A DNA stretch of 60,920 nucleotides from a virus. Under the pieces are notes generated by a model. It saw nothing but the letters and a program-made list of their open reading frames with translations, made no database searches and was not told the DNA's origin. Shown here piece by piece: positions 1 to 60,920 of this stretch; position 1 is the first letter of the stretch; each line of letters begins with the position of its first letter. The translations under genes and the position numbers were made by a program. The stretch is taken from positions 1 through 60,920 of IMG/VR virus record IMGVR_UViG_3300017605_000625; one strand, 5' to 3'.

Positions 1-250
1 CTGTATAAATGATCCCGGTTGGGTCAGCCGCCGATGAAGTGATAGCTGAACTTAGCGCCGCCCAAGATATCGTGGGAGGAGGTGTAGTGGTCGGATCATC
101 CAGAGTAAATTGGATCAGAGCATTGCCGCTAACGCTGGAGGCGATGCCTGTGGATACCGTATATTGCAGCGTGGTGGTCTTATATACCGGATTAAGGATG
201 ATCGGCGCAGAATTCCCAGCCGAAGAAAGAGTAGTTGATTGAGCCGCCAT
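1..250 (-). CDS. Virion structural protein, partial at window edge
   Basis: The gene starts at 250 and runs off the left edge with 83 codons visible. The peptide begins MAAQSTTLSSAGNSAPIIL and is rich in Ser, Thr, Ala and Pro with no charged clusters, as in head-decoration or tail structural proteins. An AAAGGA ribosome binding site lies about 9 bases upstream of the ATG. It follows the major capsid gene in the same minus-strand operon, so a virion role is likely, but I do not recognise a family. Confidence 0.7.
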   Translation of the reverse strand, partial: MAAQSTTLSSAGNSAPIILNPVYKTTTLQYTVSTGIASSVSGNALIQFTLDDPTTTPPPTISWAALSSAITSSAADPTGIIYT

Positions 251-264
251 CTGCGTTTGTCCTT

Positions 265-402
265 TTAGCTATCGACTTCGATAATCCACTCGAATGTAGA
301 AGTAACCTCCGCTGCCGCCGTAGCAGCCCGCGTATTTACCGGGTTCATAGGGGCCGGAAAGGCCCCCAGAAGTTTCGGTAACTGAAAGAATACACAGACC
401 AT
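265..402 (-). CDS. Small hypothetical protein (45 aa)
   Basis: A short frame fills the gap between the major capsid gene and the next structural gene. The peptide starts MVCVFFQLPKLLGAF and ends TFEWIIEVDS. An AAGGA motif sits 6 bases before the ATG. The gene before it ends 10 bases upstream and the next starts 15 bases downstream, the spacing expected in this operon. No domain is recognised. Confidence 0.5.
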   Translation of the reverse strand: MVCVFFQLPKLLGAFPAPMNPVNTRAATAAAEVTSTFEWIIEVDS

Positions 403-411
403 AGCATATCC

Positions 412-1326
412 TTAAGACAGCGGGTACGTCCCATAAGCCGCGCGCCAGTCGTAATAGCCGAAGCTATAACGCTGATAACCCTTCACCAGCAAGTTATCGG
501 TGGTGAACTCAACCTGCATGTCCATCTCGAATGCGATACGGTTCATGTAGATCAAGCCATCAACGTTGGTGAGCAGGAACCAAGCAAACGCGCTGGTCAG
601 ATAATCATTGACGACGTACCCTTCCTTCAGGGAGTCGTTCATGCCCAGAATTGCGTTCACGTCGTTGGTCGCCGTCCCGGGGCGAAGCTCACTGCGATAG
701 AGACGGAGAGCTACCGGCTCTAGCTGGGTCGGGATAACCGCCTTGCGGCCCCGCGCGTAAATCTTGAGCCCAGCATTATCGCGCCAGTTGCTTCTGACGG
801 CGATTGCCGCGTTCAAGAGCGAAGTCTCGTTCAGATCAACGTCCACAGACGGCTTGTTGCCAATCGTGGTGCCATCAATCGGATGGGCAGCATCGAAGAG
901 CGCCTTGCCGTCACCGCCGACGTTGGCGTTGAATGTGCTGCCCGTATTGAACACGTTCGCAGCATAGATTTCTTCCGTTTGCTGGAACGAGGCCATCAGA
1001 CCATCGTTGGATGGCCCAAATTCCGCCTTGTAGAGGTTGTCATCGATGGCCTTGCGTGTGATCGCATAACCAAGACCGATTTCATTGTGCTCTTGGTTAT
1101 AGACGAACCGTTCGCCCGCCGCATTGTCGAAGGCAGTAACGCCACCCTCTTGCTTAAGCTGAGCAAGACCTAGGTAACGCATGGAAGCACGGCGCTCCAA
1201 GGCCATCTTGGAATCTGTGGTCTTGAAAAGCTTCGGCCACTGCCGCTCGATTTGATCGTACTTGCCGCTGATGCCCCAAAGCCCGGGCAGAAGGAGATCG
1301 CGGATTTGTGCGAGTGCGACGGGCAT
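412..1326 (-). CDS. Major capsid protein
   Basis: A 304-residue protein of the size of HK97-fold or Mu gpT-type head proteins. The middle segment with LFDAAHPID (about residues 143-151) matches the conserved Leu-Phe-x-Ala-x-His turn seen in such major head proteins, and the C-terminal half is a typical alpha/beta mix (DMQVEFTTDNLLVKGY). It is preceded by scaffold-like and decoration-like genes and follows TerL and portal in the same direction. AAGGAG lies 7 bases before the ATG. No protease domain or delta-domain is obvious. The assignment rests on composition, motif and position. Confidence 0.8.
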   Translation of the reverse strand: MPVALAQIRDLLLPGLWGISGKYDQIERQWPKLFKTTDSKMALERRASMRYLGLAQLKQEGGVTAFDNAAGERFVYNQEHNEIGLGYAITRKAIDDNLYKAEFGPSNDGLMASFQQTEEIYAANVFNTGSTFNANVGGDGKALFDAAHPIDGTTIGNKPSVDVDLNETSLLNAAIAVRSNWRDNAGLKIYARGRKAVIPTQLEPVALRLYRSELRPGTATNDVNAILGMNDSLKEGYVVNDYLTSAFAWFLLTNVDGLIYMNRIAFEMDMQVEFTTDNLLVKGYQRYSFGYYDWRAAYGTYPLS

Positions 1327-1337
1327 TAGGTTACTCC

Positions 1338-1970
1338 TTAGATGCCGGTTAGAACGGTGCGGTCGAAGCTATTCGGCGCAACGATAACGATGTTACCGGC
1401 AGAAGTGTTGTCGGTACCGTTTGTGCCGGGAGGGGCGACGTTTGAATAAAAATCGATCAATCGCCAAGGCAATGCAGCCGTGGTAGCCGCTGTGCTGGAA
1501 GCCAGAACCGATTGAGAAAGACCAGTTGTCGTGTTCACTACACCGGATGAAATACCGAAGTTATGGTTAACCATCGATGACGTGACTGTATTGGTGGTGG
1601 AGCATTGCACGATGTAGAGCATCTCAGGATCGGTGCAGACCCATGCTTGAACATCGGCAGTGCCGCATGAGGTCTGAACAGAACCCGGGAAGAATGGCGA
1701 CCAGACCTTGCGGCCAATGGTGGGGCTGAAGAATTCACACCCGAAAAAGACGCCTCTGATTTGAACTATGCCAGAGGAGGCAACCACGGCAGTTACATAG
1801 TTGCCAGCAGCAGATGGGGATGTGGATTGAGTGGTGATGACACAATCGCCAGTTCCAATGACGCTCGCATCGCTGGATGCGATAGTGAGAGTGTCAAAGC
1901 CAGCCGTAGGCGCACCGCCGTCGAAACGGCGGAACTGACGGAAACCGAAGGGGGCCTGAATATTTGCCAT
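1338..1970 (-). CDS. Head decoration or minor structural protein
   Basis: A 210-residue protein starting MANIQAPFGFRQFRRFDG, a beginning common in small structural proteins encoded beside the major capsid gene. The rest is rich in Ser, Thr, Val and Gly and suggests a beta-rich surface protein. An upstream in-frame ATG (1991) exists, but AGGAG sits 6 bases before the ATG at 1970, so that start is preferred. It directly precedes the major capsid gene with an 11-base gap. Confidence 0.65.
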   Translation of the reverse strand: MANIQAPFGFRQFRRFDGGAPTAGFDTLTIASSDASVIGTGDCVITTQSTSPSAAGNYVTAVVASSGIVQIRGVFFGCEFFSPTIGRKVWSPFFPGSVQTSCGTADVQAWVCTDPEMLYIVQCSTTNTVTSSMVNHNFGISSGVVNTTTGLSQSVLASSTAATTAALPWRLIDFYSNVAPPGTNGTDNTSAGNIVIVAPNSFDRTVLTGI

Positions 1971-2069
1971 GATAGCTCCTATGCTGCTCACCGCGACCTA
2001 TTCGCGGGATCAACTGAAGCCACCACAGCGCGTGATGGGGAAAAGGCCAGCGTGGCCTGAATATGTTGT

Positions 2070-2456
2070 TTATACGGCAGAAATACGTTTTATGTCAAAT
2101 GACAGCCCTTCTTGCATATCCGATGGCAAGTGACTGATTGGGAAGATCAAACGATAACCTCGCCCACCGATCGTCTCGATTTTCATTCCGGTTCCCGCAA
2201 TGAGTTTGCGCGCCCGACTTATATGAACCTGAATATTATCGAGAACCCTTTCAGGCTCATGCATTCCCCATAAGGCGTAACTCAGGTCATTATTACTTAC
2301 CGTCATTGGCCACTTTTCTACAAGAACATGCATTACTTCAGCAACTTGTGGCGGCCTGATTTCAATTTCACGATCACCATAGACTAGAATATTGGTATTC
2401 AGGTCCATAAGAAGCCTGTGTTCCGGGATCGGCTGTCCACAGCATGGACAATTCAT
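2070..2456 (-). CDS. Zinc-knuckle plus OmpR/PhoB-type winged-helix protein
   Basis: A 128-residue DNA-binding protein. Residues 3-7 carry a CPCCG metal-knuckle-like motif. Residues about 16-110 match the C-terminal effector domain of OmpR/PhoB response regulators: IEIRPPQVAEVMHVL, the NNDLSYALWG turn, NIQVHISRARKLI recognition helix and the IGGRGYRL wing. No receiver domain is present, so control by phosphorylation is unlikely. It abuts the next virion gene with no gap (stop then ATG), so it is transcribed with head genes; it may regulate late genes or modulate host transcription. Family assignment is firm, the role is inferred. Confidence 0.75.
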   Translation of the reverse strand: MNCPCCGQPIPEHRLLMDLNTNILVYGDREIEIRPPQVAEVMHVLVEKWPMTVSNNDLSYALWGMHEPERVLDNIQVHISRARKLIAGTGMKIETIGGRGYRLIFPISHLPSDMQEGLSFDIKRISAV

Positions 2457-2996
2457 TTATTCCTCCGGTACATCAATACGTTCATAAGCCTTCGATATTT
2501 TCGTGGCCCTGCGAGCGGATTGATGCTGGGTGTCAAATTTACTGCCGATATCTCCGCCACGAAGCTGGGCTTCCTTAGCCTGAACCTGCGCTCTGGCTTT
2601 CTGGAATTCCCGCGCTTCCGTTTGTCGGCACATCTCTTCCGGCTTTTCCATTAAAACCAGACCATCATACTCAATATCGCCGTCATATCCCTTGGGTGTG
2701 AATAGCCCGGGATGGCGAGAGGCTGGCACTGGTTCCCAGCCAGTGGCCTGATATCGGCCATAACGACGAGCCTGTTGCTGGCCCAGCACCGAAAGCGTCT
2801 TCCAGTTATAGCGCATACCATCCGGGATAATTTCCGGAGGAATGTGGAGCATGTCGCTCTCTTCCTCCAAGGCAGCCTGACGGTCGTAATCGACCTTGAC
2901 CGGAGCCTTCTTGGGCGTGACGAGATTAGGGGCCTTATTCTCGTCATTTGCCATTACAGGCTTCGGCTTGTTCTTAGAACCCAAGGGTCTCGGCAT
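2457..2996 (-). CDS. Hypothetical virion-module protein
   Basis: A 179-residue protein starting MPRPLGSKNKPKP, a short basic N-terminus often seen in small head-module proteins. The middle contains GMRYNWKTLSVLGQQQ, followed by charged, coiled-coil-like stretches. The frame stays open upstream to 3071, but the MPRP start is preferred because the upstream part lies inside the HNH gene, which it overlaps by 23 bases. No known function is recognised. Confidence 0.6.
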   Translation of the reverse strand: MPRPLGSKNKPKPVMANDENKAPNLVTPKKAPVKVDYDRQAALEEESDMLHIPPEIIPDGMRYNWKTLSVLGQQQARRYGRYQATGWEPVPASRHPGLFTPKGYDGDIEYDGLVLMEKPEEMCRQTEAREFQKARAQVQAKEAQLRGGDIGSKFDTQHQSARRATKISKAYERIDVPEE

Positions 2997-3444
2997 CTGT
3001 TCGTTTCCACTGGTTTCGGCCCATAATGGGCTTGGTTTCGAGAGCTTTCTCAACTGACCATCCTCGGCCAAGTCTTTCTAGAACTGTAGTTTTCGGAACA
3101 TTTTGGCCACTAATACGCCTCGCTTCTGAGATGGTCATTTTGGTTCCCAGATATAGAACGTGGCGATTAGTCCTTTGGTTATTTCCCTGCTCTATTTTGG
3201 TGGCCCAACGACAGTTCCCGGGTTCATAATTTCCATTATTATCAATCCGGTCAATCGTGTGGCTTAGTGATGGTCGAAATCCCATATCGGCAAGAAATAT
3301 CACAAAACTACTCTTCCATGCCTCGCAGACAACAATCCCCATAGGAGTATATTTTCCGCGCTTGGGATGGCATCGATCCAACATGCCACGCCATGATTTA
3401 TAGGTTGGCGTATTGCTAAGACCGTGGACTGGAGGGCGCGACAT
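2974..3444 (-). CDS. HNH homing-type endonuclease
   Basis: A 156-residue protein with the phage HNH signature SHTIDRIDNNGNYEPGNCRW at about residues 62-81, preceded by a W-x3-LDRC-type segment. The C-terminal part (TISEARRISGQNVPKTTVLERLGRGWSVEKAL) looks like a small DNA-binding helix-turn-helix module, as in homing endonucleases. GAGGAG precedes the ATG. It sits between scaffold and head genes, 8 bases after the upstream stop, and its end overlaps the next gene's start by 23 bases. One of five dispersed HNH genes here. Confidence 0.85.
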   Translation of the reverse strand: MSRPPVHGLSNTPTYKSWRGMLDRCHPKRGKYTPMGIVVCEAWKSSFVIFLADMGFRPSLSHTIDRIDNNGNYEPGNCRWATKIEQGNNQRTNRHVLYLGTKMTISEARRISGQNVPKTTVLERLGRGWSVEKALETKPIMGRNQWKRTDAETLGF

Positions 3445-3452
3445 AAATCTCC

Positions 3453-4499
3453 TCAGTTAATCAGACCTTGGCTCTTCATTTCCTGCATCTTTTGCAGGTT
3501 TCTGGCATAAGTGATTTCGTCGATACCGGACAGACGAGCGATCTCACGTTGTTCTGGAGTTAGGGTGATCTTGGTGGTGGTGGTTCGACCAGTTGAAGGA
3601 TTGGTCGCGCTGCGGGATGGCGGAGCCGAAACAGTGGCCTTGGGTTCGTCCTCGCTCACGTTATCATCCTCTTCTTCTGGTTCTTTATAGCCAAGCCGTT
3701 CCTCAATATAGTCGAAATACTTCTGTGTGCCCGGGCGTAGGCCCTGATCTTCCGCCTCAACATGGGCTCCCTGCAAACGAAGGTTTTTGCGCTGGTCAGT
3801 GAGTGCATCTGGATGCTCCTTCAGCCAATCTCTCTGGCTTGGCAGCAAGTTGGGAAGCTGATCGATATATTGCTCCACAGTTGGCTTAGTAGAGCTTTCT
3901 ACTTGTTGCGGATTGTCCTTGGCATCTTTGGCACGGGCTGCTGCCGCCGTCTTGGCCCGCTCAATGGCGATCTTGCCATCCTCTAGTTGACCCAACCGGC
4001 TTTCAGCGCGAGCCAATCTGCGGCTGGCCTCTGCTACTGCCTTGGAATCGCTGGCCTCCGTGGCGAGGGCGATATCTTGCTGAGCCTTCTCGGCTTCGGC
4101 TTCCGCCGCGCCAATGGCATTCAAAATGGCATCATATTCAGCGTCTTCCGCCCTGATCCGGGACTGGGATGATTCCTGCTCGCGTTCACGGGCGCGTTGC
4201 TCCGCCGCCTGTCTGGCAGCTACTTCTTCATTGTAGCGCTTGGTTTGTTCGGCCCCGGCTTTACGTAAATCTTCAAGCTGCTTTTTAAGGTCTGCTGTAG
4301 CATCCTCTTCTTCAGGCTCCTTAACCTTAGCCTCTCGTTTACTGTTAGCCGCAGCCTCTTCTTGCGCCTTGCGAGCGGCTTCATCAGCTTCCTTATCCAA
4401 GATGACCGTGCCTTCGGGCTCCAACGCGATAGTCACGCTCTCATTTTCCGGAATGGCAGCGATCTCTTCTTTTGTCCGAAGTGGGCGGGGGCGGGGCAT
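3453..4499 (-). CDS. Scaffold-like coiled-coil protein
   Basis: A 348-residue, very charged protein. Residues about 45-200 are Ala/Glu/Lys/Arg-rich heptad-like helix. A folded-looking segment follows (VEQYIDQLPNLLPSQRDWLK), and the end is EQREIARLSGIDEITYARNLQK, a helical tail of the type scaffolds use to touch coat protein. Position between the co-chaperonin and the capsid genes fits a head scaffold. Its stop overlaps nothing; its ATG overlaps the end of the GroES-like gene by one base. No sequence family is claimed. Confidence 0.65.
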   Translation of the reverse strand: MPRPRPLRTKEEIAAIPENESVTIALEPEGTVILDKEADEAARKAQEEAAANSKREAKVKEPEEEDATADLKKQLEDLRKAGAEQTKRYNEEVAARQAAEQRAREREQESSQSRIRAEDAEYDAILNAIGAAEAEAEKAQQDIALATEASDSKAVAEASRRLARAESRLGQLEDGKIAIERAKTAAAARAKDAKDNPQQVESSTKPTVEQYIDQLPNLLPSQRDWLKEHPDALTDQRKNLRLQGAHVEAEDQGLRPGTQKYFDYIEERLGYKEPEEEDDNVSEDEPKATVSAPPSRSATNPSTGRTTTTKITLTPEQREIARLSGIDEITYARNLQKMQEMKSQGLIN

Positions 4500-4909
4500 T
4501 AGAAAATATCTCCCGGGTTTTTAATTCGCATGCGGATTGTTCGGTCAGATAGAATTCGGCAGGCCGTATCGCGGATTGTCAGTTGCCAGCCATCGCCCAC
4601 ACGGAAAACCACCCAATCGCCAACTTTTACACTCTGACCGTGAAATGTTTCGTCATCTGTATCTAAGAATGCAGTAGGACCGAGTTTTACCACCAGTCCC
4701 ACTTTTCCTTGATATTCATCCTCTTGGACATTTGCGCCGGGGCGAATAATGCCACCAGAGGTCTTTTCTGGTCTGACATAGATGGCGACCAAAATCTGGT
4801 TATGGAAAATATCATATCCGCTTAAATCGCCCACTGCGTCAAAGAGCGCTGTCTTGGGATCACTGGCCAGACTTAGTTGAGCAGTATTCCTCGCAGAAAC
4901 AACTGACAT
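4499..4909 (-). CDS. GroES-like (Cpn10) co-chaperonin
   Basis: A 136-residue protein with a Cpn10-like core from about residue 37: ILVAIYVRPEKTSGGIIRPG, then EYQGKVGLVVKLGP and VKVGDWVVFRVGDG. The GGIIRPGANVQEDEY stretch is in the place of the mobile loop that contacts GroEL. Phage co-chaperonins such as T4 gp31 replace GroES so that the host chaperonin can fold a large capsid protein. Placement beside the scaffold and upstream of the capsid gene fits that job. The family call is from motif and length; the capsid substrate is inferred. Confidence 0.8.
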   Translation of the reverse strand: MSVVSARNTAQLSLASDPKTALFDAVGDLSGYDIFHNQILVAIYVRPEKTSGGIIRPGANVQEDEYQGKVGLVVKLGPTAFLDTDDETFHGQSVKVGDWVVFRVGDGWQLTIRDTACRILSDRTIRMRIKNPGDIF

Positions 4910-5098
4910 TTATTCCTTCCTCATTTCTGTCTGAACTTCCTCTATTGCATCCAGAACATTCCGGATGGCCTCTATATACCCAAAATTATGCTTATATTCA
5001 GCGAAATCAGTCTCTCCAGTAATAGTCATGCGCTGAACACGTATATCCATCATCAAGAGAAGCCTTTCCCTCAAAAGCTTCTCAAATAGGCTCTCCAT
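4910..5098 (-). CDS. Small hypothetical protein (62 aa)
   Basis: A small, largely helical, charged protein (MESLFEKLLRERLLLMMDIR). It is packed in the operon: its ATG overlaps the stop of the gene before it and its stop abuts the co-chaperonin start. No family recognised. Confidence 0.55.
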   Translation of the reverse strand: MESLFEKLLRERLLLMMDIRVQRMTITGETDFAEYKHNFGYIEAIRNVLDAIEEVQTEMRKE

Positions 5099-5559
5099 TA
5101 TTTCTTCTTTCGGCCCTGTATCGCAGACAGGTCTAGTCTGCCTTCGCCATTCGCCGCGCCTCCGTGTTCCGGATAAGCACGACCGCCTCGCGCATATGCG
5201 GCCCCGCCGCGTTTCATTGGCGGCTGACCGGGCATAGGTGCTGGAGCGGGCGAGGAAACCGCTCCAGCGGCAGCCAATGAAGGGTCAGGCGAGGGAGGAA
5301 TGGCCGTTGCTTCAGGGACTACCATTGGTGTCTTGGGCTTGGAACGATGTTTCGGCTTACCGACATGACCACCACGTTTCATGCCAGCGGCCCCGCTCTG
5401 GTCCTTGTGCTGCATGCTGGCAGAAGAAGTGGCAATCTTCTTGGAAGAATTTTCTCCAACAGCCCGCATGGTCGGAATATCCAGATTATTGATCTTGCCC
5501 ATGCTCTGGGCCTTGGATTTGCGGGAACTATTAGCCTGATCCCTATATGGATGCGACAT
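5098..5559 (-). CDS. Basic, low-complexity virion-module protein
   Basis: A 153-residue protein rich in Lys, Arg, Gly, Pro and Ala. It carries MKRGG twice (about residues 60 and 114) and ends in GRKKK. Such basic disordered proteins near portal genes often bind packaged DNA or sit inside heads, but that is an inference. It overlaps the next gene's start by one base. The large virion protein at the right edge also has repeated Gly-Gly motifs, though of different sequence. Confidence 0.6.
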   Translation of the reverse strand: MSHPYRDQANSSRKSKAQSMGKINNLDIPTMRAVGENSSKKIATSSASMQHKDQSGAAGMKRGGHVGKPKHRSKPKTPMVVPEATAIPPSPDPSLAAAGAVSSPAPAPMPGQPPMKRGGAAYARGGRAYPEHGGAANGEGRLDLSAIQGRKKK

Positions 5560-5562
5560 TGG

Positions 5563-5724
5563 CTAGTCCTTTTCCTTCGGAGCCATCGGCTCTGTCTTCT
5601 TGAGCTTTCCGTATCGGCGATCAGCCTTATCGCCTTGGCTCTCATAATTTTTGGAAGAGCCGGTTTCCTTGGCCATCTTGGATGATCCGGTAGATTCCAT
5701 CTTGCCCATATACGGATTAGCCAT
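5563..5724 (-). CDS. Small hypothetical protein (53 aa)
   Basis: A hydrophilic Lys/Ser-rich peptide beginning MANPYMGKMESTGSSK. GGAAGAG lies before the ATG at 5724; the longer frame to 5817 has no such site and overlaps the next gene. It overlaps the upstream gene by 8 bases. No family recognised. Confidence 0.5.
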   Translation of the reverse strand: MANPYMGKMESTGSSKMAKETGSSKNYESQGDKADRRYGKLKKTEPMAPKEKD

Positions 5725-5932
5725 TGACGCTCTTCCTTGTAGGTACTGGCACCAACGCCCTGACCGGATAAATCTTCTGCTGGGCCTTGCCGCGCTCAAA
5801 CCACTGAACCTCGACAAACCCCTCCATGAAGGCCGTAACCGTCAGGGTCGGGCTGCCAGATTTCAATCTAACTGTATCTCCAATCTGGAATGGAGGCAAA
5901 AAGTCCTTCAAAAGCACAAGATTGGCGGTCAC
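5717..5932 (-). CDS. DUF2158/YodC-like small protein
   Basis: A 71-residue protein with FQIGDTVRLKSGSPTLTV followed by VEVQWFERG. This matches the pattern of the YodC/DUF2158 family (VxLKSGGPxMTV...VxCQWF), a small SH3-like beta barrel. It overlaps portal by four bases. Role in the virion module unknown. Confidence 0.65.
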   Translation of the reverse strand: MTANLVLLKDFLPPFQIGDTVRLKSGSPTLTVTAFMEGFVEVQWFERGKAQQKIYPVRALVPVPTRKSVNG

Positions 5933-8697
5933 TTGCTCTTACTCGGCTTCGGTTTGGCTCTAGCGGTCGCCTTGGCAACCCTGATCTTGGCGTCAGCATC
6001 AATCTTGGCAAGCTTCTCTTTGTGCGCGAGTTCTCTCTCGGCCATTGCATGCTTGTGTTCTAATTCCTGAGCGGCCAGTTCCTCTTTCTGGCTCATCTCG
6101 CGCTCATGCCTATCTCGCTGTAGTTCCATATCGTGCTCATGCTTCTGGCGCTCTTGCACGGCGTCCATAACCATGCCTCCGGTCTTCATGTGCATCTCGG
6201 CGGCATGCTCTCGTTGCCTGATAGCGATTTCGTTCTGGCTTTCAGCGGAAGAGCGCTGATGATCAAACAGCATCTTCATTGCTTCACGCTGGGCGTCCTG
6301 CTGGACTTCCTGACCATGAATGATTTGCTCTTCCTGAATCTTCAGGCGCTCCAGAATAATCTTCATCGCCTCCACTTTCTCGCGTGAAGTGCGATCTTGC
6401 TGCTTGTCCGCGCTCTGCATTTTCTGGATTTCAAGCTTCAGTAGCATTTGAAGCTTCTGACTTTCCGCCTGCTGAGCATTGGCAGCCTGTTTAGCCTGCG
6501 CCGCAATAAGCGAAGGATTAGGCGGAGGCGGTGCAGGCGATTGCCGGAATAGTCCCTCCGGATCAATACCTGTAATACGCATAATGCGGGTATCAACGGC
6601 AATCGGGTCATAAAGATCAGGCGATCCCTGTTGAAGTGTCTTGATCACAACCGCCTTGGCAATCCGATGCATGCTGGTTGGATTATTCGGATCGGCAACC
6701 GGGACCAGATTGTTGTCATCCAAAGCTTTTACAAATTGATCTTTCTGCCACCGAATAGTTGTCTTTTTATTGTGTCGCCAGAAAGCTTCCGGGTCCTCCT
6801 TGAAGCGTTCCTTTAGAAGCTGGAATTCCTTGCCCTGCGCCGAAGTCAAGCGCTTATGAACAGCATCCATTGTTTTGGTTGCTTGCTCAATCAATGCCAG
6901 CGTAGTTCCGACAGGCGCATCCTGTTTGCCTTCACCGATGCTCATTTCGGCGGTGCCGCCGACACGCTGACCCAATTGTTCGATATTCTGGGTTAGCTGC
7001 ATGAAAGCAGCGCCGGGCTCTTTATATGGCAGAGCCATCACGGCCTGATTGATTGGCATGCCACCAGTATCAAGTGGAACACCGCCGCCCGGAGGAATTC
7101 GGAATTGATTTGTTAATTGTCGCCCGAATTGTTTGGCGTAGATAAATCCCGGAAATGAAGAAAACATTCCGGCATCAAGTTGAATACGCCATGCCGCCGT
7201 CAGGGCGCTAGTAGTATTACCCAGAATGTGTATGAGACCAATGCCGTAAAAGCCAAGAGCGCGTACAAAAGCGAAGTCCACAAAATACTCTTTAGCAAGA
7301 CACATTTTATCTTCCTTGCGCCAGTTTCGTCGCAAGGCCAAAACCTGCCTACTCTCTTTGTGGATAGTGACAACATATGGAAGCTGGAGTCCTGTTTCCT
7401 TGCCTTTCTCTTTATGCTCAAAGCCGGAAATGTCCAATTCACAATAGCATTCATAGATTTCATGGTCCGCGTCCTGCGGTTTTTGGACCTGCGGATTTAT
7501 TCCCTGAATTTCCAGCTTTTTATCTTTTACCGGATCGGGAAGGTTGATTTGATTGACGGGAATCTCAATATCGCGATAAGCGCCCACCAATTGCATGCGC
7601 TTCAAGACAGAGGGCCGCATTTTAATGCGGTGGGTAATTCTTCCACAATTCTCCAGATTGGTTTCTGCGTTTGAAACAATCAGGTCTTCGGCGTCTATAC
7701 TTTCAGAAACCGGACGACGGCGAAGTGGGCAATTGTAAACTTTCTTGATGCCCTGACCGCCAGCACCAATCCAGAACAGCATTCTATCGGTGTCGGGATA
7801 ATATTCGGTCGCGACCGCTGTAACCCAATGATTGAAGTCGGTCTCTAGGGCTTCCGCAAGCTCGTCGCTCTCCGCGCTCATACCATCAGGCAGAACTGGC
7901 TTGGGCGGAGCCATCAATCCGGTCGGAGGGGGTGCGGGAGGCCCATTGGGGACTGGAGGCGGGCCTCCCGCTGGCGATCCCGGCACTTGGGGAGCCGGAA
8001 TAGGTAAATTAGGCGGGTCACCCGGGGCTACGCCAGCGGGCTGTTGTCCATTGGACGGCCCGGAGAGTGGTCCCCCTCCTATGCTGGTCGCTGGAGCCGC
8101 TTGGCCCATGGAGAGAGGTGGACCACCATTATGGCCCATTTGAGGCGGCATCATCGGCATCGGCGGCGGTGGAGGAATTTTTGGAGCAACCGGGGCATCG
8201 TTCCTGATCTTGATCGGACCAGCGGCAGGCAAAAGCTCGCCTCTGGCATTGGCTTGAAACCTTAAAACGGCCTCCAGAAGAAGAGGGTGCTGGACGGTTG
8301 AGACACCTTCACCCGTGGCCTCACCCTTGGGCTCATTGAGTTTTAGTCCAAGTAGCCCAATACCTCTGGCGCGGGTATCAAGCCAATCCTTGCGGGATTG
8401 ATCGTCCAGTTGGATGCCATCTAAAAGCTCAGATGATATCCTTGAAAGCTCTCCGGATTCGATCTCTTCGGCCAGATTGGCGTACCAGTCTCCGCCCGGC
8501 TGGCGGACCGTTTTCGGAGAAAAATCAATGGTTAGAGAGCCGTCAGGATTTTCTGTCTTGGAAGCCCCATTCTGTATGGTCGTGCGGTCGCTGATTGTGT
8601 CTGGCGAGCCGAGATCGATGGTGGAAGGCATAGAGAATGGATTAGGCGGCAATTCATCGGTCAGCCTAATCGATCCAGTGTTGACTGAGCGTACCAT
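5929..8697 (-). CDS. Portal protein
   Basis: A 922-residue protein directly after TerL in gene order, which with its size supports a portal call. Residues about 125-150 (VQHPLLLEAVLRFQANARGE) are the conserved helical region of large podovirus-type portals. A Pro/Gly-rich insert follows (about 170-265). The central alpha/beta clip and wing region includes DADHEIYECYCELD. After about residue 730 the chain is a long Gln/Glu/Lys coiled coil up to the basic end KPKPSKSK. This portal is at the large end for short-tailed phages. It forms the dodecameric ring for DNA entry and exit. Confidence 0.8.
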   Translation of the reverse strand: MVRSVNTGSIRLTDELPPNPFSMPSTIDLGSPDTISDRTTIQNGASKTENPDGSLTIDFSPKTVRQPGGDWYANLAEEIESGELSRISSELLDGIQLDDQSRKDWLDTRARGIGLLGLKLNEPKGEATGEGVSTVQHPLLLEAVLRFQANARGELLPAAGPIKIRNDAPVAPKIPPPPPMPMMPPQMGHNGGPPLSMGQAAPATSIGGGPLSGPSNGQQPAGVAPGDPPNLPIPAPQVPGSPAGGPPPVPNGPPAPPPTGLMAPPKPVLPDGMSAESDELAEALETDFNHWVTAVATEYYPDTDRMLFWIGAGGQGIKKVYNCPLRRRPVSESIDAEDLIVSNAETNLENCGRITHRIKMRPSVLKRMQLVGAYRDIEIPVNQINLPDPVKDKKLEIQGINPQVQKPQDADHEIYECYCELDISGFEHKEKGKETGLQLPYVVTIHKESRQVLALRRNWRKEDKMCLAKEYFVDFAFVRALGFYGIGLIHILGNTTSALTAAWRIQLDAGMFSSFPGFIYAKQFGRQLTNQFRIPPGGGVPLDTGGMPINQAVMALPYKEPGAAFMQLTQNIEQLGQRVGGTAEMSIGEGKQDAPVGTTLALIEQATKTMDAVHKRLTSAQGKEFQLLKERFKEDPEAFWRHNKKTTIRWQKDQFVKALDDNNLVPVADPNNPTSMHRIAKAVVIKTLQQGSPDLYDPIAVDTRIMRITGIDPEGLFRQSPAPPPPNPSLIAAQAKQAANAQQAESQKLQMLLKLEIQKMQSADKQQDRTSREKVEAMKIILERLKIQEEQIIHGQEVQQDAQREAMKMLFDHQRSSAESQNEIAIRQREHAAEMHMKTGGMVMDAVQERQKHEHDMELQRDRHEREMSQKEELAAQELEHKHAMAERELAHKEKLAKIDADAKIRVAKATARAKPKPSKSK

Positions 8698-9185
8698 TAT
8701 GCGGCCCTAGCATATTCACCGAGGAGTTGCGCCGCGCCAACTCTATAGGCTTCCACAGCATCTTCCAAATTCCTGAAGTAACCGAGGCTATGTACCTTTC
8801 TCCTTACCTGAACTCTAGCAACCCATTTTTGGTTGGTTGAGCACCAATATACGCCTTTATAGCCAGACCTATTGTTCTGTTGAGGCCCGCGATTGGCCAT
8901 ATTCTGAGACTGTGACGCCTCTCGCAAATTGCACAAACGGTTATCGGTTTTGATGCCATTGATATGGTCTATCCCACGATCTGGCCATTTACCGTACATA
9001 TAAAACCATATAAACCTATGAAGTAAATAGCTTTTTCTGAAAAGCATAACCCTCAAGTAGCCCATATTGTGGCTACTGCCTACAGTACCTCCAGCCTTCC
9101 CGGCACCCATAGCCTTAAGGCGAATCATGACGCCGGTAGTCGCGTCATAATGGAAATTTTCCAAAAGGAATTGATGGGTAATCAT
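8697..9185 (-). CDS. HNH homing endonuclease with AP2 domain
   Basis: A 162-residue protein. HNH core: LLHRFIWFYMYGKWP, then DHINGIKTDNRLCNLREAS (about residues 76-94). The C-terminal part SGYKGVYWCSTNQKWVARV is an AP2-type DNA-binding domain. This HNH-plus-AP2 layout is typical of phage homing endonucleases. It is inserted between TerL and portal with ATGA and TAATG overlaps at its two ends. Confidence 0.88.
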   Translation of the reverse strand: MITHQFLLENFHYDATTGVMIRLKAMGAGKAGGTVGSSHNMGYLRVMLFRKSYLLHRFIWFYMYGKWPDRGIDHINGIKTDNRLCNLREASQSQNMANRGPQQNNRSGYKGVYWCSTNQKWVARVQVRRKVHSLGYFRNLEDAVEAYRVGAAQLLGEYARAA

Positions 9186-10840
9186 ACCGGGTAGATAGCC
9201 CCTAATCTGGATTTATACCTAACTTCCTCTTCCATATCGTATTCCGATTCCTCTCTCCGTAGAGCAAATCCATGATCTCTCAAGTAACGGAGAGCCATTG
9301 TCATGCTATCGACCAAATCATCTTTTGATCCTTTCGGAAAAACGGCGGCCTGATTGATTACTTCGTCACACCAAACCCGCCCAGTTGGCGCGTAGATCAT
9401 GCCGTCCGAGAACAAGTGCAAAACGCTGTGGGCGCGGGCGACCTTATCGCCCTGCTTGGTTGGATTGATTAGGTCGATTCCAAAAAGACCATTGAAGCCA
9501 ATAATTCTCCTGATCTCCTGACTTACTGATAAGCCAGAAGCCTTGGCCTCTATTAAAAGTTTATCTACTTGAAATCTGGGGTGCGAAATAGGCCGATTGT
9601 CTTTCGTGCAGGTATCTATAACCCTTTGAACAAGCTTATGAATTTCCAGTCGCTCTTGCCATGCATGCATCAAGATAATCTTGGGATTTTTGTTTGCATC
9701 CCGAAACATCCCCCAAATAGTCATGGCAGATGCGTCATTTTCCTCCTTTTCTGTATAAGCCGTGTCAATAGATGCCAGAATATACTCTAATTCTGGGTAT
9801 TTCTCGTCTTCCCAGTTATTCCAGTAATCCCGTCTGATAATCGAGCCACCGCGCACTTCTGGCGTCTGCTGGTACTGCCCAGCCCACGCATACGGCCCCT
9901 TAGCCTTCTTCAGTTCCTCTATTTCATCTGGACCAAAGCGCTCTGGCCACGCTGGCTCGTCAACCTCAGTACGAGGGTCCTGCCAGAAGAGCTTTACCGG
10001 CACTTCGGCATCAGGGTCAGTGTCCCAAGTGTCAAAGGTCTTGACTTTCCCGGTAGCATCATACCCATTCACGAACCCGTGAGGAACATACTCCATAGGG
10101 ATGCAGAGGTGGGTATAGCCAAGGTCCCGGTCGAGGGCGACACCGGATACGTCCTCTTCATGAAGTCTTTGTTGTATAACGACAATTGCGCTTTCTTTGG
10201 GGTTATTAAGGCGGTCTGGAACGACTTCCGTGAACCACATATTGGTGGTGTAGCGGACGGCCTCCGATTCCATCAGCATGGTATTGTTGGCGTCGTCTAT
10301 GATGAACCTGTCGCCGCGCTCACCGACACCGATGCCTCCGGTCGAGGTGGCCAGCTTCCAGCCGGTCTGGTCATTAGCGAATTTGACCTTGGTGAACTGC
10401 TCATTCGATATCTTGAAGCGGTTGCCCCAGAGACGCTGATAGCGCTCATTCATCACCACGTTGCGGCAGCGCATATTGTCGCGCTCCGTCAGATGGTTAG
10501 AGTATGAGGCGCAAACGTACCGATAGGATGGATGGTTCTGAGGTCCCCATTCCCACGCTGGCCAGAAAACATCCGTCAACAGGCTTTTTGAAAAGCCGGG
10601 AGGCACATTTATAAGCAGTCGCCTGATTTCACCTCTTGTAACTGCCTGAAGATGCTCAGCAATTGCCGACAGCGGCCAACCCTCAATAAAAGGTATCGCT
10701 GGCTCAACCACCGGCCAGACATATTTCACGAAGTCGATTAGGTTGCCCTCATAGGCTTTGGCTTCCAACTTTTCACGAAGCTTACGGGTAGCCAGTGAAA
10801 CAAGCTGGATTTTCTCTGATCTTAGAAGAGCTTCCGCCAT
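9182..10840 (-). CDS. Terminase large subunit
   Basis: A 552-residue packaging motor. ATPase: Walker A NVPPGFSKS (residues 78-86), Walker B FIIDDAN (179-185) and a coupling-type motif QQRLHEED (223-230). Nuclease: SIDTAY (Asp359), LLIEAKASG and DDLVDS near the end supply the acidic RNase H-like site. It drives headful-type or site-specific DNA packaging together with the small subunit, which lies far away at 37094-37573. It is the first gene of the minus-strand late module and is transcribed divergently from the cargo operon across an operator-like site. Confidence 0.95.
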   Translation of the reverse strand: MAEALLRSEKIQLVSLATRKLREKLEAKAYEGNLIDFVKYVWPVVEPAIPFIEGWPLSAIAEHLQAVTRGEIRRLLINVPPGFSKSLLTDVFWPAWEWGPQNHPSYRYVCASYSNHLTERDNMRCRNVVMNERYQRLWGNRFKISNEQFTKVKFANDQTGWKLATSTGGIGVGERGDRFIIDDANNTMLMESEAVRYTTNMWFTEVVPDRLNNPKESAIVVIQQRLHEEDVSGVALDRDLGYTHLCIPMEYVPHGFVNGYDATGKVKTFDTWDTDPDAEVPVKLFWQDPRTEVDEPAWPERFGPDEIEELKKAKGPYAWAGQYQQTPEVRGGSIIRRDYWNNWEDEKYPELEYILASIDTAYTEKEENDASAMTIWGMFRDANKNPKIILMHAWQERLEIHKLVQRVIDTCTKDNRPISHPRFQVDKLLIEAKASGLSVSQEIRRIIGFNGLFGIDLINPTKQGDKVARAHSVLHLFSDGMIYAPTGRVWCDEVINQAAVFPKGSKDDLVDSMTMALRYLRDHGFALRREESEYDMEEEVRYKSRLGAIYPV

Positions 10841-10884
10841 AGACAGGGAATATAGACCGATGCCTTAATTTAGCCAAATCAGCG

Positions 10885-10917
10885 TGAGACAAATTGGGTC
10901 ACACAGAATTTTTTGTA
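10885..10917. repeat. 33-bp repeat copy A at TerL/cargo junction
   Basis: This 33-bp sequence matches 26645-26677 at 30 of 33 positions. Both copies contain GACAAA-TGGGTCACACAG followed by ATTTTTT. It lies in the 90-bp divergent gap between TerL and the first cargo gene, so it is probably a promoter or control element. It includes the operator-like core at 10887-10899. Confidence 0.6.
10887..10899. promoter_or_regulatory. Operator-like site, TerL/cargo divergent gap
   Basis: AGACAAATTGGGT; read on the minus strand it is ACCCAATTTGTCT. It shares the CCCAA-W-TTG core with sites at 26535, 26647, 37594, 43516 and 43539. Its location between divergent start codons suits a repressor site. Confidence 0.5.
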
Positions 10918-10930
10918 GGTAGGGGGGGGT

Positions 10931-11161
10931 ATGAAGCTAGGGGACATTCTCCATAAGGCGCTTCGGCTCAAGGCACTTGAAGCTGGCAGCGAGCTTCCAG
11001 AAAATCCAACGCTGGATGACTTCAAGAAAGAAGCCTTCAGGATCGCGCAACTGGCCAAGGAATTACAAAGCTCTACGCCGGGTGGTCATTGGGACCAAGA
11101 ACACTGGCAAAAAATATCCAAGCAAATTGAAAAAATTGAGAAGATGCTGGAGCCCAAATGA
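10931..11161 (+). CDS. Small hypothetical protein, first gene of cargo operon
   Basis: A 76-residue hydrophilic helical protein (MKLGDILHKALRLKALEAG, ending IEKIEKMLEPK). A G-rich run GGTAGGGGGGGG lies just before the ATG as ribosome binding site. Its stop overlaps the next ATG (ATGA). No family recognised. Confidence 0.6.
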   Translation: MKLGDILHKALRLKALEAGSELPENPTLDDFKKEAFRIAQLAKELQSSTPGGHWDQEHWQKISKQIEKIEKMLEPK

Positions 11162-11331
11162 ATAGAAAACACCTACTAGCACTTCGCAGCGATATAGAGG
11201 CAGCCATCGCTGAACGCCGCGCACTGGGAGAATACAATGCCGATAGCAAGCATATGCTGTTTCTGCTGAACTGCCTGCGAGAGCTAACCAACGACGCCAT
11301 CGCTCAAAAAACCCCAGAGCAAAAGAAATGA
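11158..11331 (+). CDS. Small hypothetical protein (57 aa)
   Basis: Starts MNRKHLLALRSDIEAAIAER and ends QKTPEQKK. ATGA overlaps at both ends tie it to the genes on either side, which supports it as real despite its size. Mostly helical; function unknown. Confidence 0.55.
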   Translation: MNRKHLLALRSDIEAAIAERRALGEYNADSKHMLFLLNCLRELTNDAIAQKTPEQKK

Positions 11332-11807
11332 CCACACCCCCAGAGACAAGGCTGGCGCTGGCGGACAAATTGGCAAAGTCCGAGGCTCAATCTTTTTGGC
11401 ATCCCGAGATCGGCGGCGATCCCACTATCATGGTCAATGTAAGCCTGTCGCCAAGTGAGCGCGACTTGATCGTCGCCGCCCTCCGCGCCACAGAACCAGC
11501 CGGGGCGGGAATGTCGGTGCATGATTTTGTCGCCAGCTACGAATTTCGCGGGGACGGTTCCGATCATGTGCCATCCGACGATGAGCGCGAATTAATTGAG
11601 GACGCTATTGAAGGCTATCTCGCCCAAGCACAAGCATCCCCAGTCATACCCTCTCAATTGGTCGCTATCAATATCAAGCGAATGACAGACCTTATCGATA
11701 CCGCCCAAGATGACAATGCTTGGGAACAGGAAGCTAAAGCTGAAATGCAAAAAGCAGTCGCCGCCCTCGCCACCCTCCCTACGGAACGGGGCGAGCGGGA
11801 GAAATGA
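11328..11807 (+). CDS. Hypothetical protein (159 aa)
   Basis: An acidic, soluble protein, translationally coupled (ATGA) to both neighbours. It begins MTTPPETRLALADKLAKSE. No catalytic motif is seen. Similar N-termini occur in small hypothetical proteins near phage metabolic cargo, but I cannot name a family. Confidence 0.55.
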   Translation: MTTPPETRLALADKLAKSEAQSFWHPEIGGDPTIMVNVSLSPSERDLIVAALRATEPAGAGMSVHDFVASYEFRGDGSDHVPSDDERELIEDAIEGYLAQAQASPVIPSQLVAINIKRMTDLIDTAQDDNAWEQEAKAEMQKAVAALATLPTERGEREK

Positions 11808-12388
11808 CAACACCAACACTGAAGACAGCGCGGTTAACCCTGTCGCCGCCGATTATCCACGCCCAAATGAATGTGGATCACTACTTGCGCTGGCTCGCCA
11901 ATGAACGAGTGGTAAAATACAGCGAACAGCGGCACAGAGAACATACGCAGGAAACCCAGCGGACCTATCTGGCCTCATTCAATGTGGGGGCTTTTCTGGG
12001 CGAGGATCGCCTGCTCTGGGAAATCCAACGAACTGGCAATCCCATCGGTTCGGTCTCGGCCTATCTGAATATCCCTAATAAAACCGCAAACATCAGCATC
12101 ATGATAGGCGAGCCCCGTGTGTGGGGGGCTGGATATGGCATCGAGGCTTGGATGGCTGTCTGCACCTATCTGTTCGATGACGGCATGCGGAAGATCGAGG
12201 CCGGATGCATGGCCAGCAATGGCCCAATGATTTCAGTCTTAAGAAAAGCAGGGTTTATCAAGGAAGCAGTGCTCCCCAACTACTTCCTGTTTGATGGCAA
12301 GCCAGAGGACATGGTTTATTATGGCAAATACAGAACGGCGCAAGTCATCCCGCTCCAAAAAGATGGAGCCGCAATCTTCAAAAGGTGA
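11804..12388 (+). CDS. GNAT N-acetyltransferase (PseH-like candidate)
   Basis: A 194-residue RimJ/RimL-type acetyltransferase: ARLTLSPP start, central GNPIGSVSAYLNI strand, then the acetyl-CoA loop RVWGAGYGIEAW (about residues 105-116, matching the R/Q-x-x-G-x-G/A pattern) and C-terminal NGPMISVLRKAGFIKEAVL. In pseudaminic-acid pathways a GNAT enzyme, PseH, acetylates the 4-amino group of the UDP-sugar. Its place at the head of a Pse-type operon suggests this job, but the exact amino-sugar substrate cannot be read from sequence. Confidence 0.75.
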   Translation: MTTPTLKTARLTLSPPIIHAQMNVDHYLRWLANERVVKYSEQRHREHTQETQRTYLASFNVGAFLGEDRLLWEIQRTGNPIGSVSAYLNIPNKTANISIMIGEPRVWGAGYGIEAWMAVCTYLFDDGMRKIEAGCMASNGPMISVLRKAGFIKEAVLPNYFLFDGKPEDMVYYGKYRTAQVIPLQKDGAAIFKR

Positions 12389-13214
12389 GGTTCTTGCCCA
12401 TTGGGATGCCAAGGCCAAAGAATTCAAATCCTCTGATCTGGCTACCAATCCAGACCCGCATTATCGCGCCCTTGAGATCGAAAGCATCATTCGCGTTCTC
12501 AAGGCCATGAAGCCTGAGAGGCTTTTAGATGTTGGCTGCGGCAATGGCTATACCACAAGAGCCATTGCGAAGCATTTCCCAGCAGCGACCGTTTCGGGGG
12601 TGGATTTCTCCGAAGCCATGATTGCCGAGGCCGCAAAATATATTGGTCCGAATGAAGAATACTGCGTCGGCGATGTTCTGTCTCTCTCTCGCAACAAAAA
12701 ACTGGATATAGACCATTATGATGTTGTCCTTAGTTCCCGCTGCCTGATCAATCTAGCCAACTGGGAAGAGCAGAAGGTTGGCATCTTGGAGATGCGAAAG
12801 ATGGTCGCTCCCGGCGGCCATCTGGTTCTGGTGGAGAACGTCCAAGACGGACTGGATAACTTGAACGCCCTCCGCAAAGGGTTAGGGCTGGAGACCATTA
12901 AGCCCCCTTGGCACAACAAGTATTTGCCACAATCTGAGATCACTACGTTTTTTGGAGATTTGCAACAGGGTAATCTTCTGCTGACCGAATACGTCGAGAA
13001 TATCGGCAACTTCTACTATCTGGCTTCGCGCGTTCTGTATGCCAAGCTGTGCAAGGACCAAGGCGTTGAGCCGGACTACAACAATCCGATCAACGCCGTG
13101 GCAGCCAAGATGCCAACGCTGGGAGAGCATTACGCATGTTCTCCTAATTTCATGTTTGTTTTGAAACGAGAAGAGGGATTATTGGGATGGGCAAACAAGA
13201 AAATATCTTCCTGA
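12321..13214 (+). CDS. Class I SAM-dependent methyltransferase
   Basis: A 297-residue methyltransferase. SAM-binding motif I is LLDVGCGNGYTTRAIA; VSGVDFSEAMI is the acidic end of strand beta2; a DVVLSSRCLINL motif follows. The long C-terminal part is helical. The start is uncertain: ATGs at 12294, 12321 and 12363 are in frame and the gene overlaps the end of the GNAT gene. In a sugar operon it may methylate the nonulosonate or a precursor; the substrate is inferred only from context. Confidence 0.75.
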   Translation: MANTERRKSSRSKKMEPQSSKGEVLAHWDAKAKEFKSSDLATNPDPHYRALEIESIIRVLKAMKPERLLDVGCGNGYTTRAIAKHFPAATVSGVDFSEAMIAEAAKYIGPNEEYCVGDVLSLSRNKKLDIDHYDVVLSSRCLINLANWEEQKVGILEMRKMVAPGGHLVLVENVQDGLDNLNALRKGLGLETIKPPWHNKYLPQSEITTFFGDLQQGNLLLTEYVENIGNFYYLASRVLYAKLCKDQGVEPDYNNPINAVAAKMPTLGEHYACSPNFMFVLKREEGLLGWANKKISS

Positions 13215-13810
13215 AGAGTGAAGGTGATGCTTGGCATCGTCGGAATATAGATAAGCCAAGAAAAATACCTATTTTGGGCGGCGCTCTTCCATTGTTGCCC
13301 ATTCCGCCAAAGCGAGTCGTTGAATTTGGTTGCGGTTACGGCCTCAATATCGGCTTCATACAAATGGGGTATGAATGCGATGCTGTTGGCATTGATCCTT
13401 CACAAGAAGCGATAGCCTCTGCGCGTAAGGATTATCCCGCAGTCAAGTTTATCCAAGGAACGGCCTCTTACCGATTTTTGCTAAGAGAGTACGATCTGGT
13501 GATCTATGGCTTCTGTTTGTATCTCTGTGATAGAGAAAGTCTGTCCCAAGTCGTATCAGCCGGAGACAATGCCCTTAAGGATGGCGGACACTTGATCATC
13601 CATGATTTCGATCCAGAGTATCCTCACAGAGTTCCGTATCATCATGTAGATGGATTGTTCTCATACAAAATGGATTATTCCAAGCTCTGGCTGACTAATC
13701 CGGCTTACTCGTTGGTGAGCAAGTCGGTGATAGGCGATGGCACGGCGGTCTGGGTATTGAAGAAAGATATCTCGGCTGGTTGGCCAAATGTTCCAATGCC
13801 GCTGGAGTAA
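13187..13810 (+). CDS. Pseudaminic-acid-cluster type methyltransferase
   Basis: A 207-residue methyltransferase with an N-terminal FLKSEGDAWHRRN motif followed by motif I VVEFGCGYGLNIGF and VGIDPSQEAI. The GD-x-W-x-RN start is typical of methyltransferases found beside pseudaminic/legionaminic acid genes (the Pse-associated methylase family). It overlaps the previous methyltransferase by 28 bases. Substrate unknown, probably a sugar or a sugar-carrying polymer. Confidence 0.75.
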   Translation: MGKQENIFLKSEGDAWHRRNIDKPRKIPILGGALPLLPIPPKRVVEFGCGYGLNIGFIQMGYECDAVGIDPSQEAIASARKDYPAVKFIQGTASYRFLLREYDLVIYGFCLYLCDRESLSQVVSAGDNALKDGGHLIIHDFDPEYPHRVPYHHVDGLFSYKMDYSKLWLTNPAYSLVSKSVIGDGTAVWVLKKDISAGWPNVPMPLE

Positions 13811-13815
13811 TCCAT

Positions 13816-14013
13816 ATGAGGCATTGGGCCGTACAGATAGGGATATCAACTCCATATGGAGTGTTTATCTTTGGTATCTCCCCGTTTGTTTGGAATTTTC
13901 TTTATAAGAGAATGACTAGCCCAGTTCATGGCATCTTTCTATCAATTGGTCCTCTTATATTTGCCATAACAGATGATCGAAGTGTTGATGTGAGAATGGA
14001 GGACGTTAAGTGA
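13816..14013 (+). CDS. Small membrane protein (65 aa)
   Basis: Starts MRHWAVQIGISTPYGVFIFG. Two hydrophobic stretches, about residues 8-28 and 38-52, suggest two membrane helices. The ATG at 13816 is chosen because it lies just after the previous stop; the end overlaps the next gene's ATG. Role unknown. Confidence 0.45.
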   Translation: MRHWAVQIGISTPYGVFIFGISPFVWNFLYKRMTSPVHGIFLSIGPLIFAITDDRSVDVRMEDVK

Positions 14014-14924
14014 AGATCGGAGTTCTTGGTCTCGGATCGATTGGTGTCCGACACTATAACAACATAACGGCACTTGGGCATGAGGTTTGGGGATACGATC
14101 CTGCTGGAGGCATTATGCCCAATGCAGATCGCAATTTTGTCTTGAACGAGTGTGACGCTATTGTTATCGCATCTCCAACCAAGCAGCATATGAAAGACTT
14201 TTATGATGTAATCGATATAGGTAAGCATGTGCTTGTCGAGAAGCCATTCGGTTACGACGCGCCGCCCACTTATCTGGAGGGCTACTTAAAGGGCGCTCGT
14301 ATGCGCTGGGGACCGAAGACAATCATCGCCACTGGCTATAATCTGCGATTTCATGAATGCGTTAAGCGAGCCAAGGAACTATTACCAGACATAGGCAATG
14401 TTCTGGCCGCGCATTTCACGGTGTACCAAAAGACAGACAAGCCGCTCTATCTTCGGGATGGCATCATTAGAAATTGGTGCTCGCATGAGATCGATCTGGC
14501 GCTTTATCTACTCGGTCCCGGGATCGTTAATAGCTGCACCTTCGTTCCTGATGACAAGGGGCAGGACACCATTGAAGCCTGTATCTCCATGGACCTTCCT
14601 GCGGTACAGACCAAATGCTTCATTCAGGCAGATTATTACACCTATCCGGAACAGAGATTTTTCTGGATAGCTGGAGAGCGCGGAACAATCTACGCCGATC
14701 TTGTCAAGCGTAACGTGTTCTTCCGGGATCGCAATGGCAATCCAAGACCGATATTGTCAGCCACAGATAGCTTCGATGAAAATTACCGAACGGAAATGAA
14801 ATGTTTCATTGATTCTATAGAAGCCGGAACACATTTGCCTCCCTTAGCCACTGGCGAGGATGGCGCTGCGGCACATAGAGTAGTGATGGAAGCCAGAGAA
14901 ATGGCGGGGCTCAAGGATGACTAA
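14010..14924 (+). CDS. Gfo/Idh/MocA family oxidoreductase
   Basis: A 304-residue NAD(P)-dependent sugar dehydrogenase-type enzyme. GVLGLGSIGVRH at the N-terminus is the Rossmann G-x-G-x-x-G; VLVEKPFGY is the EKP motif with the catalytic lysine; the C-terminal domain is the alpha/beta barrel-like half (RFFWIAGERGTIYADL). In sugar operons such enzymes oxidise or epimerise nucleotide sugars or nonulosonates. Precise reaction unknown. Confidence 0.8.
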   Translation: MKIGVLGLGSIGVRHYNNITALGHEVWGYDPAGGIMPNADRNFVLNECDAIVIASPTKQHMKDFYDVIDIGKHVLVEKPFGYDAPPTYLEGYLKGARMRWGPKTIIATGYNLRFHECVKRAKELLPDIGNVLAAHFTVYQKTDKPLYLRDGIIRNWCSHEIDLALYLLGPGIVNSCTFVPDDKGQDTIEACISMDLPAVQTKCFIQADYYTYPEQRFFWIAGERGTIYADLVKRNVFFRDRNGNPRPILSATDSFDENYRTEMKCFIDSIEAGTHLPPLATGEDGAAAHRVVMEAREMAGLKDD

Positions 14925-15423
14925 GTTAACGGCAGAAAGATTACGAGAGCTTATCCATTATCATCCAGCCAATGGCTGCTTCACTTGGATAAAATCTCCT
15001 GCCTATAACAAGACGCATCTAGTTGGAACCATCGCTGGAAGTCTGAGATTGGGATATCGCGTCATATTCATAGATAAGAAATGTTACCAAGCAAGTAAGT
15101 TGGCTTGGTTATATATGATTGGAGAATTTCCTAACTGCCCCGTTGATCATAGAGACAGAAACCAATCTAATGATGAATGGAAAAATCTAAGATTGGCCAC
15201 AGTATCCCAAAATAATGCTAATAGACGATCTCCACAAAATAAGGGACCTTTGCCCAGAGGCGTTTATATAGCCATACGTTCCTATCGGTTAAGAAAACCC
15301 TATGGAGCTTCAATCAAGGTTAATGGAAAATGCAAGTATTTGGGCATGTTTGACACGCCAGAACAAGCCCATTCTGCCTATAAGAGTGCAGCAAAGAAAT
15401 ATTTTGGGGAATTCTCCATATGA
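14917..15423 (+). CDS. HNH homing endonuclease with AP2 domain
   Basis: A 168-residue protein. HNH part: KLAWLYMIGEFPNCPVDHRD followed by NLRLATVSQNNANR. C-terminal AP2-like part: GVYIAIRSYR...YGASIKVNGKCKYLGMFDTPEQA. It is wedged inside the sugar operon with an 8-base overlap upstream and a 4-base overlap downstream, so the element entered without breaking flanking genes. Confidence 0.85.
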   Translation: MTKLTAERLRELIHYHPANGCFTWIKSPAYNKTHLVGTIAGSLRLGYRVIFIDKKCYQASKLAWLYMIGEFPNCPVDHRDRNQSNDEWKNLRLATVSQNNANRRSPQNKGPLPRGVYIAIRSYRLRKPYGASIKVNGKCKYLGMFDTPEQAHSAYKSAAKKYFGEFSI

Positions 15424-17390
15424 AAACAGTTTGCATATGCCAAGCCAGAATGGGAAGCACAAGGCTGCCCGGGAAAGTCCTCTTGCCTCTTGGTAATCCA
15501 GCGGCCACCGGACTTTGCTCCATTGGCATGGTTACATGGGCTGCTGGCCGCGCTCAGGTTGATCAAGTGGTAGTCGCAACTTCTACCTTGGCGCAGGATG
15601 ATAAGATAGCCGATTGGTGCAAATTAGAAGGGCATGAATGTTTTCGTGGCAGCGAGACCGATGTTCTAGATCGTTTCCACGGCGCAGCCCAGAAGTATGA
15701 CGCTGATGTTATCGTGCGTTTGACCGGGGATTGTCCACTGCTTGATCCACGGGTGATTGAAGAAGTTATCCAACTTCGTAAAATGAGGAATGTTGAATAT
15801 GCGACAAACACTGACCCTCCCACGTACCCTGACGGTCTCGATTGCGAAGTATTCACGCGGGCAGCTTTGGAAAGCTCCCATCGGGAAGCAACTAGAGGAA
15901 CTGATCGAGATACTGTCACTCGCTTCATGGTTCGTAATCGTCATCGCTTTTCTGCTGCTAATCTGGTCTGCCCGCTTCCTAATCTGGTCCGCGAAAGGTG
16001 GGTACTCGATAGCCCGGAAGACTATGAGTTCGTCAAGGAAATCCTTAAGCGTGTCAGTGATGAAGACCCACCCAGCTATCTGGATATTATAAGGGTTCTG
16101 AACAAAGAACCATGGCTTCGCGATATCAACAAACATCTAACTCGCAATGAGCGATTTTACGATGCTCTGACGGCTGAGAAAGAAACCAAGCGATCCTATT
16201 CGATATCCAAGGTATGTCTGGATCGTGCGGAGGCACTGATCCCGCTGGGAGCCCAGACATTCTCAAAATCCAAGCTGCAATTCCCGGCAGGCGTATCACC
16301 CTTATTCGCAACCCATGGAGACGGCGGCTATGTTTATGACGTTGATGGCAATGATTATGTTGATCTTGTTGGCGGACTTTTGCCTAATATCCTTGGGTAT
16401 CGCGATCCTGATGTTGATCTTGCCATCAGAGAGCAGAGTTCGCGTGGAATTAGCCTGTCTCTTGCGACAACTCTGGAATACGATCTGGCAGAACGCCTTA
16501 ACTTTCATATCCCATCTGCGGAAATGGTCAGGTTTGGCAAGAACGGATCGGACGTTACCACCGCAGCCATAAGGCTTGCTAGATACATCACTAAACGAGA
16601 CTTAATTCTCGTTGGCGGCTATCACGGCTGGCATGATTGGAGCATGGCGGTAAGCGAAAGAACTAATGGTATTCCGGGGTCTGTTTCAGCGCTATCCTTA
16701 AAAAATATGCCCTACGAGTATGCCGACAAAGTTGCGGCTTACATTCTTGAACCGGAATATTTCTCTTCAGAAAAATTAGTCGAAATACGTAAACACTGCA
16801 CGGATCACGGAATCATTCTGATCTTTGACGAGATCATATCCGGATTTCGGTGTGGGATGGGAGGCTTGCAGAAGGTTCACGGCGTAACACCTGATCTTTC
16901 CACTTTCGGTAAAGCCATGGCTAATGGGATGCCTATCTCTGCGTTGGTTGGCAAGCGCGAATATATGAGCCGGATGCCAGAGATCAGCTATTCCGGAACC
17001 TTCTTTGGCGAGACGCTATCGATTGCGGCGGCGATTGCCACCATCGATAAGCTACACAAGGAGAATATCCCCGGCTATCTCAAGCTAATGGGTGGAATGT
17101 TGAGGGTTGGTATAGACGCGCTGCTTGAAAAACATGGCGTTGACAGCATCTCGCTTTATGGCCCACAGGAACTAAATCGCATCAAATTTGCGGACAAGGC
17201 CATCCAATCGCTCTTCATTCAGGAAATGGCCAAAAATGGGGTGTTGATTATCGGTAGCCACAACACTTGCTATGCTCACAAGAAGCCAGAACTAGATCGT
17301 ATCCTTAGCGCTTGGGATGCCACGCTTCAGACCATCTCCACTGGAGGCAAACTTGAGGGAGAGATCATTCAAGGGAAGGCTGTCAGGTGA
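15420..17390 (+). CDS. Fusion: SpsF/PseF-type cytidylyltransferase + class III aminotransferase
   Basis: A 656-residue two-domain enzyme. Residues 1 to about 235 are an SpsF-like nucleotidyltransferase: CQARMGSTRLPGKVL at the N-terminus, VVATSTLAQDD and VIVRLTGDCPLLDP. Residues about 255-640 are a glutamate-1-semialdehyde aminotransferase-like PLP enzyme: GGYHGWHDWS, LIFDEIISGFR and the PLP lysine in STFGKAMANGMP. In nonulosonate loci SpsF/PseF-type domains activate the sugar with CTP and class III aminotransferases act on sugar or precursor carbonyls. The fusion suggests linked steps; the second substrate is unknown. Confidence 0.8.
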   Translation: MKTVCICQARMGSTRLPGKVLLPLGNPAATGLCSIGMVTWAAGRAQVDQVVVATSTLAQDDKIADWCKLEGHECFRGSETDVLDRFHGAAQKYDADVIVRLTGDCPLLDPRVIEEVIQLRKMRNVEYATNTDPPTYPDGLDCEVFTRAALESSHREATRGTDRDTVTRFMVRNRHRFSAANLVCPLPNLVRERWVLDSPEDYEFVKEILKRVSDEDPPSYLDIIRVLNKEPWLRDINKHLTRNERFYDALTAEKETKRSYSISKVCLDRAEALIPLGAQTFSKSKLQFPAGVSPLFATHGDGGYVYDVDGNDYVDLVGGLLPNILGYRDPDVDLAIREQSSRGISLSLATTLEYDLAERLNFHIPSAEMVRFGKNGSDVTTAAIRLARYITKRDLILVGGYHGWHDWSMAVSERTNGIPGSVSALSLKNMPYEYADKVAAYILEPEYFSSEKLVEIRKHCTDHGIILIFDEIISGFRCGMGGLQKVHGVTPDLSTFGKAMANGMPISALVGKREYMSRMPEISYSGTFFGETLSIAAAIATIDKLHKENIPGYLKLMGGMLRVGIDALLEKHGVDSISLYGPQELNRIKFADKAIQSLFIQEMAKNGVLIIGSHNTCYAHKKPELDRILSAWDATLQTISTGGKLEGEIIQGKAVR

Positions 17391-18304
17391 GAGGCAAATC
17401 CATACTGATCACCGGGGGCTCAGGTTCCTTTGGTCATGCTTTTGTCAAAAAAGTGTTGCCGGAACAACCGTCGAGATTGATTATTTACAGCCGGGACGAA
17501 CAGAAGCAAGACCAAATGCAGCGCCTCTTCGATGATCCGGTGCTGCGGTTCTTCATTGGAGATATCAGGGATCGCGCTCGTCTTGAAATGGCCATGCATG
17601 GCGTAGAGCTTATTGTGCATGCCGCTGCTATGAAGATTGTTCCAACGTGCGAGTATAATCCTTTTGAGGCTGTGATGACTAACATCAATGGAGCAGAAAA
17701 TGTCTGTCGGGCCGCAATGGCGATGGGTATTCCAAAAGTCATGGCCTTATCCACGGATAAGGCGGTTAGTCCGGTCAATCTGTATGGAGCCACTAAGCTG
17801 GCAGCAGAGAAAATCTTCGTCGCAGCGAACAACCTATCTGCTGGCCGCACTCAGTTTAGTGTGGTTAGGTACGGCAATGTGGTTGGTAGTCGTGGCAGCG
17901 TCGTCCCCCTCTTCAAGTCACTTCATTCGCAACATAAACCCCTCACTATTACAGATCAAAGGATGACACGGTTCTGGATGACGCTGGAACAGGCCGTCGA
18001 TTTTGTTCTTACCTCAATCGAATTGATGCACGGCAGGGAAATCTTCATTCCCAAGATACCCTCAATGAACATCTTGGACTTGGCGGAAGCTATTGCCCCG
18101 GGCAAGGATCGTGTTTTTACCGGCATCAGGCCGGGCGAGAAGCTGCATGAAGTCTTGCTGACTGAGGATGAAGTTCATTTGACGATGGAGGCTCATGATC
18201 GATTTATCGTCAATGGTGGTCCCAGTAATGCCAAAATACCACGCTATTCATCCGATACCAATCCTAAGTTTCTTTCTGTGGAAGATTTGAGGCGCATGCT
18301 GTGA
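17387..18304 (+). CDS. pseB: UDP-N-acetylglucosamine 4,6-dehydratase (inverting)
   Basis: A 305-residue short-chain dehydrogenase of the PseB/FlaA1 type. ILITGGSGSFGHAF binds NADP; MALSTDKAVSPVNLYGATK carries the Asp-Lys and Tyr-x-x-x-Lys residues used in dehydration; FRVVRYGNVVGSRGS-like and TRFWMT motifs are typical. It removes water from UDP-GlcNAc and inverts C5, the first step to pseudaminic acid. It is slightly shorter than usual family members. It overlaps the genes on both sides by 4 bases. Confidence 0.92.
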   Translation: MRGKSILITGGSGSFGHAFVKKVLPEQPSRLIIYSRDEQKQDQMQRLFDDPVLRFFIGDIRDRARLEMAMHGVELIVHAAAMKIVPTCEYNPFEAVMTNINGAENVCRAAMAMGIPKVMALSTDKAVSPVNLYGATKLAAEKIFVAANNLSAGRTQFSVVRYGNVVGSRGSVVPLFKSLHSQHKPLTITDQRMTRFWMTLEQAVDFVLTSIELMHGREIFIPKIPSMNILDLAEAIAPGKDRVFTGIRPGEKLHEVLLTEDEVHLTMEAHDRFIVNGGPSNAKIPRYSSDTNPKFLSVEDLRRML

Positions 18305-19386
18305 AAGCTTTCAATACGATTGGAGGCCGAGAGATAGGTGCAGCCGAAGGTGCCGCGCATGGTACTCTGTCTGGCTACATTGGGTCTAAGCCTCGCGGTG
18401 GCTATTATTGCTGCAAACTAGAGGACGAATGGGCGGTTACGTTCAATGTAAGGCATGCCGTAGCCGTTAATAGCGCCACCAGCGGCTTATTGGCTGCCTG
18501 CATGGCCGTTGGTGTCGAGCCCGGCGATGAAGTGATCGTTTCGCCATACACCATGTCAGCCACCGCCGCTGCACCCAAGATACTGGGAGCCACAATTGTC
18601 TTTGCCGATATCGAACCAGAGACCTTCTGCATTGATCCAGTAGAAGTGAGTAACTCCATTACCCCCAGAACCAAGGCTGTGATTGCCACCAATCTGTTTG
18701 GTCATCCGGCCAGACTGCACGAACTTAAATCGCTCTGTGATCTTCATGGTGTTTATCTAATCGAGGATAACGCTCAGGCCATCTTTGCCAAGGAGCATGG
18801 TGTCTATACCGGAACCATCGGCCATATCGGTGTATTCTCGCTCAACGTCCACAAGCATCTTCAAGTAGGCGAAGGTGGAGTCTGCGTCACCAACAGTGCT
18901 GATCTTGACAAGAAGCTACGCGAGGCCATGAACCACGGTGAAATGCGAGATGGCATCCTTGGTCTTAATCTCAGGATGACCGAAGTGACGGCTGCCATGG
19001 CCCTTGCCCAGCTTTCTAAGGCTCCAGAGATTATGGCTGGCCGAAGACATATCGCTGAGATGATTACCAGCTATATGGTTGGCCTTCCCATAACCTCTCC
19101 AATAGTTCGTTCTGGATGCGAGCACAGTTATTACTGCTGGGCAGGTATCTTAGAGGAGATACCAAGAGAAGATGTTCTCCCAACACCATTCAAACGTGGA
19201 TATTTGCATCCACTCTATAGTCTTCCTGTCTTTTTGAAGGACCATTCCAGATTATCCAGCCGAAGCCTATCCCTTCCAGTCGTCGAAGAAGTCGAGCGCA
19301 GGATAGTTCTGGTGGAAGTCTGCTCTATCGATCCGACCGACGAGGAAATCATCAAAATGGTTGAAGACCTTGGGAGGGTCTTATGA
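18301..19386 (+). CDS. DegT/DnrJ/EryC1 aminotransferase, PseC-like
   Basis: A 361-residue PLP-dependent sugar aminotransferase. VNSATSGLLAACMAVGVEPGDEVIV, PYTMSATAAAP and LIEDNAQAIFA are conserved; the PLP lysine is in FSLNVHKHLQVGEGG. By position after PseB it should aminate C4 of the keto sugar. The start is GTG at 18301, coupled to the pseB stop. It diverges enough from standard PseC that the symbol is withheld. Confidence 0.82.
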   Translation: MKAFNTIGGREIGAAEGAAHGTLSGYIGSKPRGGYYCCKLEDEWAVTFNVRHAVAVNSATSGLLAACMAVGVEPGDEVIVSPYTMSATAAAPKILGATIVFADIEPETFCIDPVEVSNSITPRTKAVIATNLFGHPARLHELKSLCDLHGVYLIEDNAQAIFAKEHGVYTGTIGHIGVFSLNVHKHLQVGEGGVCVTNSADLDKKLREAMNHGEMRDGILGLNLRMTEVTAAMALAQLSKAPEIMAGRRHIAEMITSYMVGLPITSPIVRSGCEHSYYCWAGILEEIPREDVLPTPFKRGYLHPLYSLPVFLKDHSRLSSRSLSLPVVEEVERRIVLVEVCSIDPTDEEIIKMVEDLGRVL

Positions 19387-19562
19387 ATATATTTCTTGAA
19401 ACCATTAAGCAAAAACGAGCTTCCAACAATGATCTGTGGATGGAGGTTCTGGGTATTGCCTTACGTGTTGCCCCAGATGAAACCAAGAAGGTTCTCCGCA
19501 AGATTAGGTCCAATGATTTGGAGATATCCAAACTAACTGGAGTTATCGCTGGTGAAAATTAA
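19383..19562 (+). CDS. Small protein inside Pse operon (59 aa)
   Basis: Starts MNIFLETIKQKRASNND and ends TGVIAGEN. It overlaps the aminotransferase stop (ATGA) and the GTG start of the PseI gene, so it keeps the operon continuously translated. Helical and charged; no family recognised. Confidence 0.55.
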   Translation: MNIFLETIKQKRASNNDLWMEVLGIALRVAPDETKKVLRKIRSNDLEISKLTGVIAGEN

Positions 19563-20601
19563 TGGAAGGGCCATCGGTCCGGATCAACGGCCATATATTG
19601 TTGCTGAAATTTCAGGCGAACATCGGGGATCATCCAGTGTTGGCTACACCCTTATCGACGAAGCCCAGAAAGCTGGTGCTGATGCGGTTAAATTCCAATG
19701 TTATGCCGCCGATACCCTCACCTTTCGAGGTGATGGTGACGAATTCAAGATTATGGAGGGTCCGTGGGCGGGCCGAACGCTCCATGATCTATATAGCCAG
19801 ACGCAAACGCCGAGAGAATTGCTCACCAGACTGGTTAAATATGCACAAAGCAGGAAGATGACGGCGTTTACGAGCGTATTTTCCCTTGAAGACGTAGAGT
19901 TCGTTGCTGATTTGGGAGTGCCCGCGATAAAAATCGCCTCGTTTGAGCTAACTGACTTGCCACTAATCCAGAAGTGCGCCGAAACAGGGCTTCCATTGAT
20001 AATCTCAACTGGAATGGGAACGACCAGTGAAATAAAAGACGCGATTAATGCCTATCACTACTTTTCTGACAAGCCAAAAGACTTAGGCGTTCTTCATTGC
20101 GTATCTTCTTATCCGGCTTCGCCGAAAGAGGCATATTTACCAGCGCTAGGTCCGCTTAGCACACTGTTGGGGGGCAATCATGTCGTGGGCCTTAGCGATC
20201 ACAGTATGGGCATTGGGGTTGCTGTTGGGGCTGTGGCTTTCGGAGCTTCAATTATCGAGAAGCATTTTACGCTGGATCGTGGGAATGGTGGGCCTGATTC
20301 TTCTTTCAGCCTTGAGCCAAGTGAATTTGCTGCCTTAGTCGGAACATGCCGTGATACTTGGGAGGCTATTCACTCAAATCCTCCACCGAAGCGTCCGGCA
20401 AACTTGGCTTTCCGGAAGTCGCTTTATGTTGTTTGTGATATGGCCTGCGGCGATACTTTCTCCCCGCATAATGTGCGTTCAATTCGGCCCAACGCCGGGC
20501 TGCCACCGAAGCTCTACCAGACCGTTTTGGGGGCGAAGGCAACTCGGGACCTGAAAGCTGGCACTCCGTTGCAAGCCTCGATGATCTCGGCTTTATGTTG
20601 A
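19552..20601 (+). CDS. pseI: Pseudaminic acid synthase (NeuB/PseI family)
   Basis: A 349-residue sialic-acid-synthase-type enzyme that condenses PEP with the 6-carbon diacetamido sugar. YIVAEISGEHRGS start, GADAVKFQCY, the IKIASFELTD and LIISTGMG strands, GLSDHS and EKHFTLDR with GGPDSSFSLEP are the NeuB/PseI active-site motifs. Residues about 290-349 form the SAF/antifreeze-like C-terminal domain. Start is GTG at 19552. Last gene of the operon; its 3' end overlaps an antisense HTH gene. Confidence 0.93.
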   Translation: MKINGRAIGPDQRPYIVAEISGEHRGSSSVGYTLIDEAQKAGADAVKFQCYAADTLTFRGDGDEFKIMEGPWAGRTLHDLYSQTQTPRELLTRLVKYAQSRKMTAFTSVFSLEDVEFVADLGVPAIKIASFELTDLPLIQKCAETGLPLIISTGMGTTSEIKDAINAYHYFSDKPKDLGVLHCVSSYPASPKEAYLPALGPLSTLLGGNHVVGLSDHSMGIGVAVGAVAFGASIIEKHFTLDRGNGGPDSSFSLEPSEFAALVGTCRDTWEAIHSNPPPKRPANLAFRKSLYVVCDMACGDTFSPHNVRSIRPNAGLPPKLYQTVLGAKATRDLKAGTPLQASMISALC

Positions 20602-20839
20602 TGAAAACTACGCAATTCATGGCGTTGGCGATCTTTCTCAAAGTATCAAAACTGACTTGCTCGCACCTTTCGGCACGAAATACCGTTTGCATATGAAGTT
20701 TTGCGATATCGGCTAGCTGCTGGATCGTCATATATGGCTTTTGCTGAGCACGAAGCCATTTGATGCGATCTCCTATCCGGACGCCGTTCGTTCCGGTAGG
20801 GGCCTCTGCAAGATTAAGCAGCCGCTTTGATGGTGCCAC
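20366..20839 (-). CDS. XRE-type helix-turn-helix protein, C-terminus antisense to pseI
   Basis: Residues about 21-84 form a clear XRE-like fold (RIGDRIKWLRAQQKPYMTIQ, then IAKLHMQTVFRAERCEQVSF and CVVFINIKP). After residue ~80 the frame runs antisense through the end of pseI and turns into a Pro/Arg-rich tail that looks non-native. Start is GTG at 20839, overlapping the gene upstream by 26 bases. Possibly a repressor whose true end was replaced when the Pse cargo joined here. The HTH part is firm; the tail is doubtful. Confidence 0.6.
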   Translation of the reverse strand: MAPSKRLLNLAEAPTGTNGVRIGDRIKWLRAQQKPYMTIQQLADIAKLHMQTVFRAERCEQVSFDTLRKIANAMNCVVFINIKPRSSRLATECQLSGPELPSPPKRSGRASVAARRWAELNAHYAGRKYRRRPYHKQHKATSGKPSLPDASVEDLSE

Positions 20840-21515
20840 GCTCTTTCTCCGTCAGTTCGGCGATGATTTGTTCCGCCGCTTCCATTTCGTCAATGGAGAA
20901 ATCTCCTTCCAGCATTGGCTGCGGCTTAGTAGGCTTATTGTAGGCCCCATTTATAACCGTCCCGGGAGGATAGGGAAAATACATCTGGTTCATGCTGGAT
21001 ATCTGGCTTAGCGCCGCTGCATGAGCCTGATCAACTGTGATGGCCACCGTCACTCCATTAGCATCGGTAAAAGCTATCGTGATTTTTGCGCCAGTCGGAG
21101 GCCCAATATGTACAGCGTAGCCTATGCCAGCAGCACCGTTACCACCCAAACCACCTCCTCCTGCGATACCACCTGATGTAATCCAATGAGTAGTAGTGAC
21201 TCCGGTGTTAGCTGCCCCAGTGGTTGGGTAATTTATATATTGGGCTTGATTTGCTGAATTTGCCATTTGCGCGTTGTAGGCCGCTTGCTGATGCTGGTAA
21301 TTGGCGGCTTGCTGCATAAGCGTATGTTTCTGTTGTTGAACTGCTATCTTAGCCTGAGTGATCATATCCTGCGCCGAAGTCAGGTAATTTGCCATATTTT
21401 GTTCCTTATTGTCCCATTGTCCGTAGTGATTATTCTTAATCGAGTGTATGTCTGGCGCATACCAATATCCATGGTTCATCTTATCGCAAAGACGATCCAT
21501 CAGCCAAGAGATCAC
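20814..21515 (-). CDS. Gly-rich protein with C-terminal shared motif
   Basis: Up to 233 residues. Gln/Ala-rich helix, then a glycine cluster (GGIAGGGGLGGNGAAGIG), then a beta-looking part and the C-terminal motif DFSIDEMEAAEQIIAEL that recurs in about a dozen small proteins here. Two starts are possible: GTG at 21515, coupled to the upstream stop, or ATG at 21395 (MANYLTSAQDM) with AAGGA 7 bases before it. Function unknown. Confidence 0.6.
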   Translation of the reverse strand: MISWLMDRLCDKMNHGYWYAPDIHSIKNNHYGQWDNKEQNMANYLTSAQDMITQAKIAVQQQKHTLMQQAANYQHQQAAYNAQMANSANQAQYINYPTTGAANTGVTTTHWITSGGIAGGGGLGGNGAAGIGYAVHIGPPTGAKITIAFTDANGVTVAITVDQAHAAALSQISSMNQMYFPYPPGTVINGAYNKPTKPQPMLEGDFSIDEMEAAEQIIAELTEKERGTIKAAA

Positions 21516-21967
21516 GCCATTCGTCCCGATGCCTTGAGCATCTTAGCCACAACTTCATCTACTTCAAGACCGTTAGCGCGCATATCCCTGATAGCCTCTG
21601 GCGAGAAGATAAAGAGATCGCCCTCGACTTCTTTTAATTCTTCCTTGACGAGGGCTTGATATTCAGGGGTGATCTCGCCTTTCAGGGCATGGTCCACAAT
21701 GATCTTGACGGACCTTTGTTTCCCTTGCGGATCGCGGAAATTAAGCTCGCTGATCTCACGGCCACGCGATTGGCCGCACTCTATTTTCTGTCGGTTAACT
21801 TCATCTCTGATCAATTCCTCACCGACACTCTTAATTTGACTGATAAAGCCATGGAAGCGTTTTCTGCGGCGATAGGCAATCAGCCGTTCCACTCCATATA
21901 CTGCCACCGTAAGCAGAATCGTCATCCCGCCCCCAAGCAAGAACCAGCCTAGATTTTCTACCATCAT
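21512..21967 (-). CDS. Membrane-anchored hypothetical protein
   Basis: A 151-residue protein with one N-terminal membrane helix (WFLLGGGMTILLTVAVYGV), a basic stop-transfer stretch YRRRKR and a charged cytoplasmic domain. Its ATG directly follows the stop of the 44-aa gene upstream. No family recognised. Confidence 0.6.
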   Translation of the reverse strand: MMVENLGWFLLGGGMTILLTVAVYGVERLIAYRRRKRFHGFISQIKSVGEELIRDEVNRQKIECGQSRGREISELNFRDPQGKQRSVKIIVDHALKGEITPEYQALVKEELKEVEGDLFIFSPEAIRDMRANGLEVDEVVAKMLKASGRMA

Positions 21968-22102
21968 TTATTTATTCCAGAACGCATCTGCACAGCAATT
22001 GACAAGGCCCAAATGCTCCATAATGGTAGCCACCACGATGACGGTAATCGGCACCGAGAAAACTATCGCAAGGGCGATTAATGTTTTAAGCCAATAACGC
22101 AT
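21968..22102 (-). CDS. Single-span membrane peptide (44 aa)
   Basis: Starts MRYWLKTLIALAIVFSVPIT, one long hydrophobic helix, and ends NCCADAFWNK. It fills exactly the space between its neighbours with no gap at either end. Role unknown. Confidence 0.55.
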   Translation of the reverse strand: MRYWLKTLIALAIVFSVPITVIVVATIMEHLGLVNCCADAFWNK

Positions 22103-22438
22103 TTAATTTAGCGTTCTCCCTGAAGAATTCAGAACTGCGCCTTCGTTCTTGGCCTCTTCGGCCACCTCTTTGGAAAGCTCGTTGGCTCTGGAGATCAGTT
22201 CTTTCGGGAAATCTCTGTCGCCATGTTCCAGAAGATAATAGACCGCAGCCAGAATAAGACCGCCCAGCGGACCAGAACCATGTTCAGGATCGAAATTGGA
22301 GGGCGTATAAAGCTCAAAGCCACTCAGGTCTTCCGCCGCATCCGGGTTCCACTTCAAAATCCAATCTCCGGGTTTCAGGATATCCGCCCGCTTTACTCTG
22401 TCGTGTTCTTCGTCTTGCAGAAATTTCTTAACGCTCAT
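22103..22438 (-). CDS. Hypothetical protein (111 aa)
   Basis: Starts MSVKKFLQDEEHDRVKRAD. GAGAGGGAA lies before the ATG at 22438, so that start is preferred over 22453. The middle has DWILKWNPDAAEDLSGFELY and a mildly hydrophobic GGLILAAVYYLL helix. No family recognised. Confidence 0.6.
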   Translation of the reverse strand: MSVKKFLQDEEHDRVKRADILKPGDWILKWNPDAAEDLSGFELYTPSNFDPEHGSGPLGGLILAAVYYLLEHGDRDFPKELISRANELSKEVAEEAKNEGAVLNSSGRTLN

Positions 22439-22449
22439 GATATTCCCTC

Positions 22450-22917
22450 TCAAATGGCAACAATTGGTTTTTTTAACGCCAGCAACTCCCGGATGGAGTT
22501 TTCCAAGGCGTCGATATCGGACTGGTATTTTTCCAGATTGGCCTGAATTTTCTTGATTGCGTACCCGACCGTGGATGGATCGCGGTTCATCTTGGGTGCT
22601 ATCTGAGGACTGGTCATGCCGGTCATTCTATAGAGCATGTAGGCCAACATATGGCGGCGCTCGGCGATATTGTTTAGTTTGCGCTGCGATAAAATATCCA
22701 ACTCACGTACATTGTAATATCTGCAAATCTCATTGAGGATAATATCGAAGGTGCTCCCAGTGATCTTCCGCTCGATCACTTGTGGCGCTGGAGGTTTTTC
22801 GAGGGACGCCGAAGACGTGATTGTGATTGGTTCGGTTACGTCCTTTAGGGCCGCGCGGCTGATCCTGAGTTGGCGATCTTTGTGCTCTTGGTGAAGCGAG
22901 GCGAGTATATTTCCCAT
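22450..22917 (-). CDS. DnaA domain IV-like DNA-binding protein
   Basis: A 155-residue protein. Residues about 67-125 match the DnaA C-terminal DNA-binding domain: a helix with VRELDILSQRKL, then RRHMLAYMLYRMTGMTSPQI and the signature-like NRDPSTVGYAIKKI in place of DnaA's RDHTTV helix. The ATPase domain is absent. Such proteins may bind DnaA boxes and steer replication or act as transcription factors. GAGAGGGGA precedes the start at 22917. Confidence 0.8.
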   Translation of the reverse strand: MGNILASLHQEHKDRQLRISRAALKDVTEPITITSSASLEKPPAPQVIERKITGSTFDIILNEICRYYNVRELDILSQRKLNNIAERRHMLAYMLYRMTGMTSPQIAPKMNRDPSTVGYAIKKIQANLEKYQSDIDALENSIRELLALKKPIVAI

Positions 22918-22934
22918 GGGAGTTCCCCTCTCTG

Positions 22935-23225
22935 CTATGGGTAGTCGGGCTTGGAGGCGAGGCCACAATATCCGGTACGCTCTCCTTTCTCAACGTCTGA
23001 AGTGGCCAAATCGATATCGAGGATGGGTTTTTCTTCCGTCCAGCGCCACGCCATGCATCGGCTGGCTATGCATGCAGACGCTTTTGCAGGCTCCATTTCT
23101 TGGGAATCTCTGCGCCAGAGGCGGTTATACCCTGTATGTAATCGCTGTATATTTCCGGCATCCGCATGGGCTCCGATAACGCGTCCGAATGGGCACCATT
23201 TTTCCTTGGCTTGTTCCTCGGTCAT
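22935..23225 (-). CDS. Small Cys-rich phage protein, putative zinc binder
   Basis: A 96-residue protein of a recurring phage type: KWCPFGRVIG, then ASRCMAWRW and a C-terminal GYCGLA motif. Three spaced cysteines with Trp suggest a metal site. Its ATG overlaps the stop of the upstream gene. Function unknown. Confidence 0.65.
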   Translation of the reverse strand: MTEEQAKEKWCPFGRVIGAHADAGNIQRLHTGYNRLWRRDSQEMEPAKASACIASRCMAWRWTEEKPILDIDLATSDVEKGERTGYCGLASKPDYP

Positions 23226-23500
23226 TTTGATTTCTTCGCGAACAGCATCGCTCTGGCTAATTGCATAACCAGAATTCTCTTATCGCCAGCAACGGCTACG
23301 ATTTCTTCATCGTTCAGGTTGCGAAGCGATCTGTCATCCTCAAAGCTCATGAGGTGGCCGCAGTAGATGCAAATGGTTACATCGCCGGGCTTGGGGCCTT
23401 CACTGTCTGGGTTAGTACCAACCTGACTGATGCCATCAACGGATTTGTGGCAATTCAGGCAGTCCGACGCCTTGATCTTTATAGCCTCACCCATTTTCAT
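23222..23500 (-). CDS. Zinc-ribbon protein
   Basis: A 92-residue protein with CLNCHKSVDG and CIYCGHLMSF, two Cys-x2-Cys pairs forming a zinc ribbon, and a short helical tail. GAGAGGGAGAAG precedes the ATG at 23500; the longer frame to 23590 would run through the structured leader. Probable regulator or adaptor; role unknown. Confidence 0.65.
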   Translation of the reverse strand: MKMGEAIKIKASDCLNCHKSVDGISQVGTNPDSEGPKPGDVTICIYCGHLMSFEDDRSLRNLNDEEIVAVAGDKRILVMQLARAMLFAKKSK

Positions 23501-23526
23501 GGAACTTCTCCCTCTCGAATTAGATT

Positions 23527-23755
23527 GGCAGGGAGGACCCTTAAAATCCTCCCTGCCGTGGCCGCTTCTATGGTCAAAGCGGCTCGGCAACGTGTCCGCG
23601 CTGCCGTTAACAGCGCCAGAAATAACGCTGCCCGCACAGCGTCGTTAGTGCGGCGCTGCACAACAGGATGGGAGGTCGCGCCCCCATCCTCGGGATGGCT
23701 CTCTTAGCAGGAGCCAGCCCATTTACAGACGCCGGGACGTTACCCGGAGCGTCCC
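23527..23755 (-). ncRNA. Structured leader with six hairpins
   Basis: A 258-base gap before the zinc-ribbon gene holds a chain of perfect or near-perfect inverted repeats: 23527-23557 (10 bp), 23561-23583 (7 bp), 23598-23616 (6 bp), 23637-23658 (5 bp), 23665-23690 (8 bp) and 23734-23755 (6 bp). No T-run follows, so they are not simple terminators. It may be a regulatory 5' leader or a processing region. Confidence 0.45.
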
Positions 23756-23758
23756 TAC

Positions 23759-23998
23759 TTATGGCCATGCTCGCGCCTGACCCAAGTAGCTCAGCAGGGC
23801 ACCCGTGACACGCTTGGCAACTGATCGTCGCGCACAGGCCGCCCTTGATCCCTTCTTGGTAAGATAGTCCGGATGCATCTCGAATGCATCCCTAATCGCT
23901 CCGTCCACGACCCGCCAGACCTGACGGTTGAAGCCCGTCTGGTGTTCTGGCTTTTCGCTTTTGATGCGATACTTCCTCTTCTTTCTGGCTTTCTGCAT
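23759..23998 (-). CDS. Small basic protein (79 aa)
   Basis: Starts MQKARKKRKYRIKSEK and contains WRVVDGAIRDAFEMHPDYL. Basic, possibly nucleic-acid binding. It overlaps the upstream gene by 107 bases in another frame, so one of the two ends may be misread. Confidence 0.5.
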   Translation of the reverse strand: MQKARKKRKYRIKSEKPEHQTGFNRQVWRVVDGAIRDAFEMHPDYLTKKGSRAACARRSVAKRVTGALLSYLGQARAWP

Positions 23999-24188
23999 AT
24001 CTGGCCGTATCCCTCAGTACCGTCTCATAAGCCTGAACTGCTGCATTGATATCAAGCTCTTCTCTCGACCAAATCCTGATCCTCAACTTAGGTGGAGGAT
24101 TTTTGAGGCGTTCGGTTCTGCGCTGCATCATCTTGTTCGGTTTTGTGTGGCCCATCGGCCTCGATGTAACCAAGATAGGGTCCTCCAT
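23892..24188 (-). CDS. Hypothetical basic protein (98 aa or shorter)
   Basis: Clear charged helical middle (KLRIRIWSREELDINAAVQA). An inner ATG at 24155 (MGHTKPN) is an alternative start; the C-terminal third is antisense-like Gly/Arg-rich and overlaps the next gene. Function unknown. Confidence 0.45.
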   Translation of the reverse strand: MEDPILVTSRPMGHTKPNKMMQRRTERLKNPPPKLRIRIWSREELDINAAVQAYETVLRDTARYAESQKEEEVSHQKRKARTPDGLQPSGLAGRGRSD

Positions 24189-24306
24189 AAACGCACTTGC
24201 CGCGCTTTTTGCCTTGAGTTACGTACCAGCATTTGGTGCAGCAAGGACAGGTGCATGATTCGATCTCGATAATGTCCTTGCCGTCACACCAGAACTTGTC
24301 AATCAC
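24088..24306 (-). CDS. Small zinc-ribbon-like protein (72 aa)
   Basis: CTCPCCTKCWYV and GKCVYGGPYLG give four to five cysteines in a compact N-terminal half, as in zinc ribbons. ATGA overlap with the gene upstream. The C-terminus overlaps the next gene by about 100 bases. Function unknown. Confidence 0.5.
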   Translation of the reverse strand: MIDKFWCDGKDIIEIESCTCPCCTKCWYVTQGKKRGKCVYGGPYLGYIEADGPHKTEQDDAAQNRTPQKSST

Positions 24307-24785
24307 GAAGCCTTCTCAAAAAGTCCCGTAAAGCGTCCACCGATTGATCCGCCATCCATCTGCTCCTGTTTGAACGGAGATAGTTTTGCAGGGCCGTTTT
24401 CGGGCCGCAGGATATAGAAAAATCCCATGATGGAATTGCCATCCTTGTCCTCGACATGAATATTAATCACTTCGCGCCGATCTTGATGCGATGATACCTT
24501 GACGTGAGGCATCTTGCCAAAGTCTGGATGCTCCTTGTCCACAGCCAAGACCCACGCTTCCGACATAAAGCCATATCGAATGGTGTTGTGGGCTTGGATA
24601 TACATCTTGATGCCTTCGGCGGATGCGTCCTTGCCTTCGTCACTATCGAAGGGAGTGATGATGGGCTGTAGTTCCCCGTCTTCGTTCTCCATGATCCACA
24701 TAGGCATGATTTCTCCGGTCTGAGCGAACAGATGCTCGACGAAGCCAGCCATGTGATCCAGCAAGTCTTGGTTGTCTCTTTTCAT
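24303..24785 (-). CDS. Hypothetical protein (160 aa)
   Basis: A soluble alpha/beta protein (MKRDNQDLLDHMAGFVEHLF). The N-terminal half resembles small phage proteins that handle a host activity by binding, but I know no function. AAGGAAAC lies 11 bases upstream of the ATG at 24785; a TTG at 24791 is an alternative. Confidence 0.6.
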   Translation of the reverse strand: MKRDNQDLLDHMAGFVEHLFAQTGEIMPMWIMENEDGELQPIITPFDSDEGKDASAEGIKMYIQAHNTIRYGFMSEAWVLAVDKEHPDFGKMPHVKVSSHQDRREVINIHVEDKDGNSIMGFFYILRPENGPAKLSPFKQEQMDGGSIGGRFTGLFEKAS

Positions 24786-24787
24786 GT

Positions 24788-25109
24788 TCAATGTTTCCTT
24801 TTTCTATCAAAATAAAAGGCCACGCTTTCGCCTATCTCTTTGGGGGCCTCTGGATTTACCATAATGCCCAGATTGTTTTCCCTTGCCTCTCGTTCCAGAT
24901 CGGGAAGAGCGCAATCAAAGCAAATGAAGAGCGCAATCAAAGCAAATCTTGGGTGGCGTCACCGGGGCATATGGTCGGTGCTGGATTTGGCAGCCGCATT
25001 TGCAGCAAGTGGCTACCAGATTATCCGGGAATTTCAGTGGGTCAGTGACGGGAACGCAAACGCAGAATTCGGCGTCCTCACCATCCCCGATCATTATTTC
25101 GTTGGGCAT
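24788..25109 (-). pseudogene. Zinc-ribbon gene frameshifted by a 22-bp tandem duplication
   Basis: The frame starts at 25109 after GAGAGGGAGAATGAGGT and encodes CVCVPV, ATCCKCGC and ICFDCAL cysteine motifs, then stops early at 24915. A perfect 22-bp tandem duplication (24904-24947) causes the shift. If one copy is removed, the frame continues ALPDLEREARENNLGIMV to a stop at 24788-24790, exactly overlapping the next gene's start region. So an intact ancestor of about 100 residues is visible. Duplication could be a real mutation or an assembly artefact. Confidence 0.75.
24904..24947. repeat. 22-bp perfect tandem duplication
   Basis: Two identical 22-bp units at 24904-24925 and 24926-24947 (start GAAGAGCGCAATC). 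It shifts the frame of the zinc-ribbon gene that spans it. Confidence 0.95.
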
Positions 25110-25151
25110 ACCTCATTCTCCCTCTCTTTAGACCCAAAGCGTCTCACAGAA

Positions 25152-25316
25152 TTATGGCTGCAATTTGTCCACGATCTCCTGCGAACGGATTATCTCGTCA
25201 TATTCATCTGCCAATGCCAATTGTTTCTTGATAGCGTCTTCTGCTACCTTGTTGCCGCTTAGGATGGCTTGGTTTAGAAGTATTTTCAGATCGGTAGCGT
25301 CATATTGTGCTGTCAT
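25152..25316 (-). CDS. Small protein with shared C-terminal motif (54 aa)
   Basis: Starts MTAQYDATDLKILLNQAIL and ends EYDEIIRSQEIVDKLQP, a version of the C-terminal motif shared by many genes here. ATGA overlap with the gene upstream. Almost nothing but helices; function unknown. Confidence 0.6.
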   Translation of the reverse strand: MTAQYDATDLKILLNQAILSGNKVAEDAIKKQLALADEYDEIIRSQEIVDKLQP

Positions 25317-25840
25317 TGCATCAACTCTTGGGCTGCCATGATTTGTTCATATTCCTCCGCGCCTTCGGTCATGGTGAATTTGGGGGCGGCAGGGGTTGGT
25401 TTGTGGCTGTTGATCCAAACTTGGATATCGATGATATGATCCAGCGCCGTAATCATAGGCATGCCGCCGTGGGCCATCATGTATCTAACTCGATTACCAC
25501 TTTCTGAAGTCACCATAAATCTGTAGCCATATTTGTAGCAATCCCACCAGAACTCGTCGTGCGAGATGCAATTGTTGCTTTTGTAATCCCAGATTTCCTG
25601 CGTCAGCGGACCATATAGGACTTTGGCGTTACGAAAGAAAAAAACTCGCCAGAAATGCCTGTTGAAGGAAATCAACTCATATTCCTCAACACAATAATAT
25701 TCGCCACCAATTTGCATTTTCCATTTATCGATCAAAGCATGTCGCTGTTTTGAGGTGAGCTTGGCGGCAATAAACCACCAGACTGATCCAACCAACCATG
25801 CTACACAGAATAAATTCCAAAAGTACAAGAACTCCATCAT
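25313..25840 (-). CDS. Membrane protein with shared C-terminal motif
   Basis: A 175-residue protein. N-terminal membrane helix (FLYFWNLFCVAWLVGSVWWF), a Trp/Tyr-rich cytoplasmic or periplasmic domain, and the C-terminal motif EEYEQIMAAQELMQ. ATGA overlaps at both ends. Function unknown. Confidence 0.6.
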   Translation of the reverse strand: MMEFLYFWNLFCVAWLVGSVWWFIAAKLTSKQRHALIDKWKMQIGGEYYCVEEYELISFNRHFWRVFFFRNAKVLYGPLTQEIWDYKSNNCISHDEFWWDCYKYGYRFMVTSESGNRVRYMMAHGGMPMITALDHIIDIQVWINSHKPTPAAPKFTMTEGAEEYEQIMAAQELMQ

Positions 25841-26097
25841 GACTGTCTCTCCATGATTTCTTGGGCTTTCAGAATATCCTCGTATTCCTGCACCGCATCT
25901 GGATCGTAGTTAACTTTCTGAAACCATTTTGCGACAAAGGTGCCGGAATTTCCGCCAAAGGCTCCGATGCCATCAATCTCGATATGATTGCCGCTTAGAT
26001 ATCCATGTTGCACGGTATAGACTTTCCCGCACTTCAGGATGCCCTTGTAGGGATTACTCTCTTTCAGGATAACCCGATCACCGGCCTTGAATGTCAT
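25837..26097 (-). CDS. SH3-like protein with shared C-terminal motif
   Basis: An 86-residue protein. MTFKAGDRVILKESNPYKG is a KOW/SH3-like beta start, and the end EYEDILKAQEIM is the shared motif. It belongs with the set at 36519-40364 on the other strand. Start at 26097 is chosen because AGGA precedes it and the family begins this way; it overlaps the gene upstream by 20 bases. Confidence 0.65.
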   Translation of the reverse strand: MTFKAGDRVILKESNPYKGILKCGKVYTVQHGYLSGNHIEIDGIGAFGGNSGTFVAKWFQKVNYDPDAVQEYEDILKAQEIMERQS

Positions 26098-26272
26098 TGT
26101 AGATATCCTGCGCCTCCTGCTGCATCGCAACTCCAGCGTTGGAACCTTTATTGAACTCAGATACATGGTTCCAAATCCGATCAAACTCGCTAAGCACATT
26201 ACGCTGCAATCCTCTCTCCAAAGCCCGGTAAATCGGCAACAGGCTCTCATATAATTCTCCACAAGGATGCAT
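26078..26272 (-). CDS. Small hypothetical protein (64 aa)
   Basis: Helical, charged protein (MHPCGELYESLLPIYRALER). GGGGAGGGAA precedes the ATG. Overlaps the next gene by 20 bases. Function unknown. Confidence 0.55.
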   Translation of the reverse strand: MHPCGELYESLLPIYRALERGLQRNVLSEFDRIWNHVSEFNKGSNAGVAMQQEAQDIYNDIQGR

Positions 26273-26293
26273 GGAATTCCCTCCCCAATCGTG

Positions 26294-26503
26294 CTATAGT
26301 TTCATCAGATCATTCTGGGCCTTCAAAAGCCCCTCCGAAGCCGCCCGGCGCTCATCCGCCGTAAATACCTGCATCGTCGCCTCTACCCGTAAATACTCCC
26401 GGTAAGCCCCCTGCCAAGCCCCAACAACACGCTGTACCTCCTCCAAACCCCTACAAACCTCCTGTAACATTTCTACAGTACGACCAAATTCATCCCGATC
26501 CAT
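26294..26503 (-). CDS. Small hypothetical protein (69 aa), first gene of leftward operon
   Basis: Helical protein (MDRDEFGRTVEMLQEV ... LLKAQNDLMKL). GGGAGGG precedes the ATG at 26503. It is the promoter-proximal gene of the minus-strand operon that starts beside the operator-like site at 26535. Confidence 0.55.
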   Translation of the reverse strand: MDRDEFGRTVEMLQEVCRGLEEVQRVVGAWQGAYREYLRVEATMQVFTADERRAASEGLLKAQNDLMKL

Positions 26504-26534
26504 AAAACCCTCCCTTGATATCAGTCCTACATAT

Positions 26535-26547
26535 ACCCAAATTGGGA
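26535..26547. promoter_or_regulatory. Operator-like palindrome beside tRNA-Gly
   Basis: ACCCAAATTGGGA: perfect 5-bp arms CCCAA/TTGGG around one base. It lies between the leftward operon start (26503) and the rightward tRNA (26555), as expected for a site controlling either or both. Confidence 0.55.
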
Positions 26548-26554
26548 CCACATT

Positions 26555-26628
26555 GCGGCGTTAGCTCAATGGTAGAGCTAGAGCCTTCCAAGCTCCCGAC
26601 GAGGGTTCGATCCCCTCACGCCGCTCCA
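26555..26628 (+). tRNA. tRNA-Gly (anticodon TCC)
   Basis: A complete cloverleaf of 74 bases: acceptor GCGGCGT/ACGCCGC, D-arm GCTC/GAGC with AATGGTA loop, anticodon loop CTTCCAA (TCC), T-arm GAGGG/CCCTC with loop TTCGATC, and an encoded CCA end. The anticodon stem has one A-C mismatch at its outer pair. It reads GGA glycine codons. The only clear tRNA in the window. Confidence 0.93.
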
Positions 26629-26644
26629 GCTTTACATATATCCA

Positions 26645-26677
26645 TGAGACAAAATGGGTCACACAGGATTTTTTATA
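26645..26677. repeat. 33-bp repeat copy B after tRNA-Gly
   Basis: Same element as 10885-10917 with three differences. The internal operator-like core AGACAAAATGGGT is 26647-26659. No gene starts directly after it here, so it marks a control region instead of a gene-specific leader. Confidence 0.6.
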
Positions 26678-26814
26678 CAAATGAATTGCAGCGCAAGTTC
26701 TAGTCCAACCCACACCACCCTCTCTCTGCGGACCCCTACCCCGGCTTGGTCCCCTTTTGCGGTTTAGTTCTGGCTGGAATGAGGCGCGTAATCGCATAAT
26801 GGCCGCAATGATGT

Positions 26815-27040
26815 AATGGTAAGCGCCTACCTATGCGTTGGATGCATGGCAGCTATGTATGATTAGGGTGCGTCAGAGTAGCGCACCTAACATAGTGGTA
26901 GGCGTTTACCAGTGGCCCGAGCTATGCGCTACATGCATAACTGCTGTGACGTACATCACATAGAGCTATGCGTTATACCTATGCGCTCAGATCATAGCTC
27001 AAATGGTATAATCTTACTCCAGTTATGCGCCCAGTGCATA
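26815..27040 (+). repeat. Three degenerate hairpin-pair repeats, tRNA-like geometry
   Basis: Three copies of a unit made of GGTA-n6-TACC (or TACT) followed by TATGC-n7-GCATA/G: second hairpins at 26832-26848, 26923-26939 and 27024-27040, a related one at 27392-27407. The 5-bp stem with 7-base loop equals a tRNA anticodon arm, and ATGGTA equals a D-loop piece, but no full cloverleaf closes. TATGCG occurs six times in about 570 bases. Could be decayed tRNAs, iterons or structured RNA. Confidence 0.4.
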
Positions 27041-27099
27041 GCTGTTGCGACGCAACATTCAATTAGAAGCCCGTGGGCTCGTTTTGGGTCTCGGATGAT

Positions 27100-27960
27100 A
27101 CCAGATAGCGGTGAGATTTGGACGCACCCTTGCCGCTCTTATTTCGATTGAGGGCCTATTGTAGGTCATGGTTTGTTCACGTTTCAAAGTCGCTAAACGA
27201 GTAAGTCTGAAACTTTGGAATCTGAAACTATGATCTACTAGTGATGATTTGACTGTATGGTTTGGTCTAGCTGGTAAGTCTGAATTGGAATGCTGGTAGA
27301 TATGCTCTGGATAGGCTTAGCGAGGCTTGTGGTGCGATTGTTTGGCTTGGCAGGGGGAATAGTCGCTTTGTGCGAGGGGCATCTCCAGAGCTATGCGTAT
27401 TTGCATATCAGCCATGCATTCGTGTGGCTTCTATCTTTCTGTCAACCTGCTAGGTACGGGGCAACGATAATCACTTCGGAGATACCCGCACCGCAACATC
27501 CGGGTTCGCTCTTGCGATACCCAAGCCGCTGGCTTCGATAAGGCGCTAGCAACGGTTCTGACAGCTTCTCAGGCGACCGTACAAGTGGGGACAGATAACC
27601 CGCAGCAAACCATATCGGAAGCGCCCAACGTTTCAACTCTGGACCGTGGCTAGGATAAGCGGGATTTAGGTCCCAAGCCGACCGGGGCATAACGTCCCCT
27701 GATAGGCAGCCGAAAGTACCCTTGGCGGAAACGTGACTTACAAGCTTAGCAGCGCTAGGCCGGTCAATCGTCAAGCTTTCATCGCATTGCATGAGGTAAT
27801 CCCGGGATATGCGGCTGATAGACAAAATCGGTTGCTAGCTTGTGTTATCGAAAGCATTGCATCTTAGCATGATCGAATTAAGCGTAACCCGCTATTAGTA
27901 CGCGGGAAAAACCACGCTAAATCGAACCCTTTCCCTTTTCCAGCCAACGGCTTTGCGTAA
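27100..27960. other. Long non-coding region, probably structured
   Basis: No ORF with a ribosome binding site or protein-like composition is seen on either strand. Several inverted repeats are present, e.g. 27553-27579 (CGGT-CTGA...TCAG-ACCG), GGGA...TCCC near 27660-27675, GGGG...CCCC near 27685-27702, and AAGCTT pairs at 27740-27777. GTAAGTCTGAA occurs twice (near 27202 and 27273). It sits between leftward and rightward early operons, where an origin or control RNA would fit. Confidence 0.4.
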
Positions 27961-27984
27961 CACTCACTAAGCCTAGGCTTTTTG

Positions 27985-28041
27985 GGCGGGTTAAGCTAGT
28001 GGAAACACTGGCTTTTCCCGCCTATTAGTCCATTTCCGGAC
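27985..28041 (+). promoter_or_regulatory. Intercistronic RNA element E0 before 28066
   Basis: GGCGGG/CCCGCC outer stem (27985-27990, 28017-28022) encloses AAGCTAGTG-GAAA-CACTGGCTT with a GNRA tetraloop; a second small hairpin GTCC...GGAC follows at 28028-28041, then GAGGGAATAA before the ATG. A short AAGCCTAGGCTTTTT lies just upstream. Confidence 0.45.
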
Positions 28042-28065
28042 GCTCTAATTGAGGGAATAAATCCA

Positions 28066-28260
28066 ATGCAAGAGCAAGCCCAGACAATCGCTTTCGAGCC
28101 ATCATTTTCAGCCGCAAGCGATCAAGGCCGCATGGTCGATAGCGTGGCAACACGCTTCACCAAAAAGCCGCGCGTGATCCACAAAAGCGGCGGCGTAACC
28201 ATTTATTACCGCAAGAATATGCGGGTCAATAGGACATTTGAAGGACACCATTGGGAATAA
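28066..28260 (+). CDS. Small hypothetical protein (64 aa)
   Basis: MQEQAQTIAFEPSFSAASDQ start; the C-terminal half is basic (FTKKPRVIHKSGGVTIYYRK). First gene of the rightward early region. GAGGGAATAA serves as ribosome binding site. Function unknown. Confidence 0.55.
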   Translation: MQEQAQTIAFEPSFSAASDQGRMVDSVATRFTKKPRVIHKSGGVTIYYRKNMRVNRTFEGHHWE

Positions 28261-28270
28261 AAATATATTC

Positions 28271-28311
28271 CCGGGATAGTAAAATATCCCAGGGTTAGGC
28301 AATTTATCGCC
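28271..28311 (+). promoter_or_regulatory. Intercistronic RNA element E1 (divergent form)
   Basis: GGGATA-gtaaaa-TATCCC hairpin (28273-28290) then GGC...GCC (28298-28311), followed by ATCGAGAGGGAAAA before the next ATG. Simpler than its relatives. Confidence 0.35.
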
Positions 28312-28340
28312 AAGCAATATAAATCGAGAGGGAAAATATC

Positions 28341-28529
28341 ATGTCACCATTTGCAAGCGAATTGCACCATATCCCGGACGAAGAACACCAAAGCCTAGCC
28401 GCAACCGTGGCACGGTTTGATGAAAGAATGAACTATCTGGGCGACGTGCCCGAAACGCCAGACACACCGCATTCTTTCCGCGATTGGTTCTTTGATCGCT
28501 GGCTGTTCGGCAAGCCTTGGGCACTTTGA
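28341..28529 (+). CDS. Small hypothetical protein (62 aa)
   Basis: Acidic N-terminus (MSPFASELHHIPDEEHQSLA) and Trp/Phe-rich end RDWFFDRWLFGKPWAL. GAGAGGGAAAA precedes the ATG. Function unknown. Confidence 0.55.
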   Translation: MSPFASELHHIPDEEHQSLAATVARFDERMNYLGDVPETPDTPHSFRDWFFDRWLFGKPWAL

Positions 28530-28530
28530 A

Positions 28531-28594
28531 ATGTTTCGGCATGGTCTCTTTCGAGAGACCATAGCGAAGCATTTTCGCTTCATATCGAGAGGGA
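28531..28594 (+). promoter_or_regulatory. Intercistronic RNA element E2 before 28601
   Basis: Strand 1 ATGTTTCG (28531-28538) pairs with strand 2 CGAAGCAT (28565-28572) around the inner hairpin ATGGTCTC/GAGACCAT; strand 2 can instead pair with strand 3 CGCTTC (28576-28581). GAGAGGGA follows. Confidence 0.6.
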
Positions 28595-28600
28595 AAATTT

Positions 28601-28864
28601 ATGTCAGAGCCAAGCAAACAGCAAATCGCACACGGCAATGCAATTGCCCGTCGCCGCGCTATCAATGGCCAGCCTAACGGCTACAAACCAGTGACAGAAG
28701 CGGAATTGCAGGCAATGAAAGATCAAGCCTTCAAGCTTGAACTGGAGGCCATGGAAGGAAGCGAAACGCGCCGCAAAGCATTGGCAGAGCAAACGAGCTA
28801 TAGCCCGGACGCTTCCGGCGCGCACAATAGTCCGCTTGTTTCCAATGCCAAGGCCGCCGCTTAA
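28601..28864 (+). CDS. Small hypothetical protein (87 aa)
   Basis: Charged, Ala/Gln-rich helical protein (MSEPSKQQIAHGNAIARRRA). C-terminal end SNAKAAA is disordered-looking. Function unknown. Confidence 0.55.
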   Translation: MSEPSKQQIAHGNAIARRRAINGQPNGYKPVTEAELQAMKDQAFKLELEAMEGSETRRKALAEQTSYSPDASGAHNSPLVSNAKAAA

Positions 28865-28876
28865 AGCCTTCCCACC

Positions 28877-29006
28877 CTGCGCTGTGTCAAGTATGCGATA
28901 TGGGGACAGCCAACTATTTCGATTTTCATACTTTCTCGAATAGGCATCATGGAATTGGCAGGCCGGGACTTTACCCATACAGCGCAGTAGGGAGCGCTCA
29001 CGCTCC
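28877..29006 (+). promoter_or_regulatory. Intercistronic RNA element E3, long form
   Basis: CTGCGCTGT (28877-28885) pairs with ACAGCGCAG (28979-28987); a further AAGTATG/CATACTT pair lies inside the 93-base loop. Then GGAGCG (28991-28996) pairs with CGCTCC (29001-29006). ATCGAGAGGGAAAA follows. Confidence 0.5.
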
Positions 29007-29026
29007 ATATCGAGAGGGAAAATATC

Positions 29027-29143
29027 ATGAAGTACAAACGGGAGATGATCCTAGAAGATATGCCCGACATTGACGAAATGCCGGTCATTCTTGCGTGGAT
29101 TGGCTTGATCCTTTTTGTTGCGGGATTGGCGGTGTTCACATGA
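29027..29143 (+). CDS. Single-span membrane peptide (38 aa)
   Basis: MKYKREMILEDMPDIDEMPV then a hydrophobic helix ending GLAVFT. GAGAGGGAAAA precedes; ATGA overlap with the next gene. Function unknown. Confidence 0.5.
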   Translation: MKYKREMILEDMPDIDEMPVILAWIGLILFVAGLAVFT

Positions 29144-29334
29144 CCATCGCAAAAATCAGAGTTCCGCATCCACACTTCAAATTGCCCAAGGTTCGCAAAG
29201 ATCACTATCGCCGCACACTGTTCGCGGCCATTGTGGTCATGCTGGCAGCACACGAATTCATGCCAGCATATGAGCATTGGGCTGCACTGGCGACTAACCT
29301 GTTCTTTTTCTGGGAACCAACAATAGAAGTCTGA
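29140..29334 (+). CDS. Small membrane protein (64 aa)
   Basis: Starts MTIAKIRVPHPHFKLPKVRK; a basic N-terminus is followed by a hydrophobic helix (TLFAAIVVMLAAHEFM) and a Trp/Phe-rich end. Translationally coupled to the 38-aa gene before it; the two may work as a pair in the membrane. Confidence 0.5.
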   Translation: MTIAKIRVPHPHFKLPKVRKDHYRRTLFAAIVVMLAAHEFMPAYEHWAALATNLFFFWEPTIEV

Positions 29335-29392
29335 ATGTTTCGGCATGGGCTATCAAGTCCAAAAGATAGCCCATTGCGAAGCATTGCGCTTC
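29335..29392 (+). promoter_or_regulatory. Intercistronic RNA element E4 before 29415
   Basis: ATGTTTCG (29335-29342) / CGAAGCAT (29377-29384) outer stem, perfect 10-bp inner hairpin 29345-29354/29365-29374, alternative partner GCTTC at 29388-29392. GAGAGGGAAAA follows. Confidence 0.6.
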
Positions 29393-29414
29393 AAATTGAA
29401 GAGAGGGAAAATTC

Positions 29415-29903
29415 ATGCCAACAATCAAGTTCAAGGGGTTTTCTCAGCTTGAGAAATCCATACTGGCCAAGACGTTCAAGGCCAATAGCGAAAGGCTTGA
29501 CATGCACAACGATAATTTCACCGTATATGTCAGTCGCGTCCCTATTCAGGGAGGCCCAAAACACTACGCAAGAGTTGCCTATCCCAAAAAAGATTTATTC
29601 GTTGTCGAGTTGAACGACGACGGATTTAACCTTTTCGATGCAACGTCAGCATTGGGTCATGAGGCGGTTCATATGAAGCAATATCGAGCCGGTCGCATGA
29701 AAGACAGTGAAGAAGGCGTTCATTGGAACGATAATCTTTATCGTCCCTTCAGAATAGCGCTTTCCGGCAATGACGTGCCATGGGAAAAAGAGGCATGGGC
29801 ATTACAGGGCGAGCTTCACAAGCATGCCGTGGAAAGCCTATCGCCAGAACACCGCAAGCATATCAAGAGTGAACAATCGCATGGCCTAAATAAGCTATGG
29901 TGA
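29415..29903 (+). CDS. Putative zinc metalloprotease (HEAVH)
   Basis: A 162-residue protein with LGHEAVHMKQYRAG; HEAVH at residues 82-86 is the HExxH zinc and catalytic motif. PWEKEAW at about 122-128 could give the third, glutamate ligand, as in gluzincins. A conserved-looking HWNDNLYRPF lies between. No signal peptide, so it would act in the cytoplasm. It could cleave a host or phage protein early in infection; target unknown. The motif is seen; activity is inferred. Confidence 0.65.
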   Translation: MPTIKFKGFSQLEKSILAKTFKANSERLDMHNDNFTVYVSRVPIQGGPKHYARVAYPKKDLFVVELNDDGFNLFDATSALGHEAVHMKQYRAGRMKDSEEGVHWNDNLYRPFRIALSGNDVPWEKEAWALQGELHKHAVESLSPEHRKHIKSEQSHGLNKLW

Positions 29904-29958
29904 ATGTTTCGACACTGGCCAGACATGGTTCTGGCCAGCACGAAGCAATTCATGCTTC
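29904..29958 (+). promoter_or_regulatory. Intercistronic RNA element E5 before 29978
   Basis: ATGTTTCG (29904-29911) / CGAAGCA (29941-29947), inner CTGGCCAGA/TCTGGCCAG (29915-29923, 29930-29938), alternative partner GCTTC (29954-29958), then GAGAGGGA. Confidence 0.6.
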
Positions 29959-29977
29959 AATTGAGAGGGAAATCAAA

Positions 29978-30145
29978 ATGCCAGATGTAGATCAAATCAT
30001 CCGATGGGAAAACGGCGATATGGAAGAAGACGAGGAAATCAAATTCTTTCAAGGCTTGGTAGATACTGGCCTTGCTTGGACCTTACAGGGAATGTATGGC
30101 CGACGCGCCGCACAACTAATCAAGGAAGGATTGGTAACGCGATGA
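29978..30145 (+). CDS. Conserved small phage protein (55 aa)
   Basis: MPDVDQIIRWENGDMEEDEE followed by FFQGLVDTGLAWTLQGMYGR. This IxxWExGxM...FFQxLxDTGLxWxLQGxYGR pattern is found in a widespread family of small phage proteins of unknown function. Start at 29978 follows GAGAGGGAAA. Function unknown. Confidence 0.75.
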   Translation: MPDVDQIIRWENGDMEEDEEIKFFQGLVDTGLAWTLQGMYGRRAAQLIKEGLVTR

Positions 30146-30300
30146 ATAATCAAGAACGCTCACAGTGGATTGATAATGACGAAGACCTATATATGTTTTG
30201 GAAAGCGTCGTTTATGTCCAAAACGAAATTCATGCGGGAATATCGCGATAGAATTGACGTTATTATCAAGGCTAAATTATCCAAAAAACCAAATCGCTGA
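30142..30300 (+). CDS. Small hypothetical protein (52 aa)
   Basis: MNNQERSQWIDNDEDLYMFW start, basic end KLSKKPNR. Coupled by ATGA to the gene before it, the usual place for such a partner of the 55-aa protein. Function unknown. Confidence 0.55.
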   Translation: MNNQERSQWIDNDEDLYMFWKASFMSKTKFMREYRDRIDVIIKAKLSKKPNR

Positions 30301-30303
30301 TAC

Positions 30304-30377
30304 ACTGGCCAGTCCGAGCAAACCGTTTTTTTGGTTTGTCCGGTAATAACTGGCCAGCAATGAGCGATTAAGCGCTC
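30304..30377 (+). promoter_or_regulatory. Intercistronic RNA element E6 (variant)
   Basis: ACTGGCCAGT (30304-30313) and ACTGGCCAG (30349-30357) enclose a CAAACC/GGTTTG hairpin (30319-30338). TGAGCG (30361-30366) pairs with CGCTC (30373-30377). No strand 1. Confidence 0.5.
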
Positions 30378-30397
30378 TATAATGAGAGGGAAATCAC

Positions 30398-30736
30398 ATG
30401 CCATTAAAACCAAAAACCGCAATGCGGAAAGACAGGCGCTCAGCGCTGGATATAGATTTGCAACATCGGCACTTCGCCTTTATTGCAAAAGTCATTGCTA
30501 CATCTGGCGAGCGCAACGAAGACAAGCGGCGATGGGCCAACCATTTTGCCGTATCCTTGGCCGGAACAAATCTTAAATTCGACCGGGCAAGGTTTTTCAA
30601 TGCTGTTGGCGTCGATGATCCATATGTCACGCAAGCGGCGTATCCCCGGCCACTGGCCGAGGTTAAAAAAACGTATAAAGAGTTTCGCGAAGAAACCGGA
30701 CTTGCCCAACGCTTGAAATACCTGACGGAAGACTAA
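30398..30736 (+). CDS. Hypothetical protein (112 aa)
   Basis: Basic start MPLKPKTAMRKDRRSALDID; middle HFAFIAKVIATSGERNEDKR and SLAGTNLKFDRARF are typical of small phage proteins with a helical fold, but I know no function. GAGAGGGAAA precedes. Confidence 0.55.
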   Translation: MPLKPKTAMRKDRRSALDIDLQHRHFAFIAKVIATSGERNEDKRRWANHFAVSLAGTNLKFDRARFFNAVGVDDPYVTQAAYPRPLAEVKKTYKEFREETGLAQRLKYLTED

Positions 30737-30786
30737 ATATTTCGACACTGGAGCTAACCCTGCTCCAGCACGAAGCATTTGGCTTC
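30737..30786 (+). promoter_or_regulatory. Intercistronic RNA element E7 before 30809
   Basis: ATATTTCG/CGAAGCAT (30737-30744, 30771-30778, one mismatch), inner CTGGAGC/GCTCCAG (30748-30754, 30762-30768), alternative partner GCTTC (30782-30786), then GAGAGAGGGAAAA. Confidence 0.6.
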
Positions 30787-30808
30787 AAAAAATCGAGAGA
30801 GGGAAAAC

Positions 30809-31192
30809 ATGGCAAAGAAAGCAAAGAGAGGTGCGTATAAACTGCGCTTCAAGCCTACGCCTATATCCCGGCTAAAGCACTATAAGGCACCGTTGCGTAT
30901 GGTAGGCGACCCGCGCTGGAGTATTGGTTCCAGCGACAAGGAGGCTTGGCGCAATCGCGAGCGCGTGGTTTATGAATATGAAATAGACCGCAAAACTCAG
31001 GATACTCGCGGCTGGTCTCACGCCACTTATTATCAGGCCATTGCAGACAATAAGCGTATCGATTGGCTTTTGTTACGCAAATCAGACGACCATATCGAAG
31101 CGCTGTGCGTTCAATTCGATATGGCCCATGAAGAGGCTCAACGCGATAATGCGGCTTGGGATTATCACCACGAAAATTACATCGCCGCGTGA
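30809..31192 (+). CDS. Hypothetical protein (127 aa)
   Basis: MAKKAKRGAYKLRFKPTPIS start, very basic, then a Trp/Tyr/Asp-rich folded part (YYQAIADNKRIDWLLLRKSD). The ATG at 30809 follows GAGAGAGGGAAAA. Function unknown. Confidence 0.55.
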   Translation: MAKKAKRGAYKLRFKPTPISRLKHYKAPLRMVGDPRWSIGSSDKEAWRNRERVVYEYEIDRKTQDTRGWSHATYYQAIADNKRIDWLLLRKSDDHIEALCVQFDMAHEEAQRDNAAWDYHHENYIAA

Positions 31193-31250
31193 CGTTCATA
31201 CTGGCCAGCGAAAATCTGGCCAGCAATGAGCGCCAAATCATTGGTGTTCA
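31193..31250 (+). promoter_or_regulatory. Intercistronic RNA element E8 before 31282
   Basis: CGTTCAT (31193-31199) / ATGAGCG (31226-31232), inner CTGGCCAG/CTGGCCAG (31201-31208, 31216-31223), and TGAGCGCC (31227-31234) / GGTGTTCA (31243-31250) with two G-U pairs: all three strands changed together compared with E2. Confidence 0.65.
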
Positions 31251-31281
31251 AATCGAGAGAAAAGAAAAGAGGGAATAATTC

Positions 31282-31677
31282 ATGCAAGAAATCGGAGTAA
31301 TGCACGTCAGCGTGGAACAGGCAGAACATGCCTTCCGCATCAATGGCGTGACAGTGGCCAAACGGCACTTGGTTAACAAGTTTCGCAAGGATCAAAACAA
31401 TCCAGAGAAACTGCTTTCCAAATATCTGGTTATCGTGCCGTTTCTGGCCACTTCATACCAAATGCCAGACAACGCCGACGACAGCACCAAATATGCCGTG
31501 GCGAAAGCCAAGCGGCTATACAAGGCGCTGGAATTGAACGACGACAACATCGTTCCGTTCATGATGGTGTTTATGCAGCAAGCTGGCAATGAAACCATCG
31601 ACAGTATCGGAGATCAATTGCAAGCGTCTTTCGAGCCGGGCAGCGTCAAAAGCCCGGGCAAAAGGACGCTGCACTAA
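31282..31677 (+). CDS. Hypothetical protein (131 aa)
   Basis: MQEIGVMHVSVEQAEHAFRI start, alpha/beta, no motif recognised. A separate GCCAGC/GCTGGC hairpin (31692-31726) follows its stop. Function unknown. Confidence 0.55.
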   Translation: MQEIGVMHVSVEQAEHAFRINGVTVAKRHLVNKFRKDQNNPEKLLSKYLVIVPFLATSYQMPDNADDSTKYAVAKAKRLYKALELNDDNIVPFMMVFMQQAGNETIDSIGDQLQASFEPGSVKSPGKRTLH

Positions 31678-31691
31678 AGCGGCCATTTTGG

Positions 31692-31726
31692 GCCAGCAAG
31701 ACAAATTTCTTTTTGTCTGCGCTGGC
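31692..31726 (+). promoter_or_regulatory. Intergenic hairpin E9
   Basis: GCCAGC...GCTGGC outer and GACAAA...TTTGTC inner stems with no alternative strand. A plain stem-loop between 31677 and 31781; possibly a terminator or processing site, though no T-run follows. Confidence 0.4.
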
Positions 31727-31780
31727 AACTGCAATTTGGCTGTATGTCGGCCTTAATTGGGCCAGAACGGCTGGTTGGCT

Positions 31781-31942
31781 ATGATAGAAGCCATCGGAAA
31801 ATGGTTTGTACCCATCGGTGTTGCCGCTATGGTCTCCTTTGGGTTTGGCTTCCACCAAGGGAAACGACAAACCATAGAGCAAGTGAAAATAATCTTGAAA
31901 CAGGAAATCGAGAAAGCTGGAAAAGGCTACATCGAATTGTGA
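31781..31942 (+). CDS. Single-span membrane peptide (53 aa)
   Basis: MIEAIGKWFVPIGVAAMVSF then a charged amphipathic helix (TIEQVKIILKQEIEKAGKGY). No strong ribosome binding site is seen before the ATG. Function unknown. Confidence 0.45.
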   Translation: MIEAIGKWFVPIGVAAMVSFGFGFHQGKRQTIEQVKIILKQEIEKAGKGYIEL

Positions 31943-31991
31943 CGTTCACGACCTAGCCCTACCAAGGGCTAGTGGTGAGCGCCTACGCTCA
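31943..31991 (+). promoter_or_regulatory. Intercistronic RNA element E10 before 32009
   Basis: CGTTCAC/GTGAGCG (31943-31949, 31975-31981), inner CTAGCCCT/AGGGCTAG (31953-31960, 31965-31972), alternative TGAGCG/CGCTCA (31976-31981, 31986-31991), then GGAGGGAAA. Confidence 0.65.
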
Positions 31992-32008
31992 AATTGGAGG
32001 GAAATAAA

Positions 32009-32941
32009 ATGCAATTAGCTAAGTCTGCAATGCTTGTATCTGTTAGCATTGTAAACGGCGGATTGCTTGGCGAGCGCCGCGATAATCAGGCCAGTCTATT
32101 AGTCGAGAATACTTTTAGCGTGGCCCATCGTCGTACCAAGGCAAGCAAATACTTGATTGATCGAAAGCACAAATCGGTTAAGCGAGTGGTGGCCGCTTCA
32201 CAGCGCGTTCGCGAGGTAGTCTATCGTTATACCATGCCATGGGGCGATGATAAATCGCGCCTGTTGCCGGTAAAACTGGCCGAAACCTTTCGGCTTAAGA
32301 TCGAAACGGCAATCATGGAATTGCAAGAGGCCCGCGATAATTATATCCACGATTATCCGGCACTGGTAAGCGCCAGTGAGCGTGATCTGGGCGAGTTGTT
32401 TGATCGGTCGCAGTATCCAACTGTTGATCGCATCAAGGACCTGTTCACCACGAAAGTAACCTACTGGCCAATCCCAGAGAGCAATAATTTCGTGGCCGAA
32501 ATCTCAAATGAAGCTGCGAAAGAAGCTAAGGACAATATCGAGCGTGAAATCGAGCATCGTTTGCTGGAGGCCACCTATGATATGGTCAAACGGGCCAAGG
32601 AAGTGGTTTCGACCTATGTTACCAAGCTGGAGAAATTCAGAGTTGACGAGGACGGTACCCCAGAGACAAATTTCCGGGATAGCCTTGTGGACAGTGTAAG
32701 GGACACGGCGTTTCTAATTGAACGCATGAACCTGACGAATAATCCACAAATCAAAAAGGTGGTTCTTGATCTAACCCGGCTTTCCGGCTTTGCCGCGTAT
32801 CATTTGCGGCGAAGGCCAATGGTTCGGGAAAAAGCCCTAGCGGCTGGTCAGGAAATCCTAATGAACCTGACAATGCTGGACTTAAAAGATCAGGAAGTCT
32901 CCGATATGGTGGCAGATACAATAGATTTTATGGATACCTAA
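32009..32941 (+). CDS. DUF3150-like protein of a MoxR/VWA system
   Basis: A 310-residue helical protein. Its N-terminal region (SVSIVNGGLLGERRD, then WGDDKSRLLPVKLAETFR) and its place just upstream of a MoxR ATPase and a VWA protein match the DUF3150 family that accompanies these pairs. It likely serves as an adaptor or substrate for the ATPase. The ATG at 32009 follows GGAGGGAAA. Family call is moderately sure; role inferred from gene order. Confidence 0.65.
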   Translation: MQLAKSAMLVSVSIVNGGLLGERRDNQASLLVENTFSVAHRRTKASKYLIDRKHKSVKRVVAASQRVREVVYRYTMPWGDDKSRLLPVKLAETFRLKIETAIMELQEARDNYIHDYPALVSASERDLGELFDRSQYPTVDRIKDLFTTKVTYWPIPESNNFVAEISNEAAKEAKDNIEREIEHRLLEATYDMVKRAKEVVSTYVTKLEKFRVDEDGTPETNFRDSLVDSVRDTAFLIERMNLTNNPQIKKVVLDLTRLSGFAAYHLRRRPMVREKALAAGQEILMNLTMLDLKDQEVSDMVADTIDFMDT

Positions 32942-32995
32942 TGTTTCGACACTGGAGCTTGCGGGCTCCAGCACGAAGCATTTCAAATGTGCTTC
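32941..32995 (+). promoter_or_regulatory. Intercistronic RNA element E11, invaded by HNH gene
   Basis: ATGTTTCG/CGAAGCAT (32941-32948, 32974-32981), inner CTGGAGC/GCTCCAG (32952-32958, 32965-32971), alternative GCTTC (32991-32995). The stop codon of the antisense HNH gene (32983-32985) lies inside the second hairpin and no GAGAGGG follows. Confidence 0.55.
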
Positions 32996-33420
32996 CATCT
33001 ATTTCTAAGCTTAATATGATTAACGGATGCTTGAGAAATGCCAAACTTTTTAGCAATATCCCGTTGCTTACCACGCGCTTTTCTTATGGAGACAATCTGA
33101 TTTGCAGTAAGCTTTGAGTGCCCATTGTTTTCTCCAATATTTTTGGTTCCTCCTTCTTTTCTATTTTCGCGCGCTGTCACACATTTAACGTTGTCGGCTT
33201 TATATGGTCCCTTATCTCCATATCTAGCCATATGATATTGATTAGGTTTATTGCCCCTTAATTTAATCCAATCAGGCCCTAAATGATCTTCCCACCATTT
33301 GCGCCATTCCTCAAAGGAAAACTCAAATGGAATGTTTCTACGTCCCGCTCCAAATTTATGGCAAGCATAAAGATAGCGTTGCCATCCTATTTTGGTATAT
33401 CTGCTCCTATTTTTATGCAT
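32983..33420 (-). CDS. HNH-type homing endonuclease, antisense in early operon
   Basis: A 145-residue basic protein. EFSFEEWRKWWEDHLGPDW and YKADNVKCVTARENRKEG are the degenerate HNH-type core of phage endonucleases; the end LTANQIVSIRKARGKQRDIA plus FGISQASVNHIKLRNRW is a NUMOD-like helix-turn-helix. AAGGAG precedes the ATG at 33420. It is on the opposite strand to every neighbour and splits the DUF3150-MoxR pair. Confidence 0.75.
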   Translation of the reverse strand: MHKNRSRYTKIGWQRYLYACHKFGAGRRNIPFEFSFEEWRKWWEDHLGPDWIKLRGNKPNQYHMARYGDKGPYKADNVKCVTARENRKEGGTKNIGENNGHSKLTANQIVSIRKARGKQRDIAKKFGISQASVNHIKLRNRWKHI

Positions 33421-33439
33421 ACCTATCGCTCCTTGATTA

Positions 33440-33490
33440 CTCAATCAAGCTCATATATACCATATGAGTTTCATTGAGCAATCATGCTCA
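33440..33490 (+). promoter_or_regulatory. Intercistronic RNA element E12 before 33508
   Basis: CTCAAT/ATTGAG (33440-33445, 33473-33478) encloses CTCATAT/ATATGAG (33450-33456, 33462-33468); TGAGCA/TGCTCA (33475-33480, 33485-33490) is the alternative pair. AAGAGAGGGAAA follows. Confidence 0.55.
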
Positions 33491-33507
33491 GTAAGAGAGG
33501 GAAATGC

Positions 33508-34527
33508 ATGCTTAAATGTAAGATCACAAAATTGGCCGATACCATCTGGCCGCTTGTTCACGCCAACATTCCGGTTATGATCTATGGACCGACTGGCGTG
33601 GGCAAATCTACCGTGGTCAAAAATGACCTTGTTCCTCGCATTGAGCAGGAATTCGGCAGAACCACGGTGCATGATACCCGGCTTTCCACCAAGGATATCG
33701 TGGACGGTACGGGCATGCCCATTATCGACAAGGAAGAGCGCGCGACGTTTTGGACACGGCCAGCGTTTATTCCCCGCGATGATGGAGGAATGCATGTCAT
33801 GTTCTTTGACGAATTCGGGCATGCATCGGTTCAACTCCAGCAAATGGCATATTCGCTGGTTCTGGATCGCGGCTTGGGTGGCTTTCCGCTGCCCGAGAAA
33901 AACCGCGTTCTGCTTGCCAGCAATACCAGAACGGACGGCGGCGGCGATAACAAGATGCTAAAACCTCTTGAGAACCGCATGGCGCACGTTACGGTGGAAA
34001 ATGACGCCCCGGGCTTGATCGAAAAGATGAAGCAATGGGGATGGGATAGTCGTCTGGTCGCGTTCTTGACCTTAAGGCCGGGAGAAATCCACAACGTCTC
34101 CCAGACTGATCCCTCGTTTGCCACGCCGCGTTCATTGGAAATGCTCAATAAGGTCTTGAAAGACCTTCCGGTTGACGTGAAAAATACCACGCTGGAGAAT
34201 GTGTCTCAAGCGATTGCTGGCGATGGTTTTACCCGGCAGTTCATGACGTTTATCACAAATCTGGGCGCGAATTTGCCTAAGCTTCCTGAAATCTTGGCTA
34301 ATCCGGCCAAGGCCAAGGTGCCAAGCGACCCGCATTTCCAGTATGTGGTGGCGGCGGCGATTGCCAAGAATATCGACGCTAAAACCGCCACAAAGTTCTC
34401 CGAATATCTGGCAAGATTAATGCCGGATATCCGTTCAATGGCGGCACACGATGCCATTGCGCGGGATAGCTCGCTGGCTAATAACCAGCACTTGAAAGAG
34501 CTAATCTTGGAAGGGTCCGGCAAGTAA
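33508..34527 (+). CDS. MoxR-type AAA+ ATPase
   Basis: A 339-residue ATPase. Walker A GPTGVGKST (residues 27-35), Walker B HVMFFDEFG (about 96-104), sensor-1-type VLLASNTR and arginine-rich NRMAHV. The pre-sensor region with STKDIVDGTG is typical of MoxR/CbbQ ATPases that load or remodel partners with VWA proteins. Start at 33508 follows GAGAGGGAAA; the frame is open to 33484. It should act with the DUF3150 and VWA proteins around it as a remodelling complex. Confidence 0.85.
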   Translation: MLKCKITKLADTIWPLVHANIPVMIYGPTGVGKSTVVKNDLVPRIEQEFGRTTVHDTRLSTKDIVDGTGMPIIDKEERATFWTRPAFIPRDDGGMHVMFFDEFGHASVQLQQMAYSLVLDRGLGGFPLPEKNRVLLASNTRTDGGGDNKMLKPLENRMAHVTVENDAPGLIEKMKQWGWDSRLVAFLTLRPGEIHNVSQTDPSFATPRSLEMLNKVLKDLPVDVKNTTLENVSQAIAGDGFTRQFMTFITNLGANLPKLPEILANPAKAKVPSDPHFQYVVAAAIAKNIDAKTATKFSEYLARLMPDIRSMAAHDAIARDSSLANNQHLKELILEGSGK

Positions 34528-34584
34528 GCCTCTAAAGAACAAAACCCGGAGACCCCTCTGGGGGAGTTGGGATGATTGGCAAAG

Positions 34585-34676
34585 GGAATGCGGAGACCAC
34601 CGCATTCCTGATACTTTGCAAGACGTTTCCACTCTAGGCTGGTTCCAACCCAGTCTAGCAGGAAGCGCCTAGCTTC
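34585..34676 (+). promoter_or_regulatory. RNA element E13 with extra upstream hairpin
   Basis: First hairpin GGAATGCGG/CCGCATTCC (34585-34593, 34600-34608) inside GCAAAG/CTTTGC. Then CGTTTCC/GGAAGCG (34624-34630, 34661-34667), inner CTAGGCTGG/CCAGTCTAG (34634-34642, 34650-34658) and alternative GCTTC (34672-34676). AAGAGAGGGAG follows. Confidence 0.6.
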
Positions 34677-34696
34677 GAGAGACAAGAGAGGGAGAT

Positions 34697-35893
34697 ATGT
34701 GGAATTACTTCAAAACTACAGATGCAATGCGGCGCGTATTGATTGCCCGTGAGAAAATCGCACGGCGCAATCCGTTCTTCGCGAGCATTCTGTTCAATGC
34801 CAGACTGGTCGAAAGCGACAAGCACAAGACCATCTGGACGGACGGGATAAACGTCTATTTCAATCCGGAATATATCAAGGAAAACGATCCCTTTATCGAG
34901 GGCGATGTTCTGGAGTGCGTCATGCATGCCGCTATGCAGCATCTAGGGCGCAAGAAATATCGCGATAACGACAAGTGGAACGAAGCCTGCGACCTGTCAA
35001 TCCGGCCATTGGTGCATCAATACTTCAAACAGCACCCGCAATTGATGGCCCAAGACGGCAGGTATCCTGACAAGGCTGCCGAGGAAATCTATGAACTGCT
35101 GGAGCAACAAGAGCAAAAGCAGCAACGAAAACAAAAAGGCCAAGGCGGCAAAGGCAAGCCCGAGGGCGACGAGGAAGGCGAAGACGGTCAGGGCGAGCAA
35201 CCCGGAGGTATGGTCGATCCCGATCCGCAGGATCAGGAAGAGGCCGAGGCCGCTGGCAAGCAATGGGCCAGAGCCGTCTCCAACGCTATGGAGAAGGCTA
35301 CCAAGGCTGGCAATATGCCCGGCAATATCAAGCGTTTGGTGGAAGAGCTTCTTCCGGCAGAAAAGCTGAATTGGCGGGATATCATTCGGGATATGTCACG
35401 CGATGCCAAGAGCAAAGAAAGCCGTTCATGGTCTCGCGTTAATCGCAGGCGTTCCGGTCAGGACGAGGGTGAGCCTCCGATGCCCGGCAATGCCGATGAC
35501 AATATCTACAATCTGGTGATCTGCTTCGATGTTTCCGGCAGTGTTTCGCAAGAGATGCTTCGGAATATGAAGAGCGAAATCGCCAGCGTTATGGATCAAG
35601 ACCTGATCAATCAGGCAACTCTAATCGCAGTCGATACGCGACCGCAAAGCATAACCGTTGTCACCAATGGAGCCGAAGTCGCAGACTGGGTTCCGACTGG
35701 CGGCGGAGGAACGGACTTCCGTTCGGCAATGCAACTGATCAAGGAAGAGTATGGCCAGTCTATCGGCTTGCTGTTCCTGACTGATCTGGAGACTTCTAGC
35801 TTCGGTGAAGAGCCTTCATTTCCGGTTGTCTGGGTTAATTTTAGCCCGGGCAATGGTCAGAAAGCGCCGTATGGAAGAACAGTGGATTATTGA
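34697..35893 (+). CDS. DUF2201/VWA-like protein
   Basis: A 398-residue protein. N-terminal half is the DUF2201 metallopeptidase-like domain, but its expected HExxH motif reads MHAAMQHL, so zinc protease activity is probably lost. A Gln/Lys/Glu-rich linker (about 135-190) follows. The C-terminal half is a von Willebrand A domain with the MIDAS motif DVSGS (about residue 280), then GGGGTDF and FLTDLE. VWA proteins of this kind pair with MoxR ATPases. It sits 169 bases after the ATPase gene. Confidence 0.8.
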   Translation: MWNYFKTTDAMRRVLIAREKIARRNPFFASILFNARLVESDKHKTIWTDGINVYFNPEYIKENDPFIEGDVLECVMHAAMQHLGRKKYRDNDKWNEACDLSIRPLVHQYFKQHPQLMAQDGRYPDKAAEEIYELLEQQEQKQQRKQKGQGGKGKPEGDEEGEDGQGEQPGGMVDPDPQDQEEAEAAGKQWARAVSNAMEKATKAGNMPGNIKRLVEELLPAEKLNWRDIIRDMSRDAKSKESRSWSRVNRRRSGQDEGEPPMPGNADDNIYNLVICFDVSGSVSQEMLRNMKSEIASVMDQDLINQATLIAVDTRPQSITVVTNGAEVADWVPTGGGGTDFRSAMQLIKEEYGQSIGLLFLTDLETSSFGEEPSFPVVWVNFSPGNGQKAPYGRTVDY

Positions 35894-35894
35894 T

Positions 35895-36077
35895 ATGACG
35901 GCGAATGATTGGGAAACGCTGGCGCTGGTCATAAAAGACCAGCGCAATGCACCGCATCTTAACGAAACCGAAAGGGCAATTATAGATAATCTTGCCCTTC
36001 AAATTGTGCGTCAGCTAAAAACTATTCGCAGAAATGACAAATTTTTGCCGGAAGAATGGTTAGCATCCTGCCGTTGA
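35895..36077 (+). CDS. Small hypothetical protein (60 aa)
   Basis: MTANDWETLALVIKDQRNAP start; helical and acidic. Begins right after the VWA gene stop, so it is probably translated by coupling. Function unknown. Confidence 0.5.
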   Translation: MTANDWETLALVIKDQRNAPHLNETERAIIDNLALQIVRQLKTIRRNDKFLPEEWLASCR

Positions 36078-36128
36078 CGTTTCCACTCTAGGGCTTTCGA
36101 GCCCTAGCAGGAAGCGCCTTTGTGCTTC
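36078..36128 (+). promoter_or_regulatory. Intercistronic RNA element E14 before 36148
   Basis: CGTTTCC/GGAAGCG (36078-36084, 36110-36116), inner CTAGGGCT/AGCCCTAG (36088-36095, 36100-36107), alternative GAAGC/GCTTC (36124-36128). AAAGAGAGGGAA follows. Confidence 0.65.
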
Positions 36129-36147
36129 GCAGAAAGAGAGGGAATAA

Positions 36148-36456
36148 ATGACCGCGACAGTATCTAACCATCCGTCAGCCGGGAAACCAAAGTAAACGGA
36201 ACACGAAGTCCAAGTTATCATCGTGCATGAAAGCGTGGCAGAAAGCGTAATCTCCGATACCTATACGTTCGGAGCGCTCATTCTGTCTTGCTATGTCGGC
36301 TATCTCTTGGATAGCTCTGCCCTGCAATGGATCGCCGGACTGATGCTTATAACCGGAATAGTAACCCGGGGCATTAAGCAACTCAAACAAAACCGTTACA
36401 CCATTGCCGAAGCCCGGGCCAAGCTTGACGAACTGGAAGCAAAATTCAAGACTTGA
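36148..36456 (+). pseudogene. Membrane protein gene with in-frame stop at 36193
   Basis: GAGAGGGAATAA leads to ATG at 36148: MTATVSNHPSAGKPK, then TAA (36193-36195), then the same frame goes on TEHEVQVIIVHESVAESVIS through two membrane helices (GALILSCYVGYLLD, WIAGLMLITGIVTRG) to 36456. No good ribosome binding site precedes the inner ATG at 36223. So the gene is broken by one nonsense codon, or uses readthrough, reinitiation or a leader peptide. Confidence 0.6.
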
Positions 36457-36495
36457 CGTTCAAACACTGGAGCATACGTGCTCCAGCATTGAGCG
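36457..36495 (+). promoter_or_regulatory. Intercistronic RNA element E15 before 36519
   Basis: CGTTCA/TGAGCG (36457-36462, 36490-36495) with inner CTGGAGCA/TGCTCCAG. Strand 3 is missing; the binding site is AAAGGAG before a GTG start, not GAGAGGG. Last member of the array. Confidence 0.55.
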
Positions 36496-36518
36496 ACAAA
36501 GATAAAGGAGAATAAAAA

Positions 36519-36794
36519 GTGGCGTTCAAAATTGGCGACCGCGTAAGGATAGATGATTGCTGCGGGGATGAAAGATTTATCAGACAGGGGAAAGGCGAGG
36601 CCGGAACAATCCTGAGAGGCATTATCCCCGCCGGTTGGTATTATGTAAAATTTGATGGCGGGTATGGGAATAACTATCCGGGACATGCACTTATAAGTGC
36701 AGAACAACATCAACGCATGCCAGAGTTAGAATCAAATTTGGATGATATTATCCTTGGCAACGAGCTTTATGCCAAGCTGGAGGGACAAAAATGA
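36519..36794 (+). CDS. SH3-like small protein with weak C-terminal motif
   Basis: A 91-residue protein from a GTG start. MAFKIGDRVRIDDCCGDERF begins a KOW/SH3-like barrel; YYVKFDGGYGNNYPGHAL is its later strands. The end DDIILGNELYAKLE is a weak form of the shared motif. First member of a paralogous set. Function unknown. Confidence 0.6.
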   Translation: MAFKIGDRVRIDDCCGDERFIRQGKGEAGTILRGIIPAGWYYVKFDGGYGNNYPGHALISAEQHQRMPELESNLDDIILGNELYAKLEGQK

Positions 36795-37108
36795 GCAAAT
36801 TCAAAGTTGGCGATTTGGTTAAATGCGTAAACTATGACGATGTGACTGGTGAAAGACTGCTTCAATATGGTCGAGATGCCATACTAACGGTTACAGGGGT
36901 GTATCGCTCAAGTGATATTACCTTTATCCTTGTGAATGGAGGCCGCCAAGAAGATCATGACGGAGCATATTCCACCCGCTTTGTCTTGTCTGACCAAATG
37001 GATGCCATCGTCTTGTCTGACCAAATGGATGCCATCGTCTTGTCTGACCAAATGGATGCCATCGAATATGAAGAGACCATGGCCTTTGAGAAGCTAGTTA
37101 ATGGCTGA
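36791..37108 (+). CDS. SH3-like protein with triplicated 9-aa insert
   Basis: A 105-residue protein (FKVGDLVKCVNYDDVTGER). VLSDQMDAI is repeated three times in tandem at about residues 65-91, encoded by perfect 27-bp repeats. The end EYEETMAFEKL is the shared motif. ATGA overlap upstream; 15-base convergent overlap with terS. Confidence 0.65.
   Translation: MSKFKVGDLVKCVNYDDVTGERLLQYGRDAILTVTGVYRSSDITFILVNGGRQEDHDGAYSTRFVLSDQMDAIVLSDQMDAIVLSDQMDAIEYEETMAFEKLVNG
36983..37063. repeat. Three perfect 27-bp tandem repeats
   Basis: Units at 36983-37009, 37010-37036 and 37037-37063, each starting GTCTTGTCTGACC. In frame within the 36791 gene, so copy number can change without breaking the gene. 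Sequence identity of the copies suggests recent expansion. Confidence 0.95.
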
Positions 37109-37573
37109 CGGGTTGGGTGGGGCGATATCTTCGTCCCAACCCAAGTCGCGCATTTCTCTGGCGATAATCTCGCGTAGCTCTTCTTCGCTCTTGTTATCGA
37201 AGTCGCCCGGGCCACCAACTTCCTTGCGCTCAACAAACATGCGATGCATTTCCTTTCCCATAAGTTCGGCTGCTTTGAGCGCCGCTGGCACCTGCCCCAG
37301 CTTTCTGGCAAGCTCCCAGTCCTGAAATATCCGGTCGAGTATTTCCCTTCGCGACAACTCGCTCTTAGAGGCGCTGGACCGTAAAAGTTCGTCAATCCGA
37401 CGTAGGACTTGGGGATGACTTCGCTCCAGCCCGGCAGCGCCAACCGTTGGCTGCTTGGCTTTGTATCCTGCCTTGATGAAGGCTTCATTTTTTGGAATAC
37501 CGGCAGCAACATACTGAGCATAAAGCTCTTGCCGTGCTATTCTCAGGACGCCTCTCGCGGTGCCATTAGCCAT
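37094..37573 (-). CDS. Terminase small subunit
   Basis: A 159-residue protein. QELYAQYVAAGIPKNEAFIK and YKAKQPTVGAAGLERSHPQV are the N-terminal HTH region, and LDRIFQDWELARKLGQVPAA the conserved central helices of the terminase_2 small-subunit family. It recognises phage DNA and brings TerL. Unusually it stands alone on the minus strand about 26 kb from TerL, with its own operator-like site upstream. Confidence 0.82.
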   Translation of the reverse strand: MANGTARGVLRIARQELYAQYVAAGIPKNEAFIKAGYKAKQPTVGAAGLERSHPQVLRRIDELLRSSASKSELSRREILDRIFQDWELARKLGQVPAALKAAELMGKEMHRMFVERKEVGGPGDFDNKSEEELREIIAREMRDLGWDEDIAPPNPSAIN

Positions 37574-37593
37574 CTTGAATTTCCATAATTATG

Positions 37594-37606
37594 ACCCAAT
37601 TTGGGT
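37594..37606. promoter_or_regulatory. Operator-like palindrome before terS
   Basis: ACCCAATTTGGGT, a perfect palindrome around one central base. It lies between divergent starts of terS (37573) and the 37639 gene. Confidence 0.6.
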
Positions 37607-37638
37607 GTAACTCCTTGAACCGGAGGGAGACTAGCACA

Positions 37639-37911
37639 ATGGCGGAAGAGAGGCAAAAGGCGGCAGTTGGCGACTGGGTAAAATGCATATACGGCGGCAA
37701 TTACTATGATCAATTCCATGGCGGCGGCCTGTATCTGATAACCAACATTTACTATGATCATGAAACGCTCCGCTATTCCTTTGCTATGGACGACGCCGGT
37801 AGCTGCACTAATGGTTGGGTTGCCAGCTATTTTGTAGTCCATACGCCAATGTTGGAGGGCGCACAAGAATATGAAGATATCTTAGCTGCACAGGAAATCA
37901 TGGAGGGATAA
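37639..37911 (+). CDS. SH3-like protein with shared C-terminal motif
   Basis: A 90-residue protein. VGDWVKCIYGGNYYDQFHGG, then ITNIYYDHETLRYSFAMDDA; end EYEDILAAQEIMEG is nearly identical to the end of the next gene. GGAGGGAG precedes the ATG at 37639. Confidence 0.65.
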   Translation: MAEERQKAAVGDWVKCIYGGNYYDQFHGGGLYLITNIYYDHETLRYSFAMDDAGSCTNGWVASYFVVHTPMLEGAQEYEDILAAQEIMEG

Positions 37912-37916
37912 TAAAA

Positions 37917-38159
37917 ATGGATGTGGGCGATTGGGTAAGGTGTACCTTTAAGGGCGATGGTAGAGGCCAATTTCACGAAGGAGGGATATACCAAGTCACG
38001 GCGGTAGATAGCAATGAAATTTCGGTTGCCCACGATGATACTGGCAGACCTAATGGATGGAGCCACCGTTTCTTCGAGCTTGCATCATCACCGCCTACAT
38101 CAATGCCCGATGATGAATACAGAGAAATTATGGCAGCGCAGGAAATCATGGAGGGATAA
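37917..38159 (+). CDS. SH3-like protein with shared C-terminal motif (paralogue)
   Basis: An 80-residue paralogue of its upstream neighbour: VGDWVRCTFKGDGRGQFHEG, VAHDDTGRPNGWSHRF, end EYREIMAAQEIMEG. The pair looks like a tandem gene duplication. Confidence 0.65.
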   Translation: MDVGDWVRCTFKGDGRGQFHEGGIYQVTAVDSNEISVAHDDTGRPNGWSHRFFELASSPPTSMPDDEYREIMAAQEIMEG

Positions 38160-38163
38160 TAAA

Positions 38164-38400
38164 ATGGGCCAGCACACCGAGCGCCTCAGAGAGTTAATCA
38201 AAATCTTGCCGACTAAATCCTCCAAGGGATTTACGCCAGAGATAGCATCTATGTGCCTAGCACAGCTTGCCAATGGCGCTCTACAAGTCATTGCCGAGCT
38301 AGAAGAGCGCAATGAGGATTTGTGCAAAGAGATCGACAGAATGACCGAAATGATGGTCGAGAAGGGAGTGATCCCGGAATGGAAGCCCACGGATGGCTAG
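38164..38400 (+). CDS. Small coiled-coil protein (78 aa)
   Basis: MGQHTERLRELIKILPTKSS, then a long helix with heptads (VIAELEERNEDLCKEIDRMT). Start at 38164 follows GGAGGGATAATAAA. Lacks the shared motif. Function unknown. Confidence 0.5.
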   Translation: MGQHTERLRELIKILPTKSSKGFTPEIASMCLAQLANGALQVIAELEERNEDLCKEIDRMTEMMVEKGVIPEWKPTDG

Positions 38401-38701
38401 CACTAGCCAAAGAAAGGAAAGAGCGCGATGCGCCAATATCGTGCGCGACCGGCGCTATCTTGTCCAGCGCAAATTCATGGAATATTGCTCCAACCATAAG
38501 CCAACCCGGGATCAAATCCGTTCCCTAAATCGAGTTATGGATATTCTGAAAGACGTCGAATACGAAATTCAAAACCTAGAGCTTGCTGTAAAGCAGGAAG
38601 CTGAGCTTAAGGTAGAATACCCCGGAGACTTTTCCACAGAGGAAATGGAGTTAGCTCAGGCTATCATCGCAGAACAAGAACACAACCCATTCGAGGGATG
38701 A
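38393..38701 (+). CDS. Helical protein with shared C-terminal motif
   Basis: A 102-residue protein: basic helical N-terminus, coiled-coil-like middle (VMDILKDVEYEIQNLELAVK) and the C-terminal motif DFSTEEMELAQAIIAEQE. Function unknown. Confidence 0.6.
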   Translation: MASTSQRKERARCANIVRDRRYLVQRKFMEYCSNHKPTRDQIRSLNRVMDILKDVEYEIQNLELAVKQEAELKVEYPGDFSTEEMELAQAIIAEQEHNPFEG

Positions 38702-39243
38702 AATTGAGCGAACACAACAAAAACTTCAAGGTGGGAGACCGTGTAAGGATCATCTTAACCGGCTGTGAGGATAATGAATGCGGGCCGCATTTCGGGATGC
38801 TTGGCGTTATAAAAAACTTATCAGGGAACGGTTACAGCGTCGAGCGGGATGATCGCGCCGGACAGCCATTCATTCATTATGACGACCGTTGTCTTGAGCC
38901 GGAACAATGTTTCTTTCCAATGTATAAGCCGGAATTCGATCTTGAAGATATGGAACTAGCCGAGATTATTTTTCATATAGGAGACAAGGTAACAATAATC
39001 GCTCCCCATCCACCCAATGTCGAGAGCACGAAAATTCCTCCGGGCACGGAGGGTGAGGTTATCGGCATGAACTTTGACCGTACTCACACGCCAATTCATT
39101 ATCGCGTAAGATTTTCGTGCTGGACTTACGACTTCTACCCTAGCGATCTGGAGCCCGCCGACAACAAAGGCCCGCGCCTTAATCCAGAGATGGAATTGGA
39201 GGAAATCGAGGCGGCGGAAATAATTATGGAGGAATTGAAATGA
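38698..39243 (+). CDS. Tandem double SH3-like protein with two copies of the motif
   Basis: A 181-residue protein made of two units. Unit 1: FKVGDRVRIILTGCEDNECG to EFDLEDMELAEIIFH (about residue 95). Unit 2: HIGDKVTIIAPHPPNVESTK to EMELEEIEAAEIIMEELK at the end. Each unit equals one stand-alone SH3-plus-motif gene of this region, so this is an internal duplication or fusion of two genes. Confidence 0.7.
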   Translation: MKLSEHNKNFKVGDRVRIILTGCEDNECGPHFGMLGVIKNLSGNGYSVERDDRAGQPFIHYDDRCLEPEQCFFPMYKPEFDLEDMELAEIIFHIGDKVTIIAPHPPNVESTKIPPGTEGEVIGMNFDRTHTPIHYRVRFSCWTYDFYPSDLEPADNKGPRLNPEMELEEIEAAEIIMEELK

Positions 39244-39273
39244 GCGAGCGGAGTGAAGGGAAGGAGCTATCAC

Positions 39274-39459
39274 ATGAAGCTCAATGAGCTTCACACAAAT
39301 CTACTAGACGAGGCTTTGACGATGGACTCCACATTAGTCAATTCCCATGCCTATTGGATGGCCGAAGTGCTGGTAAAACTCAAGAGCGACCCGGCCTACA
39401 AAAAGCTTGGTTCTGGCTTGCGCGAAGAAATCGAAACAATCATAGCGGCGGTGGAATAA
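39274..39459 (+). CDS. Small hypothetical protein (61 aa)
   Basis: MKLNELHTNLLDEALTMDST start, helical. AAGGAG lies 7 bases before the ATG at 39274; a GTG at 39253 is weaker. TAATG overlap with the next gene. Function unknown. Confidence 0.55.
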   Translation: MKLNELHTNLLDEALTMDSTLVNSHAYWMAEVLVKLKSDPAYKKLGSGLREEIETIIAAVE

Positions 39460-39740
39460 TGCCAAGACCTATCACAAAAAAAGACCTTAAACTATTTCCA
39501 AATCATCGCCGCTTCAACGACCCTAAGCTGGGCCTTGTTGTTAAGGCAGCCTATGAAGACAAATTTGCTTATCAAGTTTGTGCAAAGGGCTATCCCTATG
39601 CAATTTGGGTAAGCAAGAAAACGTTAAGAAAACGCCAAATTCTTGGCCATCCCAAAAAGCGCGTCAAGCAAATCATGCGCGAGCCAGACTTTGGCCTAGA
39701 GGAAATGGCGCTGGCCGAAAGCATCATAAATGGAGGATGA
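39459..39740 (+). CDS. Small protein with shared C-terminal motif
   Basis: A 93-residue protein. Basic middle (KKTLRKRQILGHPKKRVKQI); end DFGLEEMALAESIINGG is the shared motif. Function unknown. Confidence 0.6.
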   Translation: MPRPITKKDLKLFPNHRRFNDPKLGLVVKAAYEDKFAYQVCAKGYPYAIWVSKKTLRKRQILGHPKKRVKQIMREPDFGLEEMALAESIINGG

Positions 39741-40105
39741 CCGTGAAGATCACGCAAGGCATGATATCTGACTGGCAGGAAGGGTGGGTGGACTTCAGTG
39801 AAGAAGACCCGATATACGCCGGTCGCAATCTGTATTATCCCTATCAGGATGGCATTGCCATCGTTAGAGTAACCGAGCGTAGTAGCCGAGAAGTAGAGGC
39901 TATCGCTATATCTGCCAGATTTCATAGCGACATTCAGAAATACAAGAAATTCATTGCAGAGTGGATATATTTAGCGGGGGAAAATGTGGATGAAGTTATA
40001 CCCCTCTTAATAGAGATTGGACATATCAAACCAGAACCAATGCTGTCGCCAGAATTCAGCTTAGACGAAATATCGCAAGCGCAGGATATTATCCATGGCA
40101 CTTAA
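39737..40105 (+). CDS. Hypothetical protein with shared C-terminal motif
   Basis: A 122-residue protein from ATG at 39737, coupled to the previous stop. Alpha/beta middle (GRNLYYPYQDGIAIVRVTER); end EFSLDEISQAQDIIHGT. Function unknown. Confidence 0.6.
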   Translation: MTVKITQGMISDWQEGWVDFSEEDPIYAGRNLYYPYQDGIAIVRVTERSSREVEAIAISARFHSDIQKYKKFIAEWIYLAGENVDEVIPLLIEIGHIKPEPMLSPEFSLDEISQAQDIIHGT

Positions 40106-40364
40106 GGTGGGAGATAGAGTTAAGGTTATCGCGCACAAATATGGCGAAGAACAACAATTTGGGCTTATAGGGATAATTTACTCTATTCGCATACCAACCG
40201 CCTTTGGCCTAGACATTCAAGTAGAATTCAGTAAACAGCCCGGCGACACAAATTCATATAACGAGGATGATCTTGAACTGCTTACCCCGCAGTTATTTTT
40301 GGAAGCCGAATTTTCGCTAGATGAAATATCTCAGGGCCAAGAAATTATTGCTCAAATGGGTTAG
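40095..40364 (+). CDS. SH3-like protein with shared C-terminal motif
   Basis: An 89-residue protein. MALKVGDRVKVIAHKYGEEQ, GLIGIIYSIRI and LDIQVEFSK give the KOW/SH3-like barrel; end EFSLDEISQGQEIIAQMG. Overlaps the gene upstream by 11 bases and converges on the replication module. Confidence 0.65.
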   Translation: MALKVGDRVKVIAHKYGEEQQFGLIGIIYSIRIPTAFGLDIQVEFSKQPGDTNSYNEDDLELLTPQLFLEAEFSLDEISQGQEIIAQMG

Positions 40365-40929
40365 GTTTTAGTTCAGGACTGGTGCAAGTATCATCTTGTG
40401 GCTTATCAGAAAGCTCGAATGGCCGTTGACCCGAATCAACCCAAGTCTCATGAAAGCCCCATAGTTTTGCATTAGGTATATTTTTACCGCGCATAAAAAG
40501 CCGGTATTCCTCAAATCGAGTGTGATGCAGGATATCGCCGGGCTTGATCTCCTCTATAGGGCCTGTGTAGCAGCCTGCGGAGGGCTCTGGGCGAGTTATT
40601 GGTCCCGGGCGCTCTGGACGAGCCGCCGCCGACCGGACGCGCCGCTCGTGCTCTGCAAAGTCTCCAGCTTTGGCTTCGCAGTATTGCCGAAATCTAAAGA
40701 GGCTCGGCAGAAACTCAAAACTGGAAGGCATCCCCGTCAGGGGGCTGCAAATCTCCTTCAATAAGCTTTCCGGATATTGAGTAAATATTAGCACCATTGC
40801 CGCCGTTGCTTGCTCCGTTACTTCGCTGGAGGTTGACGGGAATAGGTCTATTAGCTGGCGCAACCAATGTCCGGCTGCCTTGGGCGGCGTTATCGGAGAA
40901 GGCGGCGTCGATACGGTCAAGGGTTGCAT
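40345..40929 (-). CDS. Replication-module protein, second gene
   Basis: Up to 194 residues. The segment MVLIFTQYPESLLKEICSPL plus GMPSSFEFLPSLFRFRQYCE matches a family found next to replication initiators in alphaproteobacterial prophages (pattern RYPxxV...VCDPxxGLPSxxxFLP). The N-terminal 72 codons overlap the upstream gene in another frame, so the true start may be 40797. The C-terminus is Pro/Gly-rich. It could help load the host helicase; that is inferred. Confidence 0.55.
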   Translation of the reverse strand: MQPLTVSTPPSPITPPKAAGHWLRQLIDLFPSTSSEVTEQATAAMVLIFTQYPESLLKEICSPLTGMPSSFEFLPSLFRFRQYCEAKAGDFAEHERRVRSAAARPERPGPITRPEPSAGCYTGPIEEIKPGDILHHTRFEEYRLFMRGKNIPNAKLWGFHETWVDSGQRPFELSDKPQDDTCTSPELKPNPFEQ

Positions 40930-41464
40930 TTATTTTTTCCCGACTTTTCATTGGCTTAGATTGATTAAGGCTTGCTGAAACCCATGCAATCGGTTCGCAA
41001 ATTTGGCTTTCTTTGGCTTGATCGATGGCCGCCAGAACGCGATGTGCCTCGTCATTTGCTATTTTGAGCCATCTGCCAATCAATGTTTTGGTGGAATTAA
41101 GTGGCTTTCCAGTGACTTGGGATAGCCATTGTGCTCCTCGTCCGAATAATTCCTTGCGCGGTTCGGCAGTTACCGAACGAAGTGAGGTAACTGGAAGCGA
41201 AGGGTAAGTATTTTCTTTAGGGGTCTGGGGACTTTCTTTTGTTGACTGATCATTCTGATCATTCTGATCAGAACTGATCATATCTGATCCTTTTGAGGCC
41301 AACTTTTTGGCATGGTATCTCGCCTGTGCTTCAGCATGCCGGGAGCGCACTCTTGGAGCAGCGGCCCATTGCATAGTGGCATTGGTAACGAGAGTTGCGA
41401 CAAATGCCGGTTCCATACCGGCAGCAATCATAGCATCAATAAGGATTTTGGTACGATCAAGCAC
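40715..41464 (-). CDS. Putative replication initiation protein
   Basis: A 249-residue protein. N-terminal RTKILIDAMIAAGMEPAFVA and RYHAKKLASKG, an acidic linker with Asp-Gln-Asn repeats (SDQNDQNDQ), then a folded block GRGAQWLSQVTGKPLNSTKT and AHRVLAAIDQAKESQICEPI seen in phage replication O-like proteins. Start is GTG at 41464, overlapping the tiny ORF upstream. The origin-like candidates are not inside this gene by eye. Confidence 0.55.
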   Translation of the reverse strand: MLDRTKILIDAMIAAGMEPAFVATLVTNATMQWAAAPRVRSRHAEAQARYHAKKLASKGSDMISSDQNDQNDQSTKESPQTPKENTYPSLPVTSLRSVTAEPRKELFGRGAQWLSQVTGKPLNSTKTLIGRWLKIANDEAHRVLAAIDQAKESQICEPIAWVSASLNQSKPMKSREKINATLDRIDAAFSDNAAQGSRTLVAPANRPIPVNLQRSNGASNGGNGANIYSISGKLIEGDLQPPDGDAFQF

Positions 41465-41525
41465 CGGAACTATCTCCGGTCTTGATGTTGTTATATTTCG
41501 CAGCTATAAAACTAGCTGTATCCAC
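41457..41525 (-). CDS. Possible 22-aa upstream ORF
   Basis: GTG start at 41525, AAAGGA 6 bases upstream, peptide MDTASFIAAKYNNIKTGDSS plus Gly-Ala. Its stop overlaps the GTG start of the replication gene (GTGCTTGA). Could be a leader peptide that couples translation. Confidence 0.35.
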   Translation of the reverse strand: MDTASFIAAKYNNIKTGDSSGA

Positions 41526-41557
41526 GGCGCATCCTTTGCCCCTGCGCTGTGTTGATC

Positions 41558-41591
41558 GCGGCTCCGGGTAGTTCCCTCTCCCCGGGGCCGC
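41558..41591 (-). promoter_or_regulatory. Hairpin holding a GAGAGGG motif in its loop
   Basis: GCGGC-T-CCGGG pairs with CCCGG-G-GCCGC; on the minus strand the loop reads AGAGGGAACTA, the early-gene ribosome-binding sequence. A second GCGCA/TGCGC hairpin follows. Upstream of the replication gene. Confidence 0.4.
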
Positions 41592-41664
41592 ATTCGTTTG
41601 GCAGGTATCGACGATCTTACGTCAGGCAGATAACAAAGCAAGGCGCATGAATAGCTCTAAAAAT

Positions 41665-42036
41665 TCAGCTTGACACTACATATGGTAGCACTGTTACCCG
41701 GATACCTACGGGCTCGTCGGTCCCCATGACGGTCACTTTCTTGACGATCAATCGGTGATCTGCCTCGATAATCCCGTGCTCGACCAATAAATCGGTGACA
41801 GCCTTCTCGCGGTTAGCATAATCCCACAAGGATGCCCCCTTGGCGTCGTTCTGAAGCTCATAGGTGAGTTCTACGGGGCCACGGGTTGGCCAGACCCTTT
41901 GCGCCTTAAGCTCCCAGCCAGCCGTGTGAAGCCATTCCAGATACCGTTTGGTTCTGGGCCGCTTCATATTCGGCTTTGGCGCGTTCCTGAAGAGCGAATT
42001 GGCGCTAGGCGGGAAAGGTAGATTAAAGCTGGCCAC
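41665..42036 (-). CDS. rusA: RusA-like Holliday junction resolvase
   Basis: A 123-residue nuclease. N-terminal LPFPPSANSLFRN, KRPRTKRYLEW and C-terminal WDYANREKAVTDLLVEHGII-EADH place acidic residues Asp72, Asp82 and Asp93 as in RusA active sites. RusA dimers cut four-way junctions formed in phage recombination and replication. It fits the exonuclease and annealing proteins at 45948-47616. Confidence 0.82.
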   Translation of the reverse strand: MASFNLPFPPSANSLFRNAPKPNMKRPRTKRYLEWLHTAGWELKAQRVWPTRGPVELTYELQNDAKGASLWDYANREKAVTDLLVEHGIIEADHRLIVKKVTVMGTDEPVGIRVTVLPYVVSS

Positions 42037-42052
42037 GGTAAGCGCTTACCAA

Positions 42053-42274
42053 TTATGTGGATGGTGTCGTCGCCTCGACCAGCGCGGCGGTGCGCCGGAA
42101 ATCTACGCCAGCCAGACCCGGCGACATGCCAGAGCCAACAAACGGCAAACTTGACACATAGGCGATCCAGTAGTTGCCAAACTCGAACCATTCAGCATAA
42201 ATCTGATCACCTTTGTAGTTACCTACGGGATGGCTGGTGGGACCAAACCCCTGAGAGTTATCTGGATATGCCAC
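42053..42274 (-). CDS. Small hypothetical protein (73 aa)
   Basis: MAYPDNSQGFGPTSHPVGNY start from GTG at 42274, GGAGG 12 bases upstream. Aromatic-rich (YAEWFEFGNYWIAYV). Ends 17 bases before rusA. Function unknown. Confidence 0.5.
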   Translation of the reverse strand: MAYPDNSQGFGPTSHPVGNYKGDQIYAEWFEFGNYWIAYVSSLPFVGSGMSPGLAGVDFRRTAALVEATTPST

Positions 42275-42333
42275 GGTGTTACGATACCTCCATATATGGT
42301 ATTACGATACCACTACGCTTGACAGAAAGATGT

Positions 42334-42714
42334 TTAGTGGCTAAGGTTATCTAATACCTCTTGGGCCTGTTCGATTTCTTCAAGAGAGAATTCCGGCTTC
42401 ATTAGCGGCTGTGGCGCGTCCTCAACAATTTTATAGCCTTCTCCATCATCACCGGAGACACAATAAACCCCCGATTTATCCTTAAAATAATATCTAATTT
42501 CAGGGCTAGATGATAATTCAAGCGACCCGTCTGGGCGGCGGCATACTTCAAGTCTTATTCCGTTTGGGTTGGGGTCAACCTCAATCCGAAATAAAGCCCT
42601 GTGATCATGGTATTCAGAACGCTCGATAATTTCCTGACCGGGAGGGGCCTGCCAGACATAACCGCAACCGTGCCCAATGGTTATGCGAAAGAGCACGGTT
42701 CCAACGGTAGCCAT
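42334..42714 (-). CDS. Hypothetical protein with shared C-terminal motif
   Basis: A 126-residue protein. Beta-rich middle (VLFRITIGHGCGYVWQAPPG); end EFSLEEIEQAQEVLDNLSH, one of the clearest copies of the motif. GGAGG lies 6 bases before the ATG at 42714, which abuts the gcrA-like stop. Confidence 0.6.
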   Translation of the reverse strand: MATVGTVLFRITIGHGCGYVWQAPPGQEIIERSEYHDHRALFRIEVDPNPNGIRLEVCRRPDGSLELSSSPEIRYYFKDKSGVYCVSGDDGEGYKIVEDAPQPLMKPEFSLEEIEQAQEVLDNLSH

Positions 42715-43253
42715 TACCGCCTCCGATAGGCCGCAGGCGGCGCATAATACATGGCACAATGAGCCTCGCAATACGGCTTATCGTAAAAAGTGTAATCACC
42801 ACAATATGTTGCGAGGCCATCGAGGCCATAGCCCACGATAGCATGACAGGTGCCAGCGTTAAGCTCCATGATGGAAATCGGGAGCTTTGTGGTAAGGGGC
42901 TTGGCAGAGGGATAAAATCTCGGCGCAGCCTTCTTCTTCCTTACGGGAGACATCTTCTCTTTCGGCTCGCGCGGAGGCCGCTCCTTTTTGATTCCAAAGC
43001 TATCCATAAACTGGTTTGCAACCGCCCTCGATCCCAACTTCAGACGGTTCGCCTTGCCAATGACGGCATTACGAGATTTCCCTACCAGACTACCGATCTG
43101 GGAGCCTGTTAAGCCACTGTTCCATCCAGCTTTCAGGATAGCCAGTTGCCAGTCTTTCCAGATGATCTCTGATCTTTTCAAGCCGCTCAACTTTTGATGA
43201 CAGATATCATCGTCCCGCACTTCGGGCTCTGCTCGCTCAACATTTGCGTCCAT
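42714..43253 (-). CDS. GcrA-family cell-cycle regulator
   Basis: A 179-residue protein. Residues about 30-73 (WKDWQLAILKAGWNSGLTGS, then IGSLVGKSRNAVIGKANRL) match the GcrA helix-turn-helix, and the Cys/His-rich end (CHAIVGYGLD, YCGDYTFYDKPYCEAHCAMY) matches the GcrA C-terminal domain that contacts sigma-70. GcrA controls methylation-linked cell-cycle genes in alphaproteobacteria. A phage copy could redirect host transcription. A linker with PREPKEKMSPVRKKK joins the parts. Confidence 0.82.
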   Translation of the reverse strand: MDANVERAEPEVRDDDICHQKLSGLKRSEIIWKDWQLAILKAGWNSGLTGSQIGSLVGKSRNAVIGKANRLKLGSRAVANQFMDSFGIKKERPPREPKEKMSPVRKKKAAPRFYPSAKPLTTKLPISIMELNAGTCHAIVGYGLDGLATYCGDYTFYDKPYCEAHCAMYYAPPAAYRRR

Positions 43254-43255
43254 TA

Positions 43256-43450
43256 CTATTCGCCTCTTGGCATCCAGTCATCACCGGAGATAGCGCCCTT
43301 TGTGACCTTTTTGATGCGAGCCTGCATCTTCGGTCTTGGTGTACGCTCGCCTCTGAGCCACTTTTTTATCGCATAAATGGACACATCGAAAGCTCTGGCA
43401 GCCTCAAACACATCGATATCCGTCTTATTCATCCAATCAATGAGCTTCAT
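43256..43450 (-). CDS. Cro-like helix-turn-helix regulator
   Basis: A 64-residue protein: KLIDWMNKTDIDVFEAARAF then DVSIYAIKKWLRGERTPRPK is a Cro/CI-type helix-turn-helix. Size and divergent position before two operator-like sites (43516, 43539) suggest a Cro-like repressor that controls its own promoter and the rightward genes. It is the best candidate for the protein binding the CCCAA-W-TTGGG sites, but binding is inferred. Confidence 0.7.
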   Translation of the reverse strand: MKLIDWMNKTDIDVFEAARAFDVSIYAIKKWLRGERTPRPKMQARIKKVTKGAISGDDWMPRGE

Positions 43451-43515
43451 TTTGTGGGTGCCTTGGTTAGCTAGAATGAGCTAGAATGTCTTAACATAAG
43501 GAAAGTTGGAACACA

Positions 43516-43528
43516 ACCCAAATTGTCT
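43516..43528. promoter_or_regulatory. Operator-like site 1 in divergent gap
   Basis: ACCCAAATTGTCT; same variant arm as at 10887 (TTGTCT instead of TTGGGT). 11 bases from site 2. Confidence 0.5.
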
Positions 43529-43529
43529 C

Positions 43530-43556
43530 TTGACAATATCCCAAATTGGGTATCTA
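43530..43556 (+). promoter_or_regulatory. Putative promoter with operator between -35 and -10
   Basis: TTGACA at 43530-43535 is a consensus -35. A weak -10 (TATCTA at 43551-43556) gives a 15-base spacer. The palindrome at 43539-43551 fills the spacer, so a bound repressor would block polymerase. Directed at the 43596 gene. Confidence 0.4.
43539..43551. promoter_or_regulatory. Operator-like palindrome 2 in divergent gap
   Basis: TCCCAAATTGGGT; perfect CCCAA/TTGGG arms. Lies within the promoter spacer at 43530-43556. Confidence 0.6.
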
Positions 43557-43595
43557 AGGGGAAGCGTCGATTAAATCCTATGAGAGGAAATTGAA

Positions 43596-44105
43596 ATGGC
43601 TAAGTCATCGAAACGCGTCAAGCGGCACAATAAGTCCTTTGGGAAATTGCTTCCCATCGAAGGTCTTCGCGTCAAGAACCTTATTCGCCCCATCAATTTG
43701 GTGATCACCGAGCAAGACTGCAAAGTTGGATCATCCAAGGCCCCCAGTTCTTGTGCGGCAGCCTTGGCGTTGCGTCGTCTGCCGAATTGTTCTGAAGCCC
43801 GGGTGCATGTCGCCCGCGTCTTTCTGAAAATGCGGAATGCGAACGGCAAGCAATATTGGTTACGCGGCAAAACACCAGCTTCCCTGCGAACCGAAATCGC
43901 GGCCTTTGACCGTGGCGGCACTTTTGAGCCGGGCACTTATACTATCAATCCGCTCTGCAAATCCGAAAGACCTGATGGGAAAAAGAGAGGGCTTGATCCG
44001 GAGTTGGGTCATGGTCGCCCCGGTCATCACCGAAGGAAGGCGAAAATTCTGAAGAATGTGCGCCGCAATGGCCACTTTGAATATGGGAAAAGCGCCTCCC
44101 AGTAA
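43596..44105 (+). CDS. Hypothetical basic protein (169 aa)
   Basis: Basic at both ends (MAKSSKRVKRHNKSF; HGRPGHHRRKAKILKNVRRN). The middle contains INLVITEQDCKVGSSKAPSS and ARVHVARVFLKM. First rightward gene after the operators; probably early, possibly DNA- or RNA-binding. Function unknown. Confidence 0.6.
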   Translation: MAKSSKRVKRHNKSFGKLLPIEGLRVKNLIRPINLVITEQDCKVGSSKAPSSCAAALALRRLPNCSEARVHVARVFLKMRNANGKQYWLRGKTPASLRTEIAAFDRGGTFEPGTYTINPLCKSERPDGKKRGLDPELGHGRPGHHRRKAKILKNVRRNGHFEYGKSASQ

Positions 44106-44127
44106 TCTATGAGGAAAATCTGTACTG

Positions 44128-44190
44128 GGCCGATGCAGTTTACGCCGTATCGGCCATGGTCGGAGGAACGGAAGCAAGCAAGAAGGCTTC
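44128..44190 (+). promoter_or_regulatory. RNA element E16 before 44217 (related form)
   Basis: GGCCGAT/ATCGGCC (44128-44134, 44149-44155) then GAAGC/GCTTC (44172-44176, 44186-44190), with GAGAGGGAA before the ATG. Same two-hairpin plan as the elements at 28-36 kb but without strand 1. Confidence 0.45.
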
Positions 44191-44216
44191 TAATTGAGAG
44201 CAAGAGAGGGAATTCT

Positions 44217-45326
44217 ATGGTCAAAGAAGTCAAAGAGCCGGTTATCGTCCGGCTCCAGTCATCTGCTTTGGATGAAAAGAACGGCGAAATCATCGCCCAT
44301 GGATGGCTGGATATCGACGCCCTCAACAATCTGAGGGTCGGAGATTATCAGCGCGAAATCCTTGAAACGACTGGAGGGCGCAAGTCCGCCCTCCGCAAGG
44401 CCGTTGAAGCTGGCGAGCGTTTGCCTGACATTATGTTGGGCATGCGTGGCCAGAGTTATACCCCGCGCGGGAGCGCCATGCTGCTGGAGAACGATGTTTA
44501 CATCGTGGATGGCCTCCAGCGCGTTTCAGCATTGCGGAAATTCGCAGCCGACAATCCGGAGAGAGCAAGCGAAGTCCGCATCGGTGCGGAAGTTCGCTTC
44601 GCCACCAATCGAGATAGCGAGGAAGAGCTTTTCACTATCTTGAATGTGCAGCGCAAGGCTATGTCGGCCAGCGTGATCCTGCGGAACAAGCGCCAGCACT
44701 CCAATGGAGTGGCTACGCTCTATGGTCTGACCATGACGGACAAGAGCTTTCCTATGATCGGCAAGGTCTGCTGGGATCAACAAATGCATCGCGGCGAGCT
44801 TCTTACTGCTCTGTCATTTGCAAAGTCGGTGGTCACGCTGCATCGGCATGTTACCTTCGGCGGACGCAATCTGACGGTGGCAGGGAAGCTGCCGGGGTTC
44901 CTTGATAATATGTCCGGTATTATTGGGCTTCAGACCTTCCGGAATAACGTCGTGGCTTTCTACGAAGCCATTGACGATATCTGGGGATTGCGCGGCATCA
45001 AATACACAGACCGGGCAATCCATACCCGCAGCACGTTCTTGATCCAGCTTGCTGCCGTTTTCTCAGACCATGAAGATTTCTGGGATGGCAAGAAACTGGT
45101 GATCGATGCTGGCCAGAAGGCCAAGCTGAAGAGCTTCCCGATTGATGATCCGACGATCATCCGTCTTGCAAGCTCTGGCGCGAATGCTGGCATCCTGCTT
45201 TATCGTCACTTTATCGATCACATGAACAAGGGCAAGCAGACCAGCCGCTATCTGACCACGCGGCGGATCGAAGACTATCGTGCCAGAGGTTCGGCCAAAA
45301 ATAATAACAAGAAGGACGCAGCCTAA
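44217..45326 (+). CDS. DGQHR/ParB-Srx-fold protein
   Basis: A 369-residue protein. GDYQREILE and VYIVDGLQRVSALRKF contain the D-G-x-x-R motif of DGQHR and ParB/Srx-fold domains; the later part (FTILNVQRKAMSASVILRNK) is the helical half seen in DndB/DGQHR proteins. Such domains can bind nucleotides or DNA. Start at 44217 follows GAGAGGGAA; the longer frame to 44109 would run through the RNA element. Function in the phage unknown. Confidence 0.65.
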   Translation: MVKEVKEPVIVRLQSSALDEKNGEIIAHGWLDIDALNNLRVGDYQREILETTGGRKSALRKAVEAGERLPDIMLGMRGQSYTPRGSAMLLENDVYIVDGLQRVSALRKFAADNPERASEVRIGAEVRFATNRDSEEELFTILNVQRKAMSASVILRNKRQHSNGVATLYGLTMTDKSFPMIGKVCWDQQMHRGELLTALSFAKSVVTLHRHVTFGGRNLTVAGKLPGFLDNMSGIIGLQTFRNNVVAFYEAIDDIWGLRGIKYTDRAIHTRSTFLIQLAAVFSDHEDFWDGKKLVIDAGQKAKLKSFPIDDPTIIRLASSGANAGILLYRHFIDHMNKGKQTSRYLTTRRIEDYRARGSAKNNNKKDAA

Positions 45327-45344
45327 ATCAAAGGGTGTCGTGCT

Positions 45345-45830
45345 ATGTGGTTAGCTAGAGCTTACATGAAGATGGATGGCTGGATGGTTTCAGCCATCCA
45401 GAATGCTTATCTCTGGCTGTTGGATCGAACTGGAGTTTATGTCGCGACACTAATGTTCGCAGTCTTCAGTGTTGATCCCGGGATACGCATTATTCAAGGA
45501 AAGGGCTCTCCACTATTAAGTGGCATTTTTATTGCTCTAGTTGGCATGGCCGTGATTGTGCCGTACATCACGCAGGACAAGGGATTGAATGACAGGTTCA
45601 ATGCTTCGGCGTTGTATATCGAAGGCGCGACATGGCGGCATGCATTTATGGGAATGGAATATGGGTCACTCTTGGTAAGTATCGTTGCCTTGGACCCTTT
45701 CGCTATTCTAGGCAATCTGACGGGAGGAATTTACCTGTTAATGTGGACTGTCAAAATCAGAGACCGCGACAAAAAGCCTTTCTTCAAGCCTGTCGAGAAA
45801 CAAGAGCTATTAATGGAGGGATCGCGGTGA
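45345..45830 (+). CDS. Multi-span membrane protein (161 aa)
   Basis: Three to four hydrophobic segments: YVATLMFAVFSV, LSGIFIALVGMAVIVPYI, MEYGSLLVSIVALDPF and LTGGIYLLMWTV. Cytoplasmic basic tail. No family recognised; may alter the host membrane. Confidence 0.55.
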   Translation: MWLARAYMKMDGWMVSAIQNAYLWLLDRTGVYVATLMFAVFSVDPGIRIIQGKGSPLLSGIFIALVGMAVIVPYITQDKGLNDRFNASALYIEGATWRHAFMGMEYGSLLVSIVALDPFAILGNLTGGIYLLMWTVKIRDRDKKPFFKPVEKQELLMEGSR

Positions 45831-45961
45831 TTGACAATAGATCGTTCTTGTTGGGATGCGTTGCTGGCATCGTTATGGTAGTCGGAGCCTTCGTTCTAGT
45901 CAGCGAAATAAATGGGATTAGGTGGCGGCCGGTGCAGGTACAGTCTTATGGCTCTAAGTGA
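45827..45961 (+). CDS. Single-span membrane peptide (44 aa)
   Basis: GTG start at 45827, overlapping the previous stop. MIDNRSFLLGCVAGIVMVVG is a membrane helix; ends RWRPVQVQSYGSK. Overlaps the nuclease gene by 14 bases. Confidence 0.5.
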   Translation: MIDNRSFLLGCVAGIVMVVGAFVLVSEINGIRWRPVQVQSYGSK

Positions 45962-46802
45962 GGCACAAAAACTTGCCCGCGAAGGAAAGCTAACCGCCTC
46001 TCGCGTTGCCCCGTTGATGACTGGCGACAAGGCCAAGATCATGGCGGTGTGGCGTGAGTTGTGCGGCGATCCGACTTACGAAGAAGAAGATTTAAGTGAA
46101 ATCTGGGCTGTGCGCCTTGGTAGCTTAACAGAAAGCCTGAACCTTGACTGGTACGAAGAAACCAAAAACAAAATTCTTACCCGGCGCGGAGAAGTTGTTA
46201 GCCATCCCGATTATGACTGGGCGGCGGCAACGCTGGATGGATTTGACGCGACCATTCCCGGACCTATTGAATGCAAGCACGTATCTGGCTTTGAGAAGTT
46301 TGACACGGTTCTTGAACGCTACCAGCCCCAGATACACTGGCAGATGGAAGTCACGCAAACCCGAAAGTGCGCCTTCTCAGTCATTGAGGGAGGCAGACCA
46401 CCACGCGTCGAAATCATCGATTATGACAAGGACTACGCCGACGAACTAATGGCGCGAGCGCTCAGGCTAATGGAGCATGTCTGGAATATGACGCCTCCGG
46501 TCGAGCTAGAGCCGGTAGGACTAAAGCGCATCTCGCGCCTGAGAGACTATAACATGACTGGGAATAATCAGTGGGCAACTGCCGCCGCTGATTGGTTAAA
46601 GCATAAAGAAGCCGCAAAGTTGTGGGATGCTTCTGTTGAAACACTCAAAGGATTGATGGCCAATGACGCAGCAAGTGCAACCGGATATGGAATTGTCGCA
46701 AAACGAGACAAGCGAGACCGAATATCCATACGATCCCTATCATCAGATGGGAAATCTGAGGGAAATGCTCTCAACCCTATCAAGCGAAACGCGCAGCGGT
46801 GA
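45948..46802 (+). CDS. YqaJ-type recombination exonuclease
   Basis: A 284-residue nuclease. MALSEAQKLAREGKLTASRV is the usual start with the S/T-A-S motif; LGSLTESLNLDWYEE, ATLDGFDATIPGPIECKHVS gives the catalytic Asp and Glu-x-Lys. Lambda Exo-like enzymes chew 5' ends so that the annealing protein can act. It overlaps the annealing-protein gene by 140 bases in another frame. Confidence 0.85.
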   Translation: MALSEAQKLAREGKLTASRVAPLMTGDKAKIMAVWRELCGDPTYEEEDLSEIWAVRLGSLTESLNLDWYEETKNKILTRRGEVVSHPDYDWAAATLDGFDATIPGPIECKHVSGFEKFDTVLERYQPQIHWQMEVTQTRKCAFSVIEGGRPPRVEIIDYDKDYADELMARALRLMEHVWNMTPPVELEPVGLKRISRLRDYNMTGNNQWATAAADWLKHKEAAKLWDASVETLKGLMANDAASATGYGIVAKRDKRDRISIRSLSSDGKSEGNALNPIKRNAQR

Positions 46803-47616
46803 TATCACTGATCTTATGAAAGCATTGGCGAAGGCGCAGGGAGCCTTTCCTGAGATCGAGCGTAATCGCACGGTTAGAGTAAGGCCACGCTCTGGCGGCC
46901 AAGAGTATTCGTTCAAGTATGCCACGCTGAGCAAGATTTTCGAGGCTATCCGGAAGCCACTTTCCGAGAATGGTCTGGCCTACACACAGATCATTTCTCA
47001 TGACAGCGTATCAGGATTTTATATCCTGACCACCACGATCTATTGCGGCAATCAATTCATCGCCAGCAAAACGCCTATTATTGTGGAGGGGGACAGCAAC
47101 CAGCAATTCGGTTCCGCTCTCACCTATATGAAAAGATATTCACTGGCAGCATTGTTGGGCATCGCCGCCGATGAAGACGACGATGGAAATATTGCTGACG
47201 GCAACGAGATTAAGGCAATGCAGGATAAGGGAGTTAAAATTTTAGCTCCCGATCCGATCAGTTCTGGGCCTAATCCGGCAGGACTATCAAAGGAAAGTCG
47301 CAGGGTCCTCAATGAGGCTCCGGACAATCTGGATACAGTAATCGCGGGGAATGCAGCCGTTCTAAACGATCTTGGTCTTTTCTCGCCAGCCCTAATCAAG
47401 GTGCCGTTGCTGCCGGATGAAAGCGGCTCTGACTGGATGACATGGGGCCAGAGCTTCATTGCGATGGCGCGTGATGCACCGAGCCTAGCCTCGCTGGAGA
47501 AGCTGGAGCAATTCAACGCCATGCCTTTGTCCAACATGGAACAACAGGCCAAGCGTATGCACACTAATCTGAAGCTGGCTTTATTGAAGGTCAGAAACAA
47601 ACTGGAGGGTAAATAA
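46663..47616 (+). CDS. ERF-family single-strand annealing protein
   Basis: A 317-residue protein. Core from about residue 50: DLMKALAKAQGAFPEIERNR, then FKYATLSKIFEAIRKPLSEN, GSALTYMKRYSLAALLGIAA and an acidic ADEDDDGN, all ERF-family landmarks. Pairs with the YqaJ exonuclease. The start may be 46663 or an inner ATG at 46747; both overlap the exonuclease. Confidence 0.87.
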   Translation: MTQQVQPDMELSQNETSETEYPYDPYHQMGNLREMLSTLSSETRSGDITDLMKALAKAQGAFPEIERNRTVRVRPRSGGQEYSFKYATLSKIFEAIRKPLSENGLAYTQIISHDSVSGFYILTTTIYCGNQFIASKTPIIVEGDSNQQFGSALTYMKRYSLAALLGIAADEDDDGNIADGNEIKAMQDKGVKILAPDPISSGPNPAGLSKESRRVLNEAPDNLDTVIAGNAAVLNDLGLFSPALIKVPLLPDESGSDWMTWGQSFIAMARDAPSLASLEKLEQFNAMPLSNMEQQAKRMHTNLKLALLKVRNKLEGK

Positions 47617-47617
47617 G

Positions 47618-48007
47618 ATGAATAGAAATAGCTGGAAATTTAGCTACAACGCTGACGCTCTTTTGGGCGCGGCGACCACCAAAAAATCTTGGCATGAAGA
47701 GCGCCTTGGCTGGTGGGTAAAGAAACGTGATGGGGTAAAGGAAACGATCCGGGCCGAGGGGATCGAGATAGACGAAAGCGTGGCCTTCGGTACGGAAAAC
47801 TATTTGTCCAACAAATCCTCCCATCGTGGCCCATCCGTCCAAATCCGCAATGATTTGGTCCAAGATTTAACCGAATGCGTCGGCAAGGTCTCCGAACACC
47901 AGAACAAGATTAAGGATTACGATGCTTGGATACAAGTGCTTACCTCTCAAGGTCAGGCATCATTTGACTTGAACCAAGACGATTGGCTTTTCTTTTTTGG
48001 GAAATAA
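47618..48007 (+). CDS. Hypothetical protein (129 aa)
   Basis: MNRNSWKFSYNADALLGAAT start; contains WHEERLGWWVKKRDGV and a coiled-coil-like end. Resembles small proteins found after recombinase genes, but function is unknown. Confidence 0.55.
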   Translation: MNRNSWKFSYNADALLGAATTKKSWHEERLGWWVKKRDGVKETIRAEGIEIDESVAFGTENYLSNKSSHRGPSVQIRNDLVQDLTECVGKVSEHQNKIKDYDAWIQVLTSQGQASFDLNQDDWLFFFGK

Positions 48008-48010
48008 ACC

Positions 48011-48298
48011 ATGATACCATTCAAGTTGCGCGATCTTGGACTGAGTTACGAAGAGGCCGCTCACGGCGTCCAGACCGCTATTGCTTATGATATGGAACGG
48101 GGCCGCAAAGCTACTGAGCCCAAGCATATGCGGGTTGGCATCGATATGTCGAAGGCTGATATGCTGGGTCTGGCGGTATTGTTGATCGAGAAGGGCATAA
48201 TCACGCCAGATGAATATGTCGAAGCGATGCGCCTTTCTGCCAACGAAGAACTGGCGATGCGAGAAGAAGAGCACGGCAATCAGATAGAATTCAGGTAA
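48011..48298 (+). CDS. Hypothetical protein (95 aa)
   Basis: Helical protein (MIPFKLRDLGLSYEEAAHGV; ADMLGLAVLLIEKGIITPDE). Three-base gap from the gene before it. Function unknown. Confidence 0.55.
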   Translation: MIPFKLRDLGLSYEEAAHGVQTAIAYDMERGRKATEPKHMRVGIDMSKADMLGLAVLLIEKGIITPDEYVEAMRLSANEELAMREEEHGNQIEFR

Positions 48299-48310
48299 CA
48301 GGAGAAATGG

Positions 48311-48622
48311 ATGCAGGACTATCGAGTAAAGGGCGCGTTCTTCGAGAACATCAAAGACAGCGGGCCAGCGTTCACCGGCTTCGTGGAAATCGATGGCGTG
48401 AAGACCATGATCGCACTCTGGCCCAAGACTTCGGCCAAGGGCGACAACTATCTTCAGGTCAGCGAAGACAAGAAGCAAGCCAAGAAAACGGCGGCTCCGT
48501 CTGGTTCGCCACTAAGGCCAAGGATGCCAGCCCCTAAACCAAATTTACGTGGTAGCGGTAACGATCCTCCGGGAGAACTGCCACGTAGAAAGAGCGACAT
48601 GGACGATGATATACCTTTTTGA
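48311..48622 (+). CDS. Protein with SSB-like acidic tip
   Basis: A 103-residue protein. N-terminal beta-rich domain (VKGAFFENIKDSGPAFTGFV, TMIALWPKTSAKGDNYLQV), Pro/Gly-rich linker, and the end DMDDDIPF, which is the tip by which bacterial SSB recruits repair and replication enzymes. It could be a phage ssDNA-binding protein in the recombination module; the N-domain is not a recognised OB fold by eye. Confidence 0.6.
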   Translation: MQDYRVKGAFFENIKDSGPAFTGFVEIDGVKTMIALWPKTSAKGDNYLQVSEDKKQAKKTAAPSGSPLRPRMPAPKPNLRGSGNDPPGELPRRKSDMDDDIPF

Positions 48623-48633
48623 TGGAGGAAGGC

Positions 48634-48837
48634 ATGGCTAAAGTCAAGAAGTTGCCCAAAACTCTCTTTGTGAAAAGAGAGGAAGATGGAGATACCCATT
48701 ACTTTGTCGCTGACGAGGAGATTAATAGTCTGGTGGACATGAGCGGCAAGGTCTGGGTTGGAACCTACAAGTTAGTCGGAATAGCTCTAGCAGAAACCAT
48801 GGTCAAGGTTTCTAATTTGGTTAAGGAGCCCAAATAG
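48634..48837 (+). CDS. Small hypothetical protein (67 aa)
   Basis: MAKVKKLPKTLFVKREEDGD start; small beta-rich protein. GGAGGAAGG precedes the ATG at 48634. Function unknown. Confidence 0.55.
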   Translation: MAKVKKLPKTLFVKREEDGDTHYFVADEEINSLVDMSGKVWVGTYKLVGIALAETMVKVSNLVKEPK

Positions 48838-48843
48838 GCTGCC

Positions 48844-49185
48844 ATGTCCGACGAAGCACAGCACAATTATCCGATCTCGGAACAATTCAGGATAGTGGCG
48901 AAAAAGTGGGTTGACGCCGACGAGGCGGCTTCTTTGATGGAGGAAACCAAGACGGCTGTTTTGTCGGAAATGATTAACAATGTCATTGGCTATCATATTG
49001 ATATGCCGTACAACAAGGCTGAGCTTGCTGCAAAGTCCAGCGCTGAATATAAGGAATTTATCACTACAATGGTCAAGCTTCGCAGCAAGGCTAACCTGTT
49101 GAAAGTGAAGCTGGAGTACCTAAGAATGCAATTCTCGGAATGGCAATCGCATGAGGCGAATGCCCGGGCTGAGAAAAGACTGTAG
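48844..49185 (+). CDS. Conserved phage protein (113 aa)
   Basis: C-terminal half FITTMVKLRSKANLLKVKLE then YLRMQFSEWQSHEANARAEK is the conserved face of a widespread small-protein family in alphaproteobacterial phages, often beside recombination genes. All-helical. Function unknown. Confidence 0.65.
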   Translation: MSDEAQHNYPISEQFRIVAKKWVDADEAASLMEETKTAVLSEMINNVIGYHIDMPYNKAELAAKSSAEYKEFITTMVKLRSKANLLKVKLEYLRMQFSEWQSHEANARAEKRL

Positions 49186-49194
49186 GGAGGAATT

Positions 49195-49578
49195 ATGGCT
49201 TTCGAGAAGGACTACAAGGGGCTTTATGAGGATCAGCTTGCGCGCACAAACGCATTGAAATCCGAGCTTGCAGACCTGAAATGGAACGATCAGGTTAGCC
49301 TGCGTGAGCGCGTTGCCATCGATATATCCAGAACAAGGGGAACCTTTGTGGTAAAGGACGCTGACGAGATTTACGACTGGATTATTCGAGGCCAAAAGGC
49401 TCAGAAAGCTGTGAATGATCTGATTGATGGAATAGCCAAGCCATCGAAGCAGCCAAAACGGCGGCGCGGTCGGTCCAGAAAGAACCCAACCATCGAATTG
49501 TCGGTGCCTACAAAGGGCAAGAAGAAAGGCAAGCGAAAATATACAAAACGCTCCAAATACTGGGGCAAAAAGAAATAA
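49195..49578 (+). CDS. Helical protein with very basic tail (127 aa)
   Basis: N-terminal helix (FEKDYKGLYEDQLARTNALK), middle DISRTRGTFVVKDADEIYDW, then Lys/Arg-rich tail KPKRRRGRSRKNP and KGKRKYTKRSKYWGKKK. Probably binds nucleic acid. One-base overlap with the HNH gene. Confidence 0.55.
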   Translation: MAFEKDYKGLYEDQLARTNALKSELADLKWNDQVSLRERVAIDISRTRGTFVVKDADEIYDWIIRGQKAQKAVNDLIDGIAKPSKQPKRRRGRSRKNPTIELSVPTKGKKKGKRKYTKRSKYWGKKK

Positions 49579-49931
49579 TGCGGAAGGAATTTTCCAGACG
49601 TGTCAAGGCCCTAGCTTTCAAACGGTGCTGTGATGAAAAAGGTATTCCGCATTGCGAAGGTTGTGGAGTCAGACTATCTGCCGGGAACATTCATTATGAT
49701 CACGATCTTGCTGATGGCTTGGGCGGCGAGCCTACTTTAGAAAATTGTCGCGTCCTTTGTATAAAGATATGCCATGCCAAGAAGACAAAGACTCACGACA
49801 ATCCGATCATGCAAAAGGCTGATCGGGTCTTAAAAAAGACTTTTTCAATTGCTAAAAGCCGCAATCCGATGCCGGGATCGAGGAGTTCCCCGTGGAAGAA
49901 GACTATAAGTGGGAAGATTATCCGCAGGTAA
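49578..49931 (+). CDS. HNH nuclease (resident phage type)
   Basis: A 117-residue protein. HCEGCGVRLSAGNIHYDHDL, ADGLGGEPTLENCRVLC and CHAKKTKTHD are the Cys-ribbon HNH of a family common and syntenic in alphaproteobacterial phages. Unlike the five homing-type genes it lacks an AP2 or NUMOD module, so it is probably a working part of the replication or packaging module. The C-terminus overlaps the next gene by 40 bases. Confidence 0.8.
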   Translation: MRKEFSRRVKALAFKRCCDEKGIPHCEGCGVRLSAGNIHYDHDLADGLGGEPTLENCRVLCIKICHAKKTKTHDNPIMQKADRVLKKTFSIAKSRNPMPGSRSSPWKKTISGKIIRR

Positions 49932-51115
49932 ACCCGCACCAGCTTCCAAGATGGAAGCTCCAGCCGGGTGACAGACCTTATTCATGGGCCATTCGCGGGT
50001 CGCAAGTGCAACGTCGAGAGGGAAAATTGATGACCGATAGAATTGCAAGATTGCTCGATATGCCGCATTCCACTGTGTTGAATGCCGGTGCCGGCTATCA
50101 GATTTCACAGAAATTCATTGTCGAGAACGCTGGGGATTTCTTTTACGATAAGGTCCAGCTTGTTGTTGGCGAGGATCACTTTACCCGCCAGCAAATCATG
50201 GACAAAATCAAAGAACCATTGTCCAATGCCAGAGCGGTCATGCCCTACAGCGAAGGCGCGGTGCTGGTAAGCGGAGACTACAAGCACTCTCCCGTTCTCA
50301 TTTGGATCAACTTTAGCATCCCCGATGGTGGTCGCTCTAGGAAGCGCGATACCAGCGGCGTCCATGACATGAATATCGAAATCACAGCCTCCCCTGTGGC
50401 GGTAGAAGCCCTTAAGGCATTCATCATGGATGCCTTCAAGGACGAAAAACACGCGCAAATCAAGTGGTGGACCAAGGGCAGTCATGGTCCTGAGACCCGC
50501 GAGTTTTATCTTCCCAAGAACGAGACCAAGATATTCTCTGAGTTTTATCCTGATCTGGGCGATCCAGCTAAGTACATAGCTGATTACATCGCATCCAATG
50601 AAAGTGTTTTACTCCTTGCTGGCCCCCCGGGAACGGGCAAGACCACATTGCTGCGCCATATGATCACCGACCACAGAATGTGTGCTCATGTAATCTATGA
50701 TGAAGCGCTGATGCAGAGCGATCAGGTATTCCAGAGCTTTCTGTTTGATGACAACAGCGAAGTCATGATCATAGAGGATGCCGACACGATCCTGAGCGCC
50801 AGAGAGCAGGACGGCAACAAGCTTATGTCGCGCTTTCTGAATGTCTCAGATGGTCTGATCAAGCTGCCCAACAAAAAGTTGGTGTTCACGACCAATCTGA
50901 CTGATTTTGGCAAGGTCGATCAGGCATTGCTGCGCCCGGGACGTTGCTTTGGTGTGATGCACACGCGGGCGCTCCATCTGGCGGAAGCTCAAGCTGCTGC
51001 CAAGGTGGCAAGCCTTCCCATTCCGGTCGAAAGGCGCGAATACACCATCGCCGAATTGTTCAATCAGGGCAAGCGCACCAACGTTCGCACCATTGGATTT
51101 GGGGCAAGACATTGA
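49892..51115 (+). CDS. AAA+ ATPase
   Basis: A 407-residue ATPase from GTG at 49892 (AGGAG 6 bases upstream) or 361 residues from ATG at 50030 (GAGAGGGAAAATTG upstream). Walker A LLAGPPGTGKTTLL (about residue 245), Walker B EVMIIEDADT (about 290), arginine fingers in ALLRPGRCFG (about 345). BCS1/FtsH-like core. The N-terminal 200 residues are a unique beta-rich domain. Could remodel a replication or recombination complex. Confidence 0.78.
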   Translation: MEEDYKWEDYPQVNPHQLPRWKLQPGDRPYSWAIRGSQVQRREGKLMTDRIARLLDMPHSTVLNAGAGYQISQKFIVENAGDFFYDKVQLVVGEDHFTRQQIMDKIKEPLSNARAVMPYSEGAVLVSGDYKHSPVLIWINFSIPDGGRSRKRDTSGVHDMNIEITASPVAVEALKAFIMDAFKDEKHAQIKWWTKGSHGPETREFYLPKNETKIFSEFYPDLGDPAKYIADYIASNESVLLLAGPPGTGKTTLLRHMITDHRMCAHVIYDEALMQSDQVFQSFLFDDNSEVMIIEDADTILSAREQDGNKLMSRFLNVSDGLIKLPNKKLVFTTNLTDFGKVDQALLRPGRCFGVMHTRALHLAEAQAAAKVASLPIPVERREYTIAELFNQGKRTNVRTIGFGARH

Positions 51116-51681
51116 CCAAGAAATATCAGATAGCCAAGCTGCTGTTGGGGATGACCTATCAGGAACTATGCGAAGTCGCCAGCGATCTTGCCAATATGCA
51201 AGATGAAGACGGTGGCGTTGGATGGAAGCCCCATAAGGCTTATGGGAAATATGGCTTAATGGAAATGTTACATTCATGGGGCGGAGTACGCAATCGAGGA
51301 AGAATGAGGCCAAGATATTACCGATTGAATGAGGATCATTCAGTAACCCCGCTTCCTGACGGGGACGAGGGAATGCTTGAGTGGGCTAGAAGATTTGAAA
51401 ACTCCAATCGGAGGGTGGCCGAGGACCAAATCGGTAATAAGTGGGTATCTACGGTCTTTCTTGGCATGGATCATGGCTGGGAGGGTGGCCCGTTGTGGAT
51501 ATTTGAGACTATCGTTTTTGAGGGGGATAACGAGATAGATATATGGCGCTATTCAACTTGGGATCAGGCCATGGAGGGGCACAGCGCTGCCTGCGCCGGG
51601 GCTACCTCTGGGCTATCCAGAAAGCAATTAGAAGAAGCCAGAAAAATTATTGAGGCATTGGTGGACCGTAAAGAGTGTTGA
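51112..51681 (+). CDS. Conserved hypothetical phage protein (189 aa)
   Basis: TTG start at 51112 overlapping the ATPase stop. Two parts: an N-terminal helical-plus-loop segment (MTYQELCEVASDLANMQDED) and a conserved block VSTVFLGMDHGWEGGPLWIF then WRYSTWDQAMEGHSAACAGA, recurring in phages. End KQLEEARKIIEALVDRKEC is faintly like the shared motif. Function unknown. Confidence 0.65.
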   Translation: MTKKYQIAKLLLGMTYQELCEVASDLANMQDEDGGVGWKPHKAYGKYGLMEMLHSWGGVRNRGRMRPRYYRLNEDHSVTPLPDGDEGMLEWARRFENSNRRVAEDQIGNKWVSTVFLGMDHGWEGGPLWIFETIVFEGDNEIDIWRYSTWDQAMEGHSAACAGATSGLSRKQLEEARKIIEALVDRKEC

Positions 51682-51808
51682 TTATCAACGCTATCGCGAC
51701 CACTATTCCGACCAAGCAAACCACGATCCACCGATTTCTCTGGTCCTCCTTATCAAGAAGCCGGTTGTTTTGCTTATCGAGCCAGTCCGCGTCTTCGTCC
51801 TTTTTCAT
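51647..51808 (-). CDS. Small membrane protein (53 aa), convergent
   Basis: MKKDEDADWLDKQNNRLLDK then a membrane helix WIVVCLVGIVVAIALIIN and a short tail. Charged heptad-like N-terminus plus TM fits a holin or spanin helper near the lysis genes. It overlaps the end of the 51112 gene by 35 bases on the other strand. Confidence 0.45.
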   Translation of the reverse strand: MKKDEDADWLDKQNNRLLDKEDQRNRWIVVCLVGIVVAIALIINTLYGPPMPQ

Positions 51809-51933
51809 TCGATATGGCATTGTCCTCGTCGGCCCATTCTTTCATGGTTTTGCAGTCTTTACCCGGTGGAGAACAGTCTGACAGACACTCGCCTTCTTCG
51901 GCCTGTCTGGGCGTACAGACGTATGGTTGGTCC

Positions 51934-52365
51934 TTATTTATTGAGCCGAAAGGTATTAGTGCCAATCGCCAATCCCCCTCCAAAAAGAACCTGTTGTGCA
52001 ACAAGCAGAATAGCCACAAGGGCGAGGGCTCCAAGGACATACTTGATCGGTACAGCCAGATTTCCGGGGGCTAAAAAGTCTATGACCATATAGACGACAT
52101 AAAGGACCACCATCACGACGATCATGCCGATGGCGAACTGGATTATTCCCCCGGGAGAGATCGCGATCCCTCCGCCGCCACCAAAAAGCACACCCTTTAT
52201 GGCGACCAAAAAGACCAAGAGAGCAACGCCGCCCACCGCATAACGTCCGATTTGCTTGAAGCGTTCGTCGGGAGCGATAAAGTCCAAAGCCAGAAAGATC
52301 AGGTAAACTATGATACAAAGGCCGACGATGGCGATCAGGAAGTCCATTAAGGCGCTGCCGGTCAT
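51934..52365 (-). CDS. Four-span membrane protein with internal duplication
   Basis: A 143-residue protein made of two similar halves: FLIAIVGLCIIVYLIFLALD-FIAPDERF plus GGVALLVFLVAIKGVLFGGG, and FAIGMIVV-MVVLYVVYMVIDFLAPGNL plus LGALALVAILLVAQQVLFGG. Each half has two membrane helices with DF(I/L)AP between. Possibly a holin-like pore protein. Confidence 0.6.
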   Translation of the reverse strand: MTGSALMDFLIAIVGLCIIVYLIFLALDFIAPDERFKQIGRYAVGGVALLVFLVAIKGVLFGGGGGIAISPGGIIQFAIGMIVVMVVLYVVYMVIDFLAPGNLAVPIKYVLGALALVAILLVAQQVLFGGGLAIGTNTFRLNK

Positions 52366-52446
52366 GGCGATATCCTCTGGTTTAACTCCCTACAGATGCA
52401 ACCTTTTGGGTTTCCGATAGTTCCCTCATGACACGCGGGGTGGAAA

Positions 52447-52716
52447 ATGTTAGACTTGTTTTACACTAGAATACCAGAACACCACCCACACGATCTTAAA
52501 ATATTACTGGCCTTGGAGCAAATCATGGGCGATCTCACCGCACTAACCGCCGCCGTAGCCGAAAATACAGCCAAAGTCGCTGACGTTGCCGCAACTGTCG
52601 CGTCCCTTAAAAGCGAAACAGATCAGGCCGGTATTGATGCCGCTGCGGCACAAATCTCTACCAATAACGCCGCTCTGGCGGGCCTCACAGCCTCGTCAAC
52701 TACGGTGTCCAGCTAA
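52447..52716 (+). CDS. Small heptad-rich protein (89 or 63 aa)
   Basis: From ATG at 52447 (GGGGTGG before it) a His-rich start FYTRIPEHHPHDLKILLALE leads into an Ala/Thr/Val heptad repeat (MGDLTALTAAVAENTAKVAD). ATG at 52525 is an alternative start. Lone rightward gene in the lysis region; such proteins often belong to tail or packaging modules. Function unknown. Confidence 0.5.
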   Translation: MLDLFYTRIPEHHPHDLKILLALEQIMGDLTALTAAVAENTAKVADVAATVASLKSETDQAGIDAAAAQISTNNAALAGLTASSTTVSS

Positions 52717-52722
52717 CCAGCG

Positions 52723-53052
52723 CTACCATTCCGCAGTGGCATACACGACACCAGCGTTTGTCATGCCCAAGGCATGGGCCGTGGCTAGGGAAACGTCCAG
52801 AATTCTACCCCTGATAAATGGCCCACGGTCATTGACCCGGCATGCCACGACTTTTCCCCGATATCCTACCTTTACTACAGTACCGAATGGCAGCGTTCTA
52901 TGCGCGCATGTCAACGAGCGTCTGTTGAAACGCTCCCCAGACGAAGTGTGCGATCCCGAGGAGTAATAACTAATCCTTCCCTTGTGGCTTGCTGCATAGC
53001 TAGGTGTTGCAGTAATTAGACTCACCGCTAAAATCACCCAAAATCTAACCAC
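52723..53052 (-). CDS. RlpA-like secreted wall protein
   Basis: A 109-residue protein from GTG at 53052. Signal peptide MVRFWVILAVSLITATPSYA, then the double-psi beta-barrel of RlpA: GRISYYSSGSHTSSGERFNR, LTCAHRTLPFGTVVKV, VNDRGPFIRGRILDVS. RlpA-type enzymes cut denuded glycan strands. Placed after the CHAP-like gene with an 8-base overlap. Likely helps lysis or entry. Confidence 0.8.
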   Translation of the reverse strand: MVRFWVILAVSLITATPSYAASHKGRISYYSSGSHTSSGERFNRRSLTCAHRTLPFGTVVKVGYRGKVVACRVNDRGPFIRGRILDVSLATAHALGMTNAGVVYATAEW

Positions 53053-53545
53053 GCGGATTAACAATCGCGTATCCGGCGATAGACCGGGGATGAATGCGGG
53101 TGGCGTGACGACCGGAATTGGCATCGTAGGCTAGCCATGTACTGCCACCGAGATGCTGCTCCAGCACAAACACGTGGCCTCTGCGGGCGGCCACCATCCC
53201 GGGAGCGGGGGAAGTACGCGGAAACCTGAGCCAGTTGGCCGCCAGATAGAGGTTGCGCACGGGGCGACCAAACACCCTCACACTGGCTCCGCAGCCACAG
53301 AAGGCCCTCCCCGGGCATCCAGAGGGGTGGCTAACGACGGTCCCGCGAGAAACGTGCGGCGTATAGCTCTGGATGGCGGCCCCAAAGGGAATGCCGATGA
53401 AGCGCTTGGCGTTCTTTGTGTAGTATCCGCCCTCGCAGGGCATGGTAACGTTGCACTCAGAGGCAAGCGCATAAGTCCCCTTGCGGGCCTCTGCCGGAAC
53501 GGCAAAAAAAGCGCATAGAAGTCCAGCGATAAAGATCGTTTTCAT
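53045..53545 (-). CDS. Secreted CHAP-like amidase
   Basis: A 166-residue protein with signal peptide MKTIFIAGLLCAFFAVPAEA. FCGCGASVRVFG holds the candidate catalytic cysteine, RRGHVFVLEQHLGGSTW the histidine, and SRGTVVSHPSGCPGRAF and ARIHPRSIAGYAIVN are conserved in secreted proteins of Rhizobiales. Peptidoglycan hydrolase activity is inferred from this Cys-His layout. Confidence 0.68.
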   Translation of the reverse strand: MKTIFIAGLLCAFFAVPAEARKGTYALASECNVTMPCEGGYYTKNAKRFIGIPFGAAIQSYTPHVSRGTVVSHPSGCPGRAFCGCGASVRVFGRPVRNLYLAANWLRFPRTSPAPGMVAARRGHVFVLEQHLGGSTWLAYDANSGRHATRIHPRSIAGYAIVNPRG

Positions 53546-53671
53546 TGGAAGGATTTCCCTGTCCCGTTGCGATGCAGGAAGGGAATTATCAGACTGTCAT
53601 AAATTGATAAAGCACAACAATTCTTGTAAAAGTTGATGTTCTGGGTTGACAGAATTTGGAAGCATTTTCAG

Positions 53672-53911
53672 CTAGATATGCCCACCACTATCTTTTTCCT
53701 TGCGCCCTTGCGCTAGGCCAGCGGCAGTGCCTTCTGCCAACGAAGCCTTCGCTGTTGCCGCGACCAAAGCGTCTTTCATCGAATTTGTTGCTCTTTCTAC
53801 GATCTCCACATTTTTGTTGGTCTTGCGGGTAATGTATGCCGTATAGGCATTTATTGCCGCAATCAACAAGATCACCACCAGATTGAAGTCCAGATTGAGG
53901 TGAAAATTCAC
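53672..53911 (-). CDS. Small membrane protein (79 aa), lysis region
   Basis: N-terminal membrane helix (FNLVVILLIAAINAYTAYI), then a charged, Ala-rich coiled-coil-like domain ending GRKEKDSGGHI. Layout of i-spanins or holin helpers. ATGA overlap with the next gene. Confidence 0.55.
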   Translation of the reverse strand: MNFHLNLDFNLVVILLIAAINAYTAYITRKTNKNVEIVERATNSMKDALVAATAKASLAEGTAAGLAQGRKEKDSGGHI

Positions 53912-54120
53912 GGAATTGGCTTATTGAAGTCCTCGATCAGCGCATCCAGAACAGCCTCGGTCTGGGTGAGTTGATCGCTGGTTACAGTGCCATTTTGGGC
54001 TCCGACAACCAAATCCCTAACAGCCTTGATGGCTGGGGCAGCATTTTCTCCCACGGTTACGAGAGTGTTGATCACCTCGACGCCCTTGGCGACAAGGGCC
54101 AGAATGGCCATGATATCCAT
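53908..54120 (-). CDS. Small hypothetical protein (70 aa), lysis region
   Basis: MDIMAILALVAKGVEVINTL start; mostly amphipathic helices with Ala and Val, ends FNKPIP. Possibly membrane-associated. Function unknown. Confidence 0.5.
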   Translation of the reverse strand: MDIMAILALVAKGVEVINTLVTVGENAAPAIKAVRDLVVGAQNGTVTSDQLTQTEAVLDALIEDFNKPIP

Positions 54121-54125
54121 GATTT

Positions 54126-54539
54126 TTAGCTCCCAGAAGTATTGATGGTCACGCCATGATTGGCGGCCTGAGCCCTGACCGTACTGATCAGTCCGGTGAC
54201 ATTATTGAAGACCGTGATGGCATTAACCTGATCGTTGGTCCTTACGAATACCCGTAGTTGATTGAGATATGGCGGGATTTGCCGGGTATAGACCTGAACT
54301 TGCGCGATCTGGGCTTTGCAGGAAGCTGGGATTACCCCATTGACGCAAGCTCTTTTCCAGCCATCGAGCGCGGAAAATACCAGAATAGCTACGTTTTCTA
54401 GCTGGTTCAGCCGCTCTTTTGTTATCGGATTGGCAATAGAAGTCGTGCCGATCTCAACGGCGTTTACGATGCCCTGAAGCGTGCTGCATCCCCCCAGAGA
54501 GAAGCTGAGAGTTAGGACTATTGCTATTTTCCGGAACAT
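54126..54539 (-). CDS. Lipoprotein, lysis region
   Basis: A 137-residue protein with a lipoprotein signal MFRKIAIVLTLSFSLGGC (lipobox LGGC). Start at 54539 follows AAGGTGG; the track of the frame upstream to 54908 overlaps the holin in a different frame and is not real. Could be an outer-membrane spanin-like part. Confidence 0.6.
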   Translation of the reverse strand: MFRKIAIVLTLSFSLGGCSTLQGIVNAVEIGTTSIANPITKERLNQLENVAILVFSALDGWKRACVNGVIPASCKAQIAQVQVYTRQIPPYLNQLRVFVRTNDQVNAITVFNNVTGLISTVRAQAANHGVTINTSGS

Positions 54540-54889
54540 GGGACCACCTTCTTGGTTTCGGTTGTGCTGACGTTGGGCGGGAGAACTTGAGCCAGCGGAG
54601 CTTCTTCCACTGGTAACACAATTTGCGGCGGGGGAATATCCGGGGCTGCCGATTTGGCGGCGGCAGACATAATGGAAAAGCGCGTATTGGCCACAAGTGA
54701 CCAAATCGCTCCAGCTAAGTACATGATCGGACCTAATGCGATGAGCAGATTCGATACAATAGGTCCAACCTGTTCTGCGGTCAGAAAGCCTGTCGTGGTG
54801 GCGATTGCTCCAAGAGCCGGGATCAATATCCGTAGCTGAGCGATCATCTGATCTTGAGATGGGGTTACGGAATATCCATTCATGCTCAT
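54524..54889 (-). CDS. Holin (Pam3 gp28-like)
   Basis: A 121-residue protein. Short polar start, QLRILIPALGAIATTTGFLT, then IVSNLLIALGPIMYLAGAIW and the SIMSAAAKSAAPDIPPPQIV linker match the two-span holin type of alphaproteobacterial phages. Overlaps the endolysin start by 4 bases and the lipoprotein by 16. Forms membrane lesions that release the endolysin. Confidence 0.75.
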   Translation of the reverse strand: MSMNGYSVTPSQDQMIAQLRILIPALGAIATTTGFLTAEQVGPIVSNLLIALGPIMYLAGAIWSLVANTRFSIMSAAAKSAAPDIPPPQIVLPVEEAPLAQVLPPNVSTTETKKVVPCSGK

Positions 54890-55620
54890 GTGTCGATCCT
54901 AACCACATTAACGGTGATGCCCGGAGGCGCGGAGATAGTCACGGTGACGACTTGTGCCGGTTGCGGTGTAGGCGGTTTGACGGTCGATGGCCTGCCGGAC
55001 CATTCGTTGCGAACCACGCTAACGTCATAATAGAAAACATTGCAGTCTGGATGACCATTGACACCAGCGGCAGTGTTTGGCTGAGAGCCACTTCCATCGG
55101 CGGCATATTGCCAGATATCCCAATGATCCCAGCTTGCCTGAATTTGTGGTGCCGCTCCATAACGCGGTATCCACAAAGGATGCTTGCCCAGAAAGGCATC
55201 CTTAGTATTCCCTAGAACTTCTTTGGCGGTGTTGCCGCTGTATAGCGTGGCAATTCTTCCGGTCTGGCTATCTAGCAAGCCCAGAAATTCCCTGACCTGA
55301 TTCAATTGCATTTGCTTGGGACCATAATCCTCCCAATCCAGCGCTAGCCTCGTATTGTCATCGGGCTTGGCAACACTAAGAAATCTATCTACCTGTTCCT
55401 GCACTGGATCATTGGTGCCGAAGTGATAGGCCAGCCATAGATATCCGCGACTTTGAGCTTCAATGCGCGCTTTGGCATAATATTGATCTGTGTTGTAATT
55501 GCCTTCCGTTGCTTTCCAACCGATAGCGATCAGGTCCTTGTTTTGGGATAACTTATCCCAATCGACAGGCCAGCTATAATGGCTGAGATCAAGGAATTGT
55601 ATTTTGGGAATGACTGCCAT
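54886..55620 (-). CDS. GH25 endolysin (muramidase)
   Basis: A 244-residue glycoside hydrolase. FLDLSHY (Asp11), WKATEGNYNTD, LALDWEDYG (Asp95, Glu97) and DIWQYAADG are GH25 active-site motifs. C-terminal part after about residue 215 (TVTISAPPGITVNVVRI) is a Pro-rich tail. No signal peptide, so it depends on the holin. Cuts beta-1,4 bonds in peptidoglycan. Confidence 0.87.
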   Translation of the reverse strand: MAVIPKIQFLDLSHYSWPVDWDKLSQNKDLIAIGWKATEGNYNTDQYYAKARIEAQSRGYLWLAYHFGTNDPVQEQVDRFLSVAKPDDNTRLALDWEDYGPKQMQLNQVREFLGLLDSQTGRIATLYSGNTAKEVLGNTKDAFLGKHPLWIPRYGAAPQIQASWDHWDIWQYAADGSGSQPNTAAGVNGHPDCNVFYYDVSVVRNEWSGRPSTVKPPTPQPAQVVTVTISAPPGITVNVVRIDT

Positions 55621-55621
55621 T

Positions 55622-56572
55622 TTATCCCGCCCTGATCATGGTGATGCCGCCCATGTATGTTGGCGGCAAAATACCGAATGCTGTGCTGGTGCCGCCTTGC
55701 GCGGTTCCGTTAAAGGTTGCCGATAAATTGGAAGTTACCTGTCCATCCACGGCGACATTTTGCCAACCGAAAGCTCCGACGCCACTACCACCGAAATTGA
55801 TGGCGGTCTGTGGACTACCATTAGATAGCAAATTAGTAGTAGTTAGTGCCGTTCCTGTAACCGATCCGGAAGGCGTATAGGCTGGCAGATTGGCCGTAAT
55901 CAAAGTTTTGCTCTGGCTGCTACCAACGGCAAGGGCGGTGTTTCCGTCAACCCCAGAGACAGCGGAAGTTATTCTTCCTGTTCCTGAGTTAATCGTGGCA
56001 CGGAAGCGCCCTCTTGCGTCGGGCAATGTAGTCCCGCCAAGAAGATGCGTTAGAAGTGGATATGTTGCCGAACTGAAGGCAGTTCCGTCGCAAAGTAAGT
56101 ATGGCGGCTTAGTTCCGTTAGACGCCCATCCGGGAACAGTCGTACCAGCGTAATCCCAATACTCTCCAACGCGCCCAAGATTACGATATCCAACGGAAGT
56201 GCCGTCATAATAAACGTCCTGTGCCCACGGAGGCAGACCAATGATACTAGTTCCGGCACTTGAAGTCATCGTAACAAAAAAGCTGGAGGGGGCGTTGAGA
56301 AGTCGATTGTCAATCGTCCACCCTTTATAGATGCCGGGGAGAACAATAGTTAGGCCGTTTACAGTTGTGGTCCCAGTCAATCTAATGATTGAGCATTTAG
56401 CCTGAGAGGCAGTCAATGTTACGCTAAAGCTTGATAGGGCTACGGTGGTGACGCCACCAAGCATGGTGTCAATATCAGTAAAGTTGCCATTGACAGGCAA
56501 ATCCCATGTACCAACGTCCGTGCCCCGGATTGGAACGGCGAGAGAAGTGTTGACTGTGGTTGGGTCGACTAT
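55622..56572 (-). CDS. Collar-domain tail fibre protein, ATA start likely
   Basis: A 316-residue fibre. Beta-rich N-terminus (VDPTTVNTSLAVPIRGTDVG), then the phage tail collar fold: YLLCDGTAFSSATYPLLTHL, TLPDARGRFRATINS. The C-terminus is Gly/Thr-rich and ends GGITMIRAG. No ATG, GTG or TTG precedes the conserved start; AGGAGG is 5 bases before ATA (56570-56572). A TTG at 56500 would cut off conserved residues. So ATA initiation or a lost ATG, next to an inserted HNH gene. Confidence 0.8.
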   Translation of the reverse strand: MVDPTTVNTSLAVPIRGTDVGTWDLPVNGNFTDIDTMLGGVTTVALSSFSVTLTASQAKCSIIRLTGTTTVNGLTIVLPGIYKGWTIDNRLLNAPSSFFVTMTSSAGTSIIGLPPWAQDVYYDGTSVGYRNLGRVGEYWDYAGTTVPGWASNGTKPPYLLCDGTAFSSATYPLLTHLLGGTTLPDARGRFRATINSGTGRITSAVSGVDGNTALAVGSSQSKTLITANLPAYTPSGSVTGTALTTTNLLSNGSPQTAINFGGSGVGAFGWQNVAVDGQVTSNLSATFNGTAQGGTSTAFGILPPTYMGGITMIRAG

Positions 56573-56584
56573 TGTAGCCTCCTA

Positions 56585-57103
56585 TTATTCTAACCAAGAC
56601 CACGTTGCGCCAGAACAAATATTGCTGACTGTCCCTTCTGGAGCATCGTATCTCTTGGATATTTCCTTAATTGTAAGACCGTTTTTCTTTAGCGATCTAA
56701 TATCTTGCACATTATTTTCGGAAAATCTAGCGCGTCCGGCTTTAGAGCCTCTGGCTTGTCGCTCCTTCTTATCTCTATCAGCACAATTATCAGCGTCAGT
56801 ACCCAAAAATAGATGATCTGGATTTACGCATGAAGGATTATCGCATTTATGAAGAATTAGCGCCCTTGCTTTCGGGCCATTACCTTCGGGAATGGGACCT
56901 TTGAACAACATCCATGAAACTCTGTGGGCTGGCGCAACTCCTTTTTCGTGACTTATTCTAATCCATCCATAGCCAAGAGCGTCCCTTCTTGCATTCCAAA
57001 TCCAGCATCCATTAATAGTATCCTCAATGATTTTTGGTAAAAATCTATCTATCAGTGGTATCTCCCCTCGTGACTTTCTATTAGCTGGATACGGTTTTCG
57101 CAT
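56585..57103 (-). CDS. HNH homing-type endonuclease
   Basis: A 172-residue protein. NGCWIWNARRDALGYGWIRI and ALILHKCDNPSCVNPDHLFL are the zinc-finger HNH core; the tail SENNVQDIRSLKKNGLTIKE and ISKRYDAPEGTVSNICSGAT is a NUMOD-like helix-turn-helix. It sits between the large virion gene (TAATG overlap) and the tail fibre, exactly over where the fibre's start codon should be. Confidence 0.85.
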   Translation of the reverse strand: MRKPYPANRKSRGEIPLIDRFLPKIIEDTINGCWIWNARRDALGYGWIRISHEKGVAPAHRVSWMLFKGPIPEGNGPKARALILHKCDNPSCVNPDHLFLGTDADNCADRDKKERQARGSKAGRARFSENNVQDIRSLKKNGLTIKEISKRYDAPEGTVSNICSGATWSWLE

Positions 57104-58719
57104 TAGTGTCTCTTGGTAGCTCTTAGCGCGCGATCAATTCTACCACCGCGCGCTTCTTGCATTTCTGGCAGCGTCGTGGCGCGACCAGTCTGAAACAATG
57201 CTCTAGCGACATTTTTCTTTTGTGGAATATATTTGAGCGGTCTAGCCAGTTTCCCCGCTGCACTGAAGGTTTCGCCCATCAATCGCGGAGACATAAGCGG
57301 CAGCACAGCCGCAACCTTGCTGGCACTACCGGGATGAACCGCTGCACCCTCCAGACCAAGGGCCGCAAGAAATCTGTTTAGCCCTCTAGGCGTCCATGTG
57401 TTCAGGTTTTGCCCGGCCAGCGCCGAGACAATATGCGGAGCACCGGAATCTCGGAGGTATTCGATAAGCTTCTCGCGATGACCGAAGTTGGTGTTGACGT
57501 TATTACGCAGGGTGGATTGAAGCTTTCTAAGAGCAGTATCGATGCCCTTGGTTTCGCCTAATGAAAGAGTGCGCTCGATTTCTCCAACCAGATTAGTAGC
57601 CTTCTCATAACCCCCCATGACCTTGGCATATTCGGGTACTTGATCGATGATCGACTGGCGAACAGCGCTATAATATTTATTGGCAATCGTTCGTGCCGGT
57701 GTGTGCGGCTCTGTACCATCACGAATGTCACCGATCTTTTTCTTGAGTGCGTCAAAACCTTCTGGTGTATGGAACTCCTTCGGAGGAAGCGCCATCCACT
57801 CTAAAACAGTATCGTTAAGCTCAGAGCGAACATTTGCGGTCTTTGGCGATAGTTCCTGTCCTTTGTAGTTGTGGATATTCATTGTATCGCGAATGGCCTG
57901 ACCGATCTTGTTCCAATTCAAAACAGTAGTGTCAGCACCCACACCCGTCATGCCAGCGCGATATTCAGCGCCTCTTTGGGCTCGCATGGTTTCAATTGCA
58001 TCACGCGCTGTTTCGACAACATCGCCAAGTGGAACATGCCCGCGCATATTTTCGTTAAGAGATTTTAGCGCTTCTCCGCCTTCATATCCGGCATGAGCAG
58101 CCTCTTCTAATGGTCGCCAGTGAGTGCCAGTGAGAAGGCCAACGCCTTCTGTGCCAACGCGGCCCGCAGTCTTCGCCGCGATAGCGGCGGCATTGATCGG
58201 ATCGATGGCGCGGCCAGCGGTCGCTGTAACTTCACCAACTTTGCCGACCATACCCGGAGCGCGAGCCAAGGCCGAGCCACCGCCTGTTAGCAACAGGGAA
58301 GCGTCTGCCGCGAAACCAACGGGATCACTGGCTAGAGTTTTCTTGACGTTATCGATGCTGCCGTAGCGATCAACCAGCATCTTGCCAACAGCATCGGGAT
58401 ATTTGATATGTTCTGTTGAGCCGTAGAGACCTGCCTTTTCCATCAAGCCCAGTGCGATATTTCCGACGCTCTCCATCGTGTCGATAGGATGCATGATTGG
58501 ATGCACCATAGCCTTGCCAAATTCCATAGCGCTGTGAGGAATATTGGTAACGGCTCTGGCGGGGACTTCAGACCAATCCGGGGCTGGAGTTGGTATAGAA
58601 GCCTTGGCTTTGCTCTCTTGGTCTAGATTTTCCAAAAATCCACCAGCGGGCGGCTTCTCAGGCTCAGACGGCGTTGTGCTTAAATCTTTGCCAGACAGAT
58701 CATCCAAGAAACCCATCAC
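57103..58719 (-). CDS. Virion/ejection-type protein
   Basis: A 538-residue protein. Short Pro/Gly N-terminus repeats GGFLENL-like segments, then a large all-helical region (HPIMHPIDTMESVGNIALGL, KYPDAVGKMLVDRYGSIDNV) and Gly/Ala-rich stretches. Resembles internal virion or DNA-ejection proteins of short-tailed phages in length and position. Overlaps the gene upstream by 4 bases. Confidence 0.55.
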   Translation of the reverse strand: MMGFLDDLSGKDLSTTPSEPEKPPAGGFLENLDQESKAKASIPTPAPDWSEVPARAVTNIPHSAMEFGKAMVHPIMHPIDTMESVGNIALGLMEKAGLYGSTEHIKYPDAVGKMLVDRYGSIDNVKKTLASDPVGFAADASLLLTGGGSALARAPGMVGKVGEVTATAGRAIDPINAAAIAAKTAGRVGTEGVGLLTGTHWRPLEEAAHAGYEGGEALKSLNENMRGHVPLGDVVETARDAIETMRAQRGAEYRAGMTGVGADTTVLNWNKIGQAIRDTMNIHNYKGQELSPKTANVRSELNDTVLEWMALPPKEFHTPEGFDALKKKIGDIRDGTEPHTPARTIANKYYSAVRQSIIDQVPEYAKVMGGYEKATNLVGEIERTLSLGETKGIDTALRKLQSTLRNNVNTNFGHREKLIEYLRDSGAPHIVSALAGQNLNTWTPRGLNRFLAALGLEGAAVHPGSASKVAAVLPLMSPRLMGETFSAAGKLARPLKYIPQKKNVARALFQTGRATTLPEMQEARGGRIDRALRATKRH

Positions 58720-60920
58720 AGAGTTCCTTTCAGGAAGTAATCAGCGGTGTCGTTGTAGAACCTATTGAAAATATCCTTGTATTTCTTGGGGTCTTCCCGA
58801 AGCTGTTTGACGGCCTCTGGCAATCCGGTTTGCAGATTTTCCGGAAGCTGGCCAATCAAGCTGCGCACGATGTATCGCTGCGATGGATTTTGAGATTCAA
58901 ATGCCTGTCGCCAGCCGAGAGCATGGCCATTCTTCTGGAGATAGGCTTGAAAGAAAGCCTGTTCGTCGCGAGAGTTGCGCGCTGCGGCCTCAAAGCCAGC
59001 AATCAAGCGCTGAAATCCCTTGGAGCTATTTGTCAAGCCCGGGCTGGATTCGATACCAATTTTCTGGCCAGCAAAAGCCTCGCGAGGGCTAATCTGCGAA
59101 GCAAACGTCAAGCCCATACGGTTTTGGATTTTGTTGATGTTTTCTGCTGCCGCGACTTTATCAGGATCAAATGGAGGCTTATTGCCAGCCGCAATGGAAA
59201 GCGCATTAGCCTGTTTGGCTCGCTCCAAGCGTTCACCAAAATTAGCTGCTGGCTGGAGAGCCAAGCGCTGGATAAATCCATCTTTGTCGGCGTCTTTGGT
59301 TAGAGTGGCGTAAGACAATTTCATCGCCGCCAAGTCCTGCTCAAGGGCAGGAAGTTGCTGAGCGGCCTTGGTCTGGGCGGCAATAGTTGTATCAGCCTCT
59401 TTCTGGGCAGCGCGACCTATTGGAGAGCCCTTGCCGACATATCCAATCTTGGACGCTGGCGGCTCAAGATTGGATGCCAAAGAAGGCTCACCATATGGCG
59501 CAGGAGCCGCAGGAGGCGGTTCTGCACCAGCCGGTGTCGGAGCAATCGTAGCCGCAGGTCCGGCGACTTGTGGCGGAGGCGGTTGGGCCGCCGCACCACC
59601 GCCAGCCGGTGGCGTCTCGCCAGCCGCAGGTTTACCGGCAGGAACCCACGTTCCATCTCGCTTGAGAAGGCCACTTTCTTGGGTGCGCGGATTGAACCAA
59701 GTTGTTTCGCCGGTAAGCATGTTTTCGCCACCCTTAACCCAGCCAGCCGCTTCGATTTGAGTTTCCTGAAGTTTGCGTTGCGCTTTTTGGTTCTCGATTG
59801 TTGCGGCTGCCGCTGGCGTAATTTGCGTGTACTGCCGAAGATGCTTGTCGGCTTCCAAGGCAAGCTGTCGGGCGCGTTGATTGACAGTTTCATCCTCGCG
59901 AGAAGCCTCACGCTGCTTGGTAAGCGTCTCAGTGCCAGCCAAAAGACCCTTGCCGATATTCACGCCAGCATAGGGCGAGGTTCCGGCCATCATGCCAGCA
60001 CCAGCATTGATCAAAGCAAGCCATGGGCTTTTTGCAAAGCCACGTGATGTATCTGCGCTGTGGTCCAAATCTTTGTACGGCAACTCAAAAGTAGCGCCCT
60101 GCATGGCCCCTCGATTTTGCTCAGAGGCCATTCTAGCAGCGCGCGATCCACCAAAGGCGGGATAGGCGGCGGCTTCCGCATCTTCTTTTTCGGGTTCGGG
60201 AACGGGATTACTATTTTGCCATGCCTTATAGGCGGCAGGATCAGTTCTTATTGGGCTTCCCTCATTCACAGCGCCAGAGGTGGCCACGGCAGAGGGTGGA
60301 AGCTCGCCTCCCGGGATAGTGTCGGGGGCCTTAATAGCGCCGGGGTCTCGCATGTAATGCGCCAGAGCCGCCGCACGGGGCATTTCACCCATCGTTGGCC
60401 CTGCTGCAAATCGTGGGCGCTCGATTTGCCCCATCGTGGCCGCACGACCAAATCTGGTCTCAAAGTCCTCCGGGACATAATCCGGAGTTTCGCCGCCATC
60501 AGCATATCTCGGAGGATTCGGAGGATAATGTTTTGTTCCGGTGTAAATAGGCGGTTGAGGCCCCCTATCTTGATCGCCTCGCCAACCTTGTTGTCCGCCA
60601 CCGGCAACCCATTTGGCTCCAGCCCCCCATGCCTTGGCTCCATTTATTAGAGCATCCAATGCCGTAGGAGTTTCACCACCACCAGCGAAGGCTTGGTATG
60701 GTATGGTCCCGACCGCGCCGCCCTGAGCCAAGAACATCGGTGCAACGGTTGCTACCGTCTTCATAATATCCCCGATACCGCCGCTATCTTGCTTGCCGCT
60801 CGACATATTGAGAGGCTGAAGTTTTGGCTGATTGATCGGCGATGCATGCAATGCAATCGTTGGAATCGTCGGGTCTGAAGTCATCCATGGCGGTTCGCCA
60901 GAGACTTCGCCGCCGTCTGC
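58716..60920 (-). CDS. Large virion protein, partial at window edge
   Basis: At least 734 codons; the frame stays open to 60920, so the start lies outside the window. The visible N-terminal part has repeated FA-GGE-type turns (ADGGEVSGEPPW at the edge, FAGGGETPTALD, YADGGETPDYVP), then a Pro/Ala linker (about 430-480) and a long helical C-terminal domain ending FYNDTADYFLKGTL. Repeat-rich N-terminus and size fit an ejection or internal virion protein. Family not named. Confidence 0.65.
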   Translation of the reverse strand, partial: ADGGEVSGEPPWMTSDPTIPTIALHASPINQPKLQPLNMSSGKQDSGGIGDIMKTVATVAPMFLAQGGAVGTIPYQAFAGGGETPTALDALINGAKAWGAGAKWVAGGGQQGWRGDQDRGPQPPIYTGTKHYPPNPPRYADGGETPDYVPEDFETRFGRAATMGQIERPRFAAGPTMGEMPRAAALAHYMRDPGAIKAPDTIPGGELPPSAVATSGAVNEGSPIRTDPAAYKAWQNSNPVPEPEKEDAEAAAYPAFGGSRAARMASEQNRGAMQGATFELPYKDLDHSADTSRGFAKSPWLALINAGAGMMAGTSPYAGVNIGKGLLAGTETLTKQREASREDETVNQRARQLALEADKHLRQYTQITPAAAATIENQKAQRKLQETQIEAAGWVKGGENMLTGETTWFNPRTQESGLLKRDGTWVPAGKPAAGETPPAGGGAAAQPPPPQVAGPAATIAPTPAGAEPPPAAPAPYGEPSLASNLEPPASKIGYVGKGSPIGRAAQKEADTTIAAQTKAAQQLPALEQDLAAMKLSYATLTKDADKDGFIQRLALQPAANFGERLERAKQANALSIAAGNKPPFDPDKVAAAENINKIQNRMGLTFASQISPREAFAGQKIGIESSPGLTNSSKGFQRLIAGFEAAARNSRDEQAFFQAYLQKNGHALGWRQAFESQNPSQRYIVRSLIGQLPENLQTGLPEAVKQLREDPKKYKDIFNRFYNDTADYFLKGTL

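Follow-up and report, generated by a model that had tools for sequence, protein, structure and literature searches.

The window analysed here is a stretch of viral DNA of 60,920 nucleotides (IMG/VR record IMGVR_UViG_3300017605_000625). Between 28.5 and 36.5 kb it carries 12 RNA elements at gene junctions, all 12 of them on the coding strand (Table 1). In their common plan, a first strand (S1) behind a stop codon pairs with a second strand (S2) around an upper hairpin, and S2 is also complementary to a third strand (S3), which is absent from some elements. The ten core elements proposed in a first-pass annotation (E2, E4, E5, E7, E8, E10, E11, E13, E14 and E15) were all recovered in place, as were the related forms E3 and E16. 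The placement of S3 just before a ribosome binding site has exceptions: E16 lacks S3 and E13 has no ribosome binding site behind it. After E13 an opposite-strand ORF is inserted, and the next plus-strand gene follows only at 33.5 kb. In E7, S1 overlaps the TGA stop with one mismatch and the apical hairpin is long.

Table 1. Positions of the elements and their strands in the window.
Element	Position	Strand	S1	Internal loop	S2	S3
E2	28533..28581	+	28533-28538 GTTTCG	GC/AG	28565-28570 CGAAGC	28577-28581 GCTTC
E3	28868..29006	+	28868-28873 CTTCCC (weak)		28990-28995 GGGAGC	29002-29006 GCTCC
E3 apical domain (Atu_At1-like)	28875-28985	+
E4	29337..29392	+	29337-29342 GTTTCG	GC/TG	29377-29382 CGAAGC	29388-29392 GCTTC
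E5	29906..29958	+	29906-29911 GTTTCG	ACA/CA	29941-29946 CGAAGC	29954-29958 GCTTC
E7	30296..30377	+	30296-30301 GCTGAT	ACA/CA	30360-30365 ATGAGC	30372-30377 GCGCTC
E8	30739..30786	+	30739-30744 ATTTCG	ACA/CA	30771-30776 CGAAGC	30782-30786 GCTTC
E10	31194..31250	+	31194-31199 GTTCAT		31226-31231 ATGAGC	31243-31250 GGTGTTCA
E11	31944..31991	+	31944-31949 GTTCAC	GAC/TG	31975-31980 GTGAGC	31987-31991 GCTCA
E13	32943..32995	+	32943-32948 GTTTCG	ACA/CA	32974-32979 CGAAGC	32991-32995 GCTTC
E14	34625..34676	+	34625-34630 GTTTCC	ACT/CA	34661-34666 GGAAGC	34672-34676 GCTTC
E15	36079..36128	+	36079-36084 GTTTCC	ACT/CA	36110-36115 GGAAGC	36124-36128 GCTTC
E16	36458..36494	+	36458-36463 GTTCAA	ACA/CA	36489-36494 TTGAGC	none

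The elements are concentrated in this block well beyond chance. A scan without any sequence bonus gave eight plus-strand matches in the block, none on the plus strand of positions 1-28200 and 36700-60920, and none in any of 20 dinucleotide-shuffled versions of the block. The single match on the minus strand of the block probably represents an element in mirror image. Folding z-scores ranged from -2.4 to -5.1 for five elements. The elements behind stop codons are a genuine RNA family, not listed in the catalogues searched, and no description of such elements was found in the open-access literature searched.

The same elements occur in four related phages, identified by protein homology, and pattern scans yielded further ones in Bradyrhizobium prophages, among them one of Bradyrhizobium elkanii WSM2783, and in ∼20 more contigs of uncultured phages. 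The resulting set of 92 elements underlies the covariation, geometry and strand counts given below; the contigs beyond the five phages were mostly picked by a pattern containing GTTTCG, and the dominance of this strand there is partly a matter of ascertainment. In 257 Gb of bacterial chromosome sequence scanned with an exact pattern, three matches were obtained, in Bradyrhizobium only. Searching 120 genus-level and 385 class-level genomes with a model gave almost nothing, a result of little weight, as a known positive was missed. A blastn search of cultured phages with one element returned no convincing match, and no relatives of the ATPase were found in genome contigs. An N4-like identity of the phage, suggested by its ATPase/VWA pair, was dropped because the terminase belongs to phrog_38 and the portal to phrog_1216; the absence of the element from the N4, DSS3phi2 and LUZ7 stretches adds to this rejection.

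The first-pass annotation had let its reading depend on covariation in a wider alignment, and the S1:S2 pairing does covary strongly across the 92 elements. Among 18 elements of five phages, chosen by a scan that itself demanded pairing in S1:S2 and in the upper stem, 15 pairs were paired in 100% of the cells and 12 had changed on both sides. RNAalifold, unaided, recovers the same structure. The S1:S2 stem exceeds six pairs and reaches into the stop codon: the adjoining outer pair covaries, as does a further pair located within the stop codon in most elements. These two pairs, neither of them a scan criterion, are nearly always kept: -1/+1 is UA in 54 and CG in 37 elements, and -3/+3 is AU in 47 and GC in 44, each with one exception. 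A conserved internal loop between the lower and the upper stem, overlooked earlier, is of the types ACA/CA, GUC/UG, GC/UG and GAA/CG. Its lower closing position is mismatched in 92/92 elements (A·A in 49, G·G in 32) and is never canonical, the common loop types having earned a bonus in the scan. The full helix, interrupted by this loop, spans 17-21 bp in most elements. The description of the upper hairpins as unrelated in sequence is true only in part, as most of them open with CUG/CUA and close with CAG/UAG.

An ORF precedes 82 of the 92 elements, and in 60 of these 82 the stop codon ends 1-2 nt before S1. The claim that S1 starts about one base from the stop needs correction for E7 and for E14, which starts 97 nt behind the ATPase stop. 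The distance from the stop to the upper stem is 10-11 nt in 59/73 elements, and elements with a shorter loop tend to have a longer spacer (p = 0.01, without correction for phylogeny). A terminating E. coli ribosome covers ∼10 nt beyond the stop codon. This geometry supports well the earlier idea that a ribosome on the stop codon would cover S1. Ribosome gating cannot be universal, since 10/92 elements lack an upstream ORF that clearly ends at this place; some of these may be relics of lost genes.

An intergenic hairpin of ∼20 bp in all with an internal loop is the form of a T7-type RNase III site, and the elements have this form. They also share with R1.1 and the other T7 sites their repetition in a phage operon and the placement of the loop between two stem parts. 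The T7 sites are not known to include a stop codon within the stem, or a third strand that rivals for the same arm; here cleavage is putative. Plain RNase III-type processing as between T7 genes, in which a cut at the internal loop would leave S2:S3 as the downstream 5' hairpin and no ribosome would be sensed, is in our view rather unlikely. The plan resembles that of R1.1, a 60-nt intergenic hairpin with an asymmetric 4/5-nt internal loop between genes 1.0 and 1.1 (PMC6121014); the helix length and the invariably non-canonical loop agree with it, and elements that precede terminator-like hairpins retain all strands. It leaves unexplained why the elements are fixed at 1-2 nt from the stop codon, with 10-11 nt to the upper stem. 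A Sinorhizobium RNase III, moreover, left 16-bp substrates uncut and depends on dsRNA of greater length than its E. coli counterpart does (PMC6121014), which is discouraging for cleavage of interrupted helices of 17-21 bp.

The claim that the three strands change together was borne out by the tails of the elements. S3 is an exact complement of S2 in 64/92 elements when each is compared with its own tail, against 1.4% for the tails of elements with other S2 types. Among the 30 elements whose S2 is not CGAAGC, 19 matches were observed, where permutation gave a mean of 5.7 and a maximum of 14 in 20,000. S2 and S3 switch jointly from AGC/GCU to AAC/GUU in two elements (L153:828 and L127:6988), and one orthologous junction in six phages carries GTTCAC/GTGAGC/GCTCA, GTTCAT/ATGAGC/GCTCA, GTTCTA/TAGAGC/GCTCTA or GTTTCG/CGAAGC/GCTTC. 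The proposed contrast between a wobble in S1:S2 and Watson-Crick pairing in S2:S3 was likewise found: a U of S1 stands opposite G in 80/89 elements, whereas S3 is of the Watson-Crick type in 63 elements and of the wobble type in 4. A wobble in S1 yet not in S3 fits strand exchange. The S1 wobble associates with the presence of S3 (p = 0.011), which is a hint only, given the small numbers, the scoring of S3 absence by eye and shared ancestry. When the elements were folded unmasked, S1:S2 was favoured (0.84); with the stop codon and S1 masked as a stand-in for the terminating ribosome, S2:S3 reached 0.69, against 0.22 for shuffled tails. Together with the S2-S3 covariation and the six-phage junction, this supports two competing pairings.

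The same data bear on two further explanations. Passive insulation, whereby a stable post-stop structure would block 3' exonucleases, Rho loading or scanning post-termination ribosomes and the second pairing would be incidental, is consistent with a stable stem at almost every junction of the block and with the elements that are missing S3. We regard it as quite unlikely, as S3 tracks the changes of S2 far beyond chance and the wobble is confined to S1. A DNA-level recombination site shuffling gene cassettes through a hairpin like integron attC is barely credible. Gene-plus-hairpin units, a variable apical domain and an unpaired spacer between two stem parts recall such sites; against them stand the single orientation relative to genes and a G-T opposition kept in one orientation (80/89), as expected of an RNA G-U wobble. 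The element ends also read GTT...AGC, and the core order of attC differs from this.

The elements share with trp leader-type attenuators mutually exclusive 1:2 and 2:3 pairings of one strand, which a ribosome on strand 1 would set. They differ from them in having no leader peptide, no strand 4 and mostly no terminator, in recurring at up to a dozen junctions, and in that the ribosome would terminate rather than stall. No terminator formed by one of the two alternatives was seen. Between 27.5 and 37.5 kb there are 12 terminator-like sites against 11.6 in shuffles, and a promoter or terminator reading was rejected because the scans stayed near the shuffle level. This separates the elements from the promoter-early-stem-loop cassettes of T4-type phages, likewise dispersed intercistronic stem-loops, which carry a promoter and a terminator. 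In two related contigs (L127/L145), S2 and S3 are kept and an intrinsic-terminator-like hairpin, not overlapping S3, follows in place of a ribosome binding site. A signal to RNA polymerase for antitermination or pausing could draw on these hairpins and on the adjacent hairpin pair in nascent phage operon RNA, a likeness to the HK022 put RNAs. It is very unlikely, given that most elements have no following terminator and that the stop-codon placement and the alternative pairing would go unexplained; we know of no tie of put RNAs to stop codons, nor of their repetition at gene junctions.

Tuning of the next gene's translation, as first suggested, did not hold in its simple form. The Shine-Dalgarno sequence has an unpaired probability of 0.60 in one state and 0.69 in the other, with a change above 0.3 in only 3/73 elements; it does not alternate between a paired and a free form, and being about equally open in both states it leaves sequestration unsupported. 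Ribosome-gated translational coupling, in which a terminating ribosome would free S2 for S3 and alter initiation at the next start, is therefore unlikely, the more so as two contigs have a terminator-like hairpin between S3 and that start. In its favour, the distance from the end of S3 to the start codon is 14-22 nt in most elements, which brings S3 close to the border of an initiating ribosome, and S1 lies within the footprint of a terminating one.

We favour, at a probability of roughly 45%, a post-stop bistable RNA that is refolded by the terminating ribosome and influences the processing or stability of the mRNA. Support is good for the geometry of the switch, whereas an output on mRNA maturation is inferred. 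In the well-supported resting state, S1 would be held by S2 in a hairpin of 17-21 pairs reaching into the stop codon, with the mid-stem internal loop unpaired. Geometry, covariation and folding suggest that a terminating ribosome would cover S1 as far as this loop, the upper stem remaining folded ahead of it, and that the freed S2 would be captured by S3 as a short second hairpin; once the ribosome departs, the long hairpin would re-form. As the likeliest output, the long hairpin would be a site of cleavage or protection, available or not depending on ribosomes reaching the end of the upstream gene. With a cut at the internal loop, the upper hairpin would form the 3' end of the upstream mRNA and the S2:S3 hairpin the 5' end of the downstream mRNA, and each cistron would thereby gain a protected 3' and 5' end. 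A putative effect on mRNA processing or stability fits better than tuning of the next gene's translation. In T4-infected E. coli, RNase LS performs termination-dependent cleavage 20-25 nt downstream of stop codons where ribosomes pause; unlike the present case, this has no link to a conserved RNA element (PMC3014915).

A wider proposal is more speculative, and we hold it only tentatively. Rhizobiales phages may possess a post-stop control layer in which most genes of an operon block have their own ribosome-sensing RNA at the stop codon. This RNA would tell the mRNA-processing machinery when translation has ended, and each cistron would be cut, capped or kept depending on its translation; the ligand would be the terminating ribosome, not an initiating or leader-stalled one. 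If so, stop codons would be regulatory sites, the mRNA between genes would be refolded as a direct result of translation termination, and separate mRNA fates for each gene in compact phage operons of many small genes would be explained. The element would also be a part of ∼75 nt that should function in a laboratory rhizobium. Even with simple processing as the output, this is an RNA family common to unrelated phages and absent from Rfam, which serves as a marker of gene junctions in the genomes of many uncultured phages.

At gathering score, Rfam 15 matched none of the whole elements, and its sole match in the window was a tRNA. An E-value search of the block against Rfam gave Atu_At1 (RF02496), a Rhizobiales sRNA, and otherwise chance-level matches only. 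At1 loci in Rhizobiales genomes have no surrounding S1, S2 or S3, and the remaining elements do not match At1. An At1-like RNA sits as the apical domain in E3 and in its counterpart in another contig (L006); the domain scores 52.4 bits in E3, below the gathering threshold of 60 bits, and 83.4 bits in the counterpart, above it.

The window, a 60,920-base IMG/VR virus record, belongs to a tailed phage that has not been cultured, with a phrog_1216 portal and a phrog_38 terminase. Twelve of its gene junctions between 28.5 and 36.5 kb (the block) share one RNA plan. In this plan, read 5' to 3', the stop codon is followed by strand 1 (S1, mostly GUUNNN) and then by 2-3 bases without partners. Next comes an upper stem, of 8-10 GC-rich pairs capped by a loop; another 2 unpaired bases lead to strand 2 (S2, NNNAGC), and 4-6 bases later strand 3 (S3, GCUNN) precedes a GAGAGGG-like ribosome binding site. 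The family is absent from Rfam. When scanned without credit for sequence, the block gave 8 elements on its coding strand and 1 on the opposite strand; the plus strand of the other 52 kb of the window and 20 dinucleotide shuffles gave none. The shared junction elements described by the first-pass annotation are correct and not due to chance.

A covariance model (R1) was built from 18 equal-length elements, in which 100% of the cells were paired and 12 of 15 pairs had changed on both sides, as against 71% and 8.7 pairs after column shuffling and 36-42% paired when the partner was slid. Since a paired S1:S2 and a paired upper stem were among the scan criteria, the cleanest evidence comes from features that the scan did not demand. 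In the 92 elements pooled from the window and other contigs, the pair directly outside S1:S2 was UA (54) or CG (37) with one exception, and the -3/+3 pair, which for most elements falls within the stop codon, was AU (47) or GC (44), again with one exception. The internal-loop opposition beside the lower stem was A-A in 49, G-G in 32, C-A in 9 and A-C in 2, and a canonical pair in none.

An exact complement of the last five S2 bases occurred within the next 41 bases in 64 of the 92 elements, compared with 1.4% for tails from elements with a different S2, and many tails without an exact match contained a complement with a bulge, such as GAAGCGCC...GGCGACUUC. Where S2 was other than CGAAGC (n = 30), the own tail matched in 19, against a permutation mean of 5.7 (maximum 14 in 20,000). 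The change of AGC to AAC in S2 was accompanied by GCU to GUU in S3 in two contigs, and at the junction ahead of the same gene in six phages all three strands varied together. This tracking of S2 by S3 supports the competing pairings proposed earlier. Opposite the G of the AGC in S2, S1 carried U in 80 of 89 elements. In S3 the Watson-Crick form was seen 63 times and the wobble form 4 times. Four elements close to the end of a block lacked S3, three of them having GCT in place of GTT in S1 and no wobble.

Coordinates of the features discussed, and strands at the orthologous junction
Feature	Contig	Position	S1/S2/S3
tRNA-Gly (TCC) gene	window	26555-26628	
Atu_At1 match, apical domain of E3	window	28875-28985	
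Atu_At1 match, corresponding element	L006	6648-6755	
153-aa ORF	window	32983-33444 (-)	
MoxR-type ATPase + VWA/metallopeptidase gene	window	33.5-35.9 kb	
27-base tandem copies	window	36983-37064	
Similar gene ends	window	37867-37916, 38115-38164	
Element without S3	window	36458	
Element without S3	L003	13437	
Element without S3	L005	12636	
Element without S3	L006	12821	
S2 AAC, S3 GUU	L153	828	
S2 AAC, S3 GUU	L127	6988	
Terminator-like hairpin	L127	6988-7060	
Terminator-like hairpin	L145	649-720	
Shared hairpin	L140	7764, 8218 (-)	
Orthologous junction	window		GTTCAC/GTGAGC/GCTCA
Orthologous junction	L006		GTTCAT/ATGAGC/GCTCA
Orthologous junction	L003		GTTCTA/TAGAGC/GCTCTA
Orthologous junction	L140, L146		GTTTCG/CGAAGC/GCTTC
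Orthologous junction	L004		GTTCAT/ATGAGC, S3 weaker

Terminating ribosomes, which hold the stop codon in the A site, cover some nine or ten bases beyond it. Of the 82 elements preceded by an ORF, 60 have S1 beginning 1-2 nt past its stop codon, and the upper stem begins 10-11 nt past the stop in 59 of 73; the cover of a terminating ribosome would be S1 up to the internal loop. On folding, S1:S2 made up 0.84 of the ensemble, and masking the stop codon and S1 raised S2:S3 from 0.11 to 0.69 (shuffled tails, 0.22). As a model, a switch geometry in which the terminating ribosome is the driver is well supported by the distances and the masked folding; that such a ribosome is the switch, as first suggested, is plausible and well fitted by the distances. 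The element appears to use a known logic, strand exchange as in attenuators, in a new place, namely at the stop codons of most gene junctions in a block.

The annotation's further proposal, that translation of the next gene is tuned, was not borne out in its simple form. The predicted pairing of the Shine-Dalgarno stretch hardly differed between the two states (0.60 and 0.69 open), and in the contigs L127 and L145 all strands are retained although a terminator-like GC hairpin and its T run lie ahead of the MoxR-type gene start, separating the element, S3 included, from that gene. Both findings count against a direct control of the next gene's start and in favour of an effect at the level of the message. 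With 17-21 bp in the whole helix and an asymmetric loop at its centre, the element is similar to R1.1, an RNase III site of T7 (PMC6121014), and cleavage in the loop would leave a 3' hairpin on the upstream message and a 5' hairpin (S2:S3) on the downstream one. Against RNase III cutting, the Sinorhizobium enzyme leaves 16-bp dsRNA uncut and requires longer substrates than that of E. coli (PMC6121014). A precedent for termination-dependent cleavage is provided by T4 infection, in which RNase LS cleaves 20-25 nt downstream of the stop codon at ribosome pauses (PMC3014915).

The contigs L003-L006 (with the window, the five phages), retrieved solely through the ATPase protein (61-75% identity), carry these elements too, in one block per phage and always on the coding strand. 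Pattern scans revealed the element in about 20 other viral contigs, several of which hold five to ten copies; the frequency of GTTTCG outside the five phages is biased because the main pattern included it. L140, L146, L127 and L145 have ATPase and/or VWA genes in common with the window, and in other element-bearing contigs the terminase differs (phrog_2, phrog_979) or the AAA protein is unrelated. No element was found in the scanned stretches of N4, DSS3phi2 and LUZ7. Bacterial and archaeal genomes totalling 257 Gb held an exact pattern three times, in Bradyrhizobium only, the B. elkanii WSM2783 occurrence being identical in sequence to the IMG/VR provirus L128; covariance-model searches of whole chromosomes were insensitive.

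The apical domain of E3 scored 52.4 bits against Atu_At1 (RF02496; gathering score 60), an sRNA family standing alone in Rhizobiales genomes, and the corresponding element of L006 scored 83.4 bits; none of the three strands was found around the At1 loci of Rhizobiales genomes. The phage seems to carry an At1-like RNA atop its own element, which also suggests a host in the Rhizobiales. In L140, the same hairpin of about 28 bases (CAGGTTTTTGCTTTCCGCAAAATACCGG) lies in the apical loop of one element and between S2 and S3 of its neighbour, so element loops accept insertions.

A tRNA gene lies just ahead of the block, and an ORF between E13 and the ATPase gene, without a Pfam match, looks like a homing-endonuclease-type insertion. 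Another ORF holds a 27-base unit in three perfect tandem copies, and two adjacent small genes have 82% identical 50-base ends, which suggests recent paralogues.
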